45,852 bases of DNA from Clostridiaceae bacterium (GTDB taxonomy: Bacteria; Bacillota; Clostridia; Tissierellales; Sporanaerobacteraceae). The notes beneath the pieces are model-generated. The model did not search any database, had not been told where the DNA came from, and saw only the letters and a list, made by a program, of their open reading frames with translations. The stretch lies in contig JAHXQP010000019.1 of the NCBI GenBank assembly GCA_019391515.1, forward strand, positions 1-45,852. The letters are read 5' to 3'. Position 1 is the stretch's first letter, and each line of letters opens with the position of its first letter. Below are positions 1 to 45,852 of this stretch, piece after piece. The position numbers and the translations under genes were made by a program.

Positions 1-177
1 ATACTCTACCATTTGTTCTTTTGTTGCTTGTGATTTTCCCATAATAGGAGTTAAATTAGTATTTGACAATTGAACATTAGACTTTAAATTTTCTTCTGCA
101 ATTGCATTAATAGGTTGAATTATAATAAAACTGATAAGAAGCAAATATGATATTACTTTTCTAAATTGCTTGTCCAT
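1..177 (-). CDS. Secreted protein, 5' part only (possible glucosaminidase-type cell-wall hydrolase)
   Basis: An open frame starts with ATG at 177 and runs 59 codons off the left edge with no stop, so only the N-terminus is visible. An AAAGGGGG ribosome site lies just upstream. Residues 1-27 form a typical signal peptide: a basic start (MDKQFRK), a hydrophobic core, and a likely signal-peptidase site at AIA-EE. The mature part then reads PIMGKSQATKEQMVEY, which resembles the segment before the catalytic domain in clostridial glucosaminidase-type hydrolases. This is recalled family resemblance only, because no catalytic domain is inside the window. It follows the polysaccharide operon on the same strand, but a terminator-like structure and an inverted repeat separate them. 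Confidence 0.5.
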   Translation of the reverse strand, partial: MDKQFRKVISYLLLISFIIIQPINAIAEENLKSNVQLSNTNLTPIMGKSQATKEQMVEY

Positions 178-241
178 TTTTATGATTCCCCCTTTCTTTA
201 TGTCCCTTATTAATCATGAAATATCATGTAATTTTTTATAT

Positions 242-300
242 CTAAAACCTTATATTTTAGAATTAAAGTTCTTAATGAACTCCAAAATATAAGGTTTTAG
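242..300. repeat. Perfect 17-bp inverted repeat
   Basis: The left arm CTAAAACCTTATATTTT (242-258) and its exact complement (284-300) are separated by 25 bases. No T-run follows on either strand, so it is not a standard intrinsic terminator. It lies between the end of legC and the promoter region of the secreted protein and could be a second structure ending the operon or a regulatory site. A 10-bp palindrome, ATGCTAGCAT, directly follows at 301-310. Confidence 0.6.
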
Positions 301-337
301 ATGCTAGCATTCTATGTTCTTCATAAATTAAAAAATC

Positions 338-407
338 TTAAATGTCTAAGTTTTCTACTCTCTTATAATAAGACTTTACATTTACTTTGGATCCCTTAGA
401 CATTTAA
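338..407 (-). terminator. Terminator-like hairpin overlapping the legC 3' end
   Basis: A perfect 13-bp stem pairs 395-407 with 338-350 (TTAAATGTCTAAG on the minus strand) and is followed by GATTTTTTAATT. One arm lies inside the last codons of legC and the other downstream. The 44-base loop is long for an intrinsic terminator, so the call is moderate. Confidence 0.5.
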
Positions 408-1545
408 TTACATATAATACATCTTCCCTACTTAGACTTGAGCTACAAGGAATATTAATTATGTGCTCTAAATAAGTTCTAGCTTTTTCTATCTTATAAG
501 TCTGACTAGATAAATATGGCTTTTGATCACTTATAAGTCCCCATACTGGCCTAGATTGAATTTTTTTTGATAATAAATATCTGATGATCTCATCTCTATT
601 TAATGGATATGATTCATCACAATATAATGCGTAAAACCAATAGTTTGGTCTTATATTATCTCTAAAGTTTAAAATTCTAAGTCCTTGAATTTCACTTATT
701 GCTTGTTTATATAAGTTATAATTTTCTTTTTTTGTATTTATAAATTGTTCTAATTGTTCTAATTGAGCCAATCCAAGAGCTGCTTGCAAGTTAGTCATGC
801 GATAATTATAGCCAATTTCATCATGAGTATAATAAAGCTCATCACTTTTAGCTTGTGTTGTAAGATGTTTACATCTACTAAGTAATTCTTCATCGTTAGA
901 AACAATCATTCCACCGCCACCTGTTGTAATGATCTTATTGCCATTAAAGGAATAAACACCAACATTTCCGATAGTTCCAGCATATTTACCCTTAAATTTT
1001 CCTTTAGCATAGTAAGTTCCCATCGCTTCCGTTGCATCTTCTACTATCTTTATGTTAAATTTCTCAGCTATTTCAATTATTTTTTCCATATCAGCCATAT
1101 TACCAAATACATGAACAACTATTAAAGCTTTAATATGTTTTTTAGTCTTATTGTTTATTAGTTTACCATCAATAAATCTACATTCATTCTGACAAAATTC
1201 TAATAGCTTATCTGCATCCATGCAAAGAGAATCATCACAATCCATAAAAACTGGTTCTGCACCTATATATTTTACTGGATTAACAGCTGCAATAAATGTC
1301 AATGTAGGTACAATAACTTCATCATCTTTTGTCACTCCACATACCTGAAGGGCTACATGCAAACCAGAAGTTCCATTTTGACAAGCTACTGCCCCTCTTG
1401 TTTTTACAAATTTAGCCGTTTCTTTTTCAAAATCATTTACATACTTTCCACCTGTAGATACCCATTCTGTTTTAATTGCATTTGTTACATATTCTAATTC
1501 TTTTGCTTTAAAATTCGGTACAGATAAAGGTATAAATTTATCCAT
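382..1545 (-). CDS. legC: LegC-family PLP aminotransferase (legionaminic acid pathway)
   Basis: This DegT/DnrJ/EryC1/StrS-fold aminotransferase (387 aa) belongs to the LegC type. It would transfer an amino group to C4 of the 4-keto-6-deoxy sugar nucleotide made by LegB. The LegC-like N-terminus (FIPLSVPNFKAKELEYV, then TEWVSTGGKYV) is clear. The PLP-binding lysine lies in YSFNGNKIITTGGGGM (about K204), and the cofactor aspartate in VEDATEAMG. The start at 1545 is preferred over the in-frame GTG at 1557 because AGGTGG sits 8 bases before the ATG. It is the last gene of the operon, 12 bases after legB. Pairing with legB and the other leg genes supports legionaminate over other 4-amino sugars. 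Confidence 0.88.
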   Translation of the reverse strand: MDKFIPLSVPNFKAKELEYVTNAIKTEWVSTGGKYVNDFEKETAKFVKTRGAVACQNGTSGLHVALQVCGVTKDDEVIVPTLTFIAAVNPVKYIGAEPVFMDCDDSLCMDADKLLEFCQNECRFIDGKLINNKTKKHIKALIVVHVFGNMADMEKIIEIAEKFNIKIVEDATEAMGTYYAKGKFKGKYAGTIGNVGVYSFNGNKIITTGGGGMIVSNDEELLSRCKHLTTQAKSDELYYTHDEIGYNYRMTNLQAALGLAQLEQLEQFINTKKENYNLYKQAISEIQGLRILNFRDNIRPNYWFYALYCDESYPLNRDEIIRYLLSKKIQSRPVWGLISDQKPYLSSQTYKIEKARTYLEHIINIPCSSSLSREDVLYVIKCLRDPK

Positions 1546-1557
1546 TAATAACACCAC

Positions 1558-2538
1558 CTATATGTTATAAATATCAACTTTATATTTATCAAGATTGTTT
1601 CTCATCCATTCTATAGTTTCAGCTAACCCCTTCTCTAAGGTGTATTTTGGTTGCCAACTTGTCAACTTTTTAATCTTTTCATTAGAGCCAAGTAATCTAT
1701 TAACTTCAGATTTTTCTGGTCTCAATCGTTCCTCTTCACATATTATTTTTGCATTAGGATTAATTTGATCAATCATAGCTTGTGCTAATTCACCTATTGA
1801 TATTTCTTGTTGCGTTGCTATATTTATTTCCTCGCCTATTGCACTTATAGATTTAGCTATCTCAATAAACCCTCGAACTGTATCTTTAACATAATTAAAA
1901 TCTCTTGTTGGAGTTAATGAACCAAGTTTTATTTCTTCTTTTCCTGCTAATAGTTGCGTAATTATTGTAGGTATAACTGCTCTTGCTGATTGTCTAGGTC
2001 CATAAGTGTTAAATGGTCTAACTATTGTGACTGGCATATCAAAACTTCTATAGAACGACTCTGATATTCTATCCGCACCAATTTTTGTAGCTGAATATGG
2101 TGATTGTCCTTGGTAAGGATGTTCCTCATCTATTGGCACATATCTGGCCGTACCATATACTTCTGATGTTGAAGTAACAAGTATCCTGCTTATCTCTAAA
2201 TCTCTCGCAGCTTGCAACACATTTAATGTACCTTTAATATTTGTATCTACATAAGAATCTGGAGAATGATAACTAAAAGGTATAGCTATAAGTGCTGCAA
2301 GATGATATACCTCATCTATTCCTTTCATAGATTCTTTAACACCATTTGGATCTCTTATATCTCCTGTAAACACTTCTATTTCTTTTAATATTTCCTTTGG
2401 AAGTGTATCTAACCATCCCCAAGAATTAAATGAATTGTAATAGGCAAATGCTCGAACTTTATATCCTTGATTTATCAGCTCCTCTGTTAAATGGCTACCA
2501 ATAAAACCGTCAGCACCCGTAACCAAAACTTTTTTCAT
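1558..2538 (-). CDS. legB: LegB-like NAD-dependent sugar-nucleotide 4,6-dehydratase
   Basis: An extended short-chain dehydrogenase (326 aa) of the LegB family, which converts GDP-GlcNAc to the 4-keto-6-deoxy sugar at the start of legionaminic acid synthesis. The sequence shows the nucleotide-binding GADGFIGS (8-15), the active-site TSTSEVYG (122-129) and the YSATK catalytic Tyr/Lys (148-152). The conserved RPFNTYGPRQ and PTRDFNYVKD segments are also present. The start at 2538 (MKKVLVTG) replaces a 14-codon upstream extension, because GGAGAGG lies about 9 bases before it. The gene is immediately followed by legC, the usual partner. GDP-sugar specificity is inferred from PtmE being encoded in the same locus. 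Confidence 0.87.
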   Translation of the reverse strand: MKKVLVTGADGFIGSHLTEELINQGYKVRAFAYYNSFNSWGWLDTLPKEILKEIEVFTGDIRDPNGVKESMKGIDEVYHLAALIAIPFSYHSPDSYVDTNIKGTLNVLQAARDLEISRILVTSTSEVYGTARYVPIDEEHPYQGQSPYSATKIGADRISESFYRSFDMPVTIVRPFNTYGPRQSARAVIPTIITQLLAGKEEIKLGSLTPTRDFNYVKDTVRGFIEIAKSISAIGEEINIATQQEISIGELAQAMIDQINPNAKIICEEERLRPEKSEVNRLLGSNEKIKKLTSWQPKYTLEKGLAETIEWMRNNLDKYKVDIYNI

Positions 2539-2629
2539 CTCTAAATACCTCTCCTTCACAAAAATATATTTTAAAAGCATAATTTATTACAAAATATCAA
2601 AATTCAATATATTATTAGAATCCTAATAC

Positions 2630-3751
2630 TTATTGACATCCTCCATCCTTAACATTTGTTTTCATATCTTTTTCATGTTTAATTAGAGGATAAAAGCAAT
2701 AATAGTATAACAACGGTTCCGCATATCCACTAAAAAACAATCTATCTGTAAATGCTCTCATTGCCAAAGTTAAGATTAAAACAACAAAAACATAGTTTTT
2801 CCTTTTAATAAAAAATATAAGAGAATTAAATAGTAAAAAAATAATTACTATAGAAAATAACAATCCATAGTATGCATGCGCTTGTATAAAAGAATTATGA
2901 AAATTCCTAGAATATACAGTAGAAACCCTCATATCTCTCATAGGTGGACCTAGTACTGAATTCATAAATGTTTCTTTAGCAGCGGATAAGTATTCTTTGT
3001 AAATAAAAGTCCTTGGTGTTTTCATTCCCTTAGTTTGAAATGCCACAAAATATTTTAATAAAATATTAGTATTCATTAAAATAATAAGAAGAATTACTAA
3101 AAGTGAACCTGATATTATAATAAAAAACTTTTTTTGTTCACCACTTAACTTGGAAAAAACTTTTATCAATAAAATGCTTCCAAGTAATAATCCTGAGGTA
3201 ATTATGCCACCTCTTCCTATTCCCCACATACTTATTATAAAACATAATATTGCTGGCGTTAAAGTTATAGGTTGATTATTATCTATATCACTTAAATATA
3301 GCAAATTCAAATTTGTTAGCATCAGAACAGAAATGTAATTCCTACTAACATGATAAAGAACCTCAGATGAAGATTCTCCCATAAACATTTCATATAAGAA
3401 AAATATAGATAATCCATAGAACATAATTCTAGTAATATTATGATTCATCTTATATTTTAGCATAATCATAGCCATACCTATATATAAAATAGTTGCAATA
3501 AAATTACCAGCTCTCATATTTTGATTGTAAACCATACTACAAAGTCCTGTCAAAACTGTTAATAATATAAAAAAAGGAATTTTAACATTTTTATGTATCA
3601 TATTAAAGCAAAACAGGTATCCAACAGAACCTGTAATAACTACCAAAAACATTCTAGTTATTTCTGGCCACCCTGTTAAATAAACTAAAGCATTATAAAT
3701 AAAAAAGATAGGTATTAATATTTCAGGGAATAATTTTTTCCTACTTGTCAT
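2630..3751 (-). CDS. O-antigen/capsule polymerase-like membrane protein (Wzy-like)
   Basis: A 373-aa polytopic membrane protein with roughly ten hydrophobic segments and no soluble domain. A long extracytoplasmic-type loop around residues 225-275 holds basic and aromatic residues (KTPRTFIYKEYL, PPMRDMR). That layout is typical of Wzy polymerases, which link undecaprenyl-bound repeat units. Sequence conservation in this family is low, so the call rests on topology and on position between a glycosyltransferase and sugar-nucleotide genes. It overlaps the preceding gene by 11 bases, which suggests translational coupling. An O-antigen ligase-type enzyme is the main alternative. Confidence 0.72.
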   Translation of the reverse strand: MTSRKKLFPEILIPIFFIYNALVYLTGWPEITRMFLVVITGSVGYLFCFNMIHKNVKIPFFILLTVLTGLCSMVYNQNMRAGNFIATILYIGMAMIMLKYKMNHNITRIMFYGLSIFFLYEMFMGESSSEVLYHVSRNYISVLMLTNLNLLYLSDIDNNQPITLTPAILCFIISMWGIGRGGIITSGLLLGSILLIKVFSKLSGEQKKFFIIISGSLLVILLIILMNTNILLKYFVAFQTKGMKTPRTFIYKEYLSAAKETFMNSVLGPPMRDMRVSTVYSRNFHNSFIQAHAYYGLLFSIVIIFLLFNSLIFFIKRKNYVFVVLILTLAMRAFTDRLFFSGYAEPLLYYYCFYPLIKHEKDMKTNVKDGGCQ

Positions 3752-4871
3752 GGCGTTTTTTAATCCTTTCTAGTATATTTTTTAGTTCTATCTCATCTTC
3801 TGGAATATTAAATTTATTCTTGTCCCTATAAGTTTGTCTAACTTTCCTAAAAAATATATCTTGTTCTTCATCAACTGTGTTAAACTTTTCCATTAGTTTA
3901 TATAGCATTATTATTATAGGTTCTCTATCCATAATAAATTTGGGTGTTAAAACTGCTGTTGATGCTGTAGTAATTAATATGCTTTGTTCAATATCCATAT
4001 TTAAATAAATGATTTCCGAAGGTATCTCATAATTATTATAATAGTTGAATTCATTATTTTGAATATCTTTACTTCTTGGATGACTTTTTATTATAACATT
4101 ATTTTTTCCAAAATAAGAATAAATTATTTTATAATAATTGTTTAATAAACCTGAACCTTCAGCTCCATATAATTCTTCTTTTAGGGTATCAAATATTATT
4201 ACTTCTTCGTTAATAATATCTTTATTTTTAAAATTAAAAATAAAGTTTAGAGTATCTTTACTAATTTTATTAGCATCTATCTTAGGCATTTTTGCTAAAT
4301 TACTTACCTTTTTTTTATCAAAAGAACTATACAATTCTGGCATATATAATAATCTTTTAAAATCATCATTTACCGCTTTTTCCCCAAACAATAATAAACG
4401 CATAACTTTATCAGGAAATCTAATTTTAAATAGATCGCTATCATAATAACTTCCCACACCATCATCAAAATAAATAAATTCCACATCATTATGAAACTCT
4501 AATAAATAAAAATATACAAGTCGAATAATAAACGCTTGGCAAGTTAAATACATTTTTTTATATGTTACATTCTGATCAAGTATACTATCTCCAACATCTT
4601 TAACTTTTAAATATTGCTTAGACATTAATAATCTTTTAAGAATTTTGTTATCTAAACATTTTATTGAACCAAGAACTTCATATTCATCAATAGCTATTAC
4701 TTTACGAAAAATATTTTTTTGTTCGATTCTTTTTGCTACTTTATTAAATGATGAAAATTGTCCTACTATATACAAATCTGCTTTTTCTTCTCTCTCTAAT
4801 ACAAGAGAAATAGCACCCAGAATCTGATAAGGAGTAGTACAAAAATAGCAAGCGTCTACTAATTCATTCAT
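3741..4871 (-). CDS. GT52-like glycosyltransferase (sialyl/nonulosonate transferase-like)
   Basis: A 376-aa soluble protein with the hallmarks of CAZy family GT52 (lipooligosaccharide sialyltransferase-like). It has an N-terminal CTTPYQ (11-16), a DDG acidic motif (136-138), a KSHPR motif (262-266) and a TTASTAVLTP segment (301-310) matching the CMP-binding end of that family. Members use CMP-linked nonulosonic acids. Since the operon makes CMP-legionaminic acid, this is the obvious candidate legionaminyltransferase. It is the only clear non-initiating glycosyltransferase in the locus. Its coupling to the polymerase gene through an 11-base overlap fits a role in repeat-unit assembly. Acceptor and linkage cannot be read from the sequence. 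Confidence 0.72.
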   Translation of the reverse strand: MNELVDACYFCTTPYQILGAISLVLEREEKADLYIVGQFSSFNKVAKRIEQKNIFRKVIAIDEYEVLGSIKCLDNKILKRLLMSKQYLKVKDVGDSILDQNVTYKKMYLTCQAFIIRLVYFYLLEFHNDVEFIYFDDGVGSYYDSDLFKIRFPDKVMRLLLFGEKAVNDDFKRLLYMPELYSSFDKKKVSNLAKMPKIDANKISKDTLNFIFNFKNKDIINEEVIIFDTLKEELYGAEGSGLLNNYYKIIYSYFGKNNVIIKSHPRSKDIQNNEFNYYNNYEIPSEIIYLNMDIEQSILITTASTAVLTPKFIMDREPIIIMLYKLMEKFNTVDEEQDIFFRKVRQTYRDKNKFNIPEDEIELKNILERIKKRHDK

Positions 4872-4918
4872 TTACAATCCATTCCTCCTTAGCATCTTTT
4901 CCTTTCAAAGTAATAATC

Positions 4919-6001
4919 TTATTCTTTAACATTTTGTCTCATACTTGTTATCATTCTACGATATGATTCTTCAAGACCAATTTCTGGCTTCCAACCAAGT
5001 AACTTCATCTTTTCAGAGCTTAGCTTCATTTTAACATCAGGCGCATATCCATACTCTTGTAATGATTTTGGAATATCAAATATAACTTTAATATCTCCAT
5101 TTGCAATATCATTAACTACCATGTATGCCATGTCTTTAATTGTAGTATTTGAATCCTCATTAGATATATTATAAGCCTGTCCACTTTCACCCTTTATTAA
5201 TAATAAAAACAATGCTTTTATTGTATCTCTAGTATAACAGTAGTTCCCTACAGATTTTCCCTCAGTATGAAGAATAATATCTGTTTTATTTATTACGCTC
5301 TTTGCAAATTGAGCAAATACTCTATTTTCTGTGTAATCAACACCTGCTCCAAAAGTTTGTGCTAATCGTGCAATTTTTATTTTAAGACCATATTCGTGAG
5401 CATAGGCTGCACACATACATTCAGCCATCCTTTTCCCTTCAGAATAGCAGCTTCTAATATTAAGAATATCAATATATCCTAGATCTAACTCCGAAATACT
5501 TTCTAATTCTGAATCCGTAACTCCATATACTTCCATTGAAGATAGATATACAAAACCTTTTACAGATTTATTTCTTGCTAATTCTAAAACATTCTTAGTA
5601 CCTAATATCATAGTATCAATAGTATGAACAGGCTTTGTAACAAATATCTTTGAAGTTGTCACACTAGCAGTGTGAATAATATAATCAACTTTATCTTCAA
5701 TTACTATCTCATCCATAATATCTGCAATAATAAATTGAACCATCTTATTATCATAAATATCTTTAAACATCTTTTCAGCCTTTTCAATATTACGTACCAA
5801 AGCTATAACTTTAATATTAGTTGATCTAAGTCTATTGCAACATACTATAGACTTTACTAGCTGTGAACCAATTAAACCAGTAGCTCCAGTAATTAATATT
5901 GTGCTATCCCTTAGCTCATCAAAAGGTAAGTCACTTAATGCGATGTTTTCTAAATCTTCCTGTAAAACTCTATCTCTAGGACACTCTATATTTTCCACCA
6001 T
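4919..6001 (-). CDS. Extended SDR NAD-dependent epimerase/dehydratase
   Basis: A 360-aa extended short-chain dehydrogenase. After about 30 leading residues it has GATGLIGS for NAD(P) binding, the aspartate-containing ADIMDE, the active-site LSSMEVYG, and a Tyr-x3-Lys in SCYSEGK. The C-terminal substrate domain has RLAQTFGAG and NYCYTRDT. It resembles UDP-glucuronate decarboxylase/dTDP-glucose dehydratase relatives, but the substrate is not evident. It lies 9 bases after an IspD-like cytidylyltransferase and close to licD. The likely job is making or modifying a nucleotide-activated group, perhaps CDP-linked, that LicD transfers. It is clearly not the zinc alcohol-dehydrogenase type (TarJ) that normally pairs with TarI. 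Confidence 0.75.
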   Translation of the reverse strand: MVENIECPRDRVLQEDLENIALSDLPFDELRDSTILITGATGLIGSQLVKSIVCCNRLRSTNIKVIALVRNIEKAEKMFKDIYDNKMVQFIIADIMDEIVIEDKVDYIIHTASVTTSKIFVTKPVHTIDTMILGTKNVLELARNKSVKGFVYLSSMEVYGVTDSELESISELDLGYIDILNIRSCYSEGKRMAECMCAAYAHEYGLKIKIARLAQTFGAGVDYTENRVFAQFAKSVINKTDIILHTEGKSVGNYCYTRDTIKALFLLLIKGESGQAYNISNEDSNTTIKDMAYMVVNDIANGDIKVIFDIPKSLQEYGYAPDVKMKLSSEKMKLLGWKPEIGLEESYRRMITSMRQNVKE

Positions 6002-6010
6002 TATCCCACC

Positions 6011-6733
6011 TTATCCAAATATTTGCATGTTTTCTTTTGCTTCGCAAATAGCTCTAAAAATATAAAAATCTGAAGGGGTTGTAATTTTTATATTTTCAGG
6101 CAATCCCTCAACCGTATGCAAATTATGACCATAATACATCATTAAAGATGCTGAATCAATGAAATCCAATTGACCTTCATCAATAGCCTTTTCATGATTA
6201 GTTAAGATATCTTTCAAGTAAAAGCTTTGTGGAGCTTTTGCCATCCTGCAACTACTTCGATCTAAAACTTTATTTAATAATGATTCCTCGTCTACCATAA
6301 TTACTGTTTCAATAGCAGGTGTTACTGTAATTGCTGAACCATTCTTTTTCACAGATTGAATGTTTTTCGATATTGTTTTTGCATCAATTAAAGGTCTTAC
6401 TCCATCGTGAATTAATACAATTGTTTCATCATCTGGATTAAGTTTCTTCTTTATAGTTTTCAATCCGTTGTATTGAGATTCTTGTGCCGTTTTTCCTCCA
6501 GGCACAACACATTTAACCTTTTTTAAAGATGCTTTATCTATTATATTTTCTAAATAATCTATCCAACTTTCCAAACACACAACTACAATGGCATCTATTT
6601 CTTTATGGTTTTCAAATGCTTCAAGTGTGTATATAATAATTGATTTACCATGTAATTCTAAAAACTGCTTAGGCTTTGTCTTGCTATTCATCCTAGTGCC
6701 AGTCCCGCCTGCAAAAATTAATGCAATATTCAT
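6011..6733 (-). CDS. IspD/TarI-family cytidylyltransferase
   Basis: A 240-aa nucleotidyltransferase of the IspD/TarI type, which makes a CDP-alditol from CTP and a polyol phosphate. The sequence shows the N-terminal AGGTGTRMN with TKPKQFLEL (CTP binding), the conserved VLIHDGVRPLI, and RSSCRMAKAPQSF and DSASL near the end. Family members make CDP-methylerythritol (IspD), CDP-ribitol (TarI/Bcs1) or CDP-glycerol-like products. Its position between licD and an SDR gene inside a polysaccharide operon argues for a surface decoration rather than isoprenoid synthesis, though this is inference. It is separated from licD by about 16 bases. Confidence 0.8.
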   Translation of the reverse strand: MNIALIFAGGTGTRMNSKTKPKQFLELHGKSIIIYTLEAFENHKEIDAIVVVCLESWIDYLENIIDKASLKKVKCVVPGGKTAQESQYNGLKTIKKKLNPDDETIVLIHDGVRPLIDAKTISKNIQSVKKNGSAITVTPAIETVIMVDEESLLNKVLDRSSCRMAKAPQSFYLKDILTNHEKAIDEGQLDFIDSASLMMYYGHNLHTVEGLPENIKITTPSDFYIFRAICEAKENMQIFG

Positions 6734-6749
6734 TGCTTTTACCTCCTAT

Positions 6750-7661
6750 TTATTTGTTTTTAACACAATAATAAACACCTTTATATTTTTTATAAGGCTC
6801 ATTAAGATTAATATAAACAGTACTATGTTTAGGTATTCTTTTATCTTCTGGTGGCAACTGCATATAGTCACCAAAAATCCGCCTTAAATATTGATCATAT
6901 CCTGCCATGACTGGGATTTTATATCCATTGAAATCTTTGTATACTGCTGTTTCAAACCACTCTTTTGGATGTTTCAATAGCATTCCTTTAACACTACCAA
7001 TTAACTCTGTAACATACCCACATTCATCCCATTTATATTTTGACATTTGTTTTTCTGAATACTTCCAAATTTTATATCTTAACTTCTTGGACGGAATAAT
7101 AGCATAAATAACTCTAGCTAAAACTCTCAAAAATGTACCTTTATTATCCGGTAGACGTTGTGCATTAAACAAGGCAAATGTCATTGCAAATATTAGTTGT
7201 TTAAACCTTTTAAACTTTGAATTAGGATAACCATCTATAGGCATAATTTCTAATCCCAAACCATGACAAATATCTTCATCTACACTATGTTTGTTTATAA
7301 ATGTAGTGTTATTATCGCGAATTGAAACCCCTGCATCATGATAATTTTCCGTTTTATTTGTTCTGCAGTATGTGTATCTATCTGTATCAGCATATTGGGG
7401 CCATAAAACCGCTAGTTTTTCATAATCATCTCGAGGCATAAAAACATCTACATCATCATCCCAGGGAATAAACCCATTATGACGAATGGCTCCAATACAG
7501 CAGCCTCCACAAAGATAAAACAATAAATTATGCTCTTCACAAAAATCCTTAAAATATAATAATATTTCAAGAGCTTTCGATTGTAATGCTTTAATTTGTT
7601 CAGGGGTTATTGATTTCAAATCAGTAACTTCACAAGAATTATTATATTCTTTACTGTTCAT
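6750..7661 (-). CDS. licD: LicD-family phosphotransferase
   Basis: A 303-aa LicD/fukutin-type enzyme that transfers a phospho-alcohol group (phosphocholine, phosphoribitol or similar) from a CDP donor to a glycan. The diagnostic nucleotidyltransferase-fold segment is present: CGGCCIGAIRHNGFIPWDDDVDVFMPRDDY, with the metal-binding DDDVDV at about residues 68-73. An AAGGAGG site precedes the ATG. The donor is probably made by the following IspD-like and SDR gene products. No LicA/LicB/LicC choline genes are in the window, so choline is not supported. The product would be a phosphodiester-decorated polysaccharide. Confidence 0.85.
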   Translation of the reverse strand: MNSKEYNNSCEVTDLKSITPEQIKALQSKALEILLYFKDFCEEHNLLFYLCGGCCIGAIRHNGFIPWDDDVDVFMPRDDYEKLAVLWPQYADTDRYTYCRTNKTENYHDAGVSIRDNNTTFINKHSVDEDICHGLGLEIMPIDGYPNSKFKRFKQLIFAMTFALFNAQRLPDNKGTFLRVLARVIYAIIPSKKLRYKIWKYSEKQMSKYKWDECGYVTELIGSVKGMLLKHPKEWFETAVYKDFNGYKIPVMAGYDQYLRRIFGDYMQLPPEDKRIPKHSTVYINLNEPYKKYKGVYYCVKNK

Positions 7662-7892
7662 ATATCCTCCTTATCAAAATCCCTACATGAATTTTATCTT
7701 TTTTAAAAAATTAACTTTAACTATAAATCCAAAAAAGAAAAAGGGTTTTGTTATGTGTTATAACTTTTTCTGTAATAGATACTCATAAACTTTATCTATC
7801 ATTTAAAACTTATAAATTTATAATGTTACATACAAGCCTGTTTCCCTCAAAAATCTGCAAATATTTATTAATAAAATATAAATATTTGTTTC

Positions 7893-9236
7893 TTAAATAT
7901 CATTATAATATAAATAATTATTATAAAGATATTTAGAATAAGTATCTTTATCGTTCTTTACTCCATTTAATACGATCCCCAATATATTAGGATTTATATT
8001 ATTAATAAGATCCTTTCCTATCCTAAATTCATTAACTTTTGACTGTCCTGATGTACATATCAATAAAATACTATCAACAATAGTAGAAAGAAGTATTGAA
8101 TCTGACACTCCTCCTAAAGAAGGTCCATTAATAATAATAGTATCATACTCATTACTTACTTTATTTATAAAGCTCTTCATATCCTTTGAATTTAATAGTT
8201 CAATGGAACGAGATAATATAGGACCAGAAGTTAATATATCTAAATTGCTATTATTTTTTACCTCTTTAATAACTTCTTTATAATTTATATCTTCATTCAA
8301 CACATTTGATAAACCATAGTTATTTTCCATATCAAAAAACTTATGAACATTTGGTTTTCTTAAATCCCCATCTATAAGAAGAATTTTTTCGTCTCCTTGA
8401 GCCATAGAAATTGCAAGATTTACAACAACTGTAACATTTTCTTCATTAAGAGTAGGAGAAGTAATAAGTATAGATTTAATTTGATTTTCAACTTTTAGAT
8501 AATTAATATTGGTTTTTAAGGACCTATAAGATTCTGCTGCAAAAGATTTTGGTTCCTTCTTGGTAACAAGTTCTTTTTTTACAAATGGTAATATACCAAC
8601 TATAGGTAAGTCTAAATATCTTTTTATATCCTTTGAAGTTCTAATAGTGTCATTTAAATACTCAAGGAAAAAAGCAAGAAATATACCTAAAGATAAACCT
8701 ACTATGCCACCAATAGTAATATTTTTCTTAAACCCTGATTTCATTGGGGCATCTGGTAATTGGGCTTTATCTACTACTTTTATATTTTTGACATGAATAA
8801 GTTTTTTTGCATATTTTATAGAGGTTTTTGTTATTTCATTTACTATACTTGTTAGATTTTTAGGGTTACTGCCAATTGCTTTAATTATAATAAAATTAGT
8901 TTCTGGCAAAATCTCAACATCTAATTTTTCCACAATCTCTTCATATTTTAATTCCACTTCTAAATTTTTTTTAACTTCGTCCATAACTATTTCACTTTTA
9001 ATTATTTCACTATAATTATTTATAAGTGTTCTGTTAATATAACTTTGATCCCCTTCAAGCCCTTCAAAATCCTCCAACTCGTTTAACATAACTTTAGCAG
9101 ATACTTCATACTTCGGGCTAAATGTTAAATAATTAAAGATTCCAACAAGTAGTATTGATAAAATAGTTATACCAATTATAAGCTTTTTTTTGTTATTTAA
9201 TATTATAAAACAATCTTTTAAGTCCATTTCTTCCAT
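7893..9236 (-). CDS. Wzz/CpsC chain-length protein fused to a degenerate BY-kinase (CpsD-like) domain
   Basis: A 447-aa fusion. The N-terminal Wzz domain has membrane segments at about 16-36 and 171-192 around an extracytoplasmic region. A BY-kinase domain (about 235-447) follows. The ATP site is degenerate. Where CpsD kinases have a GxGK[ST] P-loop, residues 259-269 read TSPTLNEENVT with no insertion or deletion. Walker A' (LLIDGDLRKP, 286-295) is intact, but the Walker B aspartate is replaced (IIINGP, N370). The tyrosine-rich tail (YSKYLYNNYLYYNDI) remains. The frame is open throughout, so this looks like a pseudokinase rather than a pseudogene. The start at 9236 is supported by GGAGG 8 bases upstream, against a GTG at 9251. 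Likely role: control of polysaccharide chain length. Confidence 0.87.
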   Translation of the reverse strand: MEEMDLKDCFIILNNKKKLIIGITILSILLVGIFNYLTFSPKYEVSAKVMLNELEDFEGLEGDQSYINRTLINNYSEIIKSEIVMDEVKKNLEVELKYEEIVEKLDVEILPETNFIIIKAIGSNPKNLTSIVNEITKTSIKYAKKLIHVKNIKVVDKAQLPDAPMKSGFKKNITIGGIVGLSLGIFLAFFLEYLNDTIRTSKDIKRYLDLPIVGILPFVKKELVTKKEPKSFAAESYRSLKTNINYLKVENQIKSILITSPTLNEENVTVVVNLAISMAQGDEKILLIDGDLRKPNVHKFFDMENNYGLSNVLNEDINYKEVIKEVKNNSNLDILTSGPILSRSIELLNSKDMKSFINKVSNEYDTIIINGPSLGGVSDSILLSTIVDSILLICTSGQSKVNEFRIGKDLINNINPNILGIVLNGVKNDKDTYSKYLYNNYLYYNDI

Positions 9237-9304
9237 TTTCCTAACCTCCACTCTTGATATTCACATATTATAAAACTTTTATCAGTTCTTAAAGCATAAG
9301 GAAC

Positions 9305-11203
9305 TTAATGTGACATTGTTTTACTCATGTATATAATATTATCATTCTTTCTATCATCAGGCTTTGAAATTTTTGATTCTCTGTAAATTTTATAGGTAGG
9401 AACTAACTTCTGAATCATTTGTTTTATTTTTTCAATATCTTCAGTATCTGTTACATCCCTAAGCTGTTTTAATTCTTCTATTAAACTATCATAATCTATA
9501 AGTATAGGTTTACCTATAAATATCTTATCATGGCTCGTATCAGAGATACCTTCTTCATCTAAAAGTAGCTCTTCATACAACTTTTCCCCAGGTCTTAATC
9601 CAGTTATAGCTATAGGAATATCTATTTCTGGTTCAAATCCTGAAAATCTAATTAGATCTTTAGCTAAATCCATTATCTTCACTGGTTGACCCATGTCCAA
9701 TATAAAGATTTCTCCTCCCTTAGCCATAGAACCAGCTTGTAATACTAATTGGCAAGCCTCAGGTATAGTCATGAAATATCTAATAACCTCTGGATGAGTA
9801 ACTGTTACAGGGCCACCTTCAGCAATCTGTTTCTTAAATAGTGGTATGACACTTCCATTACTTCCTAGAACATTACCAAATCTTACTGCTACAAATTCCG
9901 TGCTGCTTTTCTTATTTATAGACTGAATTATCTTTTCACATATTCTTTTTGTAGCTCCCATAACATTTGTAGGATTGACTGCTTTATCTGTCGAAATAAG
10001 AACAAACTTCTTTACACTATATTTGTCTGCAGATTGTGCTATATTTAAAGTTCCAAATACATTGTTTTTTATAGCTTCTTGAGGATTTTCTTCCATTAGC
10101 GGTACATGTTTATGGGCAGCTGCATGAAAAACTACATCTGGTCTTTCATTTTTCAATATTTCATCTATTCTTTCTCGTTCCCTTACAGAAGCAATCAAAA
10201 CTTTCAAATTTAATTTCTCATGCTTTCTCAAAAGCTCATTTTGTATATCGTAAGCATTGTTTTCATAAATATCTAATATTATAAGTCTTTGTGGAGCAAA
10301 TCTGGCTATTTGTCTACAAAGTTCTGAACCTATAGAACCTCCTCCACCTGTAACTAATACTTTTTTCCCTTCTATATATCCACATATTTCATTCATATCT
10401 AAATGGATTTCTTCTCTACCTAGAAGATCTTCTATTTCTACCTCTCTTATTTCTTTCACGCTAACTTGTCCATCTATTAGTTCATACATACCTGGTAAGA
10501 TCTTTATTTTACACTGTGTTTTTTTACATTCATTAACTATCTCTCTGATTTCTTGCTTATTTGCAGAAGGAATAGATATAATTATCTCATTAACATTTTG
10601 ATCCTTGCATATTTTAGCTATATCTTCTCTTCCGCCAACTATTGGAACTCCATTTATATTCTGGCCTTTCTTTTTGGAATCATCATCTATTATAGCTACT
10701 GGCACACTACGAAGTGTATTATGGTTCCTTAACTCTTTTATAACCATAGCACCTGCCGCACCTGCTCCTATTATTAAAATCTTTTTATAGTCTTCTATAT
10801 TTTTAGGAATACCATTCTTAAAGCGTGCTATAGCCCTATTACTAAATCTAACACCGCCTATAAGAGCCATGTCCAATATAGGTACCATCAAATATATACT
10901 CCTTGGAAGCCTAGCTTGCATTAAAGTCATATAGGCTATAACTATTGCATTTGCTACTATTGAGGCAGAAACCACTTCTATCATCTCGTCAATGCTAGCA
11001 AATTCCCAAATACTTTTATACAATTTAAAATAATAAAATACTATTATTTTTATCAAAGTTATAAATATAGCGTTACTTATATATGCTTCCATATATTGTG
11101 GCTCAATATTTCCATCAAATCTTAAATAAAGAGCTAATAAGTAAGCTGCATTTATAAGAATTATATCCAATAAAATAAATAAAAATATATTCTTCTTTTT
11201 CAT
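9305..11203 (-). CDS. pglF: Membrane-bound UDP-GlcNAc 4,6-dehydratase (PglF/CapD/WbpM-like)
   Basis: A 632-aa nucleoside-diphosphate sugar dehydratase. Four N-terminal membrane segments (about 1-120) are followed by a CoA-binding-like Rossmann domain (IIGAGAAGAMV, about 144-154). The catalytic SDR domain has LVTGGGGSIGSE (283-294), LISTDKAVNP (402-411) and NVMGATK (413-419). The Ser/Thr-Asp-Lys active site with Met in place of the usual Tyr is typical of PglF/FlaA1/WbpM. It would make UDP-2-acetamido-4-keto-2,4,6-trideoxyhexose. It follows the initiating sugar transferase and an aminotransferase, which is the arrangement of bacillosamine-type loci. It is the second 4,6-dehydratase of the locus, distinct from LegB. 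Confidence 0.88.
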   Translation of the reverse strand: MKKKNIFLFILLDIILINAAYLLALYLRFDGNIEPQYMEAYISNAIFITLIKIIVFYYFKLYKSIWEFASIDEMIEVVSASIVANAIVIAYMTLMQARLPRSIYLMVPILDMALIGGVRFSNRAIARFKNGIPKNIEDYKKILIIGAGAAGAMVIKELRNHNTLRSVPVAIIDDDSKKKGQNINGVPIVGGREDIAKICKDQNVNEIIISIPSANKQEIREIVNECKKTQCKIKILPGMYELIDGQVSVKEIREVEIEDLLGREEIHLDMNEICGYIEGKKVLVTGGGGSIGSELCRQIARFAPQRLIILDIYENNAYDIQNELLRKHEKLNLKVLIASVRERERIDEILKNERPDVVFHAAAHKHVPLMEENPQEAIKNNVFGTLNIAQSADKYSVKKFVLISTDKAVNPTNVMGATKRICEKIIQSINKKSSTEFVAVRFGNVLGSNGSVIPLFKKQIAEGGPVTVTHPEVIRYFMTIPEACQLVLQAGSMAKGGEIFILDMGQPVKIMDLAKDLIRFSGFEPEIDIPIAITGLRPGEKLYEELLLDEEGISDTSHDKIFIGKPILIDYDSLIEELKQLRDVTDTEDIEKIKQMIQKLVPTYKIYRESKISKPDDRKNDNIIYMSKTMSH

Positions 11204-11255
11204 CGATATCCCTCTTCATATTTTGACTAAGTTTCTACTCCCTATAATTCATTAA

Positions 11256-11912
11256 TTACTCAAAAAATACTCTTCCTATAGTTTTAAATATGAGCTTTAT
11301 ATCATGTGAAAAACTCATCTCATCTATATACTTAAGATTTAAATCTAACTTAGTCGGCATTATGGTTTTTATATATTCTTCTTCAGGATTATTAGATTTT
11401 CCTAAAATATCATTCTCATTTCTAAACTCAATAGAAGCATAATCCGTTATTCCAGGTTTGACTAACAATACTTTTCTTTGAACATCATTATAAATCTCTA
11501 CATACCTTGGCACTTCTGGCCTTGGTCCTACTAAACTCATGTCACCAATTAAAACATTAATAAGTTGAGGAAATTCATCTAATTTATATTTTCTTAAAAA
11601 ACTCCCTACTCTTGTAATTCTAGGATCTTCTCCTACCGTTATTTGCTTTCCTAAACTTTCGGCATCTACAACCATTGTCCTAAACTTATATATTTCAAAA
11701 GGATTGCCATTTTTACCTATTCTTTTTTGTTTAAAAAACACAGGTCCTTTAGAATCTACCTTGATAACAATTGCTATTATAAGAAAAAATGGGCTCAAAA
11801 TTATCAATCCTATTAAAGAACAGGTAAAATCAAATATTCTTTTTAAGATAATTTGACCTTTCTTCGCTTCTAATTTATTTTCTATATTTTGATACAATTT
11901 CCTTGACTGCAT
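11256..11912 (-). CDS. Initiating undecaprenyl-phosphate sugar-1-phosphate transferase (PglC/WcaJ family)
   Basis: A monotopic-type bacterial sugar transferase of about 218 aa that would move a phospho-sugar from UDP to undecaprenyl phosphate, the first step of repeat-unit assembly. It has one N-terminal hydrophobic segment (SLIGLIILSPFFLIIAIVI), then PVFFKQKRIGKNG, IYKFRTM, the catalytic Asp-Glu in KLDEFPQLINVL, and GPRPEVP. The short, single-membrane-segment form resembles PglC and CpsE C-terminal domains. The start at 11912 is chosen over the in-frame ATG at 11930 because GGAGG lies 9 bases before it. The gene overlaps the upstream aminotransferase by 38 bases. Given pglF and the aminotransferase next door, the first sugar is likely a 4-amino-4,6-dideoxy-GlcNAc derivative. 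Confidence 0.88.
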   Translation of the reverse strand: MQSRKLYQNIENKLEAKKGQIILKRIFDFTCSLIGLIILSPFFLIIAIVIKVDSKGPVFFKQKRIGKNGNPFEIYKFRTMVVDAESLGKQITVGEDPRITRVGSFLRKYKLDEFPQLINVLIGDMSLVGPRPEVPRYVEIYNDVQRKVLLVKPGITDYASIEFRNENDILGKSNNPEEEYIKTIMPTKLDLNLKYIDEMSFSHDIKLIFKTIGRVFFE

Positions 11913-13044
11913 ATATAACGTCCTCCACATCCTCTTTTGCCATTTTTGGATAAAGAGGTAAAGATATTATCCTGCTATATGTTTTTTCTGCAACTGGGAA
12001 ATCCCCTTCATTATATCCATAAGTATTTCTATAATATGGGTGAAGATGAACAGGTATAAAGTGTACACTAGTACCTATGTTATATTCTGCTAATTCTTCA
12101 ATAAATTTATTCCTATCTATAGTTAAAAGCTCATCATTTATTTGAATGACATATAGATGCCAAGCGTGTGTTCCATCTTTCCATACAGATTTAGGCTCTA
12201 TTATTTCATCCATGTCTTTGAAAGCTTCATTGTACATATTTGCATATTCTTCTCTCTTTTTTTGCATATCTTCAAGCTTTTCTAACTGATGTAATCCCAT
12301 TGAAGCTTGAACGTCAGTCATATTGTACTTAAATCCAGGATATATTACCTCATAGTACCAAGAGCCGCCTTTATCGTATCTATTCCATGCACTTTTACTC
12401 ATTCCATGTAAACTATATATCCTAGCCTTTTCAGCTAGTTCATCATCATTTGTTGTAAGCATACCACCTTCGGCAGTACTTAAATTCTTTGTTGCATAAA
12501 AACTGAAAGCAGTTGCATCTCCTATATTTCCAATAGTTTTTCCTTTATATTTTGTATATACAGCGTGAGCAGCATCTTCTAAAACAAATAAATTGTATTT
12601 CTTAGCTATATCCATAATTCTATCCATATCACAAGATTGACCTGAATAATGAACTGGAACTATAGCTTTGGTCTTTTCTGTTATTTTTTCTTCTATCTTA
12701 TTTACATCAATATTATAAGATTCAGGGTCTATATCAACAAATACAGGTTTTGCTCCTGCATGAATTATAGTATTTGCCGAAGATGTAAATGTAAAAGGTG
12801 TGGTTATTACTTCATCACCTTTGCCAATACCTCTTGCTATAAGTGCAACATGTAATGCAGCAGTACATGAGTTCATAGCAATAGCGTGTTTTGCTCCAAC
12901 ATATTCAGCAAACTTCTTTTCAAATTCAATAGTTTTAGGCCCTTTTGATATCCAATTTGATTTAATTGTATCAACAACTTCATTTATTTCTTTATCATCC
13001 ATATCTGGCAAACAATAAGGTAAAAACTCATTTCTTTTATTCAT
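11875..13044 (-). CDS. DegT/DnrJ/EryC1/StrS aminotransferase (PglE/ArnB-like)
   Basis: A 389-aa PLP-dependent sugar aminotransferase. It shows NWISKGPKTIEFEKKF, NSCTAALHVAL, TTPFTFTSSANTI, the cofactor aspartate in VLEDAAHAV, and the Schiff-base lysine at K186 in FYATKNLSTAEGGM. It is clearly diverged from LegC in the same operon. It lies upstream of the initiating transferase and pglF, so it most likely aminates the PglF 4-keto product to a UDP-4-amino sugar. ArnB-like L-Ara4N synthesis is less likely because no ArnA partner is seen. A GAGGAG site precedes the ATG. Confidence 0.86.
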   Translation of the reverse strand: MNKRNEFLPYCLPDMDDKEINEVVDTIKSNWISKGPKTIEFEKKFAEYVGAKHAIAMNSCTAALHVALIARGIGKGDEVITTPFTFTSSANTIIHAGAKPVFVDIDPESYNIDVNKIEEKITEKTKAIVPVHYSGQSCDMDRIMDIAKKYNLFVLEDAAHAVYTKYKGKTIGNIGDATAFSFYATKNLSTAEGGMLTTNDDELAEKARIYSLHGMSKSAWNRYDKGGSWYYEVIYPGFKYNMTDVQASMGLHQLEKLEDMQKKREEYANMYNEAFKDMDEIIEPKSVWKDGTHAWHLYVIQINDELLTIDRNKFIEELAEYNIGTSVHFIPVHLHPYYRNTYGYNEGDFPVAEKTYSRIISLPLYPKMAKEDVEDVIYAVKEIVSKYRK

Positions 13045-13360
13045 GATAACATCTCCTCAAAAATAAAATATATTTTATCATAACCATCACTTTTTCTTAA
13101 TGTGTTTTTTAATAATTAATTTTCTAGAAGTATTATAAACCTAGCCTTTGCTATTTCACTTTTATTTCCAAATAAGTCGCAATATATAATTCTGTATTTA
13201 AATAGTATTCCACTAGGCTTTAATCAGTTATAACTTTTCCTCCAATTTTAACATTTTCTTAAACATATGACAAGTTTACAACTAAAAACTTATATTAGTT
13301 AACTATACATTGTTACCAAATGCATAATTATTACACATAACTTTATTTTAACATTTTAAC
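13045..13360 (-). other. 316-base AT-rich spacer inside the polysaccharide locus
   Basis: No supported gene on either strand. The spacer separates the ptmE-legF-legI-legG-legH block from the aminotransferase/pglF block, while other gaps in this run are mostly under 60 bases. On the minus strand a GGAGG near 13235 is not followed by a usable open frame. I could not find a convincing -35/-10 pair, although an internal promoter for the downstream block would be expected here. Confidence 0.5.
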
Positions 13361-13996
13361 TTATTCTCCTAGCACTCTAGCAGGAACCCCTGCAACTTTA
13401 GTATTACTTTCCACATTCTTTATAACTACTGAACCGGCTCCAATCGTTACATTAGATCCAATCGTCAATCCCTGTATTACTTTTGTTCCCATTCCTATAA
13501 AAGTATCATTATTTACCTTAACATTACCAGCAAGAATAGTTCCAGGGGATATTTGAACATTATCTTTAATAACGCAATCATGCTCTATTATTGAACCTGT
13601 ATTAATAATAGAGTTCTTTCCTATTTTTACATTAGGATTTATAATTGTCCCTGCCATCAAACAAGTACCCTCGCCTATATTTGAATAAGAAGATACAACA
13701 GCATGTTTATGAATTAGAGTGGGAATTTTAAAACCTATACTTTTAGCTTTTTTATACAATTTATTTCTCAAGCCCATATCTCCTATAGCTCCAACACATA
13801 TAAAGGCGTACTCCACTCCTTTTTTATAGATATCTTCAAGCATATCATCACTGCCTATAATTGGTATTCCCAATATTTCTTTACTATTTGATGACTTTTC
13901 TGTAATTCCCAATACTTTATATTCATTAGTACTCCTTATTATATCTATGATTACTTTTGAATGTCCGCCACCGCCAATAAGAACTATACTTTTCAT
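13361..13996 (-). CDS. legH: NeuD/PglD/LegH-type sugar O/N-acetyltransferase
   Basis: A 211-aa protein of the NeuD/PglD family. It has an N-terminal Rossmann-like sugar-nucleotide domain (IVLIGGGGHSKVIIDII). A left-handed beta-helix of hexapeptide repeats (about 95-205) follows, with the catalytic histidine in NTGSIIEHDCVI and the C-terminal VAGVPARVLG. It would acetylate the 4-amino group of the LegC product using acetyl-CoA. Position directly after legG supports LegH. Because only one such acetyltransferase is present while two 4-amino-sugar branches exist, it might serve both. The exact substrate is inferred. Confidence 0.82.
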   Translation of the reverse strand: MKSIVLIGGGGHSKVIIDIIRSTNEYKVLGITEKSSNSKEILGIPIIGSDDMLEDIYKKGVEYAFICVGAIGDMGLRNKLYKKAKSIGFKIPTLIHKHAVVSSYSNIGEGTCLMAGTIINPNVKIGKNSIINTGSIIEHDCVIKDNVQISPGTILAGNVKVNNDTFIGMGTKVIQGLTIGSNVTIGAGSVVIKNVESNTKVAGVPARVLGE

Positions 13997-14021
13997 AGAA
14001 TCACCACGTTCTTCAGAATAT

Positions 14022-15173
14022 TTAATATGTTAATTTTTTAAATAATAATTTTTTATCTATATTAATATTTTTAATAACATCTAGAATCTTATAACTAGTT
14101 GTACCGTCACCAAATAAATTTTCCATATGACTTATTTCTTCTTTATATAAATTGTCATATAATGCCTTTTGTATCCCTTTTTTTATAGACTTACTATCAT
14201 AGTTAACATCAATGATATTTTTATTCCTCAACCTTCCTTTTTGCCTATCACCTATATTCACTACAGGAAGTTTAAAATATGGCGTTTCTATAATTCCACT
14301 AGATGAATTACCTACCATAACATCTGCATATTTTAATAAACTTAAATATCTGAGTTGACCTAAATTATCAAATACATAGGCATTATCATTACTTCTAACA
14401 TATTCTTCAATCTTTTTAATAATTATCTTGTTTCCATAATCAGCATTAGGATAAGTAAATATAAACTTAGCATCAAATTCAGAAATTGCTTCTAAAAGAT
14501 TATTTATTTGTTCCTCAATATTTTCAATATTTAAAGTAACTGGATGATAAGTAATTAAAAAAATCTTCTTATTAAATTTAATCTCTAATTCTTCTTCTAA
14601 TTTTTCTTTTGTAAACAATTTTAATCTCCTTATATTTTCTAACCCTGATTGCCCAACATTATAAACTCTCCATGGTTCTTCACCCATTTTTATTATTCGT
14701 TCCTTATAATACTCTGCTCCTGGAAAGTGAATATGAGACATTTTAGTTATAGCATGTCTAATTTGTTCGTCTACTGCCCCTTCTGTAGACTCACCACCGT
14801 TCATATGTAGAATAGGTATATTCATCATCATAGCGCAAGTTGCTGCTACAAAGGTTTCATATCTATCTCCTAGTATTAGTAACATATCTGGTTTTAATCT
14901 ATCAAAACTTTGGGCCATTTGAATCATTTCTAATCCCATAGATTTTAGTAATGCACTTTTCTTATCTGAATCTATGAGTATATCTATTTCTTCATCTATT
15001 TTAAAACCATCTTTTTCTATTTGTTCTTTTGTATAACCATACTCTTTTGAAAGATGACTACCTGTAACTATTAGCAGTAATTCTAAATCTTTATCGTTTT
15101 GGATTTCCTTCATAGTCCAATAAAGCAAACCATATTCCGCTCTCGTTCCTGTTACAACTAATATTTTCCTCAT
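14022..15173 (-). CDS. legG: NeuC/LegG-like hydrolysing sugar-nucleotide 2-epimerase
   Basis: A 383-aa GT-B-fold epimerase of the NeuC/LegG type, which releases the NDP and inverts C2 to give free 2,4-diacetamido-2,4,6-trideoxymannose. Landmarks are the N-terminal VTGTRAEYGLLYW, LILGDRYETFVAA, HMNGGESTEGAVDEQIRHAITKMSH, TYHPVTL, and VGNSSSGIIETPYFKLPVVNIGDRQKGR. These match hydrolysing epimerases rather than the WecB type. It is followed by the acetyltransferase and preceded by the NeuB-like synthase with only 5 bases between. Use of a GDP- rather than UDP-sugar is inferred from ptmE. Confidence 0.9.
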   Translation of the reverse strand: MRKILVVTGTRAEYGLLYWTMKEIQNDKDLELLLIVTGSHLSKEYGYTKEQIEKDGFKIDEEIDILIDSDKKSALLKSMGLEMIQMAQSFDRLKPDMLLILGDRYETFVAATCAMMMNIPILHMNGGESTEGAVDEQIRHAITKMSHIHFPGAEYYKERIIKMGEEPWRVYNVGQSGLENIRRLKLFTKEKLEEELEIKFNKKIFLITYHPVTLNIENIEEQINNLLEAISEFDAKFIFTYPNADYGNKIIIKKIEEYVRSNDNAYVFDNLGQLRYLSLLKYADVMVGNSSSGIIETPYFKLPVVNIGDRQKGRLRNKNIIDVNYDSKSIKKGIQKALYDNLYKEEISHMENLFGDGTTSYKILDVIKNINIDKKLLFKKLTY

Positions 15174-15178
15174 TCTTA

Positions 15179-16216
15179 TTACACCTGCCTTATATCACAA
15201 AGCTGTATAAATTCATCTTGTTTTATATCTTTGATAGCTACTTTACCAATCATATCATATACATATTTAGGTTTTAAACCCTTTCCTGGTCTTTTAAAAG
15301 CTATATTGTTATATGTTATTTTTTCTCCTTTTTTTATATCTTCTTTAGCTACAATACTTTTTCTTGCTACTAGCTTGGTATTTTCCTCACTCTTATTACA
15401 TTGCTTAATTCCATCACCCATAGAATCTTCTATATTTCTTATACTTTCTACCATCTTTTCAAATTCATAAGGTTCTAAAGAAGCCTTGTGATCAGGTCCT
15501 TCCATACACCTATCTAACGTAAAATGTTTTTCTATCACAGTGGCTCCTAAAGAAACAGCCGCTATTGGCACTTCTATCCCTATTGTATGATCAGAATAAC
15601 CCATAGGAAGTTTAAATGCTTCTTTCATAGTGACCATAGCCTTTAAGTTCACATCCTTATAAGATGTAGGATAATTTGATGTACAGTGGAGTAACGTAAT
15701 ATCCTTATTTTTCGTTTTAAAAATTGACTCAATAGCTTCCTCTATTTCTCCTAAGTTAGCCATTCCAGTTGAAAGAATTATAGGCTTATGTTTTTCTGCA
15801 ATATATTCTAATAATGGTAGATTGGTTAAATCTCCAGATCCTATTTTATATAATGGCACATCTATTTTTTCTAATAGATCTACACTTTCAAAGTCAAAAG
15901 GTGTTGAAATAAACATTATTCCTTTTTCTTCACAATATTTTTTGAGAATAATATGTTCTTCAAATGAAAGTTCCAATTTTTTTAACATTGTATATTGATT
16001 ACCTTCTCCTACAGACTTTTTTTGATATTCTGCTTTTGGAGCATCCTTTGTAACAAGATCTTCAGCTCTAAATGTTTGAATTTTTATTGCATCTGCCCCT
16101 GCTCTAAAAGCTTCATCTACAAGTTTCTTTGCTATATTTATATCTCCATTATGGTTTACACCCGCTTCTGCAATTATAAAACATTTATTATCCGAAAAAC
16201 TAAATTTTTTATTCAT
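15179..16216 (-). CDS. legI: Nonulosonic acid synthase (NeuB/LegI)
   Basis: A 345-aa NeuB-family synthase that condenses the 2,4-diacetamido sugar with phosphoenolpyruvate to form legionaminic acid. It has the NeuB TIM barrel (IAEAGVNHNGDINIAKKL, KIQTF, STPFDFESVDLL, YKIGSGDLTN, LSTGMA, GYSDHT, EKHFTLDR, GPDHKASLEP). A C-terminal SAF/antifreeze-like domain (about 285-345) contains RKSIVAKEDIKKGE and RPGKGLKP. The start overlaps the end of legF by 8 bases. Sialic acid synthase is the alternative within the family, but legB/legC in the locus favour legionaminate. Confidence 0.92.
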   Translation of the reverse strand: MNKKFSFSDNKCFIIAEAGVNHNGDINIAKKLVDEAFRAGADAIKIQTFRAEDLVTKDAPKAEYQKKSVGEGNQYTMLKKLELSFEEHIILKKYCEEKGIMFISTPFDFESVDLLEKIDVPLYKIGSGDLTNLPLLEYIAEKHKPIILSTGMANLGEIEEAIESIFKTKNKDITLLHCTSNYPTSYKDVNLKAMVTMKEAFKLPMGYSDHTIGIEVPIAAVSLGATVIEKHFTLDRCMEGPDHKASLEPYEFEKMVESIRNIEDSMGDGIKQCNKSEENTKLVARKSIVAKEDIKKGEKITYNNIAFKRPGKGLKPKYVYDMIGKVAIKDIKQDEFIQLCDIRQV

Positions 16217-16922
16217 AATAATTGGATCTCTCCTTCATTAAAATTTCGGCTATCTTAAAATCTATTGGTTCATCTATATCTATTGAGTCTAACCTATTCA
16301 TTATATACGGAAATGTATTATCATTATACCAATTCTTATTTTTCAATAGTATTGAAGTTTTAATTATATACAATGCACCATTTATTTTATACACTTCTGG
16401 CAAATCCTGTCTTCTATTATACATAGGAATATCTTTTATAAAATCTACAAGCTTTCCATTTCTAATTTTTTTCATCCAATATGGACTTACTTCACTTTCA
16501 GCCACACTTACAATTGAATCACCTTTATTGCCTATAAGTATTTCCAGCGCTTCATCTATATGTTGTGACTTTCTAAATGGAGATGTACATTGTAATACAC
16601 ATATGTAATCATATTCACTTTCTTCTTTTGACTTTAACCAGTTAATACAATGTAATATTGGTTCGATCCCAGGTGTATCATCTTGAGATAATTCTACTGG
16701 TCTTAAAAAAGGAATTTCCGCTCCATATTTTCGACTTACTTCTTTTATCTCTTCATCTTCAGTAGAAACAATTAATCTATCTATATATTTACTTTTTAAA
16801 GCTTCCTCTATAGACCATGAGATCAAGGGCTTTCCACAAAAATCCGCAATGTTTTTCCTAGGTATTCCTTTAGAACCTCCTCGTGCAGGTATAATAGCTA
16901 GCACTTTTTTATTATCAATCAT
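16209..16922 (-). CDS. legF: CMP-nonulosonate cytidylyltransferase (NeuA/LegF)
   Basis: A cytidylyltransferase of about 237 aa that activates the nonulosonic acid as its CMP ester. It has the N-terminal IIPARGGSKGIPRKNI, STEDEEI, LQCTSPFR, YNRRQDLP and the metal-binding DSIDIDEPIDF. The start at 16922 is preferred over an in-frame GTG at 16931 because AGGTGA lies 5 bases before it. It overlaps the end of ptmE by 8 bases and the start of legI by 8 bases, so the three genes are tightly coupled. CMP-legionaminate is the inferred product, which the GT52-like enzyme would use. Confidence 0.92.
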   Translation of the reverse strand: MIDNKKVLAIIPARGGSKGIPRKNIADFCGKPLISWSIEEALKSKYIDRLIVSTEDEEIKEVSRKYGAEIPFLRPVELSQDDTPGIEPILHCINWLKSKEESEYDYICVLQCTSPFRKSQHIDEALEILIGNKGDSIVSVAESEVSPYWMKKIRNGKLVDFIKDIPMYNRRQDLPEVYKINGALYIIKTSILLKNKNWYNDNTFPYIMNRLDSIDIDEPIDFKIAEILMKERSNYYE

Positions 16923-17988
16923 TTTTATCACCTATATTTATATTATTATTATTTAAATCCCTATTCACTTTATTATAGTCTTCTACTCTTCCTATATCCA
17001 TCCAATATTCCTTTATATTGTAGCTCCCAAGTTTTAAACCTTCTTTTATACAAACATTCATCAAATCAGTTATTTCAAAATACTTATTCTCCGGAATATA
17101 GTTTATGACCTCAGGATTCATACAATATACTCCAGCATTTATCAAGCAATTTACTTCTGGTTTTTCTTTTATATCTTTTATTATTTTATCTTCAGTTTCT
17201 ATTACTCCATATGGTATTTGTAGAGAATAGTCTCTTACTCCCAGTGTCATATCAAATTTATTTTCCAGATGAAATTTCATCATATTTTCAACATTTAAAT
17301 TAGTAAATATATCTCCATTTGTAACAAAAAAAGGACTATTTAAATAATCTTTAGCCAGACGTATGCCTCCAGCTGTTCCTAATCTCTTCTTCTCTCTTAT
17401 ATAATCTATTTTAACATTATAAGCTTGCCCATCTTGAAAATAGTTTTCTATAATCTCAGCTTTATAGTTTACTGATATAAGCATTCTGTTATATCCATAT
17501 TGTTTAAAATTATTTATAATGTGATATAAAATAGGTTCTTCTCCTACTTTTAACATTGGCTTTGGAATTTCTTTTGTCAAATCTTTTAATCTTGTCCCTA
17601 AACCTCCAGCCATTATAACTACTGGATTTTCTTTCCCTTCTGGAATAAGTATATCATTTATGCTAATAAGATCTAAAACTACTCCATCATTATCTACTAC
17701 CGGTATTTGTTTTACAGCTTTTCGAATAAATAAATCTTTTATTTCATCTCTAGTTGCTGTTGAGTTTATATATATAGGATCAAAATGGACCACTTTATCT
17801 ATAGATTCATAAAGAGGAATCTCCTTAAGAAGAGCTCTTCTTATATCTCCATCCGTAATAGTGCCTACTAATCTGTTTTTTTCGTCTACAACAAGTAATA
17901 TTCCTTTAGCAGTATCATTTAATTTTTTTAACGCATCTAAAAGCTTACATTTTCTTAACACAAATAAATTATTAATATTCTTTTTCAT
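16915..17988 (-). CDS. ptmE: CBS-domain sugar-1-phosphate nucleotidyltransferase (PtmE-like)
   Basis: A 357-aa protein with two N-terminal CBS domains (about 8-115) fused to a sugar nucleotidyltransferase. The latter shows AGGLGTRLKDLTKEIPKPML from about 127 and FVTNGDIFTN. This architecture is that of Campylobacter PtmE, the glucosamine-1-phosphate guanylyltransferase that commits material to legionaminic acid through GDP-sugars. The CBS pair may sense adenine nucleotides. The start at 17988 follows an AAGGTGG site 8 bases upstream, against an in-frame GTG at 18000 that is part of that site. It is the first gene of the leg block. Mannose-1-phosphate specificity cannot be excluded from sequence alone. 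Confidence 0.85.
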   Translation of the reverse strand: MKKNINNLFVLRKCKLLDALKKLNDTAKGILLVVDEKNRLVGTITDGDIRRALLKEIPLYESIDKVVHFDPIYINSTATRDEIKDLFIRKAVKQIPVVDNDGVVLDLISINDILIPEGKENPVVIMAGGLGTRLKDLTKEIPKPMLKVGEEPILYHIINNFKQYGYNRMLISVNYKAEIIENYFQDGQAYNVKIDYIREKKRLGTAGGIRLAKDYLNSPFFVTNGDIFTNLNVENMMKFHLENKFDMTLGVRDYSLQIPYGVIETEDKIIKDIKEKPEVNCLINAGVYCMNPEVINYIPENKYFEITDLMNVCIKEGLKLGSYNIKEYWMDIGRVEDYNKVNRDLNNNNINIGDKND

Positions 17989-18435
17989 AACTAAAACCAC
18001 CTTATAAAATTTATGATTAAGATTTTAAACCACCGATAACTTGAAGTAAAATATATTTAAATGTTCAGATTTAATTCTAAGAACAAAGTCTTGTGTTTTA
18101 TAAATCTAATATTATATTCTAAAATCTCATTATAACAATTTGTTTTTTAATATAGAATCGTAAAATTCTTAGTTTTAAGATATTTATCTATCATTAATAA
18201 AAGTCATTATCTATATTTATAAGAATCTAGGTTTTGTTGAAAAACGAAAGACAATTGGCATGTCCTATATAATTATTTTTTTCTCTTTCTACATCAGGGA
18301 TATATGTTTACTACTTTGTCCATATCTACTGAATATTTATAAACTTTACAAAATATATAGGTATGTCAGCCATTTTAATTTCCTAATATAATTTTTCACT
18401 ATAAGATTATAAAAATAAAAATTATATATCTATTC
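17989..18435 (-). other. 447-base non-coding leader upstream of ptmE
   Basis: No supported gene on either strand. It holds the only promoter candidate I find for the polysaccharide operon (18111-18138), giving an untranslated leader of about 110 bases. I recognise no riboswitch or JUMPStart-like element. No hairpin with a T-run is visible after murJ, so read-through from murJ is possible. Confidence 0.5.
18111..18138 (-). promoter_or_regulatory. Candidate sigma-A promoter for ptmE and the polysaccharide operon
   Basis: On the minus strand TTGTTA (18138-18133) and TATAAT (18116-18111) are 16 bases apart. Transcription would start near 18104, about 115 bases before the ptmE start. In AT-rich DNA a chance match is possible. 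Confidence 0.45.
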
Positions 18436-19998
18436 CTAATCCGTCTTGTTTTTTTGTACTTTCATTCTAAGCCTATCTATAATAAACTGTATCTCTTCTA
18501 TTTTAAACACATAACATAATACAAAATAAATAGCTACTCCTATTCCAACTGATAATAGGAAAGCTAGTAAATCTAATATTTTTCTTCCATCTACCATTGG
18601 GAAAAGTCCATTGTATATTGCATAAACCGTAATTCCCATAACTATAGAGGCAACTATAGATTTTGTAAAGCAAGATAAATATTTTTTTATATTTATGTTA
18701 CCTAATTTCTTTCTTAAACTATTAATTAAAAGTAAAGTTGTAGAAATTGAAGCAATACTAGTTGCTAAAGCCAATCCTCTATGTCCCATAAATCTTACCA
18801 GAATCAAATTTAACACTATATTTATCCCTACAGATATAGCTCCGTTTATCATTGGAGTCCTAGTATCCTGCAACGAGTAATATACTTTATTTAACGTGAT
18901 ATTTAAAGCCATGGCTACCATTCCAATTGAGTAAAATATTACAGCTTGAGATGTCATAAGAGTTGCCGTACTATCAAAAGCTCCTCCTTGGAAGAATATC
19001 CTAACAAAAGGCCCTGCAAGTATTATGAGACCTATGGTAGCTGGTATAGTTATTATAAGAACTATATTTATACCATAGCCCATAATTTCCTTTAAAGAAT
19101 CCAGATTCTCTTTATTAGATTCTTTTGAAAGCATTGGAAAAATAACAGTAGCTATAGCTGTAACAAATACTCCTAGAACTATACTATTTATTCTTGATCC
19201 ATAGTTTAAAGCAGATATACTACCTTTAGTAAGACCAGAAGCTAAGGATTTATCTACTATTATATTTAGTTCATTTATAGCTGAACCTATTAGAACTGGA
19301 AGAGTAAGTGCTAAAGCTTTTCTTAAGTACCTATCTTTAAGATCTATTTTAAATTTATATTTATATCCTAATTTCTTTGCTGAGGGTATCTGAATGAGTA
19401 CTTGAGACAGTGCTGCTACTACACTAGCAACCATAAGACCTACTATCCCTTGTTTGCTAGCCAACGCTAGCAAGAAGCCTATATATATTAAGTTAAAGGG
19501 TAGACTCATTGCAGCTGGTGCTGTAAAGCTTTCACTGCTTTCTAGAAAACCTTTAAATATATAGGTCATTCCCATGAATAGTACTATTGGGATACCTATT
19601 CTATTTAATTTCACTGCCAAGTCAAATTGCTTGCCTTCAAAACCTCTAGCTACAATTTTTATTATAGCAGGTGAAAATATCCATCCCAATATCATTATAA
19701 TAATGGCTATAAAAAATACTACATTTAATATATTATTCATATAGTCTATTTTTCTTTCTTTTCCATGTCTGACTTCTATTTCTGAAAATAGAGGAATAAC
19801 TGTAGTGTTTATTGCTGCTCCTATCATAGTCATAACCATTGTAGTTGCTGTCATAGCTATGAAATATGTATCTGTTTCCCATCCTGATCCAAATTTTTTC
19901 GCTATCAATACTTCTCTTAAAAACCCTAAGAATTTACTTGCGAGGGTGAAAAACATGATTATGGCTGCGGATTTTGCTGCTTTTTTAGCTTTACTCAT
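18436..19998 (-). CDS. murJ: MurJ/MviN-family lipid flippase
   Basis: A 520-aa polytopic membrane protein of the MOP superfamily with about 14 membrane segments. It shows the MurJ N-terminus (KAAKSAAIIMFFTLASKFLGFLREVLIAKKFG) with the conserved arginine, then DTYFIAMT and ALNYGSRI. MurJ moves lipid II across the membrane. The start at 19998 (MSKAKKAAK) has GGAGG 7 bases upstream, so the 18-codon upstream extension is rejected. It has its own promoter and precedes the polysaccharide operon, which lacks a recognisable Wzx. A role in flipping the polysaccharide intermediate is therefore possible but unproven. Confidence 0.88.
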   Translation of the reverse strand: MSKAKKAAKSAAIIMFFTLASKFLGFLREVLIAKKFGSGWETDTYFIAMTATTMVMTMIGAAINTTVIPLFSEIEVRHGKERKIDYMNNILNVVFFIAIIIMILGWIFSPAIIKIVARGFEGKQFDLAVKLNRIGIPIVLFMGMTYIFKGFLESSESFTAPAAMSLPFNLIYIGFLLALASKQGIVGLMVASVVAALSQVLIQIPSAKKLGYKYKFKIDLKDRYLRKALALTLPVLIGSAINELNIIVDKSLASGLTKGSISALNYGSRINSIVLGVFVTAIATVIFPMLSKESNKENLDSLKEIMGYGINIVLIITIPATIGLIILAGPFVRIFFQGGAFDSTATLMTSQAVIFYSIGMVAMALNITLNKVYYSLQDTRTPMINGAISVGINIVLNLILVRFMGHRGLALATSIASISTTLLLINSLRKKLGNINIKKYLSCFTKSIVASIVMGITVYAIYNGLFPMVDGRKILDLLAFLLSVGIGVAIYFVLCYVFKIEEIQFIIDRLRMKVQKNKTD

Positions 19999-20073
19999 TC
20001 TATTTCCTCCCATTAAAACTATGTCGTAAATAGTAGAAAAACATCTGTACATAGTATTATCTTATTTAAGTGG

Positions 20074-20102
20074 ATTATAGCAAAATGATCTTCCTTTTTC
20101 AA
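20074..20102 (-). promoter_or_regulatory. Sigma-A promoter for murJ
   Basis: Minus strand TTGAAA (20102-20097) and TATAAT (20079-20074) with a 17-base spacer, about 70 bases upstream of the murJ start. The rest of the 290-base gap between murJ and the LtaS-like gene shows nothing else apart from the weak hairpin noted separately. Confidence 0.7.
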
Positions 20103-20228
20103 TATCATAGGTTCCATTATATCATAATATTATACCATAAGTCCTAAAATTAATTTCGACTTTCTAAAGACTATTAATCATTAAATATACATGTATAAGT
20201 TCTATTTTTTCCTATAAATAGACAAAAT

Positions 20229-20274
20229 GATACCTACACCCTATTTATATATTTCTAATAAGATGCAGGTATAC
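20229..20274 (-). terminator. Weak terminator-like hairpin after the LtaS-like gene
   Basis: GTATACCTGCA and TGTAGGTATC on the minus strand can pair with mismatches around a loop of about 25 bases, followed by ATTTTG. The T-run is short, so termination is uncertain. Confidence 0.35.
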
Positions 20275-20288
20275 GTTGTACTATGGAA

Positions 20289-22151
20289 TTAATTCATTTC
20301 TTCTTTAATTTCAATCTTTCCTGAACCATTAACCAGTTCTTCTATCAAATTGTTTTCTAGTATATAGTTGGATAGATTTATTTCTCTTATGGTCTTTTCA
20401 TAGTTTTCCTTTGCTTTTTCTAATTCTATCGGTTTCCTTGTTTTCAAATCCTGGCATCTACTATGGTCATATATACCGTCTCCTGCCATGATGAACTGCT
20501 TTTCATTGTCGAAGTAAGAGCCTGTGGGAAGATAGTTTTGTTGTGCCACTAGACTATCTGTTGAATTTAGTAGATCTATACCAAACATTATTCCCTTTTC
20601 ATTTTCCAGTCCCATAATATTTAACATAGTAGGTAGGAAATCCAATTGGCTGCCTACCGTTGATATAGTTTCATTTATATCTTGTCCTGGTACATGGACA
20701 ATTAGTGGAATATTCATTACATCTTGATAGTCATATTTATGGCCTAGGTATTCAGTCATGATCTTCTTGTTCTCTTCATTGGTACAATGTAGGGCAGAAT
20801 GGTCCCCATATAGGGCTATAACTGTGTTTTCATAGAAACCTTCTTTTTTCAATTCCTCTATAAACTCCCCTATAGCCTTGTCTGCATAGTGTATAGATTG
20901 TAGATAATTAGCAAACATAGTGCCTTTATGTTCCTCTTTAATATTTAGAACATGAAGATATTCTGGCATATTAAAAGGGGTATGGCTAGTCAATGTAATC
21001 ATGAAAGAATAGAAAGGTTCTCCCATTTCCTTTATATATGGTATAGATTGTTTGAAAAATTCTTCATCTATTAGACCAAACCCTATTATTTTTTCTACAT
21101 TAAAATCTTCCTTATTTATAAATCTTTCAAATCCTTGCTTTGGATAGGCCTTGTCCCTATTCCAAAACTCTGGCTCATACCCATGGAACACCCAAGATGT
21201 ATATCCTTCATCCCTTAATATCCAAGGTAGTCCATGGAAAGTATTGTCTTCATATAAGGCATAACTTCCATCTTTTATAGTAGGATATAAGGAGTTTTGG
21301 GATACAAACTCTGCATCAGATGTATTTCCTCTACCTACTAGTTGATAGTAGTTGTCAAAGTAGATAGAACTTTGATCTTTTATTAATTTATTTATATTTG
21401 GAGTTATTTCTTGACCTTCATAATAGTTATTTACAACGAAGTTTTGCAATGCTTCTACTTGAATTACTATTAGGTTTTTATCTTTTCCTATACCATTGTG
21501 TTTCTTCTCTTCATTAGAGCTATTCCCTCTTAAAGGTAGCTGATTTTTATCTGAAATTTCTTTTATAGAAAAATCTTCTTCCCCTTCTGCTACTATGTCA
21601 GATTTAAATATATTTCCAAAGTCTTTAAAATGATAGGTATATAGTTCTTGTTTTTCCAATGCTGTTCCATAGCCTAGTGAATAGGTGATCAGGAATATAA
21701 TTGCTGTGACGAGTCCAATTCCACCTGGTACACCTATACGAAATTTTCTATTATATACTTTTCCTTCTCTTTTAATCTTCTTCTTTTTCTTACTCGAATA
21801 TACAAAAAGAAAAGGTATGTCTGCTAAGAATAGTATATTTAATGGATTTAGAAGCTCTTTAACACTATCCCCTACTGCGGCTACCTGTCCCATTTGGCTT
21901 ATCAGTGTAATGGAAGGTAAGCTGTTGAAGTAATGATAGTATAGTGTATCTACGAACATTATTGCAGATATTATATTATAAAAAGAAAAAGCCAATGTTT
22001 GCTTTTTACTATTGTTACTAAAGTATATCAATGTAAAGAAAAATAATGTTATTAAACTACCTACTAAAAATATGAGAATTTGATTGTATTCTATCCTAGT
22101 TAAGTATACAAACAATCCTATTTTTAATATAAGCAATATAGTTAAAAACAT
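20289..22151 (-). CDS. LtaS-family phosphoglycerol transferase/sulfatase-fold protein
   Basis: A 620-aa membrane protein of the lipoteichoic acid synthase family. About five N-terminal membrane segments (1-160) are followed by an extracytoplasmic sulfatase-fold domain. Catalytic features are E233 (QVEALQ), T277 in GRGNTSDAEF, the WVFHGYEPEFWNR loop, LTSHTPF and the metal-binding YGDHSALH. LtaS moves glycerol phosphate from phosphatidylglycerol onto a growing teichoic acid. GGAGG lies 8 bases before the ATG. An alternative is a related phosphoglycerol transferase that decorates a surface polymer. Neighbouring envelope genes agree with either role. Confidence 0.85.
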   Translation of the reverse strand: MFLTILLILKIGLFVYLTRIEYNQILIFLVGSLITLFFFTLIYFSNNSKKQTLAFSFYNIISAIMFVDTLYYHYFNSLPSITLISQMGQVAAVGDSVKELLNPLNILFLADIPFLFVYSSKKKKKIKREGKVYNRKFRIGVPGGIGLVTAIIFLITYSLGYGTALEKQELYTYHFKDFGNIFKSDIVAEGEEDFSIKEISDKNQLPLRGNSSNEEKKHNGIGKDKNLIVIQVEALQNFVVNNYYEGQEITPNINKLIKDQSSIYFDNYYQLVGRGNTSDAEFVSQNSLYPTIKDGSYALYEDNTFHGLPWILRDEGYTSWVFHGYEPEFWNRDKAYPKQGFERFINKEDFNVEKIIGFGLIDEEFFKQSIPYIKEMGEPFYSFMITLTSHTPFNMPEYLHVLNIKEEHKGTMFANYLQSIHYADKAIGEFIEELKKEGFYENTVIALYGDHSALHCTNEENKKIMTEYLGHKYDYQDVMNIPLIVHVPGQDINETISTVGSQLDFLPTMLNIMGLENEKGIMFGIDLLNSTDSLVAQQNYLPTGSYFDNEKQFIMAGDGIYDHSRCQDLKTRKPIELEKAKENYEKTIREINLSNYILENNLIEELVNGSGKIEIKEEMN

Positions 22152-22283
22152 AATTTAAACCTCCAATATAGATTGTTTTCATTATAATTAATTTACACTA
22201 TATTTATTATATATGCAAGATTGATATAGAATACCTATTATTACCTATATCCTTGCCAATTTGTGGTATTTACCTCTAAGCTG

Positions 22284-22312
22284 TTTACATAATATATCTG
22301 TTCTTATATAAT
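22284..22312 (+). promoter_or_regulatory. Sigma-A promoter for the SleB-like hydrolase
   Basis: TTTACA (22284-22289) and TATAAT (22307-22312) with a 17-base spacer, about 80 bases before the ATG at 22401. It is a vegetative-type promoter. I did not see a sporulation-type sequence. Confidence 0.65.
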
Positions 22313-22400
22313 ACCCCTTGTTATAAATCAATGTAAATGGAAAGGGCTGGAATTTAATTTTAAAATATGGGGAAATGAACACTGGAAGGAGTGTATATCT

Positions 22401-23096
22401 ATGAAAAATAGGAAGATAGCATATATCTTATTGGTTATGCTTATGTTGACAGTATTCACTGCACCAGTTTCTGCTAGTGAATATACTAGAACCATGAAAT
22501 TTACAGATCGTGGAGATGATGTTTTAAAGCTACAGAAAGTATTAAACAACAAGGGGTATTACAATTATCATATAGATGGGATATATGGAAAAATAACAGA
22601 AAATGCTGTTATAAAGTTCCAAATAGATAATAAGATAAGAATTGATGGTATTGCAGGACCAGAGACCCAAAAAACTTTATATGATAATTCTACTACCTCT
22701 AAAAATGGGACAAGTTCAAACAAATATACTTCGGGTGATGAATATTGGTTAGCTAGAATCATCCAAGCCGAGGCTGGATCCGAACCTTATAAGGGCAAGG
22801 TAGCCGTTGGAAATGTTATTTTGAACAGAGTAAATTCTAAAGATTTCCCCAATACAATCTATAATGTGATTTTTGAATATTATGGAAGTATTCCGCAATT
22901 CAGCCCAGTACAAGATGGTACGATTTATAACACCCCATCTAAAGATAGTATAAATGCTGCAAAAGATGCCATGAATGGTGTAAGACCAGTTGGCAACTCC
23001 ACATATTTCTTCAATCCAGATAAAGCTAAAGGTAGCTGGATTGTAAATAACAAAACATACGTAACTAGAATTGGTGGACATGTATTCTATAAGTAA
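22401..23096 (+). CDS. Secreted SleB/CwlJ-type cell-wall hydrolase with peptidoglycan-binding domain
   Basis: A 231-aa exported protein. It has a signal peptide (about 1-26, ending APVSAS), a PG_binding_1 domain (about 33-92: DDVLKLQKVLNNKGYYN, IDGIYGKITENAVIKFQ, DGIAGPETQKTL), a short Ser/Thr/Asn linker, then a Hydrolase_2 (SleB/CwlJ) domain. The catalytic domain reads WLARIIQAEAGSEPYKGKVAVGNVILNRV, with the acidic residue in QAEAG, and ends in STYFFNPDKA and GGHVFYK. Such enzymes cut the glycan strands of spore cortex or vegetative wall. Whether this one acts in germination cannot be judged, since no YpeB partner is adjacent. It is a single-gene unit with its own promoter and terminator. 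Confidence 0.88.
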   Translation: MKNRKIAYILLVMLMLTVFTAPVSASEYTRTMKFTDRGDDVLKLQKVLNNKGYYNYHIDGIYGKITENAVIKFQIDNKIRIDGIAGPETQKTLYDNSTTSKNGTSSNKYTSGDEYWLARIIQAEAGSEPYKGKVAVGNVILNRVNSKDFPNTIYNVIFEYYGSIPQFSPVQDGTIYNTPSKDSINAAKDAMNGVRPVGNSTYFFNPDKAKGSWIVNNKTYVTRIGGHVFYK

Positions 23097-23105
23097 AATA
23101 TTCTA

Positions 23106-23140
23106 AAAATAGCCGAAAGATAAATTCTTTCGGTTATTTT
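23106..23140. terminator. Bidirectional intrinsic terminator
   Basis: The stem CCGAAAGA/TCTTTCGG with flanking A/T pairs and a TAAAT loop is followed by T-runs in both directions. It separates the convergent hydrolase and uxuA genes. Confidence 0.85.
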
Positions 23141-23160
23141 TAAACAACATTATTTTCCTT

Positions 23161-24222
23161 CTAACACTTTATAATACTCTTGTCTACTTTCCCTAATGTT
23201 TCCCAAATACCCGCTATATACATTGCACCTAAGGCTCTATCATATAACCCATAGCCAGGTCTACCTGTCTCTCCCCATATCATCCTTCCATGATCTGGAC
23301 GAAGGTAACCATTGAATTTATTCTTATAAAGTACTTTCATAATCTCTACTATATCTAAAGATCCTTCCGAAGAGTAGTGAGCACTTTCTTCAAAACTACT
23401 ATTTCCTACTAATTTAATATTTCTAACATGCATAAAATGGATTCTTTCTTGTGAAGAATACTTATCTACCATTTTTATTACATCATTAAAATCTCCACTT
23501 CCAAGAGAGCCTGTACAAAATGTTAGACCATTGTATTTGTTGTCTACAATTTTTAAAAATCTATCAATATTTTCTTCTGTAGTTATAATTCTTGGCAGCC
23601 CAAATATAGGCCATGGTGGGTCATCTGGATGAATTGCCATCTTTACATCATTTGCCTCTGCTACAGGTATTATTTCTTTTAAAAAGTATTCTAGGTTTTC
23701 CCAAAGGTCCTCTTCATCTATTTTTGAATATTTATGAAATACATCTTTTAATTCTTCTTTAGTATAACTAGAATCCCAGCCAGGAAGGGACAATTCTCCC
23801 TTTAGTGGATCAATTTTATCAATTTGCTCTTTATAATAAACTAAGGCTGTTGATCCATCAACTAAAGTTCTGTCTAATTCTGAACGAGTCCAATCAAATA
23901 CTGGCATAAAATTGTAACATATTACCTTTATTCCTGCTTTTGCTAGATTCCTAATATTTACTTTATAGTTCTCAATATATTCGTCCCTTGTAGGAGCTCC
24001 AAGCTTTATATCTTCATGTACAGGAACGCTTTCTATAACATCAAAATTAAATCCTGCTTTTTCTACTTCTTCCTTTAATTTTATTATGCTTTCCATACTC
24101 CATACTTCTCCAACAGGCACATCATATATAGCAGTTACAATACTATCTATACTTGGTATTTGTCTTATATATTCAACCTTTACTGGATCTTCTTCACCAT
24201 ACCATCTAAATGACAATTTCAT
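23161..24222 (-). CDS. uxuA: Mannonate dehydratase
   Basis: A 353-aa UxuA-family enzyme converting D-mannonate to 2-keto-3-deoxy-D-gluconate (KDG). It shows the family start [26 protein letters not shown], the metal-site [23 protein letters not shown] and, near the end, the catalytic [10 protein letters not shown] and [13 protein letters not shown]. Length is normal for the Gram-positive form. It ends the minus-strand sugar-acid cluster, 11 bases after the YiaK-like gene. KDG would pass to kdgK and eda on the other side of the locus. Confidence 0.93.
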
Positions 24223-24233
24223 GTAAATCCCCC

Positions 24234-25238
24234 TTACATACTTTTAATTCTTTCCCAAATTTCATCTACTACTGGTATTCCATTTAAAAGATTATCTTTT
24301 CTTACGGATATGACCCTTTCTCCTGGATAACGTATTTTTGTATTTTCTTCTGCTGGCTCTGATTTTTTTAAATCTTCCAATACCCGATTTACAATATCAT
24401 CAGATACTTCAGTAGGATTAAATTTGCTAGGATCAATGGCAATTAAAACTTGAGATAGGCCATATTCATCTTCAAATTTTTTCCCAATTTCTGATGTAGA
24501 AAATCCTCCAGATAAAATTGTTGCTATTAAATCAAATCCAATAGACATGCCTGAGCCTTTCCAGAATCCAATAGGTAATACCCGCCATGTTTTTTCGATT
24601 TCAACTGGATTTGTTGTTATTTTCCCTTCTGTATCGAATCCTCCAGCTACTGGAAGCTCTTTTCCTTTCAATTTATATTCTTCTATTTTTCCATAAGAGA
24701 ATTGTGACATTGCTGTGTCTACTACTACATGCTCCCCATTACTTCTAGGTATGGACATTACAAATGGATTGTTACCTATTCTTCTATCTTTAGCTCCCCA
24801 TACAGGCATATTTGGCATAGTATTGGTCCAACAAATACCTATACATCCTGCATCTGCGGCTTGCCACCCATAAGAACCAGCCCTCATCCAATGGTTTGTA
24901 TTTCCTAAAGCTACAATGCCTATGCCATATTCTTTTGAAAGTTCAATGGCTCTATTCATAGCATTTTTGGCATTTAAATTTCCCATTCCTTTTTTTCCAT
25001 TCCATCTTTCTAAAGCACCAAAACCTTCTACTTTTTCTGCTTTAGCCTTCACATCTATATATCCTTTGTCAATATATTCAATAACCCTTGGAAACCTATT
25101 GACACCATGGGAATAAACCCCATCTAAACTATTCTCAGCAAATAGCTTGGCAGATTCATGGGCATCTTCTTTATTTAAGCCTTTCTTAACTAGTATCCTT
25201 TCAAATTCTTTAACCATATCATCAAATTTAATCCTCAT
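24234..25238 (-). CDS. Ldh2/YiaK-family NAD(P)H-dependent oxidoreductase
   Basis: A 334-aa malate/L-lactate dehydrogenase-superfamily (Ldh2/YlbC/YiaK) enzyme. It has [19 protein letters not shown] with the catalytic histidine, [42 protein letters not shown], and [21 protein letters not shown]. It is closest in feel to YiaK, the 2,3-diketo-L-gulonate reductase. In this cluster, next to uxuA and with no UxuB in the window, it may instead be a hexulosonate (fructuronate-type) reductase yielding mannonate. That is inference. The gene follows a strong terminator, so its transcription may differ from that of the upstream genes. Confidence 0.82.
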
Positions 25239-25296
25239 ATATAATCTCTCCCTTCATATAATTATGGATTTCTTCCCTTTTTGACATTTAAATTTT

Positions 25297-25330
25297 AAAA
25301 AGGAATATGGTCCTTTCCATATTCCTTTTT
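25297..25330 (-). terminator. Intrinsic terminator inside the sugar-acid cluster
   Basis: A perfect 14-bp stem (AAAAAGGAATATGG, complement at 25317-25330) with a 6-base loop; on the minus strand TTTTTAAAATTT follows. It lies just after the HEXXH gene and before the YiaK-like gene, which face the same way, so it would reduce or stop read-through into yiaK-uxuA. Confidence 0.8.
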
Positions 25331-25340
25331 GTAAACCAAC

Positions 25341-25994
25341 CTATATTTTTTTAGATATTGAGTCTATTATATTTTCATAAATTTCTATTGCTAAATCTTT
25401 ATTATGTGGATAGAGTAATAACACATCTAAAATATTTGGTGAAAAATCTAAATTTAAAAGCTCCTTAGCAAAAGCCATACCTGCAATTTCATCTTGTGCT
25501 ACTAGCCTAGATTTATATTTAAATTTTCCAATTGACCAAAGGATTATTTTATTTGTATTTATATATAAATTTTCATCATGTTCTTGAAAATGGTGGAATA
25601 TTTCATGAGCTATAACTATATCTTCTAGTTCTACATTTTTTAGTGCAACTAGATCCCATTCTTCTATTAAATCGGTACCTAATTTTATATTGTCTGTATA
25701 TATTGTTATTTTATTTGGCTTTTGATATGTTCCGAAATAAATATATTCTAGTCCACTATTAGTATCTTTCTTGCATAGTTCTAAATCAAGTACCTTTAGA
25801 TATTCAACTATATCCTTAAAGCCATATTTTCTTTTCAATCCTCTTGCTACTTCTCTTCCACATTCTAAAGATTTTTCTATTATTTCTTCCTTTAGTTTTG
25901 CATCCACTTTATCTCGAATAGGATCATGGGAAAATATATAGTATCCAAATTCTTTATCCGAAAGCTTCATCAAATATTCTATTTTTTCTTTCAT
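25341..25994 (-). CDS. Uncharacterised protein with HEXXH zincin motif
   Basis: I do not recognise a named family for this 217-aa protein. It has no signal peptide or membrane segment, so it should be cytoplasmic. A metalloprotease-like HEIFHH (130-135) follows a hydrophobic run (EDIVIAHEIFHHFQEH), and about 35 residues later VAQDEIAGMAFAKELL offers E169 as a possible third zinc ligand, as in gluzincins and ImmA-like proteins. Its start codon overlaps the stop of the hydantoinase-like gene (TAATG), which suggests coupled translation and a shared task. No substrate can be proposed with confidence. A role in processing the hydantoinase-like protein, or as a metal-dependent hydrolase, is possible. 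Confidence 0.75.
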   Translation of the reverse strand: MKEKIEYLMKLSDKEFGYYIFSHDPIRDKVDAKLKEEIIEKSLECGREVARGLKRKYGFKDIVEYLKVLDLELCKKDTNSGLEYIYFGTYQKPNKITIYTDNIKLGTDLIEEWDLVALKNVELEDIVIAHEIFHHFQEHDENLYINTNKIILWSIGKFKYKSRLVAQDEIAGMAFAKELLNLDFSPNILDVLLLYPHNKDLAIEIYENIIDSISKKI

Positions 25995-28126
25995 TATAAA
26001 TCATTCCTAGCTCCAATAAGTATAACTTCATCTTGAGATGATCTAGTCAGAAGTTCTGAGTCCATCACCATATGAAGTTGTTGCACATCCATCATTCCTT
26101 CATAGTCAATGACCTTGGCACCTATACATAGATAAATATCTGGTGAAAGTTTTATATCACTTTTATATACAGACATTTCTTCCCAGAGCTTGTCTGCTGC
26201 TGCTCTTACACCACCTGTTGTTGTCTTAATGGCAGTACCATCACCTCTTTGAATCTTAATAAAACCTTTTTTATCTATTACCCTTATTTCATTAGCTTTC
26301 CCTTTTTTACTTGTATATACATAGAAGTTGCTATTTTTAGCTACTAATTCAGCTTTATTCTTTTCAACTTTCATAGATTTTGCTGCAAGTTCTAATGCCT
26401 CATCATCTGTTAACTTTTTAGATAGATCTGTAGTTTGAATTTCTGTAGAACCTGTTGCTATAGCTCTTACTTTTGAAGTTTGAGAGTCTATCTCTATTTG
26501 TATCTCCACACTTTCAGGACTTGCACCTGATTTAATTGCCATATCAGTTGCCTCTGTCCTTATTTCTTGTAAATCTATAGGTGTAGGACTTGGTATTACC
26601 CTTTCTACAACATCCCTTACCATTGCAAGAGCTACCCCTATAGATGAGATAACTTCTGCATTTTCAGCTATTTTATAGTCTAATCCCATTTTCTTAGCTG
26701 TAAATGGCAATAGTGCTGTTGCTCCACCACCTCCACCTATTAAAGTCATCTGGTCTTTTTCCACCTTATATTTTTCAGATAATCTATTGATTACATTGAT
26801 ACATATATCGGATGCTTTCTCTAAAATTTCTGTAGCTACTTCTTCAACTGTCATATTCAGCTCATCAGCCAATGGTTTTATTGCCTTTACACAAGATTCA
26901 TAGTTTCCATATGAATAATCTGTTGGTTTTATCATTTTTAAAGCATTTGCTGCACAGGTTACTGTAATAGCCACCCTTTGCCCGTTTTCTGACTCTATAG
27001 CTATATAATCAGATGGGTCACCTTCAAGGGGTTGTACCCTAACTACTTTAGGATTTACTATATCATTAGGATCTGTAAAAGCTGCATAAGGAAGATTGGC
27101 TATATGGGCCGATCTTGGTCCTGTATTTATGATAGAACTATTACTTGCCCTAACCATAGAACCTCCTGCGACTCCTGATACCTGAACATCCAGAGAGTTT
27201 ATAAGGGTTTTGTGACCACCTACTATAGAGTAGTCAACCATTGGTCTACCATTTTTTATAACACCTATATCTGTACTTGTACCACCAACTTCGAAAAAGA
27301 TACCATTTGATACCCTTAGGTACATAAGTGCTCCTACTGTGGAAGCTGCTGGACCTGACAACATCGTAAGTACAGGTCTTTTTCTCATTTCATCTATACT
27401 CATTACACCACCGTCACCCCTCATTATCATAAGAGGTGCTTTTATTCCGGCCATTTTTACACTTGTTTCAGTACTATCTGCTGTTTCAAACATCTTAGGT
27501 AAAATGGATGCATTGATAACAGCTGTCCTAGTACGGCGAGTAAGTCCATATAATTTACTTATATCCGAGGCTACCGATACTTCAATTCCCTTTTTTTCGC
27601 CTACTTCTCTTACATCTACTTCTTCAGTCATATCATCAACACCAAAGGCCTTTGAAGCAACAATAACCTTGCAGCCTTCATTACTTAACTCATCTACAGC
27701 CTTTTCTACTTCGCCTATATTATAATCTTTTAAATCTATATATCTATGGGAAGTTTCAATCTTCCTTTTTCCTGATTCATCTAATTTTATATTCTTTACA
27801 TTACTTTGTTTCTTTGATAGAAATCCACTTAAAAAGCCTTTGCCCATTCCAACAATACCAGTCTTAGCCACATCACCTTCTAGAAGAGCATTGGTAGCTT
27901 GCGTTGTACTATGAGCGATAAACACTACCTCTTCTGGTGATATTCCATTTTCTACAAGACATTTTCTAAACGCTTCTACTACTCCAGCCGAAACACCTAA
28001 TTCATTATCATGAGTAGTCTTTACAGAACCTATACCTACAATTTCATAGGTAGCATTATCTATGGCTACAGCTTTTGTGTGAGTTCCACCAACATCTATA
28101 CCAACCCTAATTTGTCTTTTTGACAT
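25994..28126 (-). CDS. Hydantoinase/oxoprolinase-like ATPase (HyuA family)
   Basis: A 710-aa protein of the hydantoinase A/oxoprolinase family, whose members use ATP to open lactam or hydantoin rings or to carboxylate ketones. The N-terminal domain has RVGIDVGGTHTKAVAID and HSTTQATNALLEGDVAKTG. The central domain has FEVGGTSTDIGVIKNGRP and VQVSGVAGGSMVRA. The C-terminal part has LIGGGGGATALLPFTAKKMG. No HyuB partner is present, although many family members require one. The start at 28126 has an ideal AAGGAGG site and follows the permease gene by 16 bases, so the 13-codon extension is rejected. Being in a KdgR-type regulon, its substrate may be a sugar-derived ring compound, but that is speculative. 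Confidence 0.85.
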   Translation of the reverse strand: MSKRQIRVGIDVGGTHTKAVAIDNATYEIVGIGSVKTTHDNELGVSAGVVEAFRKCLVENGISPEEVVFIAHSTTQATNALLEGDVAKTGIVGMGKGFLSGFLSKKQSNVKNIKLDESGKRKIETSHRYIDLKDYNIGEVEKAVDELSNEGCKVIVASKAFGVDDMTEEVDVREVGEKKGIEVSVASDISKLYGLTRRTRTAVINASILPKMFETADSTETSVKMAGIKAPLMIMRGDGGVMSIDEMRKRPVLTMLSGPAASTVGALMYLRVSNGIFFEVGGTSTDIGVIKNGRPMVDYSIVGGHKTLINSLDVQVSGVAGGSMVRASNSSIINTGPRSAHIANLPYAAFTDPNDIVNPKVVRVQPLEGDPSDYIAIESENGQRVAITVTCAANALKMIKPTDYSYGNYESCVKAIKPLADELNMTVEEVATEILEKASDICINVINRLSEKYKVEKDQMTLIGGGGGATALLPFTAKKMGLDYKIAENAEVISSIGVALAMVRDVVERVIPSPTPIDLQEIRTEATDMAIKSGASPESVEIQIEIDSQTSKVRAIATGSTEIQTTDLSKKLTDDEALELAAKSMKVEKNKAELVAKNSNFYVYTSKKGKANEIRVIDKKGFIKIQRGDGTAIKTTTGGVRAAADKLWEEMSVYKSDIKLSPDIYLCIGAKVIDYEGMMDVQQLHMVMDSELLTRSSQDEVILIGARNDL

Positions 28127-28142
28127 AATATTTCCTCCTTTA

Positions 28143-29426
28143 CTATCCAAACATAAAGTAGGCAAGTATTATATTTACAGCACTAATAAGCCAAGCCCAC
28201 AATACTCCAGTCTTCAGAAAGTCTTTTACTCCAACTTTACTGTAGTTAAGAGCCCATAAGTTCCATGATTGAGTAGGACAAGCTGATAGGTTCATTGTAA
28301 TAGTTGGTACATACATAAGTGGAAATAAGAACTTTTGTGAGAACATTCCTATTGCGTTAAGTACTCCAACTGTAGCACTACCAGCACCAAATATTGTAAG
28401 AGGTCCTCTAAATAATCCTAAAGGTGCAATTATAATAAATACTAAACTTATTAATAATGTATTTTCCGGCAATATATTTCCGAGAATTGCCTCAAAGAAA
28501 GGTGCCGCCACACCAGATACCTTATTGAACATCGGCAAAATAAATAAGAATCCTAAAAGTCCTGCTATATCGATTACACCTTCATAGAAGGTTCTTGTTA
28601 TTGTTCTAGATGCTTCGTTAAAGTTTGGAAGCTTTCCACAAACTGCAAGAGCAAATATAGTTGCTACAATAAAAGCAGGAATTGGTTGCCAATTAAAAAA
28701 TATTGCAAGACTCACTGGTATAATTGGAGTTATAAGAGCTATAGTAGGTATGTCCTCATTTTCTTCAGAGGCCTTTGTTTTAGCTGCCCATCCATGAACC
28801 CTATTCTTTCTAAGCTTAACAACCAACATAACAACTATAAATATAAGTTGTACTGCCATAGCTGAAAATCCAAATCTTAAATAGTTCCAATCGTATTGAA
28901 ATCCTTCAAATATTGCTTGCATCTGTTTAAAAAGTACTATATTCACATACATTCCACTACCAACACTCATAAGGTAAGTAGATACTGCTAATGATTTAGG
29001 TACGCCAAGTGACATAAGAATTGGCAGTATAATAACCCCTATAGCAACTACTGCACCTGCTCCGAATGTAGAAGTAAAAATTATTCCTGTAACTATAGAT
29101 AATAAAACTGTAGTTATTAAAGGATCGTCTCCTCCTAATTCTGTTGTACTTTTTATAAGTTTGGAGGCAATACCTGTTTCTAAAAGTACCCTACCAAACC
29201 AACTACCGAAAATTACTATTACTGCAGTAGGTCCCCAGCTTTCTGGCCCACCTTGAAATATATTAAGTTGTGCTTCTTCCCAGGTTAGTTGTCCACCTGC
29301 AATACATAACCCAACCCATATAATGGCCATAACTGCAAAGCCTATCATGAGATTTCCACCACGTGCAGCATAATAGATTAAACCTAGATAGGTTATTAAT
29401 AAGATAATACCAATAAATATATCCAT
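28143..29426 (-). CDS. Polytopic permease, probably a carboxylate/organic-anion transporter
   Basis: A 427-aa integral membrane protein with about eleven hydrophobic segments and no signal for an ABC or PTS system. Conserved-looking polar/glycine segments include STFGAGAVVAIGVIILPILMSLGVP, GLFRGPLTIFGAGSATVG and NLSACPTQSWNLW. They place it near the ion-transporter superfamily (citrate/gluconate-type secondary carriers), but I cannot name the family precisely. AAAGGAGA precedes the ATG. It is the first gene of the operon with the hydantoinase-like and HEXXH proteins and is controlled by a KdgR-like operator, so it probably imports that pathway's substrate. Confidence 0.75.
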   Translation of the reverse strand: MDIFIGIILLITYLGLIYYAARGGNLMIGFAVMAIIWVGLCIAGGQLTWEEAQLNIFQGGPESWGPTAVIVIFGSWFGRVLLETGIASKLIKSTTELGGDDPLITTVLLSIVTGIIFTSTFGAGAVVAIGVIILPILMSLGVPKSLAVSTYLMSVGSGMYVNIVLFKQMQAIFEGFQYDWNYLRFGFSAMAVQLIFIVVMLVVKLRKNRVHGWAAKTKASEENEDIPTIALITPIIPVSLAIFFNWQPIPAFIVATIFALAVCGKLPNFNEASRTITRTFYEGVIDIAGLLGFLFILPMFNKVSGVAAPFFEAILGNILPENTLLISLVFIIIAPLGLFRGPLTIFGAGSATVGVLNAIGMFSQKFLFPLMYVPTITMNLSACPTQSWNLWALNYSKVGVKDFLKTGVLWAWLISAVNIILAYFMFG

Positions 29427-29604
29427 AGACTTCTCCTTTCATAAATATATTTTTCTGTTTTTCATAGGTTCAGAAGTATTCTCAATATAATTATTCAATA
29501 GAAAACCGATTTCCCATAATTTTAAAAATAGATAGAATACTCTAGAACAGATATATAAAAATTCTTAACTATAGTAATTTGTTAATAAATTTATTGTGTT
29601 TTAT

Positions 29605-29627
29605 AATATGAAACATGGTTTCATATT
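29605..29627. promoter_or_regulatory. KdgR-like operator at the permease promoter
   Basis: A perfect inverted repeat with 10-base arms AATATGAAAC and GTTTCATATT around ATG. It matches the TGAAAC...GTTTCA pattern of IclR-family KdgR boxes known from enterobacteria. It begins at the predicted transcription start (about 29628), an ideal position for repression by the IclR-type protein encoded next door. Confidence 0.72.
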
Positions 29628-29634
29628 TGTTTTC

Positions 29635-29663
29635 ATTATACTATATAAAAAAATTATTTACAA
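29635..29663 (-). promoter_or_regulatory. Sigma-A promoter for the permease/hydantoinase operon
   Basis: Minus strand TTGTAA (29663-29658) and TATAAT (29640-29635) with a 17-base spacer. The transcript would start near 29628, giving an untranslated leader of about 200 bases. I see no recognised regulatory RNA in that leader. Confidence 0.72.
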
Positions 29664-29706
29664 GGAATAATTAAAAGTTTTTATTCCAGTATATTTTTAA
29701 CATAAA

Positions 29707-29748
29707 AAATGAACTTGGATATATTATTTAATATATCCAAGTTCATTT
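29707..29748 (-). terminator. Strong intrinsic terminator overlapping the IclR gene end
   Basis: A perfect 18-bp stem (29707-29724 with 29731-29748) and 6-base loop, followed on the minus strand by TTTTTTATG. The TAA stop of the regulator gene is at the stem-loop junction, so one arm is coding sequence. Confidence 0.9.
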
Positions 29749-30482
29749 GAGATCATATTAGCATATTTAATTACTTCTTTAGCCATTTCTTCAACCTTTT
29801 CTTCCGTAACCCTTATAGTCGGCCCCGAAATACTAATTGCTCCTTCTACTTTACCAAATCTATTAAACACAGGAGCTCCTATACATCTCACACCTAGTTC
29901 GTTTTCTTGATCATCTACAGAATAACCTCTATCCCTTATTTCTTTCAATTTATCTTTTAAATCATCTAAATCCGTAATTGTATATTCTGTAAATTTCTCT
30001 ATCTTACTATTGTTCCATATCTCCTCTACTTCATCCTCTTCCATAAACGCTAACATTGCCTTGCCTACAGAAGTGCTATACATAGGACTCCTCTTCCCTA
30101 TATTCGATGCCATACGTATTGTATTATCTGCTTCTACTTTATCAATATAAACTATTTCATTTCCATCTTGAATAACAAGATGGACTATTTCATTGATTTT
30201 CTCCATTAAAGCTTTCGTATAAGGTTTAGATGCACTTAATATATCTATATCTTTAATCCTTTTACTTCCTAACTCAAAAAGTTTAAGAGTCAATTTGTAT
30301 TTATTTGTATCTAGGTCCTGCACTACATACCCCTTGTATGCTAATGTGGATAATAACCTATGTACAGTACTTTTATGTAAGCCTACTTTATCACTAATTT
30401 CCATTATCCTTAAACCATCATCATAATCAGCAAGTAATTCTAATATACTTAATGTCCTATCTACTGATTGAACAATTTGCAT
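29724..30482 (-). CDS. IclR-family transcriptional regulator (KdgR-like)
   Basis: A 252-aa IclR-type regulator. The N-terminal winged helix-turn-helix (about 1-60: SVDRTLSILELLADYDDGLRIMEISDKVGLHKSTVHRLLSTLAYKGYV) is followed by the IclR effector domain (about 75-250: LVIQDGNEIVYIDKVE, SVGKAMLAF, GYSVDDQENELGVRCIGAPVF, ISGPTIRV). KdgR proteins of this family sense KDG and repress sugar-acid genes. It lies between its two likely targets, divergent from eda-kdgK and downstream of the permease operon promoter, both of which carry GTTTCAT half-sites. GGAGG is 8 bases before the ATG. Confidence 0.92.
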   Translation of the reverse strand: MQIVQSVDRTLSILELLADYDDGLRIMEISDKVGLHKSTVHRLLSTLAYKGYVVQDLDTNKYKLTLKLFELGSKRIKDIDILSASKPYTKALMEKINEIVHLVIQDGNEIVYIDKVEADNTIRMASNIGKRSPMYSTSVGKAMLAFMEEDEVEEIWNNSKIEKFTEYTITDLDDLKDKLKEIRDRGYSVDDQENELGVRCIGAPVFNRFGKVEGAISISGPTIRVTEEKVEEMAKEVIKYANMISNELGYIK

Positions 30483-30530
30483 AGTTTAATCCTCCATTAT
30501 ATTTATTAATCTATAATTATTTTACATATG

Positions 30531-30560
30531 ATTATATCACAATGATATTCATTTTGTTAA
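30531..30560 (-). promoter_or_regulatory. Sigma-A promoter for the IclR-type regulator
   Basis: Minus strand TTAACA (30560-30555) and TATAAT (30536-30531) with an 18-base spacer, about 45 bases upstream of the start codon. Confidence 0.65.
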
Positions 30561-30594
30561 TTTCCCTTTGAAATATTAGAATCGTAAATAATAC

Positions 30595-30623
30595 TTGCCT
30601 TTATAATTTTCTTTTATTATAAT
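30595..30623 (+). promoter_or_regulatory. Sigma-A promoter for eda-kdgK
   Basis: TTGCCT (30595-30600) and TATAAT (30618-30623) with a 17-base spacer; the start point would be near 30630, directly before the GTTTCAT half-sites. Confidence 0.7.
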
Positions 30624-30635
30624 ATAAATTAATCA

Positions 30636-30671
30636 GTTTCATAATATAGTTTATAGTTTCATTTTATGAAA
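30636..30671. promoter_or_regulatory. Putative IclR/KdgR operator region of eda-kdgK
   Basis: Two GTTTCAT half-sites begin at 30636 and 30656, exactly 20 bases (two helical turns) apart. The second forms an inverted repeat with ATGAAA at 30666-30671 (TTTCAT-TTT-ATGAAA). The half-site is the same as in the 29605-29627 palindrome, but the arrangement differs. It lies just after the predicted start point, suggesting repression. Confidence 0.6.
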
Positions 30672-30691
30672 TTCCATAGGGAGGTTTTGCA

Positions 30692-31318
30692 ATGAAAAAG
30701 CATGATATTATAAAAAGAATTGAAAACACTGGTATTGTAGCTGTTGTTAGGGCTGAAAATGATGAACACGCAAAGGATATTGCCTATGCTTGTATGGATG
30801 GTGGCATCCATGCTATAGAAATCGCTTTTACTGTACCAGGTGCTCATAAAGTAATTGAAAGTTTAGTTGAAGAGTTTGGAGATAATCTTTTAGTTGGTGC
30901 TGGAACTGTTCTTGATAGCGAAACTGCTAGAGTTGCTATTTTAGCTGGTGCTAAATATATTGTCAGTCCAGCCTTTGACCTAGATACTGCTAAACTATGT
31001 AATAGGTATCAAATTCCATATATGCCTGGTTGCATGACATTGACTGAAATGATTAGAGCTATGGAAGCTGGAGCAGATATTATTAAGGTATTCCCTGGAA
31101 GTGTCTTCGGTCCATCTTTCATAAAAGCTGTAAAAGGTCCTCTTCCACAAGCTGTATTGATGCCTACTGGCGGAGTAAATTTAGATAATGTGGATCAATG
31201 GATAAAGAATGGTTGTGTAGCAGTTGGCGTAGGTGGAGGACTTACAAAAGGTTCCAAGGATGAAATCACTGAAACTGCTAAGAAGTTTGTTGAAAAAATT
31301 AAGAATGCTAGAAAATAA
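30692..31318 (+). CDS. eda: KDPG/KHG aldolase
   Basis: A 208-aa class I aldolase that splits 2-keto-3-deoxy-6-phosphogluconate to pyruvate and glyceraldehyde-3-phosphate. Features are GIVAVVRAE, GGIHAIEIAFTVPGA, LVGAGTVLD, FIVSPAF-like YIVSPAFD, the Schiff-base lysine in DIIKVFPGSVFGP, PTGGVNLDNV and VAVGVGGGL. A GGGAGG site lies 7 bases before the ATG. It is co-directional with kdgK, 24 bases downstream, and completes the route from UxuA. The same enzyme can act on 2-keto-4-hydroxyglutarate. Confidence 0.95.
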   Translation: MKKHDIIKRIENTGIVAVVRAENDEHAKDIAYACMDGGIHAIEIAFTVPGAHKVIESLVEEFGDNLLVGAGTVLDSETARVAILAGAKYIVSPAFDLDTAKLCNRYQIPYMPGCMTLTEMIRAMEAGADIIKVFPGSVFGPSFIKAVKGPLPQAVLMPTGGVNLDNVDQWIKNGCVAVGVGGGLTKGSKDEITETAKKFVEKIKNARK

Positions 31319-31342
31319 CCCTATAATCAAAAGGAGGTTTTA

Positions 31343-32368
31343 ATGATGAAAAAAGTTGTTACTTTGGGAGAGATAATGCTTAGACTTATTCCACCAAGAA
31401 ATGAAAGGTTTGTTCAAGCCAAATCTTTTGATGTTGTCTATGGGGGTGGAGAAGCTAATGTAGCTGTATCTTTAGCTAATTATGGATTGGATTCTTATTA
31501 TATTACAAAATTACCTAAACATGAAATAGGTCAAGCTGCTGTTAATGAACTTAGAAGATATGGCGTTCACACAGACTATATTGTTAGAGGCGGAAATAGG
31601 GTCGGTATCTATTTTTCAGAAACTGGTGCTTCTATGAGGCCTTCAAAGGTTATCTATGACAGGGCTTATTCTGCTATTGCTGAAGCCGATGTATCTGATT
31701 TTGATTTTGATGAGATATTCAAAGATGCAACATGGTTCCACTTTTCTGGTATCACCCCTGCATTGAGTGACAAGGCTGCTATACTTACTGAAGAAGCTTT
31801 AAAAGCTGCTAAAAGACATGGAGTTACTGTATCAGTAGATCTTAACTATAGGAAAAATCTATGGACTCCTGAAAAAGCTCAAAAAGTAATGACTAATTTA
31901 ATGCAATATGTTGACGTATGTATTGGAAATGAAGAAGATGCAGAACTAACATTAGGTTTTAAACCTGGTAATACCGATGTTACTACTGGTGAATTGGAAC
32001 TTGAAGGATATAAGAATATATTTAAACAAATGATGGAGAAATTCAACTTTAAATACGTTGTTAGCTCCCTTAGAGAATCTTATTCAGCTTCTGATAATGG
32101 TTGGTCCGCATGTATTTATGATGGAAATGAATTTTATCATTCTAAAAAGTATGATATTAGAATAGTTGACAGAGTTGGTGGTGGAGACTCCTTCGCATCA
32201 GGCTTTATCTATGGTCTAATATCTGATAAAGACTTTAAAGATGCACTAGAATTCGGAGTAGCTGCCTCTGCATTAAAACATACTATCCATGGTGATTTCA
32301 ACATGGTTAGTATAGATGAAGTGGAAAATCTGCTACAAGGGGATGCTTCTGGTAGAGTGCAAAGATAA
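31343..32368 (+). CDS. kdgK: 2-keto-3-deoxygluconate kinase (PfkB family)
   Basis: A 341-aa ribokinase/PfkB-family sugar kinase that phosphorylates KDG to KDPG. It has GEIMLRLIPP, VYGGGEANVAVSLANYG with the glycine-rich substrate site, VDLNYRKNLW, GNEEDAEL, and the C-terminal anion-hole and catalytic-base motif RVGGGDSFASGFIYGL. AAAGGAGG lies upstream. Two adjacent ATGs (31343 and 31346) are possible starts, and the second has better spacing. It follows eda and ends at a terminator shared with the convergent sigma-54 activator. Confidence 0.92.
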   Translation: MMKKVVTLGEIMLRLIPPRNERFVQAKSFDVVYGGGEANVAVSLANYGLDSYYITKLPKHEIGQAAVNELRRYGVHTDYIVRGGNRVGIYFSETGASMRPSKVIYDRAYSAIAEADVSDFDFDEIFKDATWFHFSGITPALSDKAAILTEEALKAAKRHGVTVSVDLNYRKNLWTPEKAQKVMTNLMQYVDVCIGNEEDAELTLGFKPGNTDVTTGELELEGYKNIFKQMMEKFNFKYVVSSLRESYSASDNGWSACIYDGNEFYHSKKYDIRIVDRVGGGDSFASGFIYGLISDKDFKDALEFGVAASALKHTIHGDFNMVSIDEVENLLQGDASGRVQR

Positions 32369-32420
32369 ATTATAATATGAAATATATATACCTGAATTAG
32401 CAGACATGTATTTTATAATT

Positions 32421-32447
32421 AAAAAGCGGGCCTAAGGCCTGCTTTTT
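32421..32447. terminator. Bidirectional intrinsic terminator
   Basis: Stem AAAAAGCGGGCC/GGCCTGCTTTTT (one G-T pair) with a TAA loop, with A/T runs on both sides. It sits between the convergent kdgK and activator genes. Confidence 0.85.
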
Positions 32448-32462
32448 ATATTGGAACTAATT

Positions 32463-33884
32463 TCATTCTCCTTTAATATCCTTGCATATCTCTATATTTA
32501 GTTTTTTAAACTTGTTATAAAGTGTAGTTCTGTGTATTCCTAATTCTTTAGCTGTTTTGGAAATATTATAATCATTTTTCACTAGATAATCCAATATTAT
32601 TTCTTTTTCAAACTGATTTATAATTATATCTAAGTCATTCCCTTTAAGATTTCCTGAAAGCCTTTTCCCAGAGGTGATAATATCTGATGGTAACTGTTTT
32701 ATACCTATCATTTCATTATCTACTAGTGCATAGGCACTTTCAACTACATTTTTTAATTCTCTTACATTTCCAGGCCAAGTATGTTTTACTAAAAGTTCCA
32801 TAGCTTTTGGACTAATACTTGTATCTGTCTTATGTTTTCTATTTAATTCATCTAAAAATTTTTCAATGAAAAGCTCTATATCTTCAGGTCTTTGCCTTAA
32901 GGGAGGAATATGGACATTTATTACATTGAGCCTATAGTATAAATCTTCTCTAAATTTTTTCTCTTCTACAAGCTTCTTTAAATCTTGATTTGTTGCAGAT
33001 ATAACTCGTACATCAATAGGTATAGGTTTATAGCCACCAATTCTTTCAACTTCATTTTCTTGAAGCACCCTTAAAAGTTTAACTTGCATATGCATAGGCA
33101 TATCCCCTATTTCATCTAAAAAAATGGTACCACCATTAGCTAATTGAAACTTTCCTTTTTTACCACCTTTTTTAGCTCCTGTGAAAGCCCCCTCCTCATA
33201 TCCAAAAAGTTCAGATTCCAGGAGTTCTTCTGGAATAGCAGCACAATTTATACTTATAAGTGGCTTGTCTTTCCTCTTAGATGAATAATGAATATAGTTT
33301 GCAAAGACTTCTTTTCCCGTTCCTGTCTCACCAGTTACTAGCACAGGTAAATTATTTCTTGAAGCTTTTTCAGCTAATCTTTTGGTTCTTTCAAACTCTT
33401 CACTATTACCTACAACCTTATCATCTGAAAACTTATCTTCTCCTAACCTTCTAAGTTCATCTTTATAGTATTTTAACTCTTGATCCTGTGCCCTCAATTT
33501 TTCTGCTAATTCAATAGTACGAAACCTAAACTTTACTTGTGCCACTGCTGCAATTACTTTCCCATTTCTCTTAACTGGTGCCCTTGTTACTAATAAGAAA
33601 TCATCTCCTTGAATCTTTTCTTTATTAGCGAACTCATGGATTACATCCACTTCCTTTTTTCCTGTAGCTGCAATTTCTGGCATTTTCGTATTTTTAATAA
33701 ATTTTCCTATATGTTCTCCAATAGCTTCTTCTTTAATAGTTCCTAAAAAATCACAATAGGCTTTATTCATTTCCAATATAATTCCGTCTACATCAGTTAC
33801 AACAAAGCCATCCTCTGTCATATCTAAAATTTCATCAAAAACTAATTTATAATTTTCATAGTCATCATATAGTTCAATATGCAC
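32463..33884 (-). CDS. Sigma-54-dependent transcriptional activator (PAS-AAA+-Fis)
   Basis: A 473-aa bacterial enhancer-binding protein. An N-terminal PAS domain (about 12-120) is joined by a short coiled linker to the AAA+ domain, which has GETGTGKE (185-192), the sigma-54-contacting GAFTGA (232-237), FLDEIGD (255-261) and the arginine-finger region LYYRLN. A Fis-type helix-turn-helix (about 438-462: NISKTAKELGIHRTTLYNKF) ends it. The start is a GTG at 33884 with GGGGG 7 bases upstream. It is divergent from the crotonase gene, and -24/-12 promoters precede both that gene and the GntP operon, its probable targets. The PAS domain may sense a small acid or CoA-pathway intermediate, which is inference. 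Confidence 0.93.
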   Translation of the reverse strand: MHIELYDDYENYKLVFDEILDMTEDGFVVTDVDGIILEMNKAYCDFLGTIKEEAIGEHIGKFIKNTKMPEIAATGKKEVDVIHEFANKEKIQGDDFLLVTRAPVKRNGKVIAAVAQVKFRFRTIELAEKLRAQDQELKYYKDELRRLGEDKFSDDKVVGNSEEFERTKRLAEKASRNNLPVLVTGETGTGKEVFANYIHYSSKRKDKPLISINCAAIPEELLESELFGYEEGAFTGAKKGGKKGKFQLANGGTIFLDEIGDMPMHMQVKLLRVLQENEVERIGGYKPIPIDVRVISATNQDLKKLVEEKKFREDLYYRLNVINVHIPPLRQRPEDIELFIEKFLDELNRKHKTDTSISPKAMELLVKHTWPGNVRELKNVVESAYALVDNEMIGIKQLPSDIITSGKRLSGNLKGNDLDIIINQFEKEIILDYLVKNDYNISKTAKELGIHRTTLYNKFKKLNIEICKDIKGE

Positions 33885-33894
33885 AGTATTTCCC

Positions 33895-33911
33895 CCTTAT
33901 AGTTTATAAGG
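33895..33911. promoter_or_regulatory. Inverted repeat, possible activator binding site
   Basis: Perfect 7-bp arms CCTTATA and TATAAGG around GTT. It overlaps the ribosome site of the activator gene and lies about 95 bases upstream of the -24 element at 34001, a usual distance for an enhancer site. The function is inferred from position. Confidence 0.4.
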
Positions 33912-33961
33912 CCCTCTAATACTTTATTAGTTTCATACTTTAAATTATATTTTAATGTTAG

Positions 33962-33976
33962 AATTTTGTCAAAATT
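33962..33976. promoter_or_regulatory. Inverted repeat AATTTTG-T-CAAAATT, CodY-box-like
   Basis: A perfect 7-bp inverted repeat about 25 bases before the -24 element. It agrees with the CodY consensus AATTTTCWGAAAATT at 13 of 15 positions, with the central C and G swapped. It may be a CodY or activator site, or chance in AT-rich DNA. Confidence 0.3.
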
Positions 33977-34000
33977 TAAGAGAAACTTTATTATAAATTT

Positions 34001-34017
34001 TTGGAATGTATTTTGCT
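34001..34017 (+). promoter_or_regulatory. Sigma-54 promoter for the enoyl-CoA hydratase gene
   Basis: TTGGAATGTATTTTGCT: the invariant GG (34003-34004) and GC (34015-34016) are separated by exactly 10 bases, with TTTTGCT as a good -12 element. Transcription should start near 34028, about 38 bases before the ATG. Confidence 0.8.
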
Positions 34018-34065
34018 TATTAATACTATATAGAATTTAATATTCTAATATAAGGAGGAGTTTAT

Positions 34066-34848
34066 ATGGAATTCAAAAATTTAATTTTAGAAGAGAAAAA
34101 TAGTATTTTAATTCTAACTTTTAACAGACCTAAGGTTTTAAATGCTCTAAACAATGATACTTTACAAGAGTTAGACAAAGCCATATCTTATGTAGAGTCT
34201 AATAAGCAAATACTTGGAATGATAATCACTGGTGGAGATTGTAAAGCTTTCGTTGCAGGAGCAGATATAGAACAGATGAAGCCTTATAAATCTGAGGAAG
34301 GCAGAAACTATGCACACTTTGCTCAAAGTGTTTTTAACAGACTAGAATCAATTAACATACCAACAATCGCTGCAGTAAATGGATATGCTCTTGGTGGTGG
34401 ATGTGAACTTTCAATGTCTTGTGATATTAGAATTGCTTCTGAAAAAGCTGTTTTTGGTCAACCAGAAGTAAATTTAGGTGTTATCCCATGTTTTGGAGGT
34501 ACTCAAAGATTGACTAGACTTGTAGGTAAAGGCATTGCAAAAGAACTTATATATACTGGGAAGTTTATAAAAGCAAATGAAGCTAAGTCTATTGGACTAG
34601 TTAATTTAGTTGTTCCTCATGATGACCTATTAAAAGAAGCTTTAGATATGATGAAAACTATTATCTCCAAAGCTCCAATGGCTATAAAATATTCTAAATT
34701 AGCTATAGATAGAGGCTCTGAAATAGATCTATATACAGGCCTTGAATTAGAAAAAGATTTAGCCGCTCTATGTTTTGCTACTGAGGACAAAGATGAAGGT
34801 ATGAGTGCCTTCCTTGAAAAAAGAGACCCTGATTTTAAAAATAAATAA
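34066..34848 (+). CDS. crt: Enoyl-CoA hydratase (crotonase)
   Basis: A 260-aa crotonase-family enzyme, normal in length. It has the CoA-binding/oxyanion AFVAGADIEQM, YALGGGCELSMSCDIRIAS with E114, and FGQPEVNLGVIPCFGGTQRL with E134. These two glutamates are the catalytic pair of true enoyl-CoA hydratases, so reversible hydration of crotonyl-CoA or acryloyl-CoA is expected. AAGGAGGAG precedes the ATG. It is a single-gene unit between its own sigma-54 promoter and a terminator, separate from the following GntP operon but probably under the same activator. Confidence 0.92.
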   Translation: MEFKNLILEEKNSILILTFNRPKVLNALNNDTLQELDKAISYVESNKQILGMIITGGDCKAFVAGADIEQMKPYKSEEGRNYAHFAQSVFNRLESINIPTIAAVNGYALGGGCELSMSCDIRIASEKAVFGQPEVNLGVIPCFGGTQRLTRLVGKGIAKELIYTGKFIKANEAKSIGLVNLVVPHDDLLKEALDMMKTIISKAPMAIKYSKLAIDRGSEIDLYTGLELEKDLAALCFATEDKDEGMSAFLEKRDPDFKNK

Positions 34849-34857
34849 TTTATTGAC

Positions 34858-34892
34858 AAAAGCAGGACTAGGAATTTCTTAGTCCTGCTTTT
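34858..34892 (+). terminator. Intrinsic terminator after crt
   Basis: A 13-bp perfect stem (AAAAGCAGGACTA and its complement) around GGAATTTCT, followed by TTTATTTAT. Confidence 0.9.
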
Positions 34893-35068
34893 TATTTATC
34901 ATGTTTTTAACATAATATATTGTATTTTATCTAAAACATTTGTGAAATAAATAGTGAAGTGTTTTCTATACAGTTTTTTTGATTTTTAATACTATCCACC
35001 TCTATATTGAAAAATAAAGGCCTTACAATTCCTTTGGCACAAGCCTTTTATCCCTATATTGTATATAT

Positions 35069-35096
35069 TTCTCTACAGTTTACAAAATTCTCTACA
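35069..35096. repeat. Direct repeat TTCTCTACA, possible enhancer half-sites
   Basis: Two identical 9-base copies start at 35069 and 35088, 19 bases apart and about 115-145 bases upstream of the sigma-54 promoter at 35212. That is a typical distance for activator sites. The rest of the roughly 485-base gap after crt holds the terminator, this repeat, the promoter and a palindrome, but no gene. Confidence 0.35.
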
Positions 35097-35211
35097 CCTT
35101 TTTATGCAAAAAAATACTTTTCTAACTAATCTAATTTTTATTTTTAAAAAAATTCTTATTTTTCTCTTATTTTTCTTCGAAATAGATATTTTTTTGTCAT
35201 ACTTTTGCACT

Positions 35212-35228
35212 TTGGCATAGTTTGTGCA
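35212..35228 (+). promoter_or_regulatory. Sigma-54 promoter for the GntP/CoA-transferase/acyl-CoA dehydrogenase operon
   Basis: TTGGCATAGTTTGTGCA: GG (35214-35215) and GC (35226-35227) are 10 bases apart, with a near-consensus TTGGCAT -24 box. The start point would be near 35239. An 8-bp inverted repeat TTTTGCAC (35203-35210)/GTGCAAAA (35224-35231) brackets the -24 box and overlaps the -12 box. Confidence 0.78.
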
Positions 35229-35263
35229 AAATAATATTGCATAGATTGTTAAGTAAATAACCA

Positions 35264-35283
35264 ATAATCTTGGCCAAGATTAT
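35264..35283. promoter_or_regulatory. Perfect 20-bp palindrome in the GntP leader
   Basis: The half-site ATAATCTTGG is directly followed by its exact reverse complement. It has no loop, so it looks like a dimeric protein-binding site rather than a hairpin. It lies about 25 bases after the predicted sigma-54 start point and 66 bases before the gntP start, where a repressor could block transcription. Confidence 0.55.
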
Positions 35284-35348
35284 AAAACATTTTTAGTTTT
35301 AATCAAAGTATGTGTTAAAAACATAAATTTAAGATGGGTGGGATTAAA

Positions 35349-36668
35349 ATGGATATTTCTTTATTGATCAGTGTATTAGGGATTATTTTTGCTCTAGCCT
35401 TAATGATCATTCTTATTATGAAAGGTATCAATATCTTTGTTGTAGCTATTTTATGTTCTGCAATAGTTGCAGTAACAGGAGGCCTTAATTTATATGACGC
35501 ATTAAAAGAAAATTACATGACAGGTTTTGTGAATTTTTTTCAAAACAACTTCCTGATATTTCTGACAGGAACAATTATGGGGAAAGTTATGGAAACAACA
35601 AACGGAGCAAAAGCTATTGCTAAAATGATTGTTAATAAATTTGGTACAAAAATGGCCCTTATTTCTATTCCGCTAGCATGTGGCATTATCTCCTATGGTG
35701 GAGTAAGTGTATTTGTTGCAAGTTTTGCGGTATTTCCAATAGCTTTAGAAGTATTTAAAGAAGCAAATTATCCAAGAAGATTTATTCCAGCTGCTTTGAC
35801 ATTTGGTTGTTCTACATTTGCTATGGTAGCACCTGGGGCGCCTCAAATTCAAAATGCAGTTCCTGCAGCTGCTTTAGGAACAGATTTGATGGCTGGAGCT
35901 GTAGTAGGATTTATTAGCTCTGCTGTAATTCTTGTTATTGGTTGTATTATATTAATGAAAATGGTTAACAAAGCAAAAGAAAATGGAGAAACTTTCGTAG
36001 CAAAACCAATGGATGATTTTAAAGATAATGAAGAATATCCAAATGGACTATTAGCCCTTCTACCACTAATTTTAACTATACTTATGATTAACATAAAAGT
36101 TGATGGAGAACCACTCTTACCTTTGGAAGCAGGAGTATTCTTTGGCTCTATTCTAGTTTTAATCTTACTTAATAAATACCAAGACAACTCAATGATTTTA
36201 CACAATTTAGGAGAAGCTTGCAAAATATCCGTTTCATCAATTGCAAATACCTGTGCAGTAGTTGGTTTTGGCGCTGTTGTTCAAGGAAGCTTAGCTTTCC
36301 CTTCCATTGTAGATGCTATGGTTGGCATCCCTGGACCTCACTATGTTAGTGCAGCAATAGGTACTACTGTAATTGCTGGTATATGTGGTTCTGCATCTGG
36401 TGGACTAGGAATAGCTGCTCCACTTCTAGGGCCTGTATATATGGCAAAAGGTGCTATGGCTGCTGCTCTACACAGAACTATGAGTATTTCCTCTGCAGCA
36501 TTAGATTCTTTGCCACATAATGGTTATATTGTCACTGTAACAAATGGACTATGCAATGAAAGTCATAAAGATGCATATAAACCTATATTCTGGTTAACCG
36601 TTGTTACACCTATCGTAGGTTCTATTGTAGCTGTGATATTGTTCTCACTATTTCCAAATTTACCATAG
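35349..36668 (+). CDS. GntP-family permease
   Basis: A 439-aa secondary transporter of the GntP (gluconate/carboxylate:H+ symporter) family with about 12 membrane segments. Features include GTIMGKVMETTNGAKAIAKMIV, YGGVSVFVASFAVFPIA, FGCSTFAMVAPGAPQIQNAVPAAALG, CGSASGGLGIAAPLLG and a late SISSAALDSLPHNGYIVTV. GntP members carry gluconate, and some branches carry hydroxybutyrate or other short carboxylates. The start at 35349 follows GGTGGGA and is preferred over the ATG at 35334, which has no site. Being first in an operon with a CoA-transferase and acyl-CoA dehydrogenase, it probably imports the short acid those enzymes process. Confidence 0.88.
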   Translation: MDISLLISVLGIIFALALMIILIMKGINIFVVAILCSAIVAVTGGLNLYDALKENYMTGFVNFFQNNFLIFLTGTIMGKVMETTNGAKAIAKMIVNKFGTKMALISIPLACGIISYGGVSVFVASFAVFPIALEVFKEANYPRRFIPAALTFGCSTFAMVAPGAPQIQNAVPAAALGTDLMAGAVVGFISSAVILVIGCIILMKMVNKAKENGETFVAKPMDDFKDNEEYPNGLLALLPLILTILMINIKVDGEPLLPLEAGVFFGSILVLILLNKYQDNSMILHNLGEACKISVSSIANTCAVVGFGAVVQGSLAFPSIVDAMVGIPGPHYVSAAIGTTVIAGICGSASGGLGIAAPLLGPVYMAKGAMAAALHRTMSISSAALDSLPHNGYIVTVTNGLCNESHKDAYKPIFWLTVVTPIVGSIVAVILFSLFPNLP

Positions 36669-36714
36669 ATAGAAAAGATATTTTTTTAAAAATAGATTAT
36701 TGAGGAGGATGGAT

Positions 36715-38274
36715 ATGAGCAAAGTAATTTCGGCTGAATATGCCGCTTCATTAGTAAAGGATGATATGACTTTAGGAATTGGTGGATTTGTAGGATGTGG
36801 AGTTCCAGAAGAATTATTAATTGCATTAAAAGAAAGATATGAAAAAGAAAAATCTCCAAAGGACTTAACATTATTCCACTGTGCTGCTGTTGGAGATGGA
36901 AAATCTAGAGGAGCAAACCATTTAGGTGCAGAAGGATTGTCAAAAAAATTAATATGTGCCCATATTGGTTTAGAACCTGAACTAAACAAATTAGTTGTTG
37001 AAAATAAGATTGCAGCATATATGATTCCTCAAGGGGTAACATCCCACCTACTAAGAGCAATTTCAGGTAGAAAACCTGGGGTATTAACACATGTTGGTTT
37101 AAAAACCTATGCAGACCCACGTCTTGAGGGCTGTAAAGCTAACCAAGCAGCCATAGATTCTGGTGAAGAAGTAGTATCTCTAATTAATATTGAAGGAAAA
37201 GACTATTTACTATATAAATCATTTCCAATAGATATTTGTTTTATCAAAGGGTCTTTAGGAGATACTGAAGGAAATATTTCTTTAGAAAAAGAAGCTGTTT
37301 TTTCAGATCAACTTGAAATGGCAAATGCTACAAGAAATTCAGGTGGCATAGTTATTGCACAGGTAGAACAATTAGTAGCACCAGGAAATTTAAAAGCAGC
37401 TGATGTAAAAGTTCATGGTTTCATGGTTGACTATGTGGTTGTTGGAAAAAAAGAAAACAATCTACAAGTTTGGGTGTCTGAAGACTATAGACCTGAACTA
37501 TCTGGTGAACATAGGATCCCTTTAGATGAAATTCCACCAATGAAATTAAATCATAGAAAAGTTTGTGGCAGAAGGGGAGCCCTTGAACTTAAGAAAAATT
37601 GTTTAATTAATTTAGGAATTGGAATCCCTGATGCAGTTGCTGCAGTTGCTGCTGAAGAAGGTTTATCTAATGATATCACCCTTTCTATAGAGTCTGGTGC
37701 ATTAGGTGGTGTTCCTGTAGGAGGCATTGGAATAGGCGCTACTGTAAATCCAGAATCTATTTACAAACAGCCAGATATATTTGATGTATACGATGGCGGT
37801 GGAATAGATATTACATTCCTAGGTGCTGCTGAAATTGACGCAAGAGGAAATGTAAATGTATCAAAATTTGGTGGCAAAGTTGTTGGACCTGGTGGATTTA
37901 TCAATATTTCTCAAAACTCTAAAAAGGTATGTTTTACTGGAACATTTACTGCTAGAGGACTAAAGACTGAAATGGTGGAAGGTAAGCTAGTTATTGCAAA
38001 TGAAGGAAGTGAAATCAAGTTTAGAAAGGAAATAGAGCAAGTTACTTTCTCTGCAGAATACGCTTCTGAAACAGGTCAAGAAGTCCTTTATATCACTGAA
38101 AGAGCAGTATTTAAGCTTACAGAAAAAGGAATTATGCTAACAGAAGTAGCTCCAGGAATTGATATTGAAAAAGATATTTTACCTTATATGGAATTTAAAC
38201 CATTGATTGCTGATGATATTAAATTGATGGATGAAAAAATATTTATTGATAAACCAATGGAATTGTCTTTTTAA
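36715..38274 (+). CDS. Acyl-CoA:acetate CoA-transferase (propionate CoA-transferase type)
   Basis: A 519-aa family I CoA-transferase with alpha and beta parts in one chain, as in propionate CoA-transferase (Pct) and YdiF. The N-terminal half has TLGIGGFVGCGVPEELL and GAEGL; the C-terminal half has NLGIGIPDAVA and the catalytic glutamate at about 326 in SIESGALGGVPVGG, close to where Pct carries its active-site Glu. It would move CoA from acetyl-CoA (or another acyl-CoA) to an imported acid. The start at 36715 has GAGGAGG 6 bases upstream; earlier in-frame ATGs are part of or too near that site. It lies between gntP and the dehydrogenase gene. Confidence 0.9.
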   Translation: MSKVISAEYAASLVKDDMTLGIGGFVGCGVPEELLIALKERYEKEKSPKDLTLFHCAAVGDGKSRGANHLGAEGLSKKLICAHIGLEPELNKLVVENKIAAYMIPQGVTSHLLRAISGRKPGVLTHVGLKTYADPRLEGCKANQAAIDSGEEVVSLINIEGKDYLLYKSFPIDICFIKGSLGDTEGNISLEKEAVFSDQLEMANATRNSGGIVIAQVEQLVAPGNLKAADVKVHGFMVDYVVVGKKENNLQVWVSEDYRPELSGEHRIPLDEIPPMKLNHRKVCGRRGALELKKNCLINLGIGIPDAVAAVAAEEGLSNDITLSIESGALGGVPVGGIGIGATVNPESIYKQPDIFDVYDGGGIDITFLGAAEIDARGNVNVSKFGGKVVGPGGFINISQNSKKVCFTGTFTARGLKTEMVEGKLVIANEGSEIKFRKEIEQVTFSAEYASETGQEVLYITERAVFKLTEKGIMLTEVAPGIDIEKDILPYMEFKPLIADDIKLMDEKIFIDKPMELSF

Positions 38275-38325
38275 ACCTAATCATGAACAATTAAATTTTT
38301 AAAATAAACATAAGGGGGTTTTTAA

Positions 38326-39462
38326 ATGAATTTCGATTTCACTAATGAGCAGAAAATGATTAAACAATCTATAGAGGCCTTTGTTAAAAATGAAATTGAG
38401 CCTATTGCTGAAGAAATTGACAAAGAACATAGATTTCCTAGGGAAACAATAAAAAAACTAGGCGAAAATGGATTTTTATCTATACCTTTCCCTACTGAAT
38501 ATGGTGGAGCTGGTGGCGATACAATATCTAAAAATATAGTAATTGAGGAAATAGCTAAAAAATGTGGGGCTACAGCTGCTATAGTTTCTGTCCACTATCT
38601 TCCCATAAATCTTATTCTGAGATTTGGAACTAAAGAACATAAAGAAAAATATATTTCTAAATTAGCCCATGGAGAATATATCGGTGCCTTTGCACTAACT
38701 GAACCAAATGCTGGCTCTGATGCTTCAAATGTTCAAACTACAGCTGTATTAGATGGAGATGAATATGTTTTAAATGGTTCTAAATGTTTTATAACTAATG
38801 GTGGGGAAGCTGATGTATATGTTATTCTTGCCATGACTGACAAATCAAAAGGAACCAGAGGCATATCAGCTTTTATAGTTGAAAAAGATACTCCTGGTTT
38901 CAGTATAGGTAAAATAGAAGATAAAATGGGTATTTGTGCTTCTTCTACTGCAGAACTTATATTTGAAAACTGCCGTATACAAAAGGAAAATCTTCTTGGA
39001 AAAGAAGGTCAAGGATTTAAATTGGCTATGATCGGTTTAGATAGCGGAAGAATCGGTATGGCTTCTCAAGCTTTGGGACTAGCTGAAGGAGCCCTTGAAG
39101 AGACTATTCAATATTTAAAAGAAAGGGAACAGTTTGGAAGACCTCTTATTAAGTTCCAAGGGCTTCAATGGTATCTTGCAGATATGCATTCTAGAATAGA
39201 AGCTTCAAGATGGCTAGTATATCGTGCTTCTTATCTTGAACAAACTGGAAAACCTTTCACTGTAGAAGCTGCAACTGCAAAACTTGTTGCTTCCGAAACA
39301 GCTATGTATGTCACTCATAAAGCTGTGCAAATGCATGGTGGATATGGTTTTATGAAGGATTATCCATTAGAAAGAATGATGAGAGATGCAAAAATAACTG
39401 AAATATATGAAGGTACTTCTGAAATTATGAAAATTGTTATTGCTTCTCAAATTACTAGATAG
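38326..39462 (+). CDS. Acyl-CoA dehydrogenase (butyryl/propionyl-CoA dehydrogenase type)
   Basis: A 378-aa FAD-dependent short-chain acyl-CoA dehydrogenase. It has FLSIPFPTEYGGAGGD, AFALTEPNAGSDAS, KCFITNGGEADVYVI, QFGRPLIKFQGLQWYLADM and QMHGGYGFMKDYPLERMMRDAKITEIYEGTSEI. The catalytic base is the glutamate of YEGTSEI (about 362), the position used by butyryl-CoA dehydrogenases. Together with the EtfB and EtfA genes directly downstream it most likely works as an enoyl-CoA reductase (crotonyl- or acryloyl-CoA), possibly with flavin-based electron bifurcation. An AAGGGGG site precedes the ATG. Confidence 0.93.
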   Translation: MNFDFTNEQKMIKQSIEAFVKNEIEPIAEEIDKEHRFPRETIKKLGENGFLSIPFPTEYGGAGGDTISKNIVIEEIAKKCGATAAIVSVHYLPINLILRFGTKEHKEKYISKLAHGEYIGAFALTEPNAGSDASNVQTTAVLDGDEYVLNGSKCFITNGGEADVYVILAMTDKSKGTRGISAFIVEKDTPGFSIGKIEDKMGICASSTAELIFENCRIQKENLLGKEGQGFKLAMIGLDSGRIGMASQALGLAEGALEETIQYLKEREQFGRPLIKFQGLQWYLADMHSRIEASRWLVYRASYLEQTGKPFTVEAATAKLVASETAMYVTHKAVQMHGGYGFMKDYPLERMMRDAKITEIYEGTSEIMKIVIASQITR

Positions 39463-39479
39463 ATGAAGGAGGTTTAATA

Positions 39480-40277
39480 ATGAAAATTGTTGTTTGTGTA
39501 AAACAAGTTCCAGACACTAATGAAGTAAAGATAAACCATGAAACTGGTACCTTAATAAGGGAAGGGGTTCCTAGTATAATCAATCCAGATGATAAAAATG
39601 CTTTAGAGGAAGCACTTAGAATAAAAGATATCCATAAAGATGTCACTGTAACTGTACTTTCTATGGGACCTCCTCAAGCTAAAGAAGCTTTGAAAGAAGC
39701 TCTTGCTATGGGAGCAGATGAAGCTATTCTTTTAACCGATAGAGCTTTTGCTGGATCTGATACTTGGGCTACTGCAACAATATTGTCTGCCGCTCTAAGT
39801 AAAATTGGCGATTATGACATAGTATTCTGTGGTAGACAGGCTATTGATGGAGATACAGCTCAAGTTGGCCCTGAAATTGCTGAGTTTTTAAATCTTCCTC
39901 AAATAACCTATGTATCAAATTTAGAAGTAGATGAAGATAATAACAAAGTAATTGCTCATAGATCTATTGAAGACGGCTATTTTGTTATGGAATCTAAAAT
40001 GCCTGTATTGTTGACAGCTATAAAAGACTTAAATACTCCTAGATATATGTCTGCATGGGGTATATTCCAAAATGCAAATACTACTGAAATAATGGAATGG
40101 ACAGTTGATGATTTAACTGTTGATCTAACTCAAATAGGCCTTAAAGGCTCTCCAACTAATGTATATAAAACCTTTGTGCCTACAAGGAAATTCGAAGGTG
40201 AAATACTAGAAGGTGAAACTCCTCAAGATAAAGCAAGAGAATTTTTAGTTCGTATGAAAGAAAGACATATATTGTAA
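39480..40277 (+). CDS. etfB: Electron transfer flavoprotein beta subunit
   Basis: A 265-aa EtfB with the N-terminal MKIVVCVKQVPDTNEVKI, NPDDKNALEEALRIKD, AMGADEAILLTDRAFAGSDTWATA, and CGRQAIDGDTAQVGPEIAEFLNLPQITYV. The last segment is typical of the anaerobic clostridial EtfB proteins that bind a second FAD and can take electrons from NADH. It passes electrons to the neighbouring acyl-CoA dehydrogenase. It is 17 bases after that gene, with AAGGAGG, and 12 bases before etfA. Confidence 0.94.
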   Translation: MKIVVCVKQVPDTNEVKINHETGTLIREGVPSIINPDDKNALEEALRIKDIHKDVTVTVLSMGPPQAKEALKEALAMGADEAILLTDRAFAGSDTWATATILSAALSKIGDYDIVFCGRQAIDGDTAQVGPEIAEFLNLPQITYVSNLEVDEDNNKVIAHRSIEDGYFVMESKMPVLLTAIKDLNTPRYMSAWGIFQNANTTEIMEWTVDDLTVDLTQIGLKGSPTNVYKTFVPTRKFEGEILEGETPQDKAREFLVRMKERHIL

Positions 40278-40289
40278 GGAGGGAAAAAA

Positions 40290-41336
40290 ATGTCTAAAGC
40301 TAAAGTTAATCAAGGTATTAATTTGGATGAATATAAAAATGTTTGGATCATTGCTGAACAAAGGGATGGAAAGGTTTTAAACATAGCCCTTGAACTTTTA
40401 GGAGAAGGTAGAAAATTAGCGGATAAACTAGGTGTTGAACTAACTGCTGTACTTTTAGGACATAATATGGATGAAGCAGCAGAAGAACTTGTAAAATATG
40501 GTGCTGATAATGTATTGAAAGTAGATCATGAACTATTAAAAGTCTATACTACAGATGGATATACTAAGGTAATAACCGACCTTATAAAAGAAAGAAAGCC
40601 TGAAATAGTATTGATTGGAGCTACAACTATTGGTAGAGATTTAGGACCAAGAATAGCTAGTCGCATAGGTACTGGACTTACTGCAGATTGTACAAGGCTT
40701 GAAATAGATGAAACTGATGGCAAACTTCTTCAAACTAGACCTGCATTTGGAGGAAATCTTATGGCAACCATTGTGTGTCCAAAAAATCGTCCCCAAATGT
40801 CTACTGTAAGACCAGGTGTAATGGAAAAAGCTAAATACAATGTAGATAGGAAAGGAAATATTGAAAAAGTAATACCTAATATTAAAGATGAAGATATAAT
40901 TGCAAAAGTTTTAGAAGTAATCAAAACTGAGAAAAAAGAAGTTAACCTTGCAGATGCTTCCATTATAGTATCTGGTGGTAGAGGTTTAGGAAACCCAGAA
41001 GGTTTCAAGCTTATTGAAGAATTTGCTAAAAAATTAGGTGGAGTAGTTGGTTCTTCTAGAGCTGCAGTAGATAGTGGATGGATAGATTCTTCTCACCAAG
41101 TAGGCCAAACTGGTACTACTGTTAGACCAAAGCTATATATTGCTTGTGGTATTTCTGGAGCTATTCAACATTTAGCTGGTATGTCTGAATCAGATTGTAT
41201 CATTGCTATAAATAAAAACCCTGATGCCCCTATATTTGATATAGCTCACTACAGTATAGTTGGCGATCTTTATGAAATAATACCAGCAATTATGGATGCA
41301 ATAGATGATGCAGATAATATATTAAAAGAAATATAA
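40290..41336 (+). CDS. etfA: Electron transfer flavoprotein alpha subunit
   Basis: A 348-aa EtfA. The N-terminal domain ([69 protein letters not shown]) is followed by the C-terminal FAD domain ([83 protein letters not shown]). No N-terminal ferredoxin domain is present, unlike CarE-type EtfA. Bifurcating ability is inferred from the EtfB type and the reductive context. It is the last gene of the sigma-54 operon and is followed by a terminator. Confidence 0.94.
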
Positions 41337-41340
41337 ATGG

Positions 41341-41377
41341 AATCCCTATAGAGAAAACTCTATAGGGATTTCATTTT
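41341..41377 (+). terminator. Intrinsic terminator after etfA
   Basis: A perfect 13-bp stem AATCCCTATAGAG/CTCTATAGGGATT with an AAAA loop, followed by TCATTTT. Confidence 0.87.
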
Positions 41378-41397
41378 AGGTTATTATTATTCTTCTA

Positions 41398-41406
41398 TGC
41401 TATAAT
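41398..41406 (+). promoter_or_regulatory. Extended -10 promoter for the dipeptidase gene
   Basis: TGC directly before TATAAT (41401-41406), about 30 bases before the start codon. No good -35 box is seen, which is tolerable for an extended -10 promoter. Confidence 0.55.
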
Positions 41407-41435
41407 GTCTATAGATTAGTAGGGAGGAATGGAAA

Positions 41436-42407
41436 ATGATTTTTGACTGTCATGGTGACATTTGGACAGATGTTACTGTTCAAAGAGATAATGGAATGAA
41501 GGATGTTATAAAGAATAGACATTTAGATAGATTCAATAGTGGAAATATTATAGGTGGAATATTTGTATTGTGGATAGACCCACCCCATTATAAGACTCCT
41601 AGAAGGAGATTAGTAGAAATGATTTCAGCAACTTCTGCAGAGATTATGGAAAATCAGGATATTTTAAAAATAGTTCTAGGAAAAGAAGATTTTGATAAAG
41701 CATTGGAAGAGGAAAAATTAGCCGTTATAATTGGGCTAGAAGGTTTAAGTGGTATTGGGGATAATATAGATCTTTTAAACGCCCTTTATATGTTTGGAGC
41801 TAGACATGCCTCCCTTACTTGGAATGAGGAAAATCTGTTGGCTACAGGTGTAAGGGGAAATCCTGAAAGAGGTGTTACAGCCTTAGGAGAAAAAGCTATT
41901 CATTTAATGGAAAAGCTGGGAATGATAATAGATATCTCCCATGCTAATGACAAGACTTTCTGGGATGTATATGAAAAGACTACTAAACCTTTCATAGCTT
42001 CCCACTCAAACTGTAGAGCCCTTTGTAATGTAAAAAGGAATCTTTCTGATGAACAGTTGAAAGCTATTAGTCAAAGAGGTGGCCTTGTTGGACTAAATTC
42101 CTTCAATGAATTTGTCCATTTGGATAAGAATAAACAGGATTTAGAACATTTAGTAAACCATTTAGACCATATGGTAGATATCATGGGTATAGACCATGTT
42201 TGCTTTGGATTTGATTTCTTCGACTTTCTTGAAAACAATACAACTGATGATTTCGTAGAAGGGGATACTATAGGGACTAAAGGCTTTGAAAGCGCTTCTA
42301 AAACCCATAACCTAATTGCCGAAATGAAAAAAAGAGGATATAGTGAAGAAGATATCGAAAAAGTATCCTATAAAAATTTTTATAGAATTATTGAAGAATT
42401 AATATAA
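41436..42407 (+). CDS. Membrane dipeptidase-family metallopeptidase (M19)
   Basis: A 323-aa renal-dipeptidase-family amidohydrolase. It has the metal-binding FDCHGD (H6, D8), the bridging glutamate in IIGLEGLSG, the DISHAND and ASHSNCRALC histidines, KRNLSD, and the late GFDFFDFLE aspartate. Members hydrolyse dipeptides, often with D-residues at the C-terminus, using two zinc ions. No signal peptide is present, so it should act in the cytoplasm. AGGGAGG precedes the ATG. It is a single-gene unit that converges on the transaldolase gene. Confidence 0.9.
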   Translation: MIFDCHGDIWTDVTVQRDNGMKDVIKNRHLDRFNSGNIIGGIFVLWIDPPHYKTPRRRLVEMISATSAEIMENQDILKIVLGKEDFDKALEEEKLAVIIGLEGLSGIGDNIDLLNALYMFGARHASLTWNEENLLATGVRGNPERGVTALGEKAIHLMEKLGMIIDISHANDKTFWDVYEKTTKPFIASHSNCRALCNVKRNLSDEQLKAISQRGGLVGLNSFNEFVHLDKNKQDLEHLVNHLDHMVDIMGIDHVCFGFDFFDFLENNTTDDFVEGDTIGTKGFESASKTHNLIAEMKKRGYSEEDIEKVSYKNFYRIIEELI

Positions 42408-42457
42408 AATATAGTAGGATATAGAATGGTACCATTCTATATCCTACTATATTTTAT
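42404..42457. terminator. 54-bp perfect palindrome acting as a bidirectional terminator
   Basis: Two 27-bp arms meet with no spacer at GAATGGT/ACCATTC. The TAA stops of the dipeptidase gene (42405-42407) and of the convergent transaldolase gene (42456-42454) lie at mirror positions at the two ends. A/T runs flank the core, so it can terminate transcription both ways. Confidence 0.88.
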
Positions 42458-43125
42458 TCTATTGTTTTAACTCCTTTTCCAAAAGCCCTCTCCCAATCTG
42501 ATACAAACTTATCTACACTATAGTCTGTTAGAGGATGATCCATTAAGGCTTTAGCTACATCTTCAGGTATTGTAATGCTTTGAATTCCATACTTTAGTAT
42601 ATTCAAAACTTGTTGGGCATTTTTAAAACTTGCACCTAAAACTTTGCAATCAAAATTATATTCTTTAAGTATTGTTAGTATGTCCTTTACTACATTTATT
42701 CCATCTCCTGAAATATTATCTAATCTATTTACATATGGGGCTACATATTTGGCACCCGCTTTAGCTGCTAAAAACCCTTGATTTGGTGTAAATACAGCTG
42801 TAGCAGTTATCTTTATACCTTCTTTAGATAATTCTTTAATAGCTTTGAATCCTTCTTTAGTAACTGGTATTTTTATATGAATATTTTTATACAGATTGTT
42901 TAAAAATCTAGCTTCTTCTACCATTCCTTCAAAATCAGTACTTATAACTTGTACATGTACTATTTTGTCTTCCCCTATTATATTGTATATTTCCTCTAAT
43001 AATTGGATTGTTTTTTTATTTTCCTTAGCTACTAGAGTGGGATTTGTAGTTACTCCATCAATGGATAGTATAGAATTTAGCTCTTTAATCTCCTTTAGAT
43101 TTCCTGTATCTAAAAATAACTCCAT
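42454..43125 (-). CDS. Fructose-6-phosphate aldolase / small transaldolase
   Basis: A 223-aa TalC/FSA-type class I aldolase. It shows MELFLDTGNLKEIKEL, DGVTTNPTLVAKE, VHVQVIS, the Schiff-base lysine in HIKIPVTKEGFKAIKEL, TATAVFTPNQGFLAAKAGAKYVAPYVNRLDNISGDG and LGASFKNAQQV. The glutamine in VQV and the tyrosine in PYVNRLD match residues that mark fructose-6-phosphate aldolases rather than true transaldolases, but the call between the two is not certain. It lies 33 bases after lplA on the same strand. Confidence 0.88.
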   Translation of the reverse strand: MELFLDTGNLKEIKELNSILSIDGVTTNPTLVAKENKKTIQLLEEIYNIIGEDKIVHVQVISTDFEGMVEEARFLNNLYKNIHIKIPVTKEGFKAIKELSKEGIKITATAVFTPNQGFLAAKAGAKYVAPYVNRLDNISGDGINVVKDILTILKEYNFDCKVLGASFKNAQQVLNILKYGIQSITIPEDVAKALMDHPLTDYSVDKFVSDWERAFGKGVKTIE

Positions 43126-43158
43126 ATTGATCTCTCCTATCTATTTGTTAAGTTATAT

Positions 43159-44148
43159 TTAGTTGGTAATGGATTCAAGAAGCTCATCATGTGAAATCCC
43201 TGAAAAATAATAACCTACATTAATATCTTTTAACACTTTTTCTATATCATCTCCATTATATCTTGTACCTATCAATTTTTCCTCCACGTCTTTTAATTCC
43301 CCATGCCCAAAGAAATCTCCATAAAATTTGATATCTTTAATATATCCATTGTCTACATCTATAAGTATTTCTACATTACCACTTGGAAACCTTCTGTTTT
43401 TTCTTATATTAAATTCTGGAGATTCTCCATAAGTCCAATCCCAAGTCATATATCTTTCTTCCATTAGTTTGTTAATATTTTCTAAATCTTCTTCTGTTAA
43501 TTCATATACTTCCATGTCCTCTTTATCTTTAAACATATGTTTTAAAAGGAGATCTTTAAAGTCACCTATAGTTATATCTTCTTTTAAGTGATCTTTTATA
43601 TTGGTAACTCTACTTCTTACTGATTTAACACCTTTAGATACTATTTTGTCTTGAGAAACTTTCAAAGACTTAGATAAAACATCTAACTCCACGTCAAAAA
43701 GCATAGCCCCATGGTGAAGTATCCTTCCCTTTTTCATGTATTGAGCATTTCCACAGAACTTTTTCCTATCTATGACTATATCATTTCTTCCAGTAAATTC
43801 TGCCTTAACTCCTAACTGAGCTAATACCTCTATTACAGGTTGGGAAAAAGTCTTAAAATCAAAGCCATTTGAGCCTTCATTTTTAGATATTATAGTATAG
43901 TTTAAATTCCCTAAGTCGTGGTATACAGCCCCACCACCTGAAAGTCTTCTTACAACATTTATATTATTTTCCCTCACATACTTAGTATTTATTTCTTCAA
44001 TAGTATTTTGATGTTTCCCTACTACAATAGTAGGTTCATTTATCCATAGTAAAAATATTTCATCAAATTCGTCTAGATAGTTAAAAACATATTCTTCTAA
44101 AGCTAGATTAAATTGAGGTTTGTTACAATCATTCTTTATATAAATCAT
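43159..44148 (-). CDS. lplA: Lipoate-protein ligase A
   Basis: A ligase of about 329 aa that activates lipoate with ATP and attaches it to lysines of lipoyl domains. It has NLALEEYVF, WINEPTIVVGKHQNTIEEIN, VVRRLSGGGAVYHDLGNLNYTII, the KKFCGNAQYMKKGRILHHGAMLFD substrate loop, and a C-terminal accessory domain. The start is taken at 44148, because GGAGG lies 8 bases before that ATG and the in-frame codon at 44151 is a TTG. Its neighbour upstream encodes a lipoyl-domain-carrying dihydrolipoamide dehydrogenase, a natural substrate. Confidence 0.93.
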   Translation of the reverse strand: MIYIKNDCNKPQFNLALEEYVFNYLDEFDEIFLLWINEPTIVVGKHQNTIEEINTKYVRENNINVVRRLSGGGAVYHDLGNLNYTIISKNEGSNGFDFKTFSQPVIEVLAQLGVKAEFTGRNDIVIDRKKFCGNAQYMKKGRILHHGAMLFDVELDVLSKSLKVSQDKIVSKGVKSVRSRVTNIKDHLKEDITIGDFKDLLLKHMFKDKEDMEVYELTEEDLENINKLMEERYMTWDWTYGESPEFNIRKNRRFPSGNVEILIDVDNGYIKDIKFYGDFFGHGELKDVEEKLIGTRYNGDDIEKVLKDINVGYYFSGISHDELLESITN

Positions 44149-44175
44149 CAATTATACCTCCATAATATAATTATG

Positions 44176-44232
44176 AAAAGCCCTCCAAGTTTATATTGGC
44201 TATTTTAAAAGATATAAACCTGAAAGGCTTTT
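44176..44232 (-). terminator. Intrinsic terminator after the dihydrolipoamide dehydrogenase gene
   Basis: A long imperfect stem pairs AAAAGCC...GTTTATAT with ATATAAAC...GGCTTTT and is followed by TTTTC on the minus strand. It lies between the dehydrogenase and lplA genes, which share direction. Confidence 0.75.
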
Positions 44233-44252
44233 TAAAAATAATATAGGCCGTC

Positions 44253-45852
44253 TTAACTAATTTTTTTAGGTAAATGTATTGCCTTTCTTAATGTATCAGC
44301 ACAAGCTTCTACAAAAGCCTCAGAATATGTTGGATGTCCATGTATTGATTGCAATACTTCATGTACTGTAATTTCCATTTCCATAAGCACTGCTACTTCA
44401 TTTATCATTTCTGCTACTCCTGGTCCTACGGCATGAACTCCTAGTATTTCTCCATATTTTTTATCTGCTATAACCTTAATAAAACCTGTAGTTTGTCCTG
44501 AAGCTAAAGCTCTTCCATTACCTACAAATGTGAATTTACCAATTGAAATATTATATTTTTCTCTTGCTTCATCTTCAGTAAGTCCTACTGAAGCCGCTTC
44601 TGGCATAGTGTAAATAGCAGCTGGTGTATTAGCTAGTTTTGCTTTTTCCCTTCCACCCATAGCATTTATTGCTGCCACTTCACCCATTTTGGAAGCTGCA
44701 TGTGCAAGCATCTTTCTACCATTTACATCTCCTGGGGCATATATTCCTTCTACACTAGTTTCCATGTAATCATTTACTTTTATTCTTCCTCTTTCCATTT
44801 CGAAGTCAATTTCTCCCATACCTGCTACATCTGGAACCCTTCCTATAGACAATAGTCCTTTGTCTACTACTAAATCTTCTTTTCCTTCTAATTTTAATAT
44901 AAGTTTCCCATCTTTTTCAATTATTTCATTAAGTTTTGTAGAAGTATGAATATCTATACCTTTATTAGTTAGCGCAGCATGTAATGCTGCAGATACATCT
45001 TTGTCCATATTTGGTACTATTCTATCCATCATTTCAATAATTGTAACTTTGCTACCAAAGGAGCTGAAAACTAGGCCTAATTCTACACCTATAACCCCAC
45101 CACCTATAACTGCTAATTCCTTTGGTATCTCTTTTAAGTTAAGAATTTCATCACTTGTCAGAACTAATCTACTTTCTATACCAGGAATTTTTATCTTAGC
45201 TACCTTAGAACCACCTGCTAAGATGATTTTTCTTCCTTCAATAACTTCACTATCATTTATAGAAACTTTTTTGCCTTTAGTTATTTTCCCTATGCCTTTA
45301 TATATATCTATTCCATTGCTTTTCAAAAGTCCTACTACACCATTAGTCAAAGTCATAACTACTTCATTTTTCAGCTCAACAGTTCTATCCATATCTATAC
45401 TTATATTGGAGTTTTCTAAAACAATTCCTCTTCTTCCTGTTGCTTTTATTTCTTCAATTATTTCAGCATTTTTTAGATAAGTTTTAGTTGGTATACAACC
45501 TCTATTTAGACAAGTGCCGCCAAATAAACTCTTCTCTACTATAGCAACTTTTCCGCCTAATTGAGCTGCCTTTATAGCTGATACATATCCTGCTGGCCCT
45601 CCACCTATAACTATTACATCATATATATCATCATCTTTTTCTACTTTTGTTTCTACACCTTTAGGTTCTTCTTTTGCTATTGCTTCATTTGCTACATCTG
45701 GAATATTTTCACCTTTTTCTCCTAAATAACCTATAGTAGTTATAACGGGTACTGTTTCACCATCTTGTTTCAATATCTTTAGTAAATATCCTGAAGTCTC
45801 TGCTTCTACTTCCATATTTACTTTATCTGTCATTATTTCAAGTAGAATTTCT
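44253..45852 (-). CDS. lpdA: Dihydrolipoamide dehydrogenase with N-terminal lipoyl domain, 5' end beyond the window
   Basis: An E3 flavoprotein. The core has VIVIGGGPAGYVSAIKAAQLG, the redox disulfide in GGTCLNRGCIPTK, AVIGGGVIGVELGLVFSSFG, YAPGDVNGRKMLAHAAS and the catalytic HGHPTYSEA near the C-terminus. Before the core lies a lipoyl domain with the lipoylated lysine in TDKVNMEVEA. An ATG at 45833 is not the true start. The frame stays open to the window edge and encodes EILLEI directly before MTDKV, the conserved part of a lipoyl domain that the ATG would cut off. The gene therefore continues past 45852. Lipoyl-E3 fusions serve 2-oxo acid or acetoin dehydrogenase complexes. Confidence 0.93.
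   Translation of the reverse strand, partial: EILLEIMTDKVNMEVEAETSGYLLKILKQDGETVPVITTIGYLGEKGENIPDVANEAIAKEEPKGVETKVEKDDDIYDVIVIGGGPAGYVSAIKAAQLGGKVAIVEKSLFGGTCLNRGCIPTKTYLKNAEIIEEIKATGRRGIVLENSNISIDMDRTVELKNEVVMTLTNGVVGLLKSNGIDIYKGIGKITKGKKVSINDSEVIEGRKIILAGGSKVAKIKIPGIESRLVLTSDEILNLKEIPKELAVIGGGVIGVELGLVFSSFGSKVTIIEMMDRIVPNMDKDVSAALHAALTNKGIDIHTSTKLNEIIEKDGKLILKLEGKEDLVVDKGLLSIGRVPDVAGMGEIDFEMERGRIKVNDYMETSVEGIYAPGDVNGRKMLAHAASKMGEVAAINAMGGREKAKLANTPAAIYTMPEAASVGLTEDEAREKYNISIGKFTFVGNGRALASGQTTGFIKVIADKKYGEILGVHAVGPGVAEMINEVAVLMEMEITVHEVLQSIHGHPTYSEAFVEACADTLRKAIHLPKKIS

Follow-up and report, generated by a model that had tools for sequence, protein, structure and literature searches.

Results

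Gene organization of the locus

The window analyzed here is the whole stretch of 45,852 nucleotides from a Clostridiaceae bacterium (contig JAHXQP010000019.1), and the features considered in this study, whose three central products are referred to as PRM, HYU, and ZIN, are as follows.

23161..24222, minus strand: uxuA, D-mannonate dehydratase (NCBIfam equivalog, 411.6 against a cut-off of 199.55)
24234..25238, minus strand: yiaK-type dehydrogenase, Ldh_2 (NCBIfam equivalog, 485.7 bits, cut-off 316)
25297..25330, minus strand: terminator- or attenuator-like hairpin in the gap between ZIN and yiaK, kept in three Anaerosalibacter-type genomes
25341..25994, minus strand: ZIN, zincin of an uncurated family, 217 aa, with HEIFH at residues 130-134 and E169
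25994..28126, minus strand: HYU, HyuA-like ASKHA-fold protein, 710 aa counted from ATG
28143..29426, minus strand: PRM, permease, 427 aa, a distant DcuC/CitMHS relative
29609..29623, no strand assigned: predicted KdgR-type operator palindrome TGAAACATGGTTTCA, about 180 nt upstream of PRM
29635..29663, minus strand: candidate promoter TTGTAA-17-TATAAT for PRM-HYU-ZIN, a consensus match only
29707-29748: terminator-like hairpin of 19 pairs at the end of the regulator gene
29724..30482, minus strand: IclR-family KdgR-like regulator (KdgR equivalog 239.6, under the cut-off of 275)
30692..31318, plus strand: eda, KDPG/KHG aldolase (PRK06552, 297.8 bits, cut-off 238)
31343..32368, plus strand: PfkB sugar kinase, probable KDG kinase

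The trio of permease, HyuA-like protein, and HEXXH protein proves to be real, all three open reading frames lying on the minus strand exactly where a preliminary description of this DNA had placed them. The stop codon of HYU and the start codon of ZIN have one base in common (TAATG), and an alternative TTG start of HYU at 28165 is likewise open. UxuA and Eda both score above curated cut-offs in the source genome, and comparison with E. coli YiaK gave 352.6 bits, the next protein giving 148. The PfkB kinase beside eda matched best a model of a KHG/KDPG aldolase-kinase fusion (567 bits, cut-off 700) and scored below every curated cut-off listed, that of the KdgK type included.

The predicted operator, located just downstream of the -10-like TATAAT, is the sole exact TGAAACNNNGTTTCA in the window, where 0.01 would be expected. 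When up to two mismatches are allowed, 3 matches are found against 2.8 expected, and therefore only the exact match is notable. Two sister genomes have the site at the same place, each with one mismatch from the consensus, and no KdgR-type site with two or fewer mismatches was found upstream of eda. Of the KdgR-type control formerly proposed for the promoter of the trio, the exact upstream site thus stands, but the regulator falls below the KdgR equivalog cut-off. The candidate promoter is weak by itself because 55 sites of this type occur against 48.4 expected, and the regulator gene looks, from its sequence, like a transcription unit of its own. The trio was also said to form an operon leading into yiaK-uxuA. 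Both genes do adjoin it, but the conserved hairpin, with z values of -3.2, -3.4, and -3.1 in the three genomes and absent from the list of a simple hairpin scan, intervenes. Transcription running into yiaK-uxuA would hence need read-through or a second promoter, which weakens the claim of a single operon.

Distribution and co-inheritance of the trio

A search for HyuA relatives at E <= 1e-3 in species-representative genomes gave at least 585 stretches, which may include other HyuA branches, and the best 80 of these, from Enterococcus, Paenibacillus, Neobacillus, gut Clostridia, and others, were read as loci. PRM-HYU-ZIN is a widespread, co-inherited module: its gene order is identical in Bacillota, Chloroflexota, and Spirochaetota, and the Mantel correlations over 65 loci are 0.78 for HYU-PRM and 0.76 for HYU-ZIN. 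Among 398 genomes of the phylum, ZIN occurs in 20 and HYU in 22, and all 20 genomes with ZIN also have HYU (Fisher p 9e-32). One of the two HYU-only genomes is explained by a contig end (L204), while the other (L203) truly lacks ZIN, which is missing with HYU intact at L103, L141, and L151 as well. In the order, PRM and the full-length HyuA family are found in the same 13 of 249 genomes.

Properties of HYU, ZIN, and PRM

HYU, present as one copy in the source genome, matches Pfam Hydantoinase_A (5.5e-65, 219.9 bits) and Hydant_A_N (8.3e-21). Over residues 3 to ~580, its fold agrees with six chains of the hydantoinase/ketone-carboxylase family with Z of 20.6-25.4 (acetone carboxylase beta 25.4, acetophenone carboxylase alpha, ApcA, 24.7, NMHase 21.8, and CapA 20.9), and it scored 79.3 bits with the CapA model, whose cut-off is 1000. 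The absence of a HyuB partner, as described previously, was borne out because Hydantoinase_B (PF02538) was found in none of six genomes of the family, its own genome included, in a search that was positive in 6 of 14 known genomes used as a control.

Three ATP-site motifs are strictly conserved in this enzyme family, according to a structure paper, and HYU deviates from true hydantoinases at all of them. In the phosphate-1 motif (DAGGTFTD in CapA, taken as DxGGTxTD), D11 and GGT are kept in all 79 HYU sequences, but the final Asp is replaced by Lys (K18) in 77, leaving the motif incomplete. The phosphate-2 motif DxGGT is altered in 79 of 79 by E279, which aligns with the Asp of DMGGT in CapA, D295, a residue among those mutated in the caprolactamase paper (PMC8453981). 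The adenosine motif GxxPGP occurs in none of the 79, a caveat being that it is likewise missing from three further HyuA-like proteins in the order (L040-L042). Mean identity is 0.61 for HYU and 0.30 for ZIN.

ZIN matched no Pfam or NCBIfam model, and among its 73 members only one gave a hit with Pfam Peptidase_M78 (E 0.065). H130, E131, H134, E169, and F175 are invariant across the 73, and little is conserved beyond the metal site. In comparisons made with the predicted model (pLDDT 95.2), the fold appears nearest to that of IrrE-type metallopeptidases, not to that of a lactamase subunit: four IrrE/PprI entries stand on top with Z of 9.5-10.0, followed by 7.7, although Z below ~13 may arise by chance with helical models. 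The best alignment, with 3dti (IrrE/PprI), has Z of 10.0 and rmsd of 2.7 over 115 residues, about half of the protein, and the Foldseek E value against the IrrE type is 0.58. IrrE is a protease that cleaves a repressor. The regulators classified near the trio loci belong to the LacI, GntR, and IclR families, with no XRE repressor among the classified neighbors. At a second locus in the same order, zincins of the ZIN family stand beside ROK kinases, and the genes overlap in some genomes.

PRM scored 18.7 bits with CitMHS and 27.6 bits with DcuC, both under the cut-off, and is, judging from these distant similarities, a probable organic-anion importer.

Genomic context and expression

Five sugar-acid clusters (yiaK, uxuA, uxuB, kdgK, and eda) were counted within six genes from HYU, and 46 of 81 loci are flanked by them, so the co-occurrence of the trio with such genes, first noted in the window, recurs elsewhere. 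These clusters make up 82 of 865 genes within this distance but 4 of 556 farther out. UxuA is found in 12 of the 13 genomes that have the trio and in 31 of the 236 other genomes of the order, with Eda in the same 12, and G021, whose HyuA is distant, has neither. Both yiaK and uxuA lie beside the trio in eight loci, where 2.5 would be expected. The YiaK equivalog, 3-dehydro-L-gulonate 2-dehydrogenase, was scanned in the window and four other loci and exceeded its cut-off of 316 in those as well (L149 453.6, L226 455.1, L065 364.2, and L062 367.0). On the HyuA tree, at least 10 gains or losses are required to explain the yiaK/uxuA/uxuB context, and at least 5 to explain that with HPS. The trio is thus supported as being tied to D-mannonate/KDG catabolism in many genomes.

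HPS-like genes occur in 16 and PHI-like genes in 17 of 81 loci (route B). The one HPS-like protein scanned scored 157.5, under the HxlA cut-off of 200, though its PHI-like neighbor passes (203 versus 160). The yiaK and HPS clusters never occur together (0 of 81 loci, 4.0 expected, p 0.009), and therefore they look like alternative downstream routes.

The other 35 loci have none of the five clusters within six genes, and a GntR regulator is encoded within that distance in 19 of them. At L108, genes for CoA-transferase, enoyl-CoA hydratase, a GntR regulator, and an FAD flavoprotein abut the trio, and L103 has the same clusters, a context that fits acyl-CoA rather than sugar-acid chemistry. The zincin-less L203 has a gene of the ornithine/DAP/arginine decarboxylase family (PLP) after HYU. 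No nitrogen-handling family was found among the recurring neighbor clusters identified.

Induction of the trio together with sugar-acid genes, also anticipated in the preliminary description, can be seen in a published transcriptome of R. gnavus, where a matching operon is up along with uxuA and yiaK (PMC11581127). The six-gene operon RS16940-RS16965 is the most induced cluster (log2 4.14-4.35), the inducer being agarooligosaccharides, which inhibit growth; the authors propose a second resistance mechanism and leave the function of the operon open (PMC11581127). It consists of the same six genes as L226, YIAK-PRM-HYU-ZIN-YhcH-UXUA, in the same order when the tags in the Discussion of that paper are used (PMC11581127). 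At L226, the operon is preceded by a LacI regulator gene, not KdgR. Sugar-acid control of the trio is plausible but does not extend to every branch, L103 and L108 lying with CoA-transferase and enoyl-CoA hydratase genes. In the R. gnavus annotation, the one annotated case considered here, HyuA is named hydantoinase and two operon neighbors are hypothetical.

Discussion

Our favored, though tentative, interpretation is that PRM-HYU-ZIN is a self-contained module for the uptake and activation of an anionic sugar-acid compound that feeds D-mannonate/KDG metabolism. PRM would bring in the compound, and HYU would activate it at the expense of ATP, given that relatives of HYU, ASKHA-fold ATPases, phosphorylate an enol or imidol oxygen of a carbonyl. 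The product might be a keto-hexonate, which YiaK would reduce to D-mannonate; UxuA would then form 2-keto-3-deoxygluconate (KDG), to be phosphorylated by KdgK and split by Eda, while KdgR might sense KDG and repress the trio. D-mannonate is 2S, the configuration given by S-selective 2-keto reduction, and 2-keto-D-gluconate is a candidate for the keto-hexonate because an S-selective Ldh_2-type 2-keto reductase would convert it into D-mannonate. ZIN, which resembles a metallopeptidase, may be a partner devoted to the HyuA ATPase; that it processes or controls HYU, or a complex of HYU with the permease, seems likelier than a role as the hydrolytic subunit. Elsewhere on the tree, another organic acid is probably what the module handles. 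Several observations go against this interpretation: the 35 loci without sugar-acid clusters, the acyl-CoA genes at L108 and L103, the decarboxylase-family gene at L203, the lack of UxuA and Eda in G021, the loci without ZIN, and the hairpin before yiaK. In addition, the HPS/PHI-like genes of the route-B loci are superfluous in the pathway, and agarooligosaccharides are an odd inducer.

With slightly greater reserve, one may picture an undescribed catabolic system in which a HyuA branch that was freed of HyuB and had its ATP site rebuilt activates a keto-sugar acid, aided by a permease of its own and by zincins of a new family with the IrrE fold; more widely, such zincins would pair with ASKHA-fold proteins (HyuA and ROK kinases).

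An explanation we consider unlikely is that HYU and ZIN jointly act as a hydrolase that uses ATP to open the ring of a lactam, amide, or lactone derived from a sugar. In it, HYU would phosphorylate the carbonyl and the zinc site of ZIN would stand in for the metal site of HyuB and hydrolyze the product. Such a role would suit the HyuA fold and family of HYU, the absence of HyuB, the near-obligate linkage of the two genes (the start of ZIN coincides with or precedes the stop of HyuA in 35 of 65 loci), the invariant HEXXH and distal Glu of 73 ZIN proteins, and the PLP decarboxylase-family gene at L203. It would also resemble the division of labor proposed for caprolactamase, where CapA would phosphorylate and CapB would perform metal-assisted hydrolysis (PMC8453981). 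A role in opening lactam, lactone, or hydantoin rings, as first suggested for the module, nevertheless lacks support: HYU has no HyuB and its ATP motifs are unlike those of hydantoinases, and the recurring neighbor clusters identified include no nitrogen-handling family. ZIN, moreover, is unlike an active-site subunit in keeping only the metal site and F175 at its low identity, has been lost from four loci with HYU intact, and has a predicted fold that appears nearest to that of a repressor-cleaving protease.

Also unlikely, and slightly more so, is a general module for uptake and ATP activation of organic acids, the host pathway of which varies and the sugar-acid link of which is one specialization. 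The acyl-CoA genes at L108 and L103, an FAD oxidoreductase subclade, and the 35 loci without sugar-acid clusters agree with this idea, but the L103/L108 branch amounts to 2 of 81 loci, and no other identified enzymes accompany the trio nearly as often as the sugar-acid clusters do.

It seems improbable that the module serves a stress response to reactive carbonyl or formaldehyde-releasing sugar derivatives and not growth. The induction in R. gnavus by growth-inhibiting agarooligosaccharides, with the second resistance mechanism suggested by the authors (PMC11581127), and the HPS/PHI-like genes, the formaldehyde-fixing pair, would be accounted for, but YiaK-UxuA-KdgK-Eda is a carbon route, to which the HPS-like genes seem to be an alternative, and the scanned HPS-like protein stays below the HxlA cut-off even though its PHI-like neighbor passes.

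Still less probable is a non-metabolic role in which HYU, by analogy, would be an ATPase energizing or gating PRM, with ZIN tuning the complex. ArsA drives ArsB in this manner, PRM is the gene immediately preceding HYU in 76 of 81 loci and occurs in the same genomes of the order as full-length HYU, and the trio often stands without sugar-acid clusters. However, HyuA relatives are enzymes, the 119 alignment columns invariant over 79 HYU sequences seem beyond the need of a gating protein, and no ASKHA ATPase driving a transporter is known to us.

Accidental linkage or a gene-order fossil, which could be imagined from the window alone, where the genes are merely neighbors, and from near-copies in related genomes, hardly deserves consideration, being refuted by the ZIN-HYU co-occurrence and the Mantel co-inheritance, and having the order kept across three phyla against it.

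The presence of the trio side by side in many gut and soil bacteria, often near sugar-acid genes, suggests an undescribed route for the uptake and use of a sugar-acid compound. If it is a sugar-acid route, assignments would follow together for the pathway, its transporter, and a new family resembling metallopeptidases, the operon with which R. gnavus responds most strongly to a candidate prebiotic would be explained, and HyuA-type ATP chemistry would no longer be confined to lactams and the carboxylation of ketones. Zincins paired with ASKHA proteins would form a partnership of a new type.

Comparison with known systems

HYU shares the ASKHA ATP module and the SGPA and GGT loops with HyuA, OplA, CapA, ApcA, and acetone carboxylase beta, but differs from these systems in having altered ATP motifs and no HyuB-type subunit. 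ZIN resembles ImmA/IrrE (M78) in its HEXXH and distal Glu, the latter in an E-I-A-x-x-x-F helix, whereas it is tied to an ASKHA protein, with no XRE repressor seen alongside. HyuA, zincin, and an HPS/PHI-like pair are not known to be part of the Pseudomonas kgu (2-ketogluconate) system, but the route-B loci share with it a PfkB kinase, a LacI regulator, and a PA2260-like protein; PA2260, which is KguE, was the best solved relative of one protein scanned there (E 2.8e-11). No KguD-type reductase was noticed at these loci. The E. coli yia operon serves the use of 2,3-diketo-L-gulonate. The trio loci have PRM instead of its TRAP transporter, and HyuA and the zincin are without known counterpart in it, while UxuA, KdgK, and Eda are present at the trio; YiaK, a YhcH/YiaL-type protein, a HUMPS decarboxylase-like protein, and IclR nevertheless recur near the trio, in different loci.

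A conserved three-gene module

The three genes of interest lie on the minus strand, where their ORFs were found exactly as placed by the preliminary description:

28143-29426, minus strand: PRM, ORF of a DcuC/CitMHS-like permease
Start 16 nt after PRM, minus strand: HYU, a HyuA-like ASKHA protein of 710 aa
Start sharing one base with the HYU stop (TAATG), minus strand: ZIN, an HEXXH zincin of 217 aa

The coupling of HYU and ZIN in that description was likewise seen as a one-base overlap of stop and start, and its claim of a HyuA without HyuB held, because a search with positive controls found Hydantoinase_B (PF02538) neither in the own genome nor in five family members. HyuA is single-copy in the 2.84-Mb genome. 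It shares 98% identity with the HyuA of A. bizertensis (L082) and 93% with the one of Anaerosalibacter massiliensis ND1 (L074), and the window comes from an Anaerosalibacter relative.

PRM (at E <= 1e-20) and HyuA proteins of the full-length family (at E below 1e-180) occur in an identical set of 13 of the 249 genomes of the order, and ZIN adjoins HyuA in all 13, in 12 by single-sequence search and in the remaining one (G048) by clustering. When 398 genomes of the phylum were sampled evenly, the ZIN and HyuA profiles matched 20 and 22 of them, respectively, with all 20 common to both; the own genome is among those counted in both surveys. The two HyuA-only genomes have HyuA at a contig end (G276, locus L204) or lack ZIN in the 20 kb examined (G564, locus L203). 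Accidental linkage is ruled out by the presence of HyuA in all 20 ZIN genomes (Fisher p 9e-32) and by the correlated protein distance matrices of the trio (Mantel r 0.78, 0.76, and 0.64; 65 loci), although these values take no account of phylogeny. Mean identity is 0.61 for HYU, 0.49 for PRM, and 0.30 for ZIN. The trio is a real and conserved module, which is unexplained and not ordinary.

ZIN is present at 88 of 95 loci, a count that comprises the window, 14 loci by handle, and 80 named ones and includes six duplicates and L058; of the seven loci where it was not found, four lie on contigs ending no more than 170 nt past HyuA (L087, L105, L135, and L147), and L103, L141, and L151 lack ZIN. 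Its start lies no farther downstream than the HYU stop in 35 of 65 loci, and in others the gene may be a few genes farther on (L110, L206-L208). Gene neighbourhoods were compared over 81 loci, a set that leaves out the six duplicates (L074, L075, L082, L085, L088, and L089, all among the 80 named), L058 with its broken HyuA, and seven loci lacking a called intact HyuA (L098, L107, L112, L114, L117, L135, and L147), and that keeps two pairs from one assembly each (L104/L137 and L108/L134). Neighbour annotation covers the commoner clusters, whose names (UXUB, KDGK, EDA, HPS, PHI, LacI, etc.) derive in each case from the scan of a single member or a few; our own definitions were used for clustering, for ORF calling, and for the frame of 6 genes. 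At L058 (G131:C1:1602000-1621000) a decayed trio was seen, with a ZIN ORF, a 212-aa HyuA fragment, and no permease called, and G131 shows merely a UxuA fragment, as if the trio and UxuA had been lost together.

Association with sugar-acid genes

The trio does lie beside sugar-acid genes elsewhere, contrary to the refuting condition named in the preliminary description: at least one of the yiaK, uxuA, uxuB, kdgK, and eda clusters occurs at 46 of the 81 loci and none at the other 35. Up to 6 genes from HyuA, 82 of 865 genes belong to these clusters, compared with 4 of 556 farther away. On the HyuA tree of 81 rows, a quick tree whose changes are gains or losses, no fewer than 10 changes are required for the yiaK/uxuA/uxuB context and no fewer than 5 for that of HPS, so the associations were formed or broken many times.

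YIAK is found at 20 loci, 8 of them also with UXUA, while a pair of HPS-like and PHI-like genes is found at 16, always with LacI, usually (15) with a KDG-kinase-like PfkB protein, and at 12 with a protein that has PA2260 as its best solved relative; PA2260 is KguE of 2-ketogluconate use. PMC11678583 describes KguE as a predicted epimerase of unknown function. The YIAK and HPS/PHI outfits never occur together (overlap 0, expected 4.0, p 0.009) and are read as alternative downstream routes for one intermediate. In Enterococcus, Vagococcus, and Neobacillus, for example (L080, L093, and L229), the pair lies beside a KDG-kinase-like gene, often with Eda, and could act as a 2-keto to 3-keto isomerase and a decarboxylase yielding ribulose 5-phosphate, or in formaldehyde fixation. 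In one genus, PRM-HYU-ZIN-YIAK is followed by a small membrane protein (L061 6250-6531, L062 13149-13424, and L063 13595-13870; DUF1294 in L062, the one scanned).

UxuA is present in 12 of the 13 trio genomes of the order versus 31 of 236 others, and Eda in the same 12, figures inflated by relatedness, including a possible dependence of UxuA and the trio within genus g20. The exception, G021, has neither, and its distant HyuA (46%) belongs to a subclade with an FAD oxidoreductase; G048, of the same subclade, does carry both. In this subclade (L066, L067, L206, L209, L213, and L231), the trio is accompanied by a PF12831-type FAD oxidoreductase (c87) and often by a 230-aa protein (c86), for which the one member scanned gave no Pfam or NCBIfam match, and the substrate is likely different.

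Regulation and expression

The sequence TGAAACATGGTTTCA at 29609-29623, just past a TATAAT, is an exact TGAAACNNNGTTTCA, expected 0.01 times in the window and one base off in each sister genome, and its form agrees with the KdgR consensus, which makes it a candidate for the KdgR-type operator of the preliminary description. The IclR regulator of the window scores below the KdgR equivalog cut-off, and no such site within two mismatches precedes eda. The trio had also been described as leading into yiaK-uxuA; these genes do follow, but a hairpin, GGAATATGG..CCATATTCC and then T5 in the window, separates ZIN from yiaK in each of the three genomes that were read for the genus (z -3.1 to -3.4), and the trio is most plausibly a separate unit, perhaps with some read-through. 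At 32463-33884, a sigma-54 activator with a PAS domain, for which PrdR is the best NCBIfam match (460.5 bits against a cut-off of 795), diverges from an enoyl-CoA hydratase-like ORF at 34066, recognized by eye, in a separate catabolic region.

According to PMC11581127, the genes of R. gnavus most induced under agarooligosaccharides form one six-gene operon (log2 4.14-4.35) of YhcH, a hydantoinase, a hypothetical “peptidase,” uxuA, yiaK, and another hypothetical. Its Table 3 and Discussion disagree on the locus tags of uxuA and yiaK, and we adopted those of the Discussion, which are collinear with L226 (G655, genus of L129), where a LacI gene precedes YIAK-PRM-HYU-ZIN-YhcH-UXUA. No NCBIfam model matched PRM and ZIN of L226, as expected for the two hypotheticals of the operon. 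Induction together with uxuA, which the preliminary description set as a test, is thus reported for this operon, albeit with an unexpected inducer. Within the library and terms searched, PMC11581127 was the sole paper found to describe an operon of this kind, and it assigns it no function. PMC7513527 was rejected as an earlier account because, in the part consulted, a hydantoinase/oxoprolinase is named with a cytosine permease and DUF917, and ImmA is a separate item.

Possible role of the module

In the branch of the window, the trio is probably a dedicated sugar-acid module. As to mechanism, we tentatively put forward that PRM-HYU-ZIN might take up a keto-sugar acid and then activate it at the expense of ATP, that the activated acid would feed D-mannonate and KDG, and that ZIN would be a partner processing or controlling HYU.

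The model of ZIN (pLDDT 95.2) best matches IrrE/PprI among solved structures (Z 10.0, rmsd 2.7, 115 residues), with a Foldseek E of only 0.58. No Pfam family matched more than 4 of 73 members, and the ZIN profile gave two matches among PDB sequences, both to unrelated proteins (best E 0.015). PADLOC matched none of 3 proteins, leaving a known defence protein unsupported. Immediately upstream of a ROK gene, at all five loci read, lies another, diverged zincin family (about 25% identical):

G000:C1:37306-38824 (L068 7307-8825): zincin-ROK pair; likewise in L069-L072

ROK was identified by Pfam in L068, L070, and L071, and the genes overlap in L068 and L071; AddAB-type helicase-nuclease genes lie beyond the pair. 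Because ROK also has the ASKHA fold, such zincins are repeatedly found next to ASKHA proteins; MtfA-Mlc is a zincin-ROK precedent. A lactam hydrolase in which ZIN takes the place of HyuB would agree with the tight HYU-ZIN linkage and with the invariant metal ligands, but H130, E131, H134, E169, and F175 are the only invariant residues (n=73), the sequence being otherwise free, and ZIN can be lost, which makes this alternative rather unlikely.

A module for organic acids in general is unlikely as well, although such acids may be served in some branches. A GntR-cluster regulator is found at 19 of the 35 loci without the five sugar-acid clusters, and L108 has the following neighbours:

L108 6074-8606 and 12903-15592: CoA-transferase-domain and enoyl-CoA hydratase genes abutting PRM; GntR/FCD and FAD_binding_2 genes after ZIN

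L103 has the same neighbour clusters without ZIN, and these neighbours are a non-sugar-acid context of PRM-HYU-ZIN. At L203, a gene of the ornithine/DAP/arginine decarboxylase family follows HYU. The contexts of L108 and L203 weigh against a uniform sugar-acid role and lower the odds of keto-sugar acid uptake and activation, as well as those of a reactive-carbonyl response.

A reactive-carbonyl response seems improbable, and the HPS/PHI genes are not taken as proof of formaldehyde chemistry. PRM lies directly upstream of HYU in 76 of the 81 loci. An ATP-driven permease is improbable too.

Comparison of HYU with HyuA-family enzymes

As far as about residue 580, the AF2 model of HYU (pLDDT 86.6) matches caprolactamase CapA (Z 20.9), NMHase (21.8), and, with the highest scores, acetophenone carboxylase alpha (24.7) and acetone carboxylase beta (25.4); the part beyond is not claimed as a new domain. 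Two structure papers give three conserved ATP motifs for the HyuA family: phosphate 1 (CapA DAGGTFTD), phosphate 2 (DVGGT; CapA DMGGT), and adenosine (GxxPGP). In HYU, with 119 invariant alignment columns, K replaces the last D of phosphate 1 in 77 of 79 sequences, E replaces D of phosphate 2 in all 79, and GxxPGP is found in none of the 79. Three further HyuA-like proteins from the order served as controls; phosphate 1 is kept in two of them, DxGGT in three, and GxxPGP in none. Lysine at the phosphate-1 position that is altered in HYU is common among FGGY kinases and ATPases of the BadF/HgdC type, and the BcrAD_BadFG matches, weak as they are (window, 22.2 bits; L226, 32.6 bits; cut-off 31.5), agree with it. 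As far as the alignment tells, the ATP site is rebuilt and not plainly lost. Within a known superfamily, HYU forms a divergent branch that keeps new company: hydantoinase and caprolactamase conserve the ATP motifs of the HyuA family, whereas HYU departs from them at all three.
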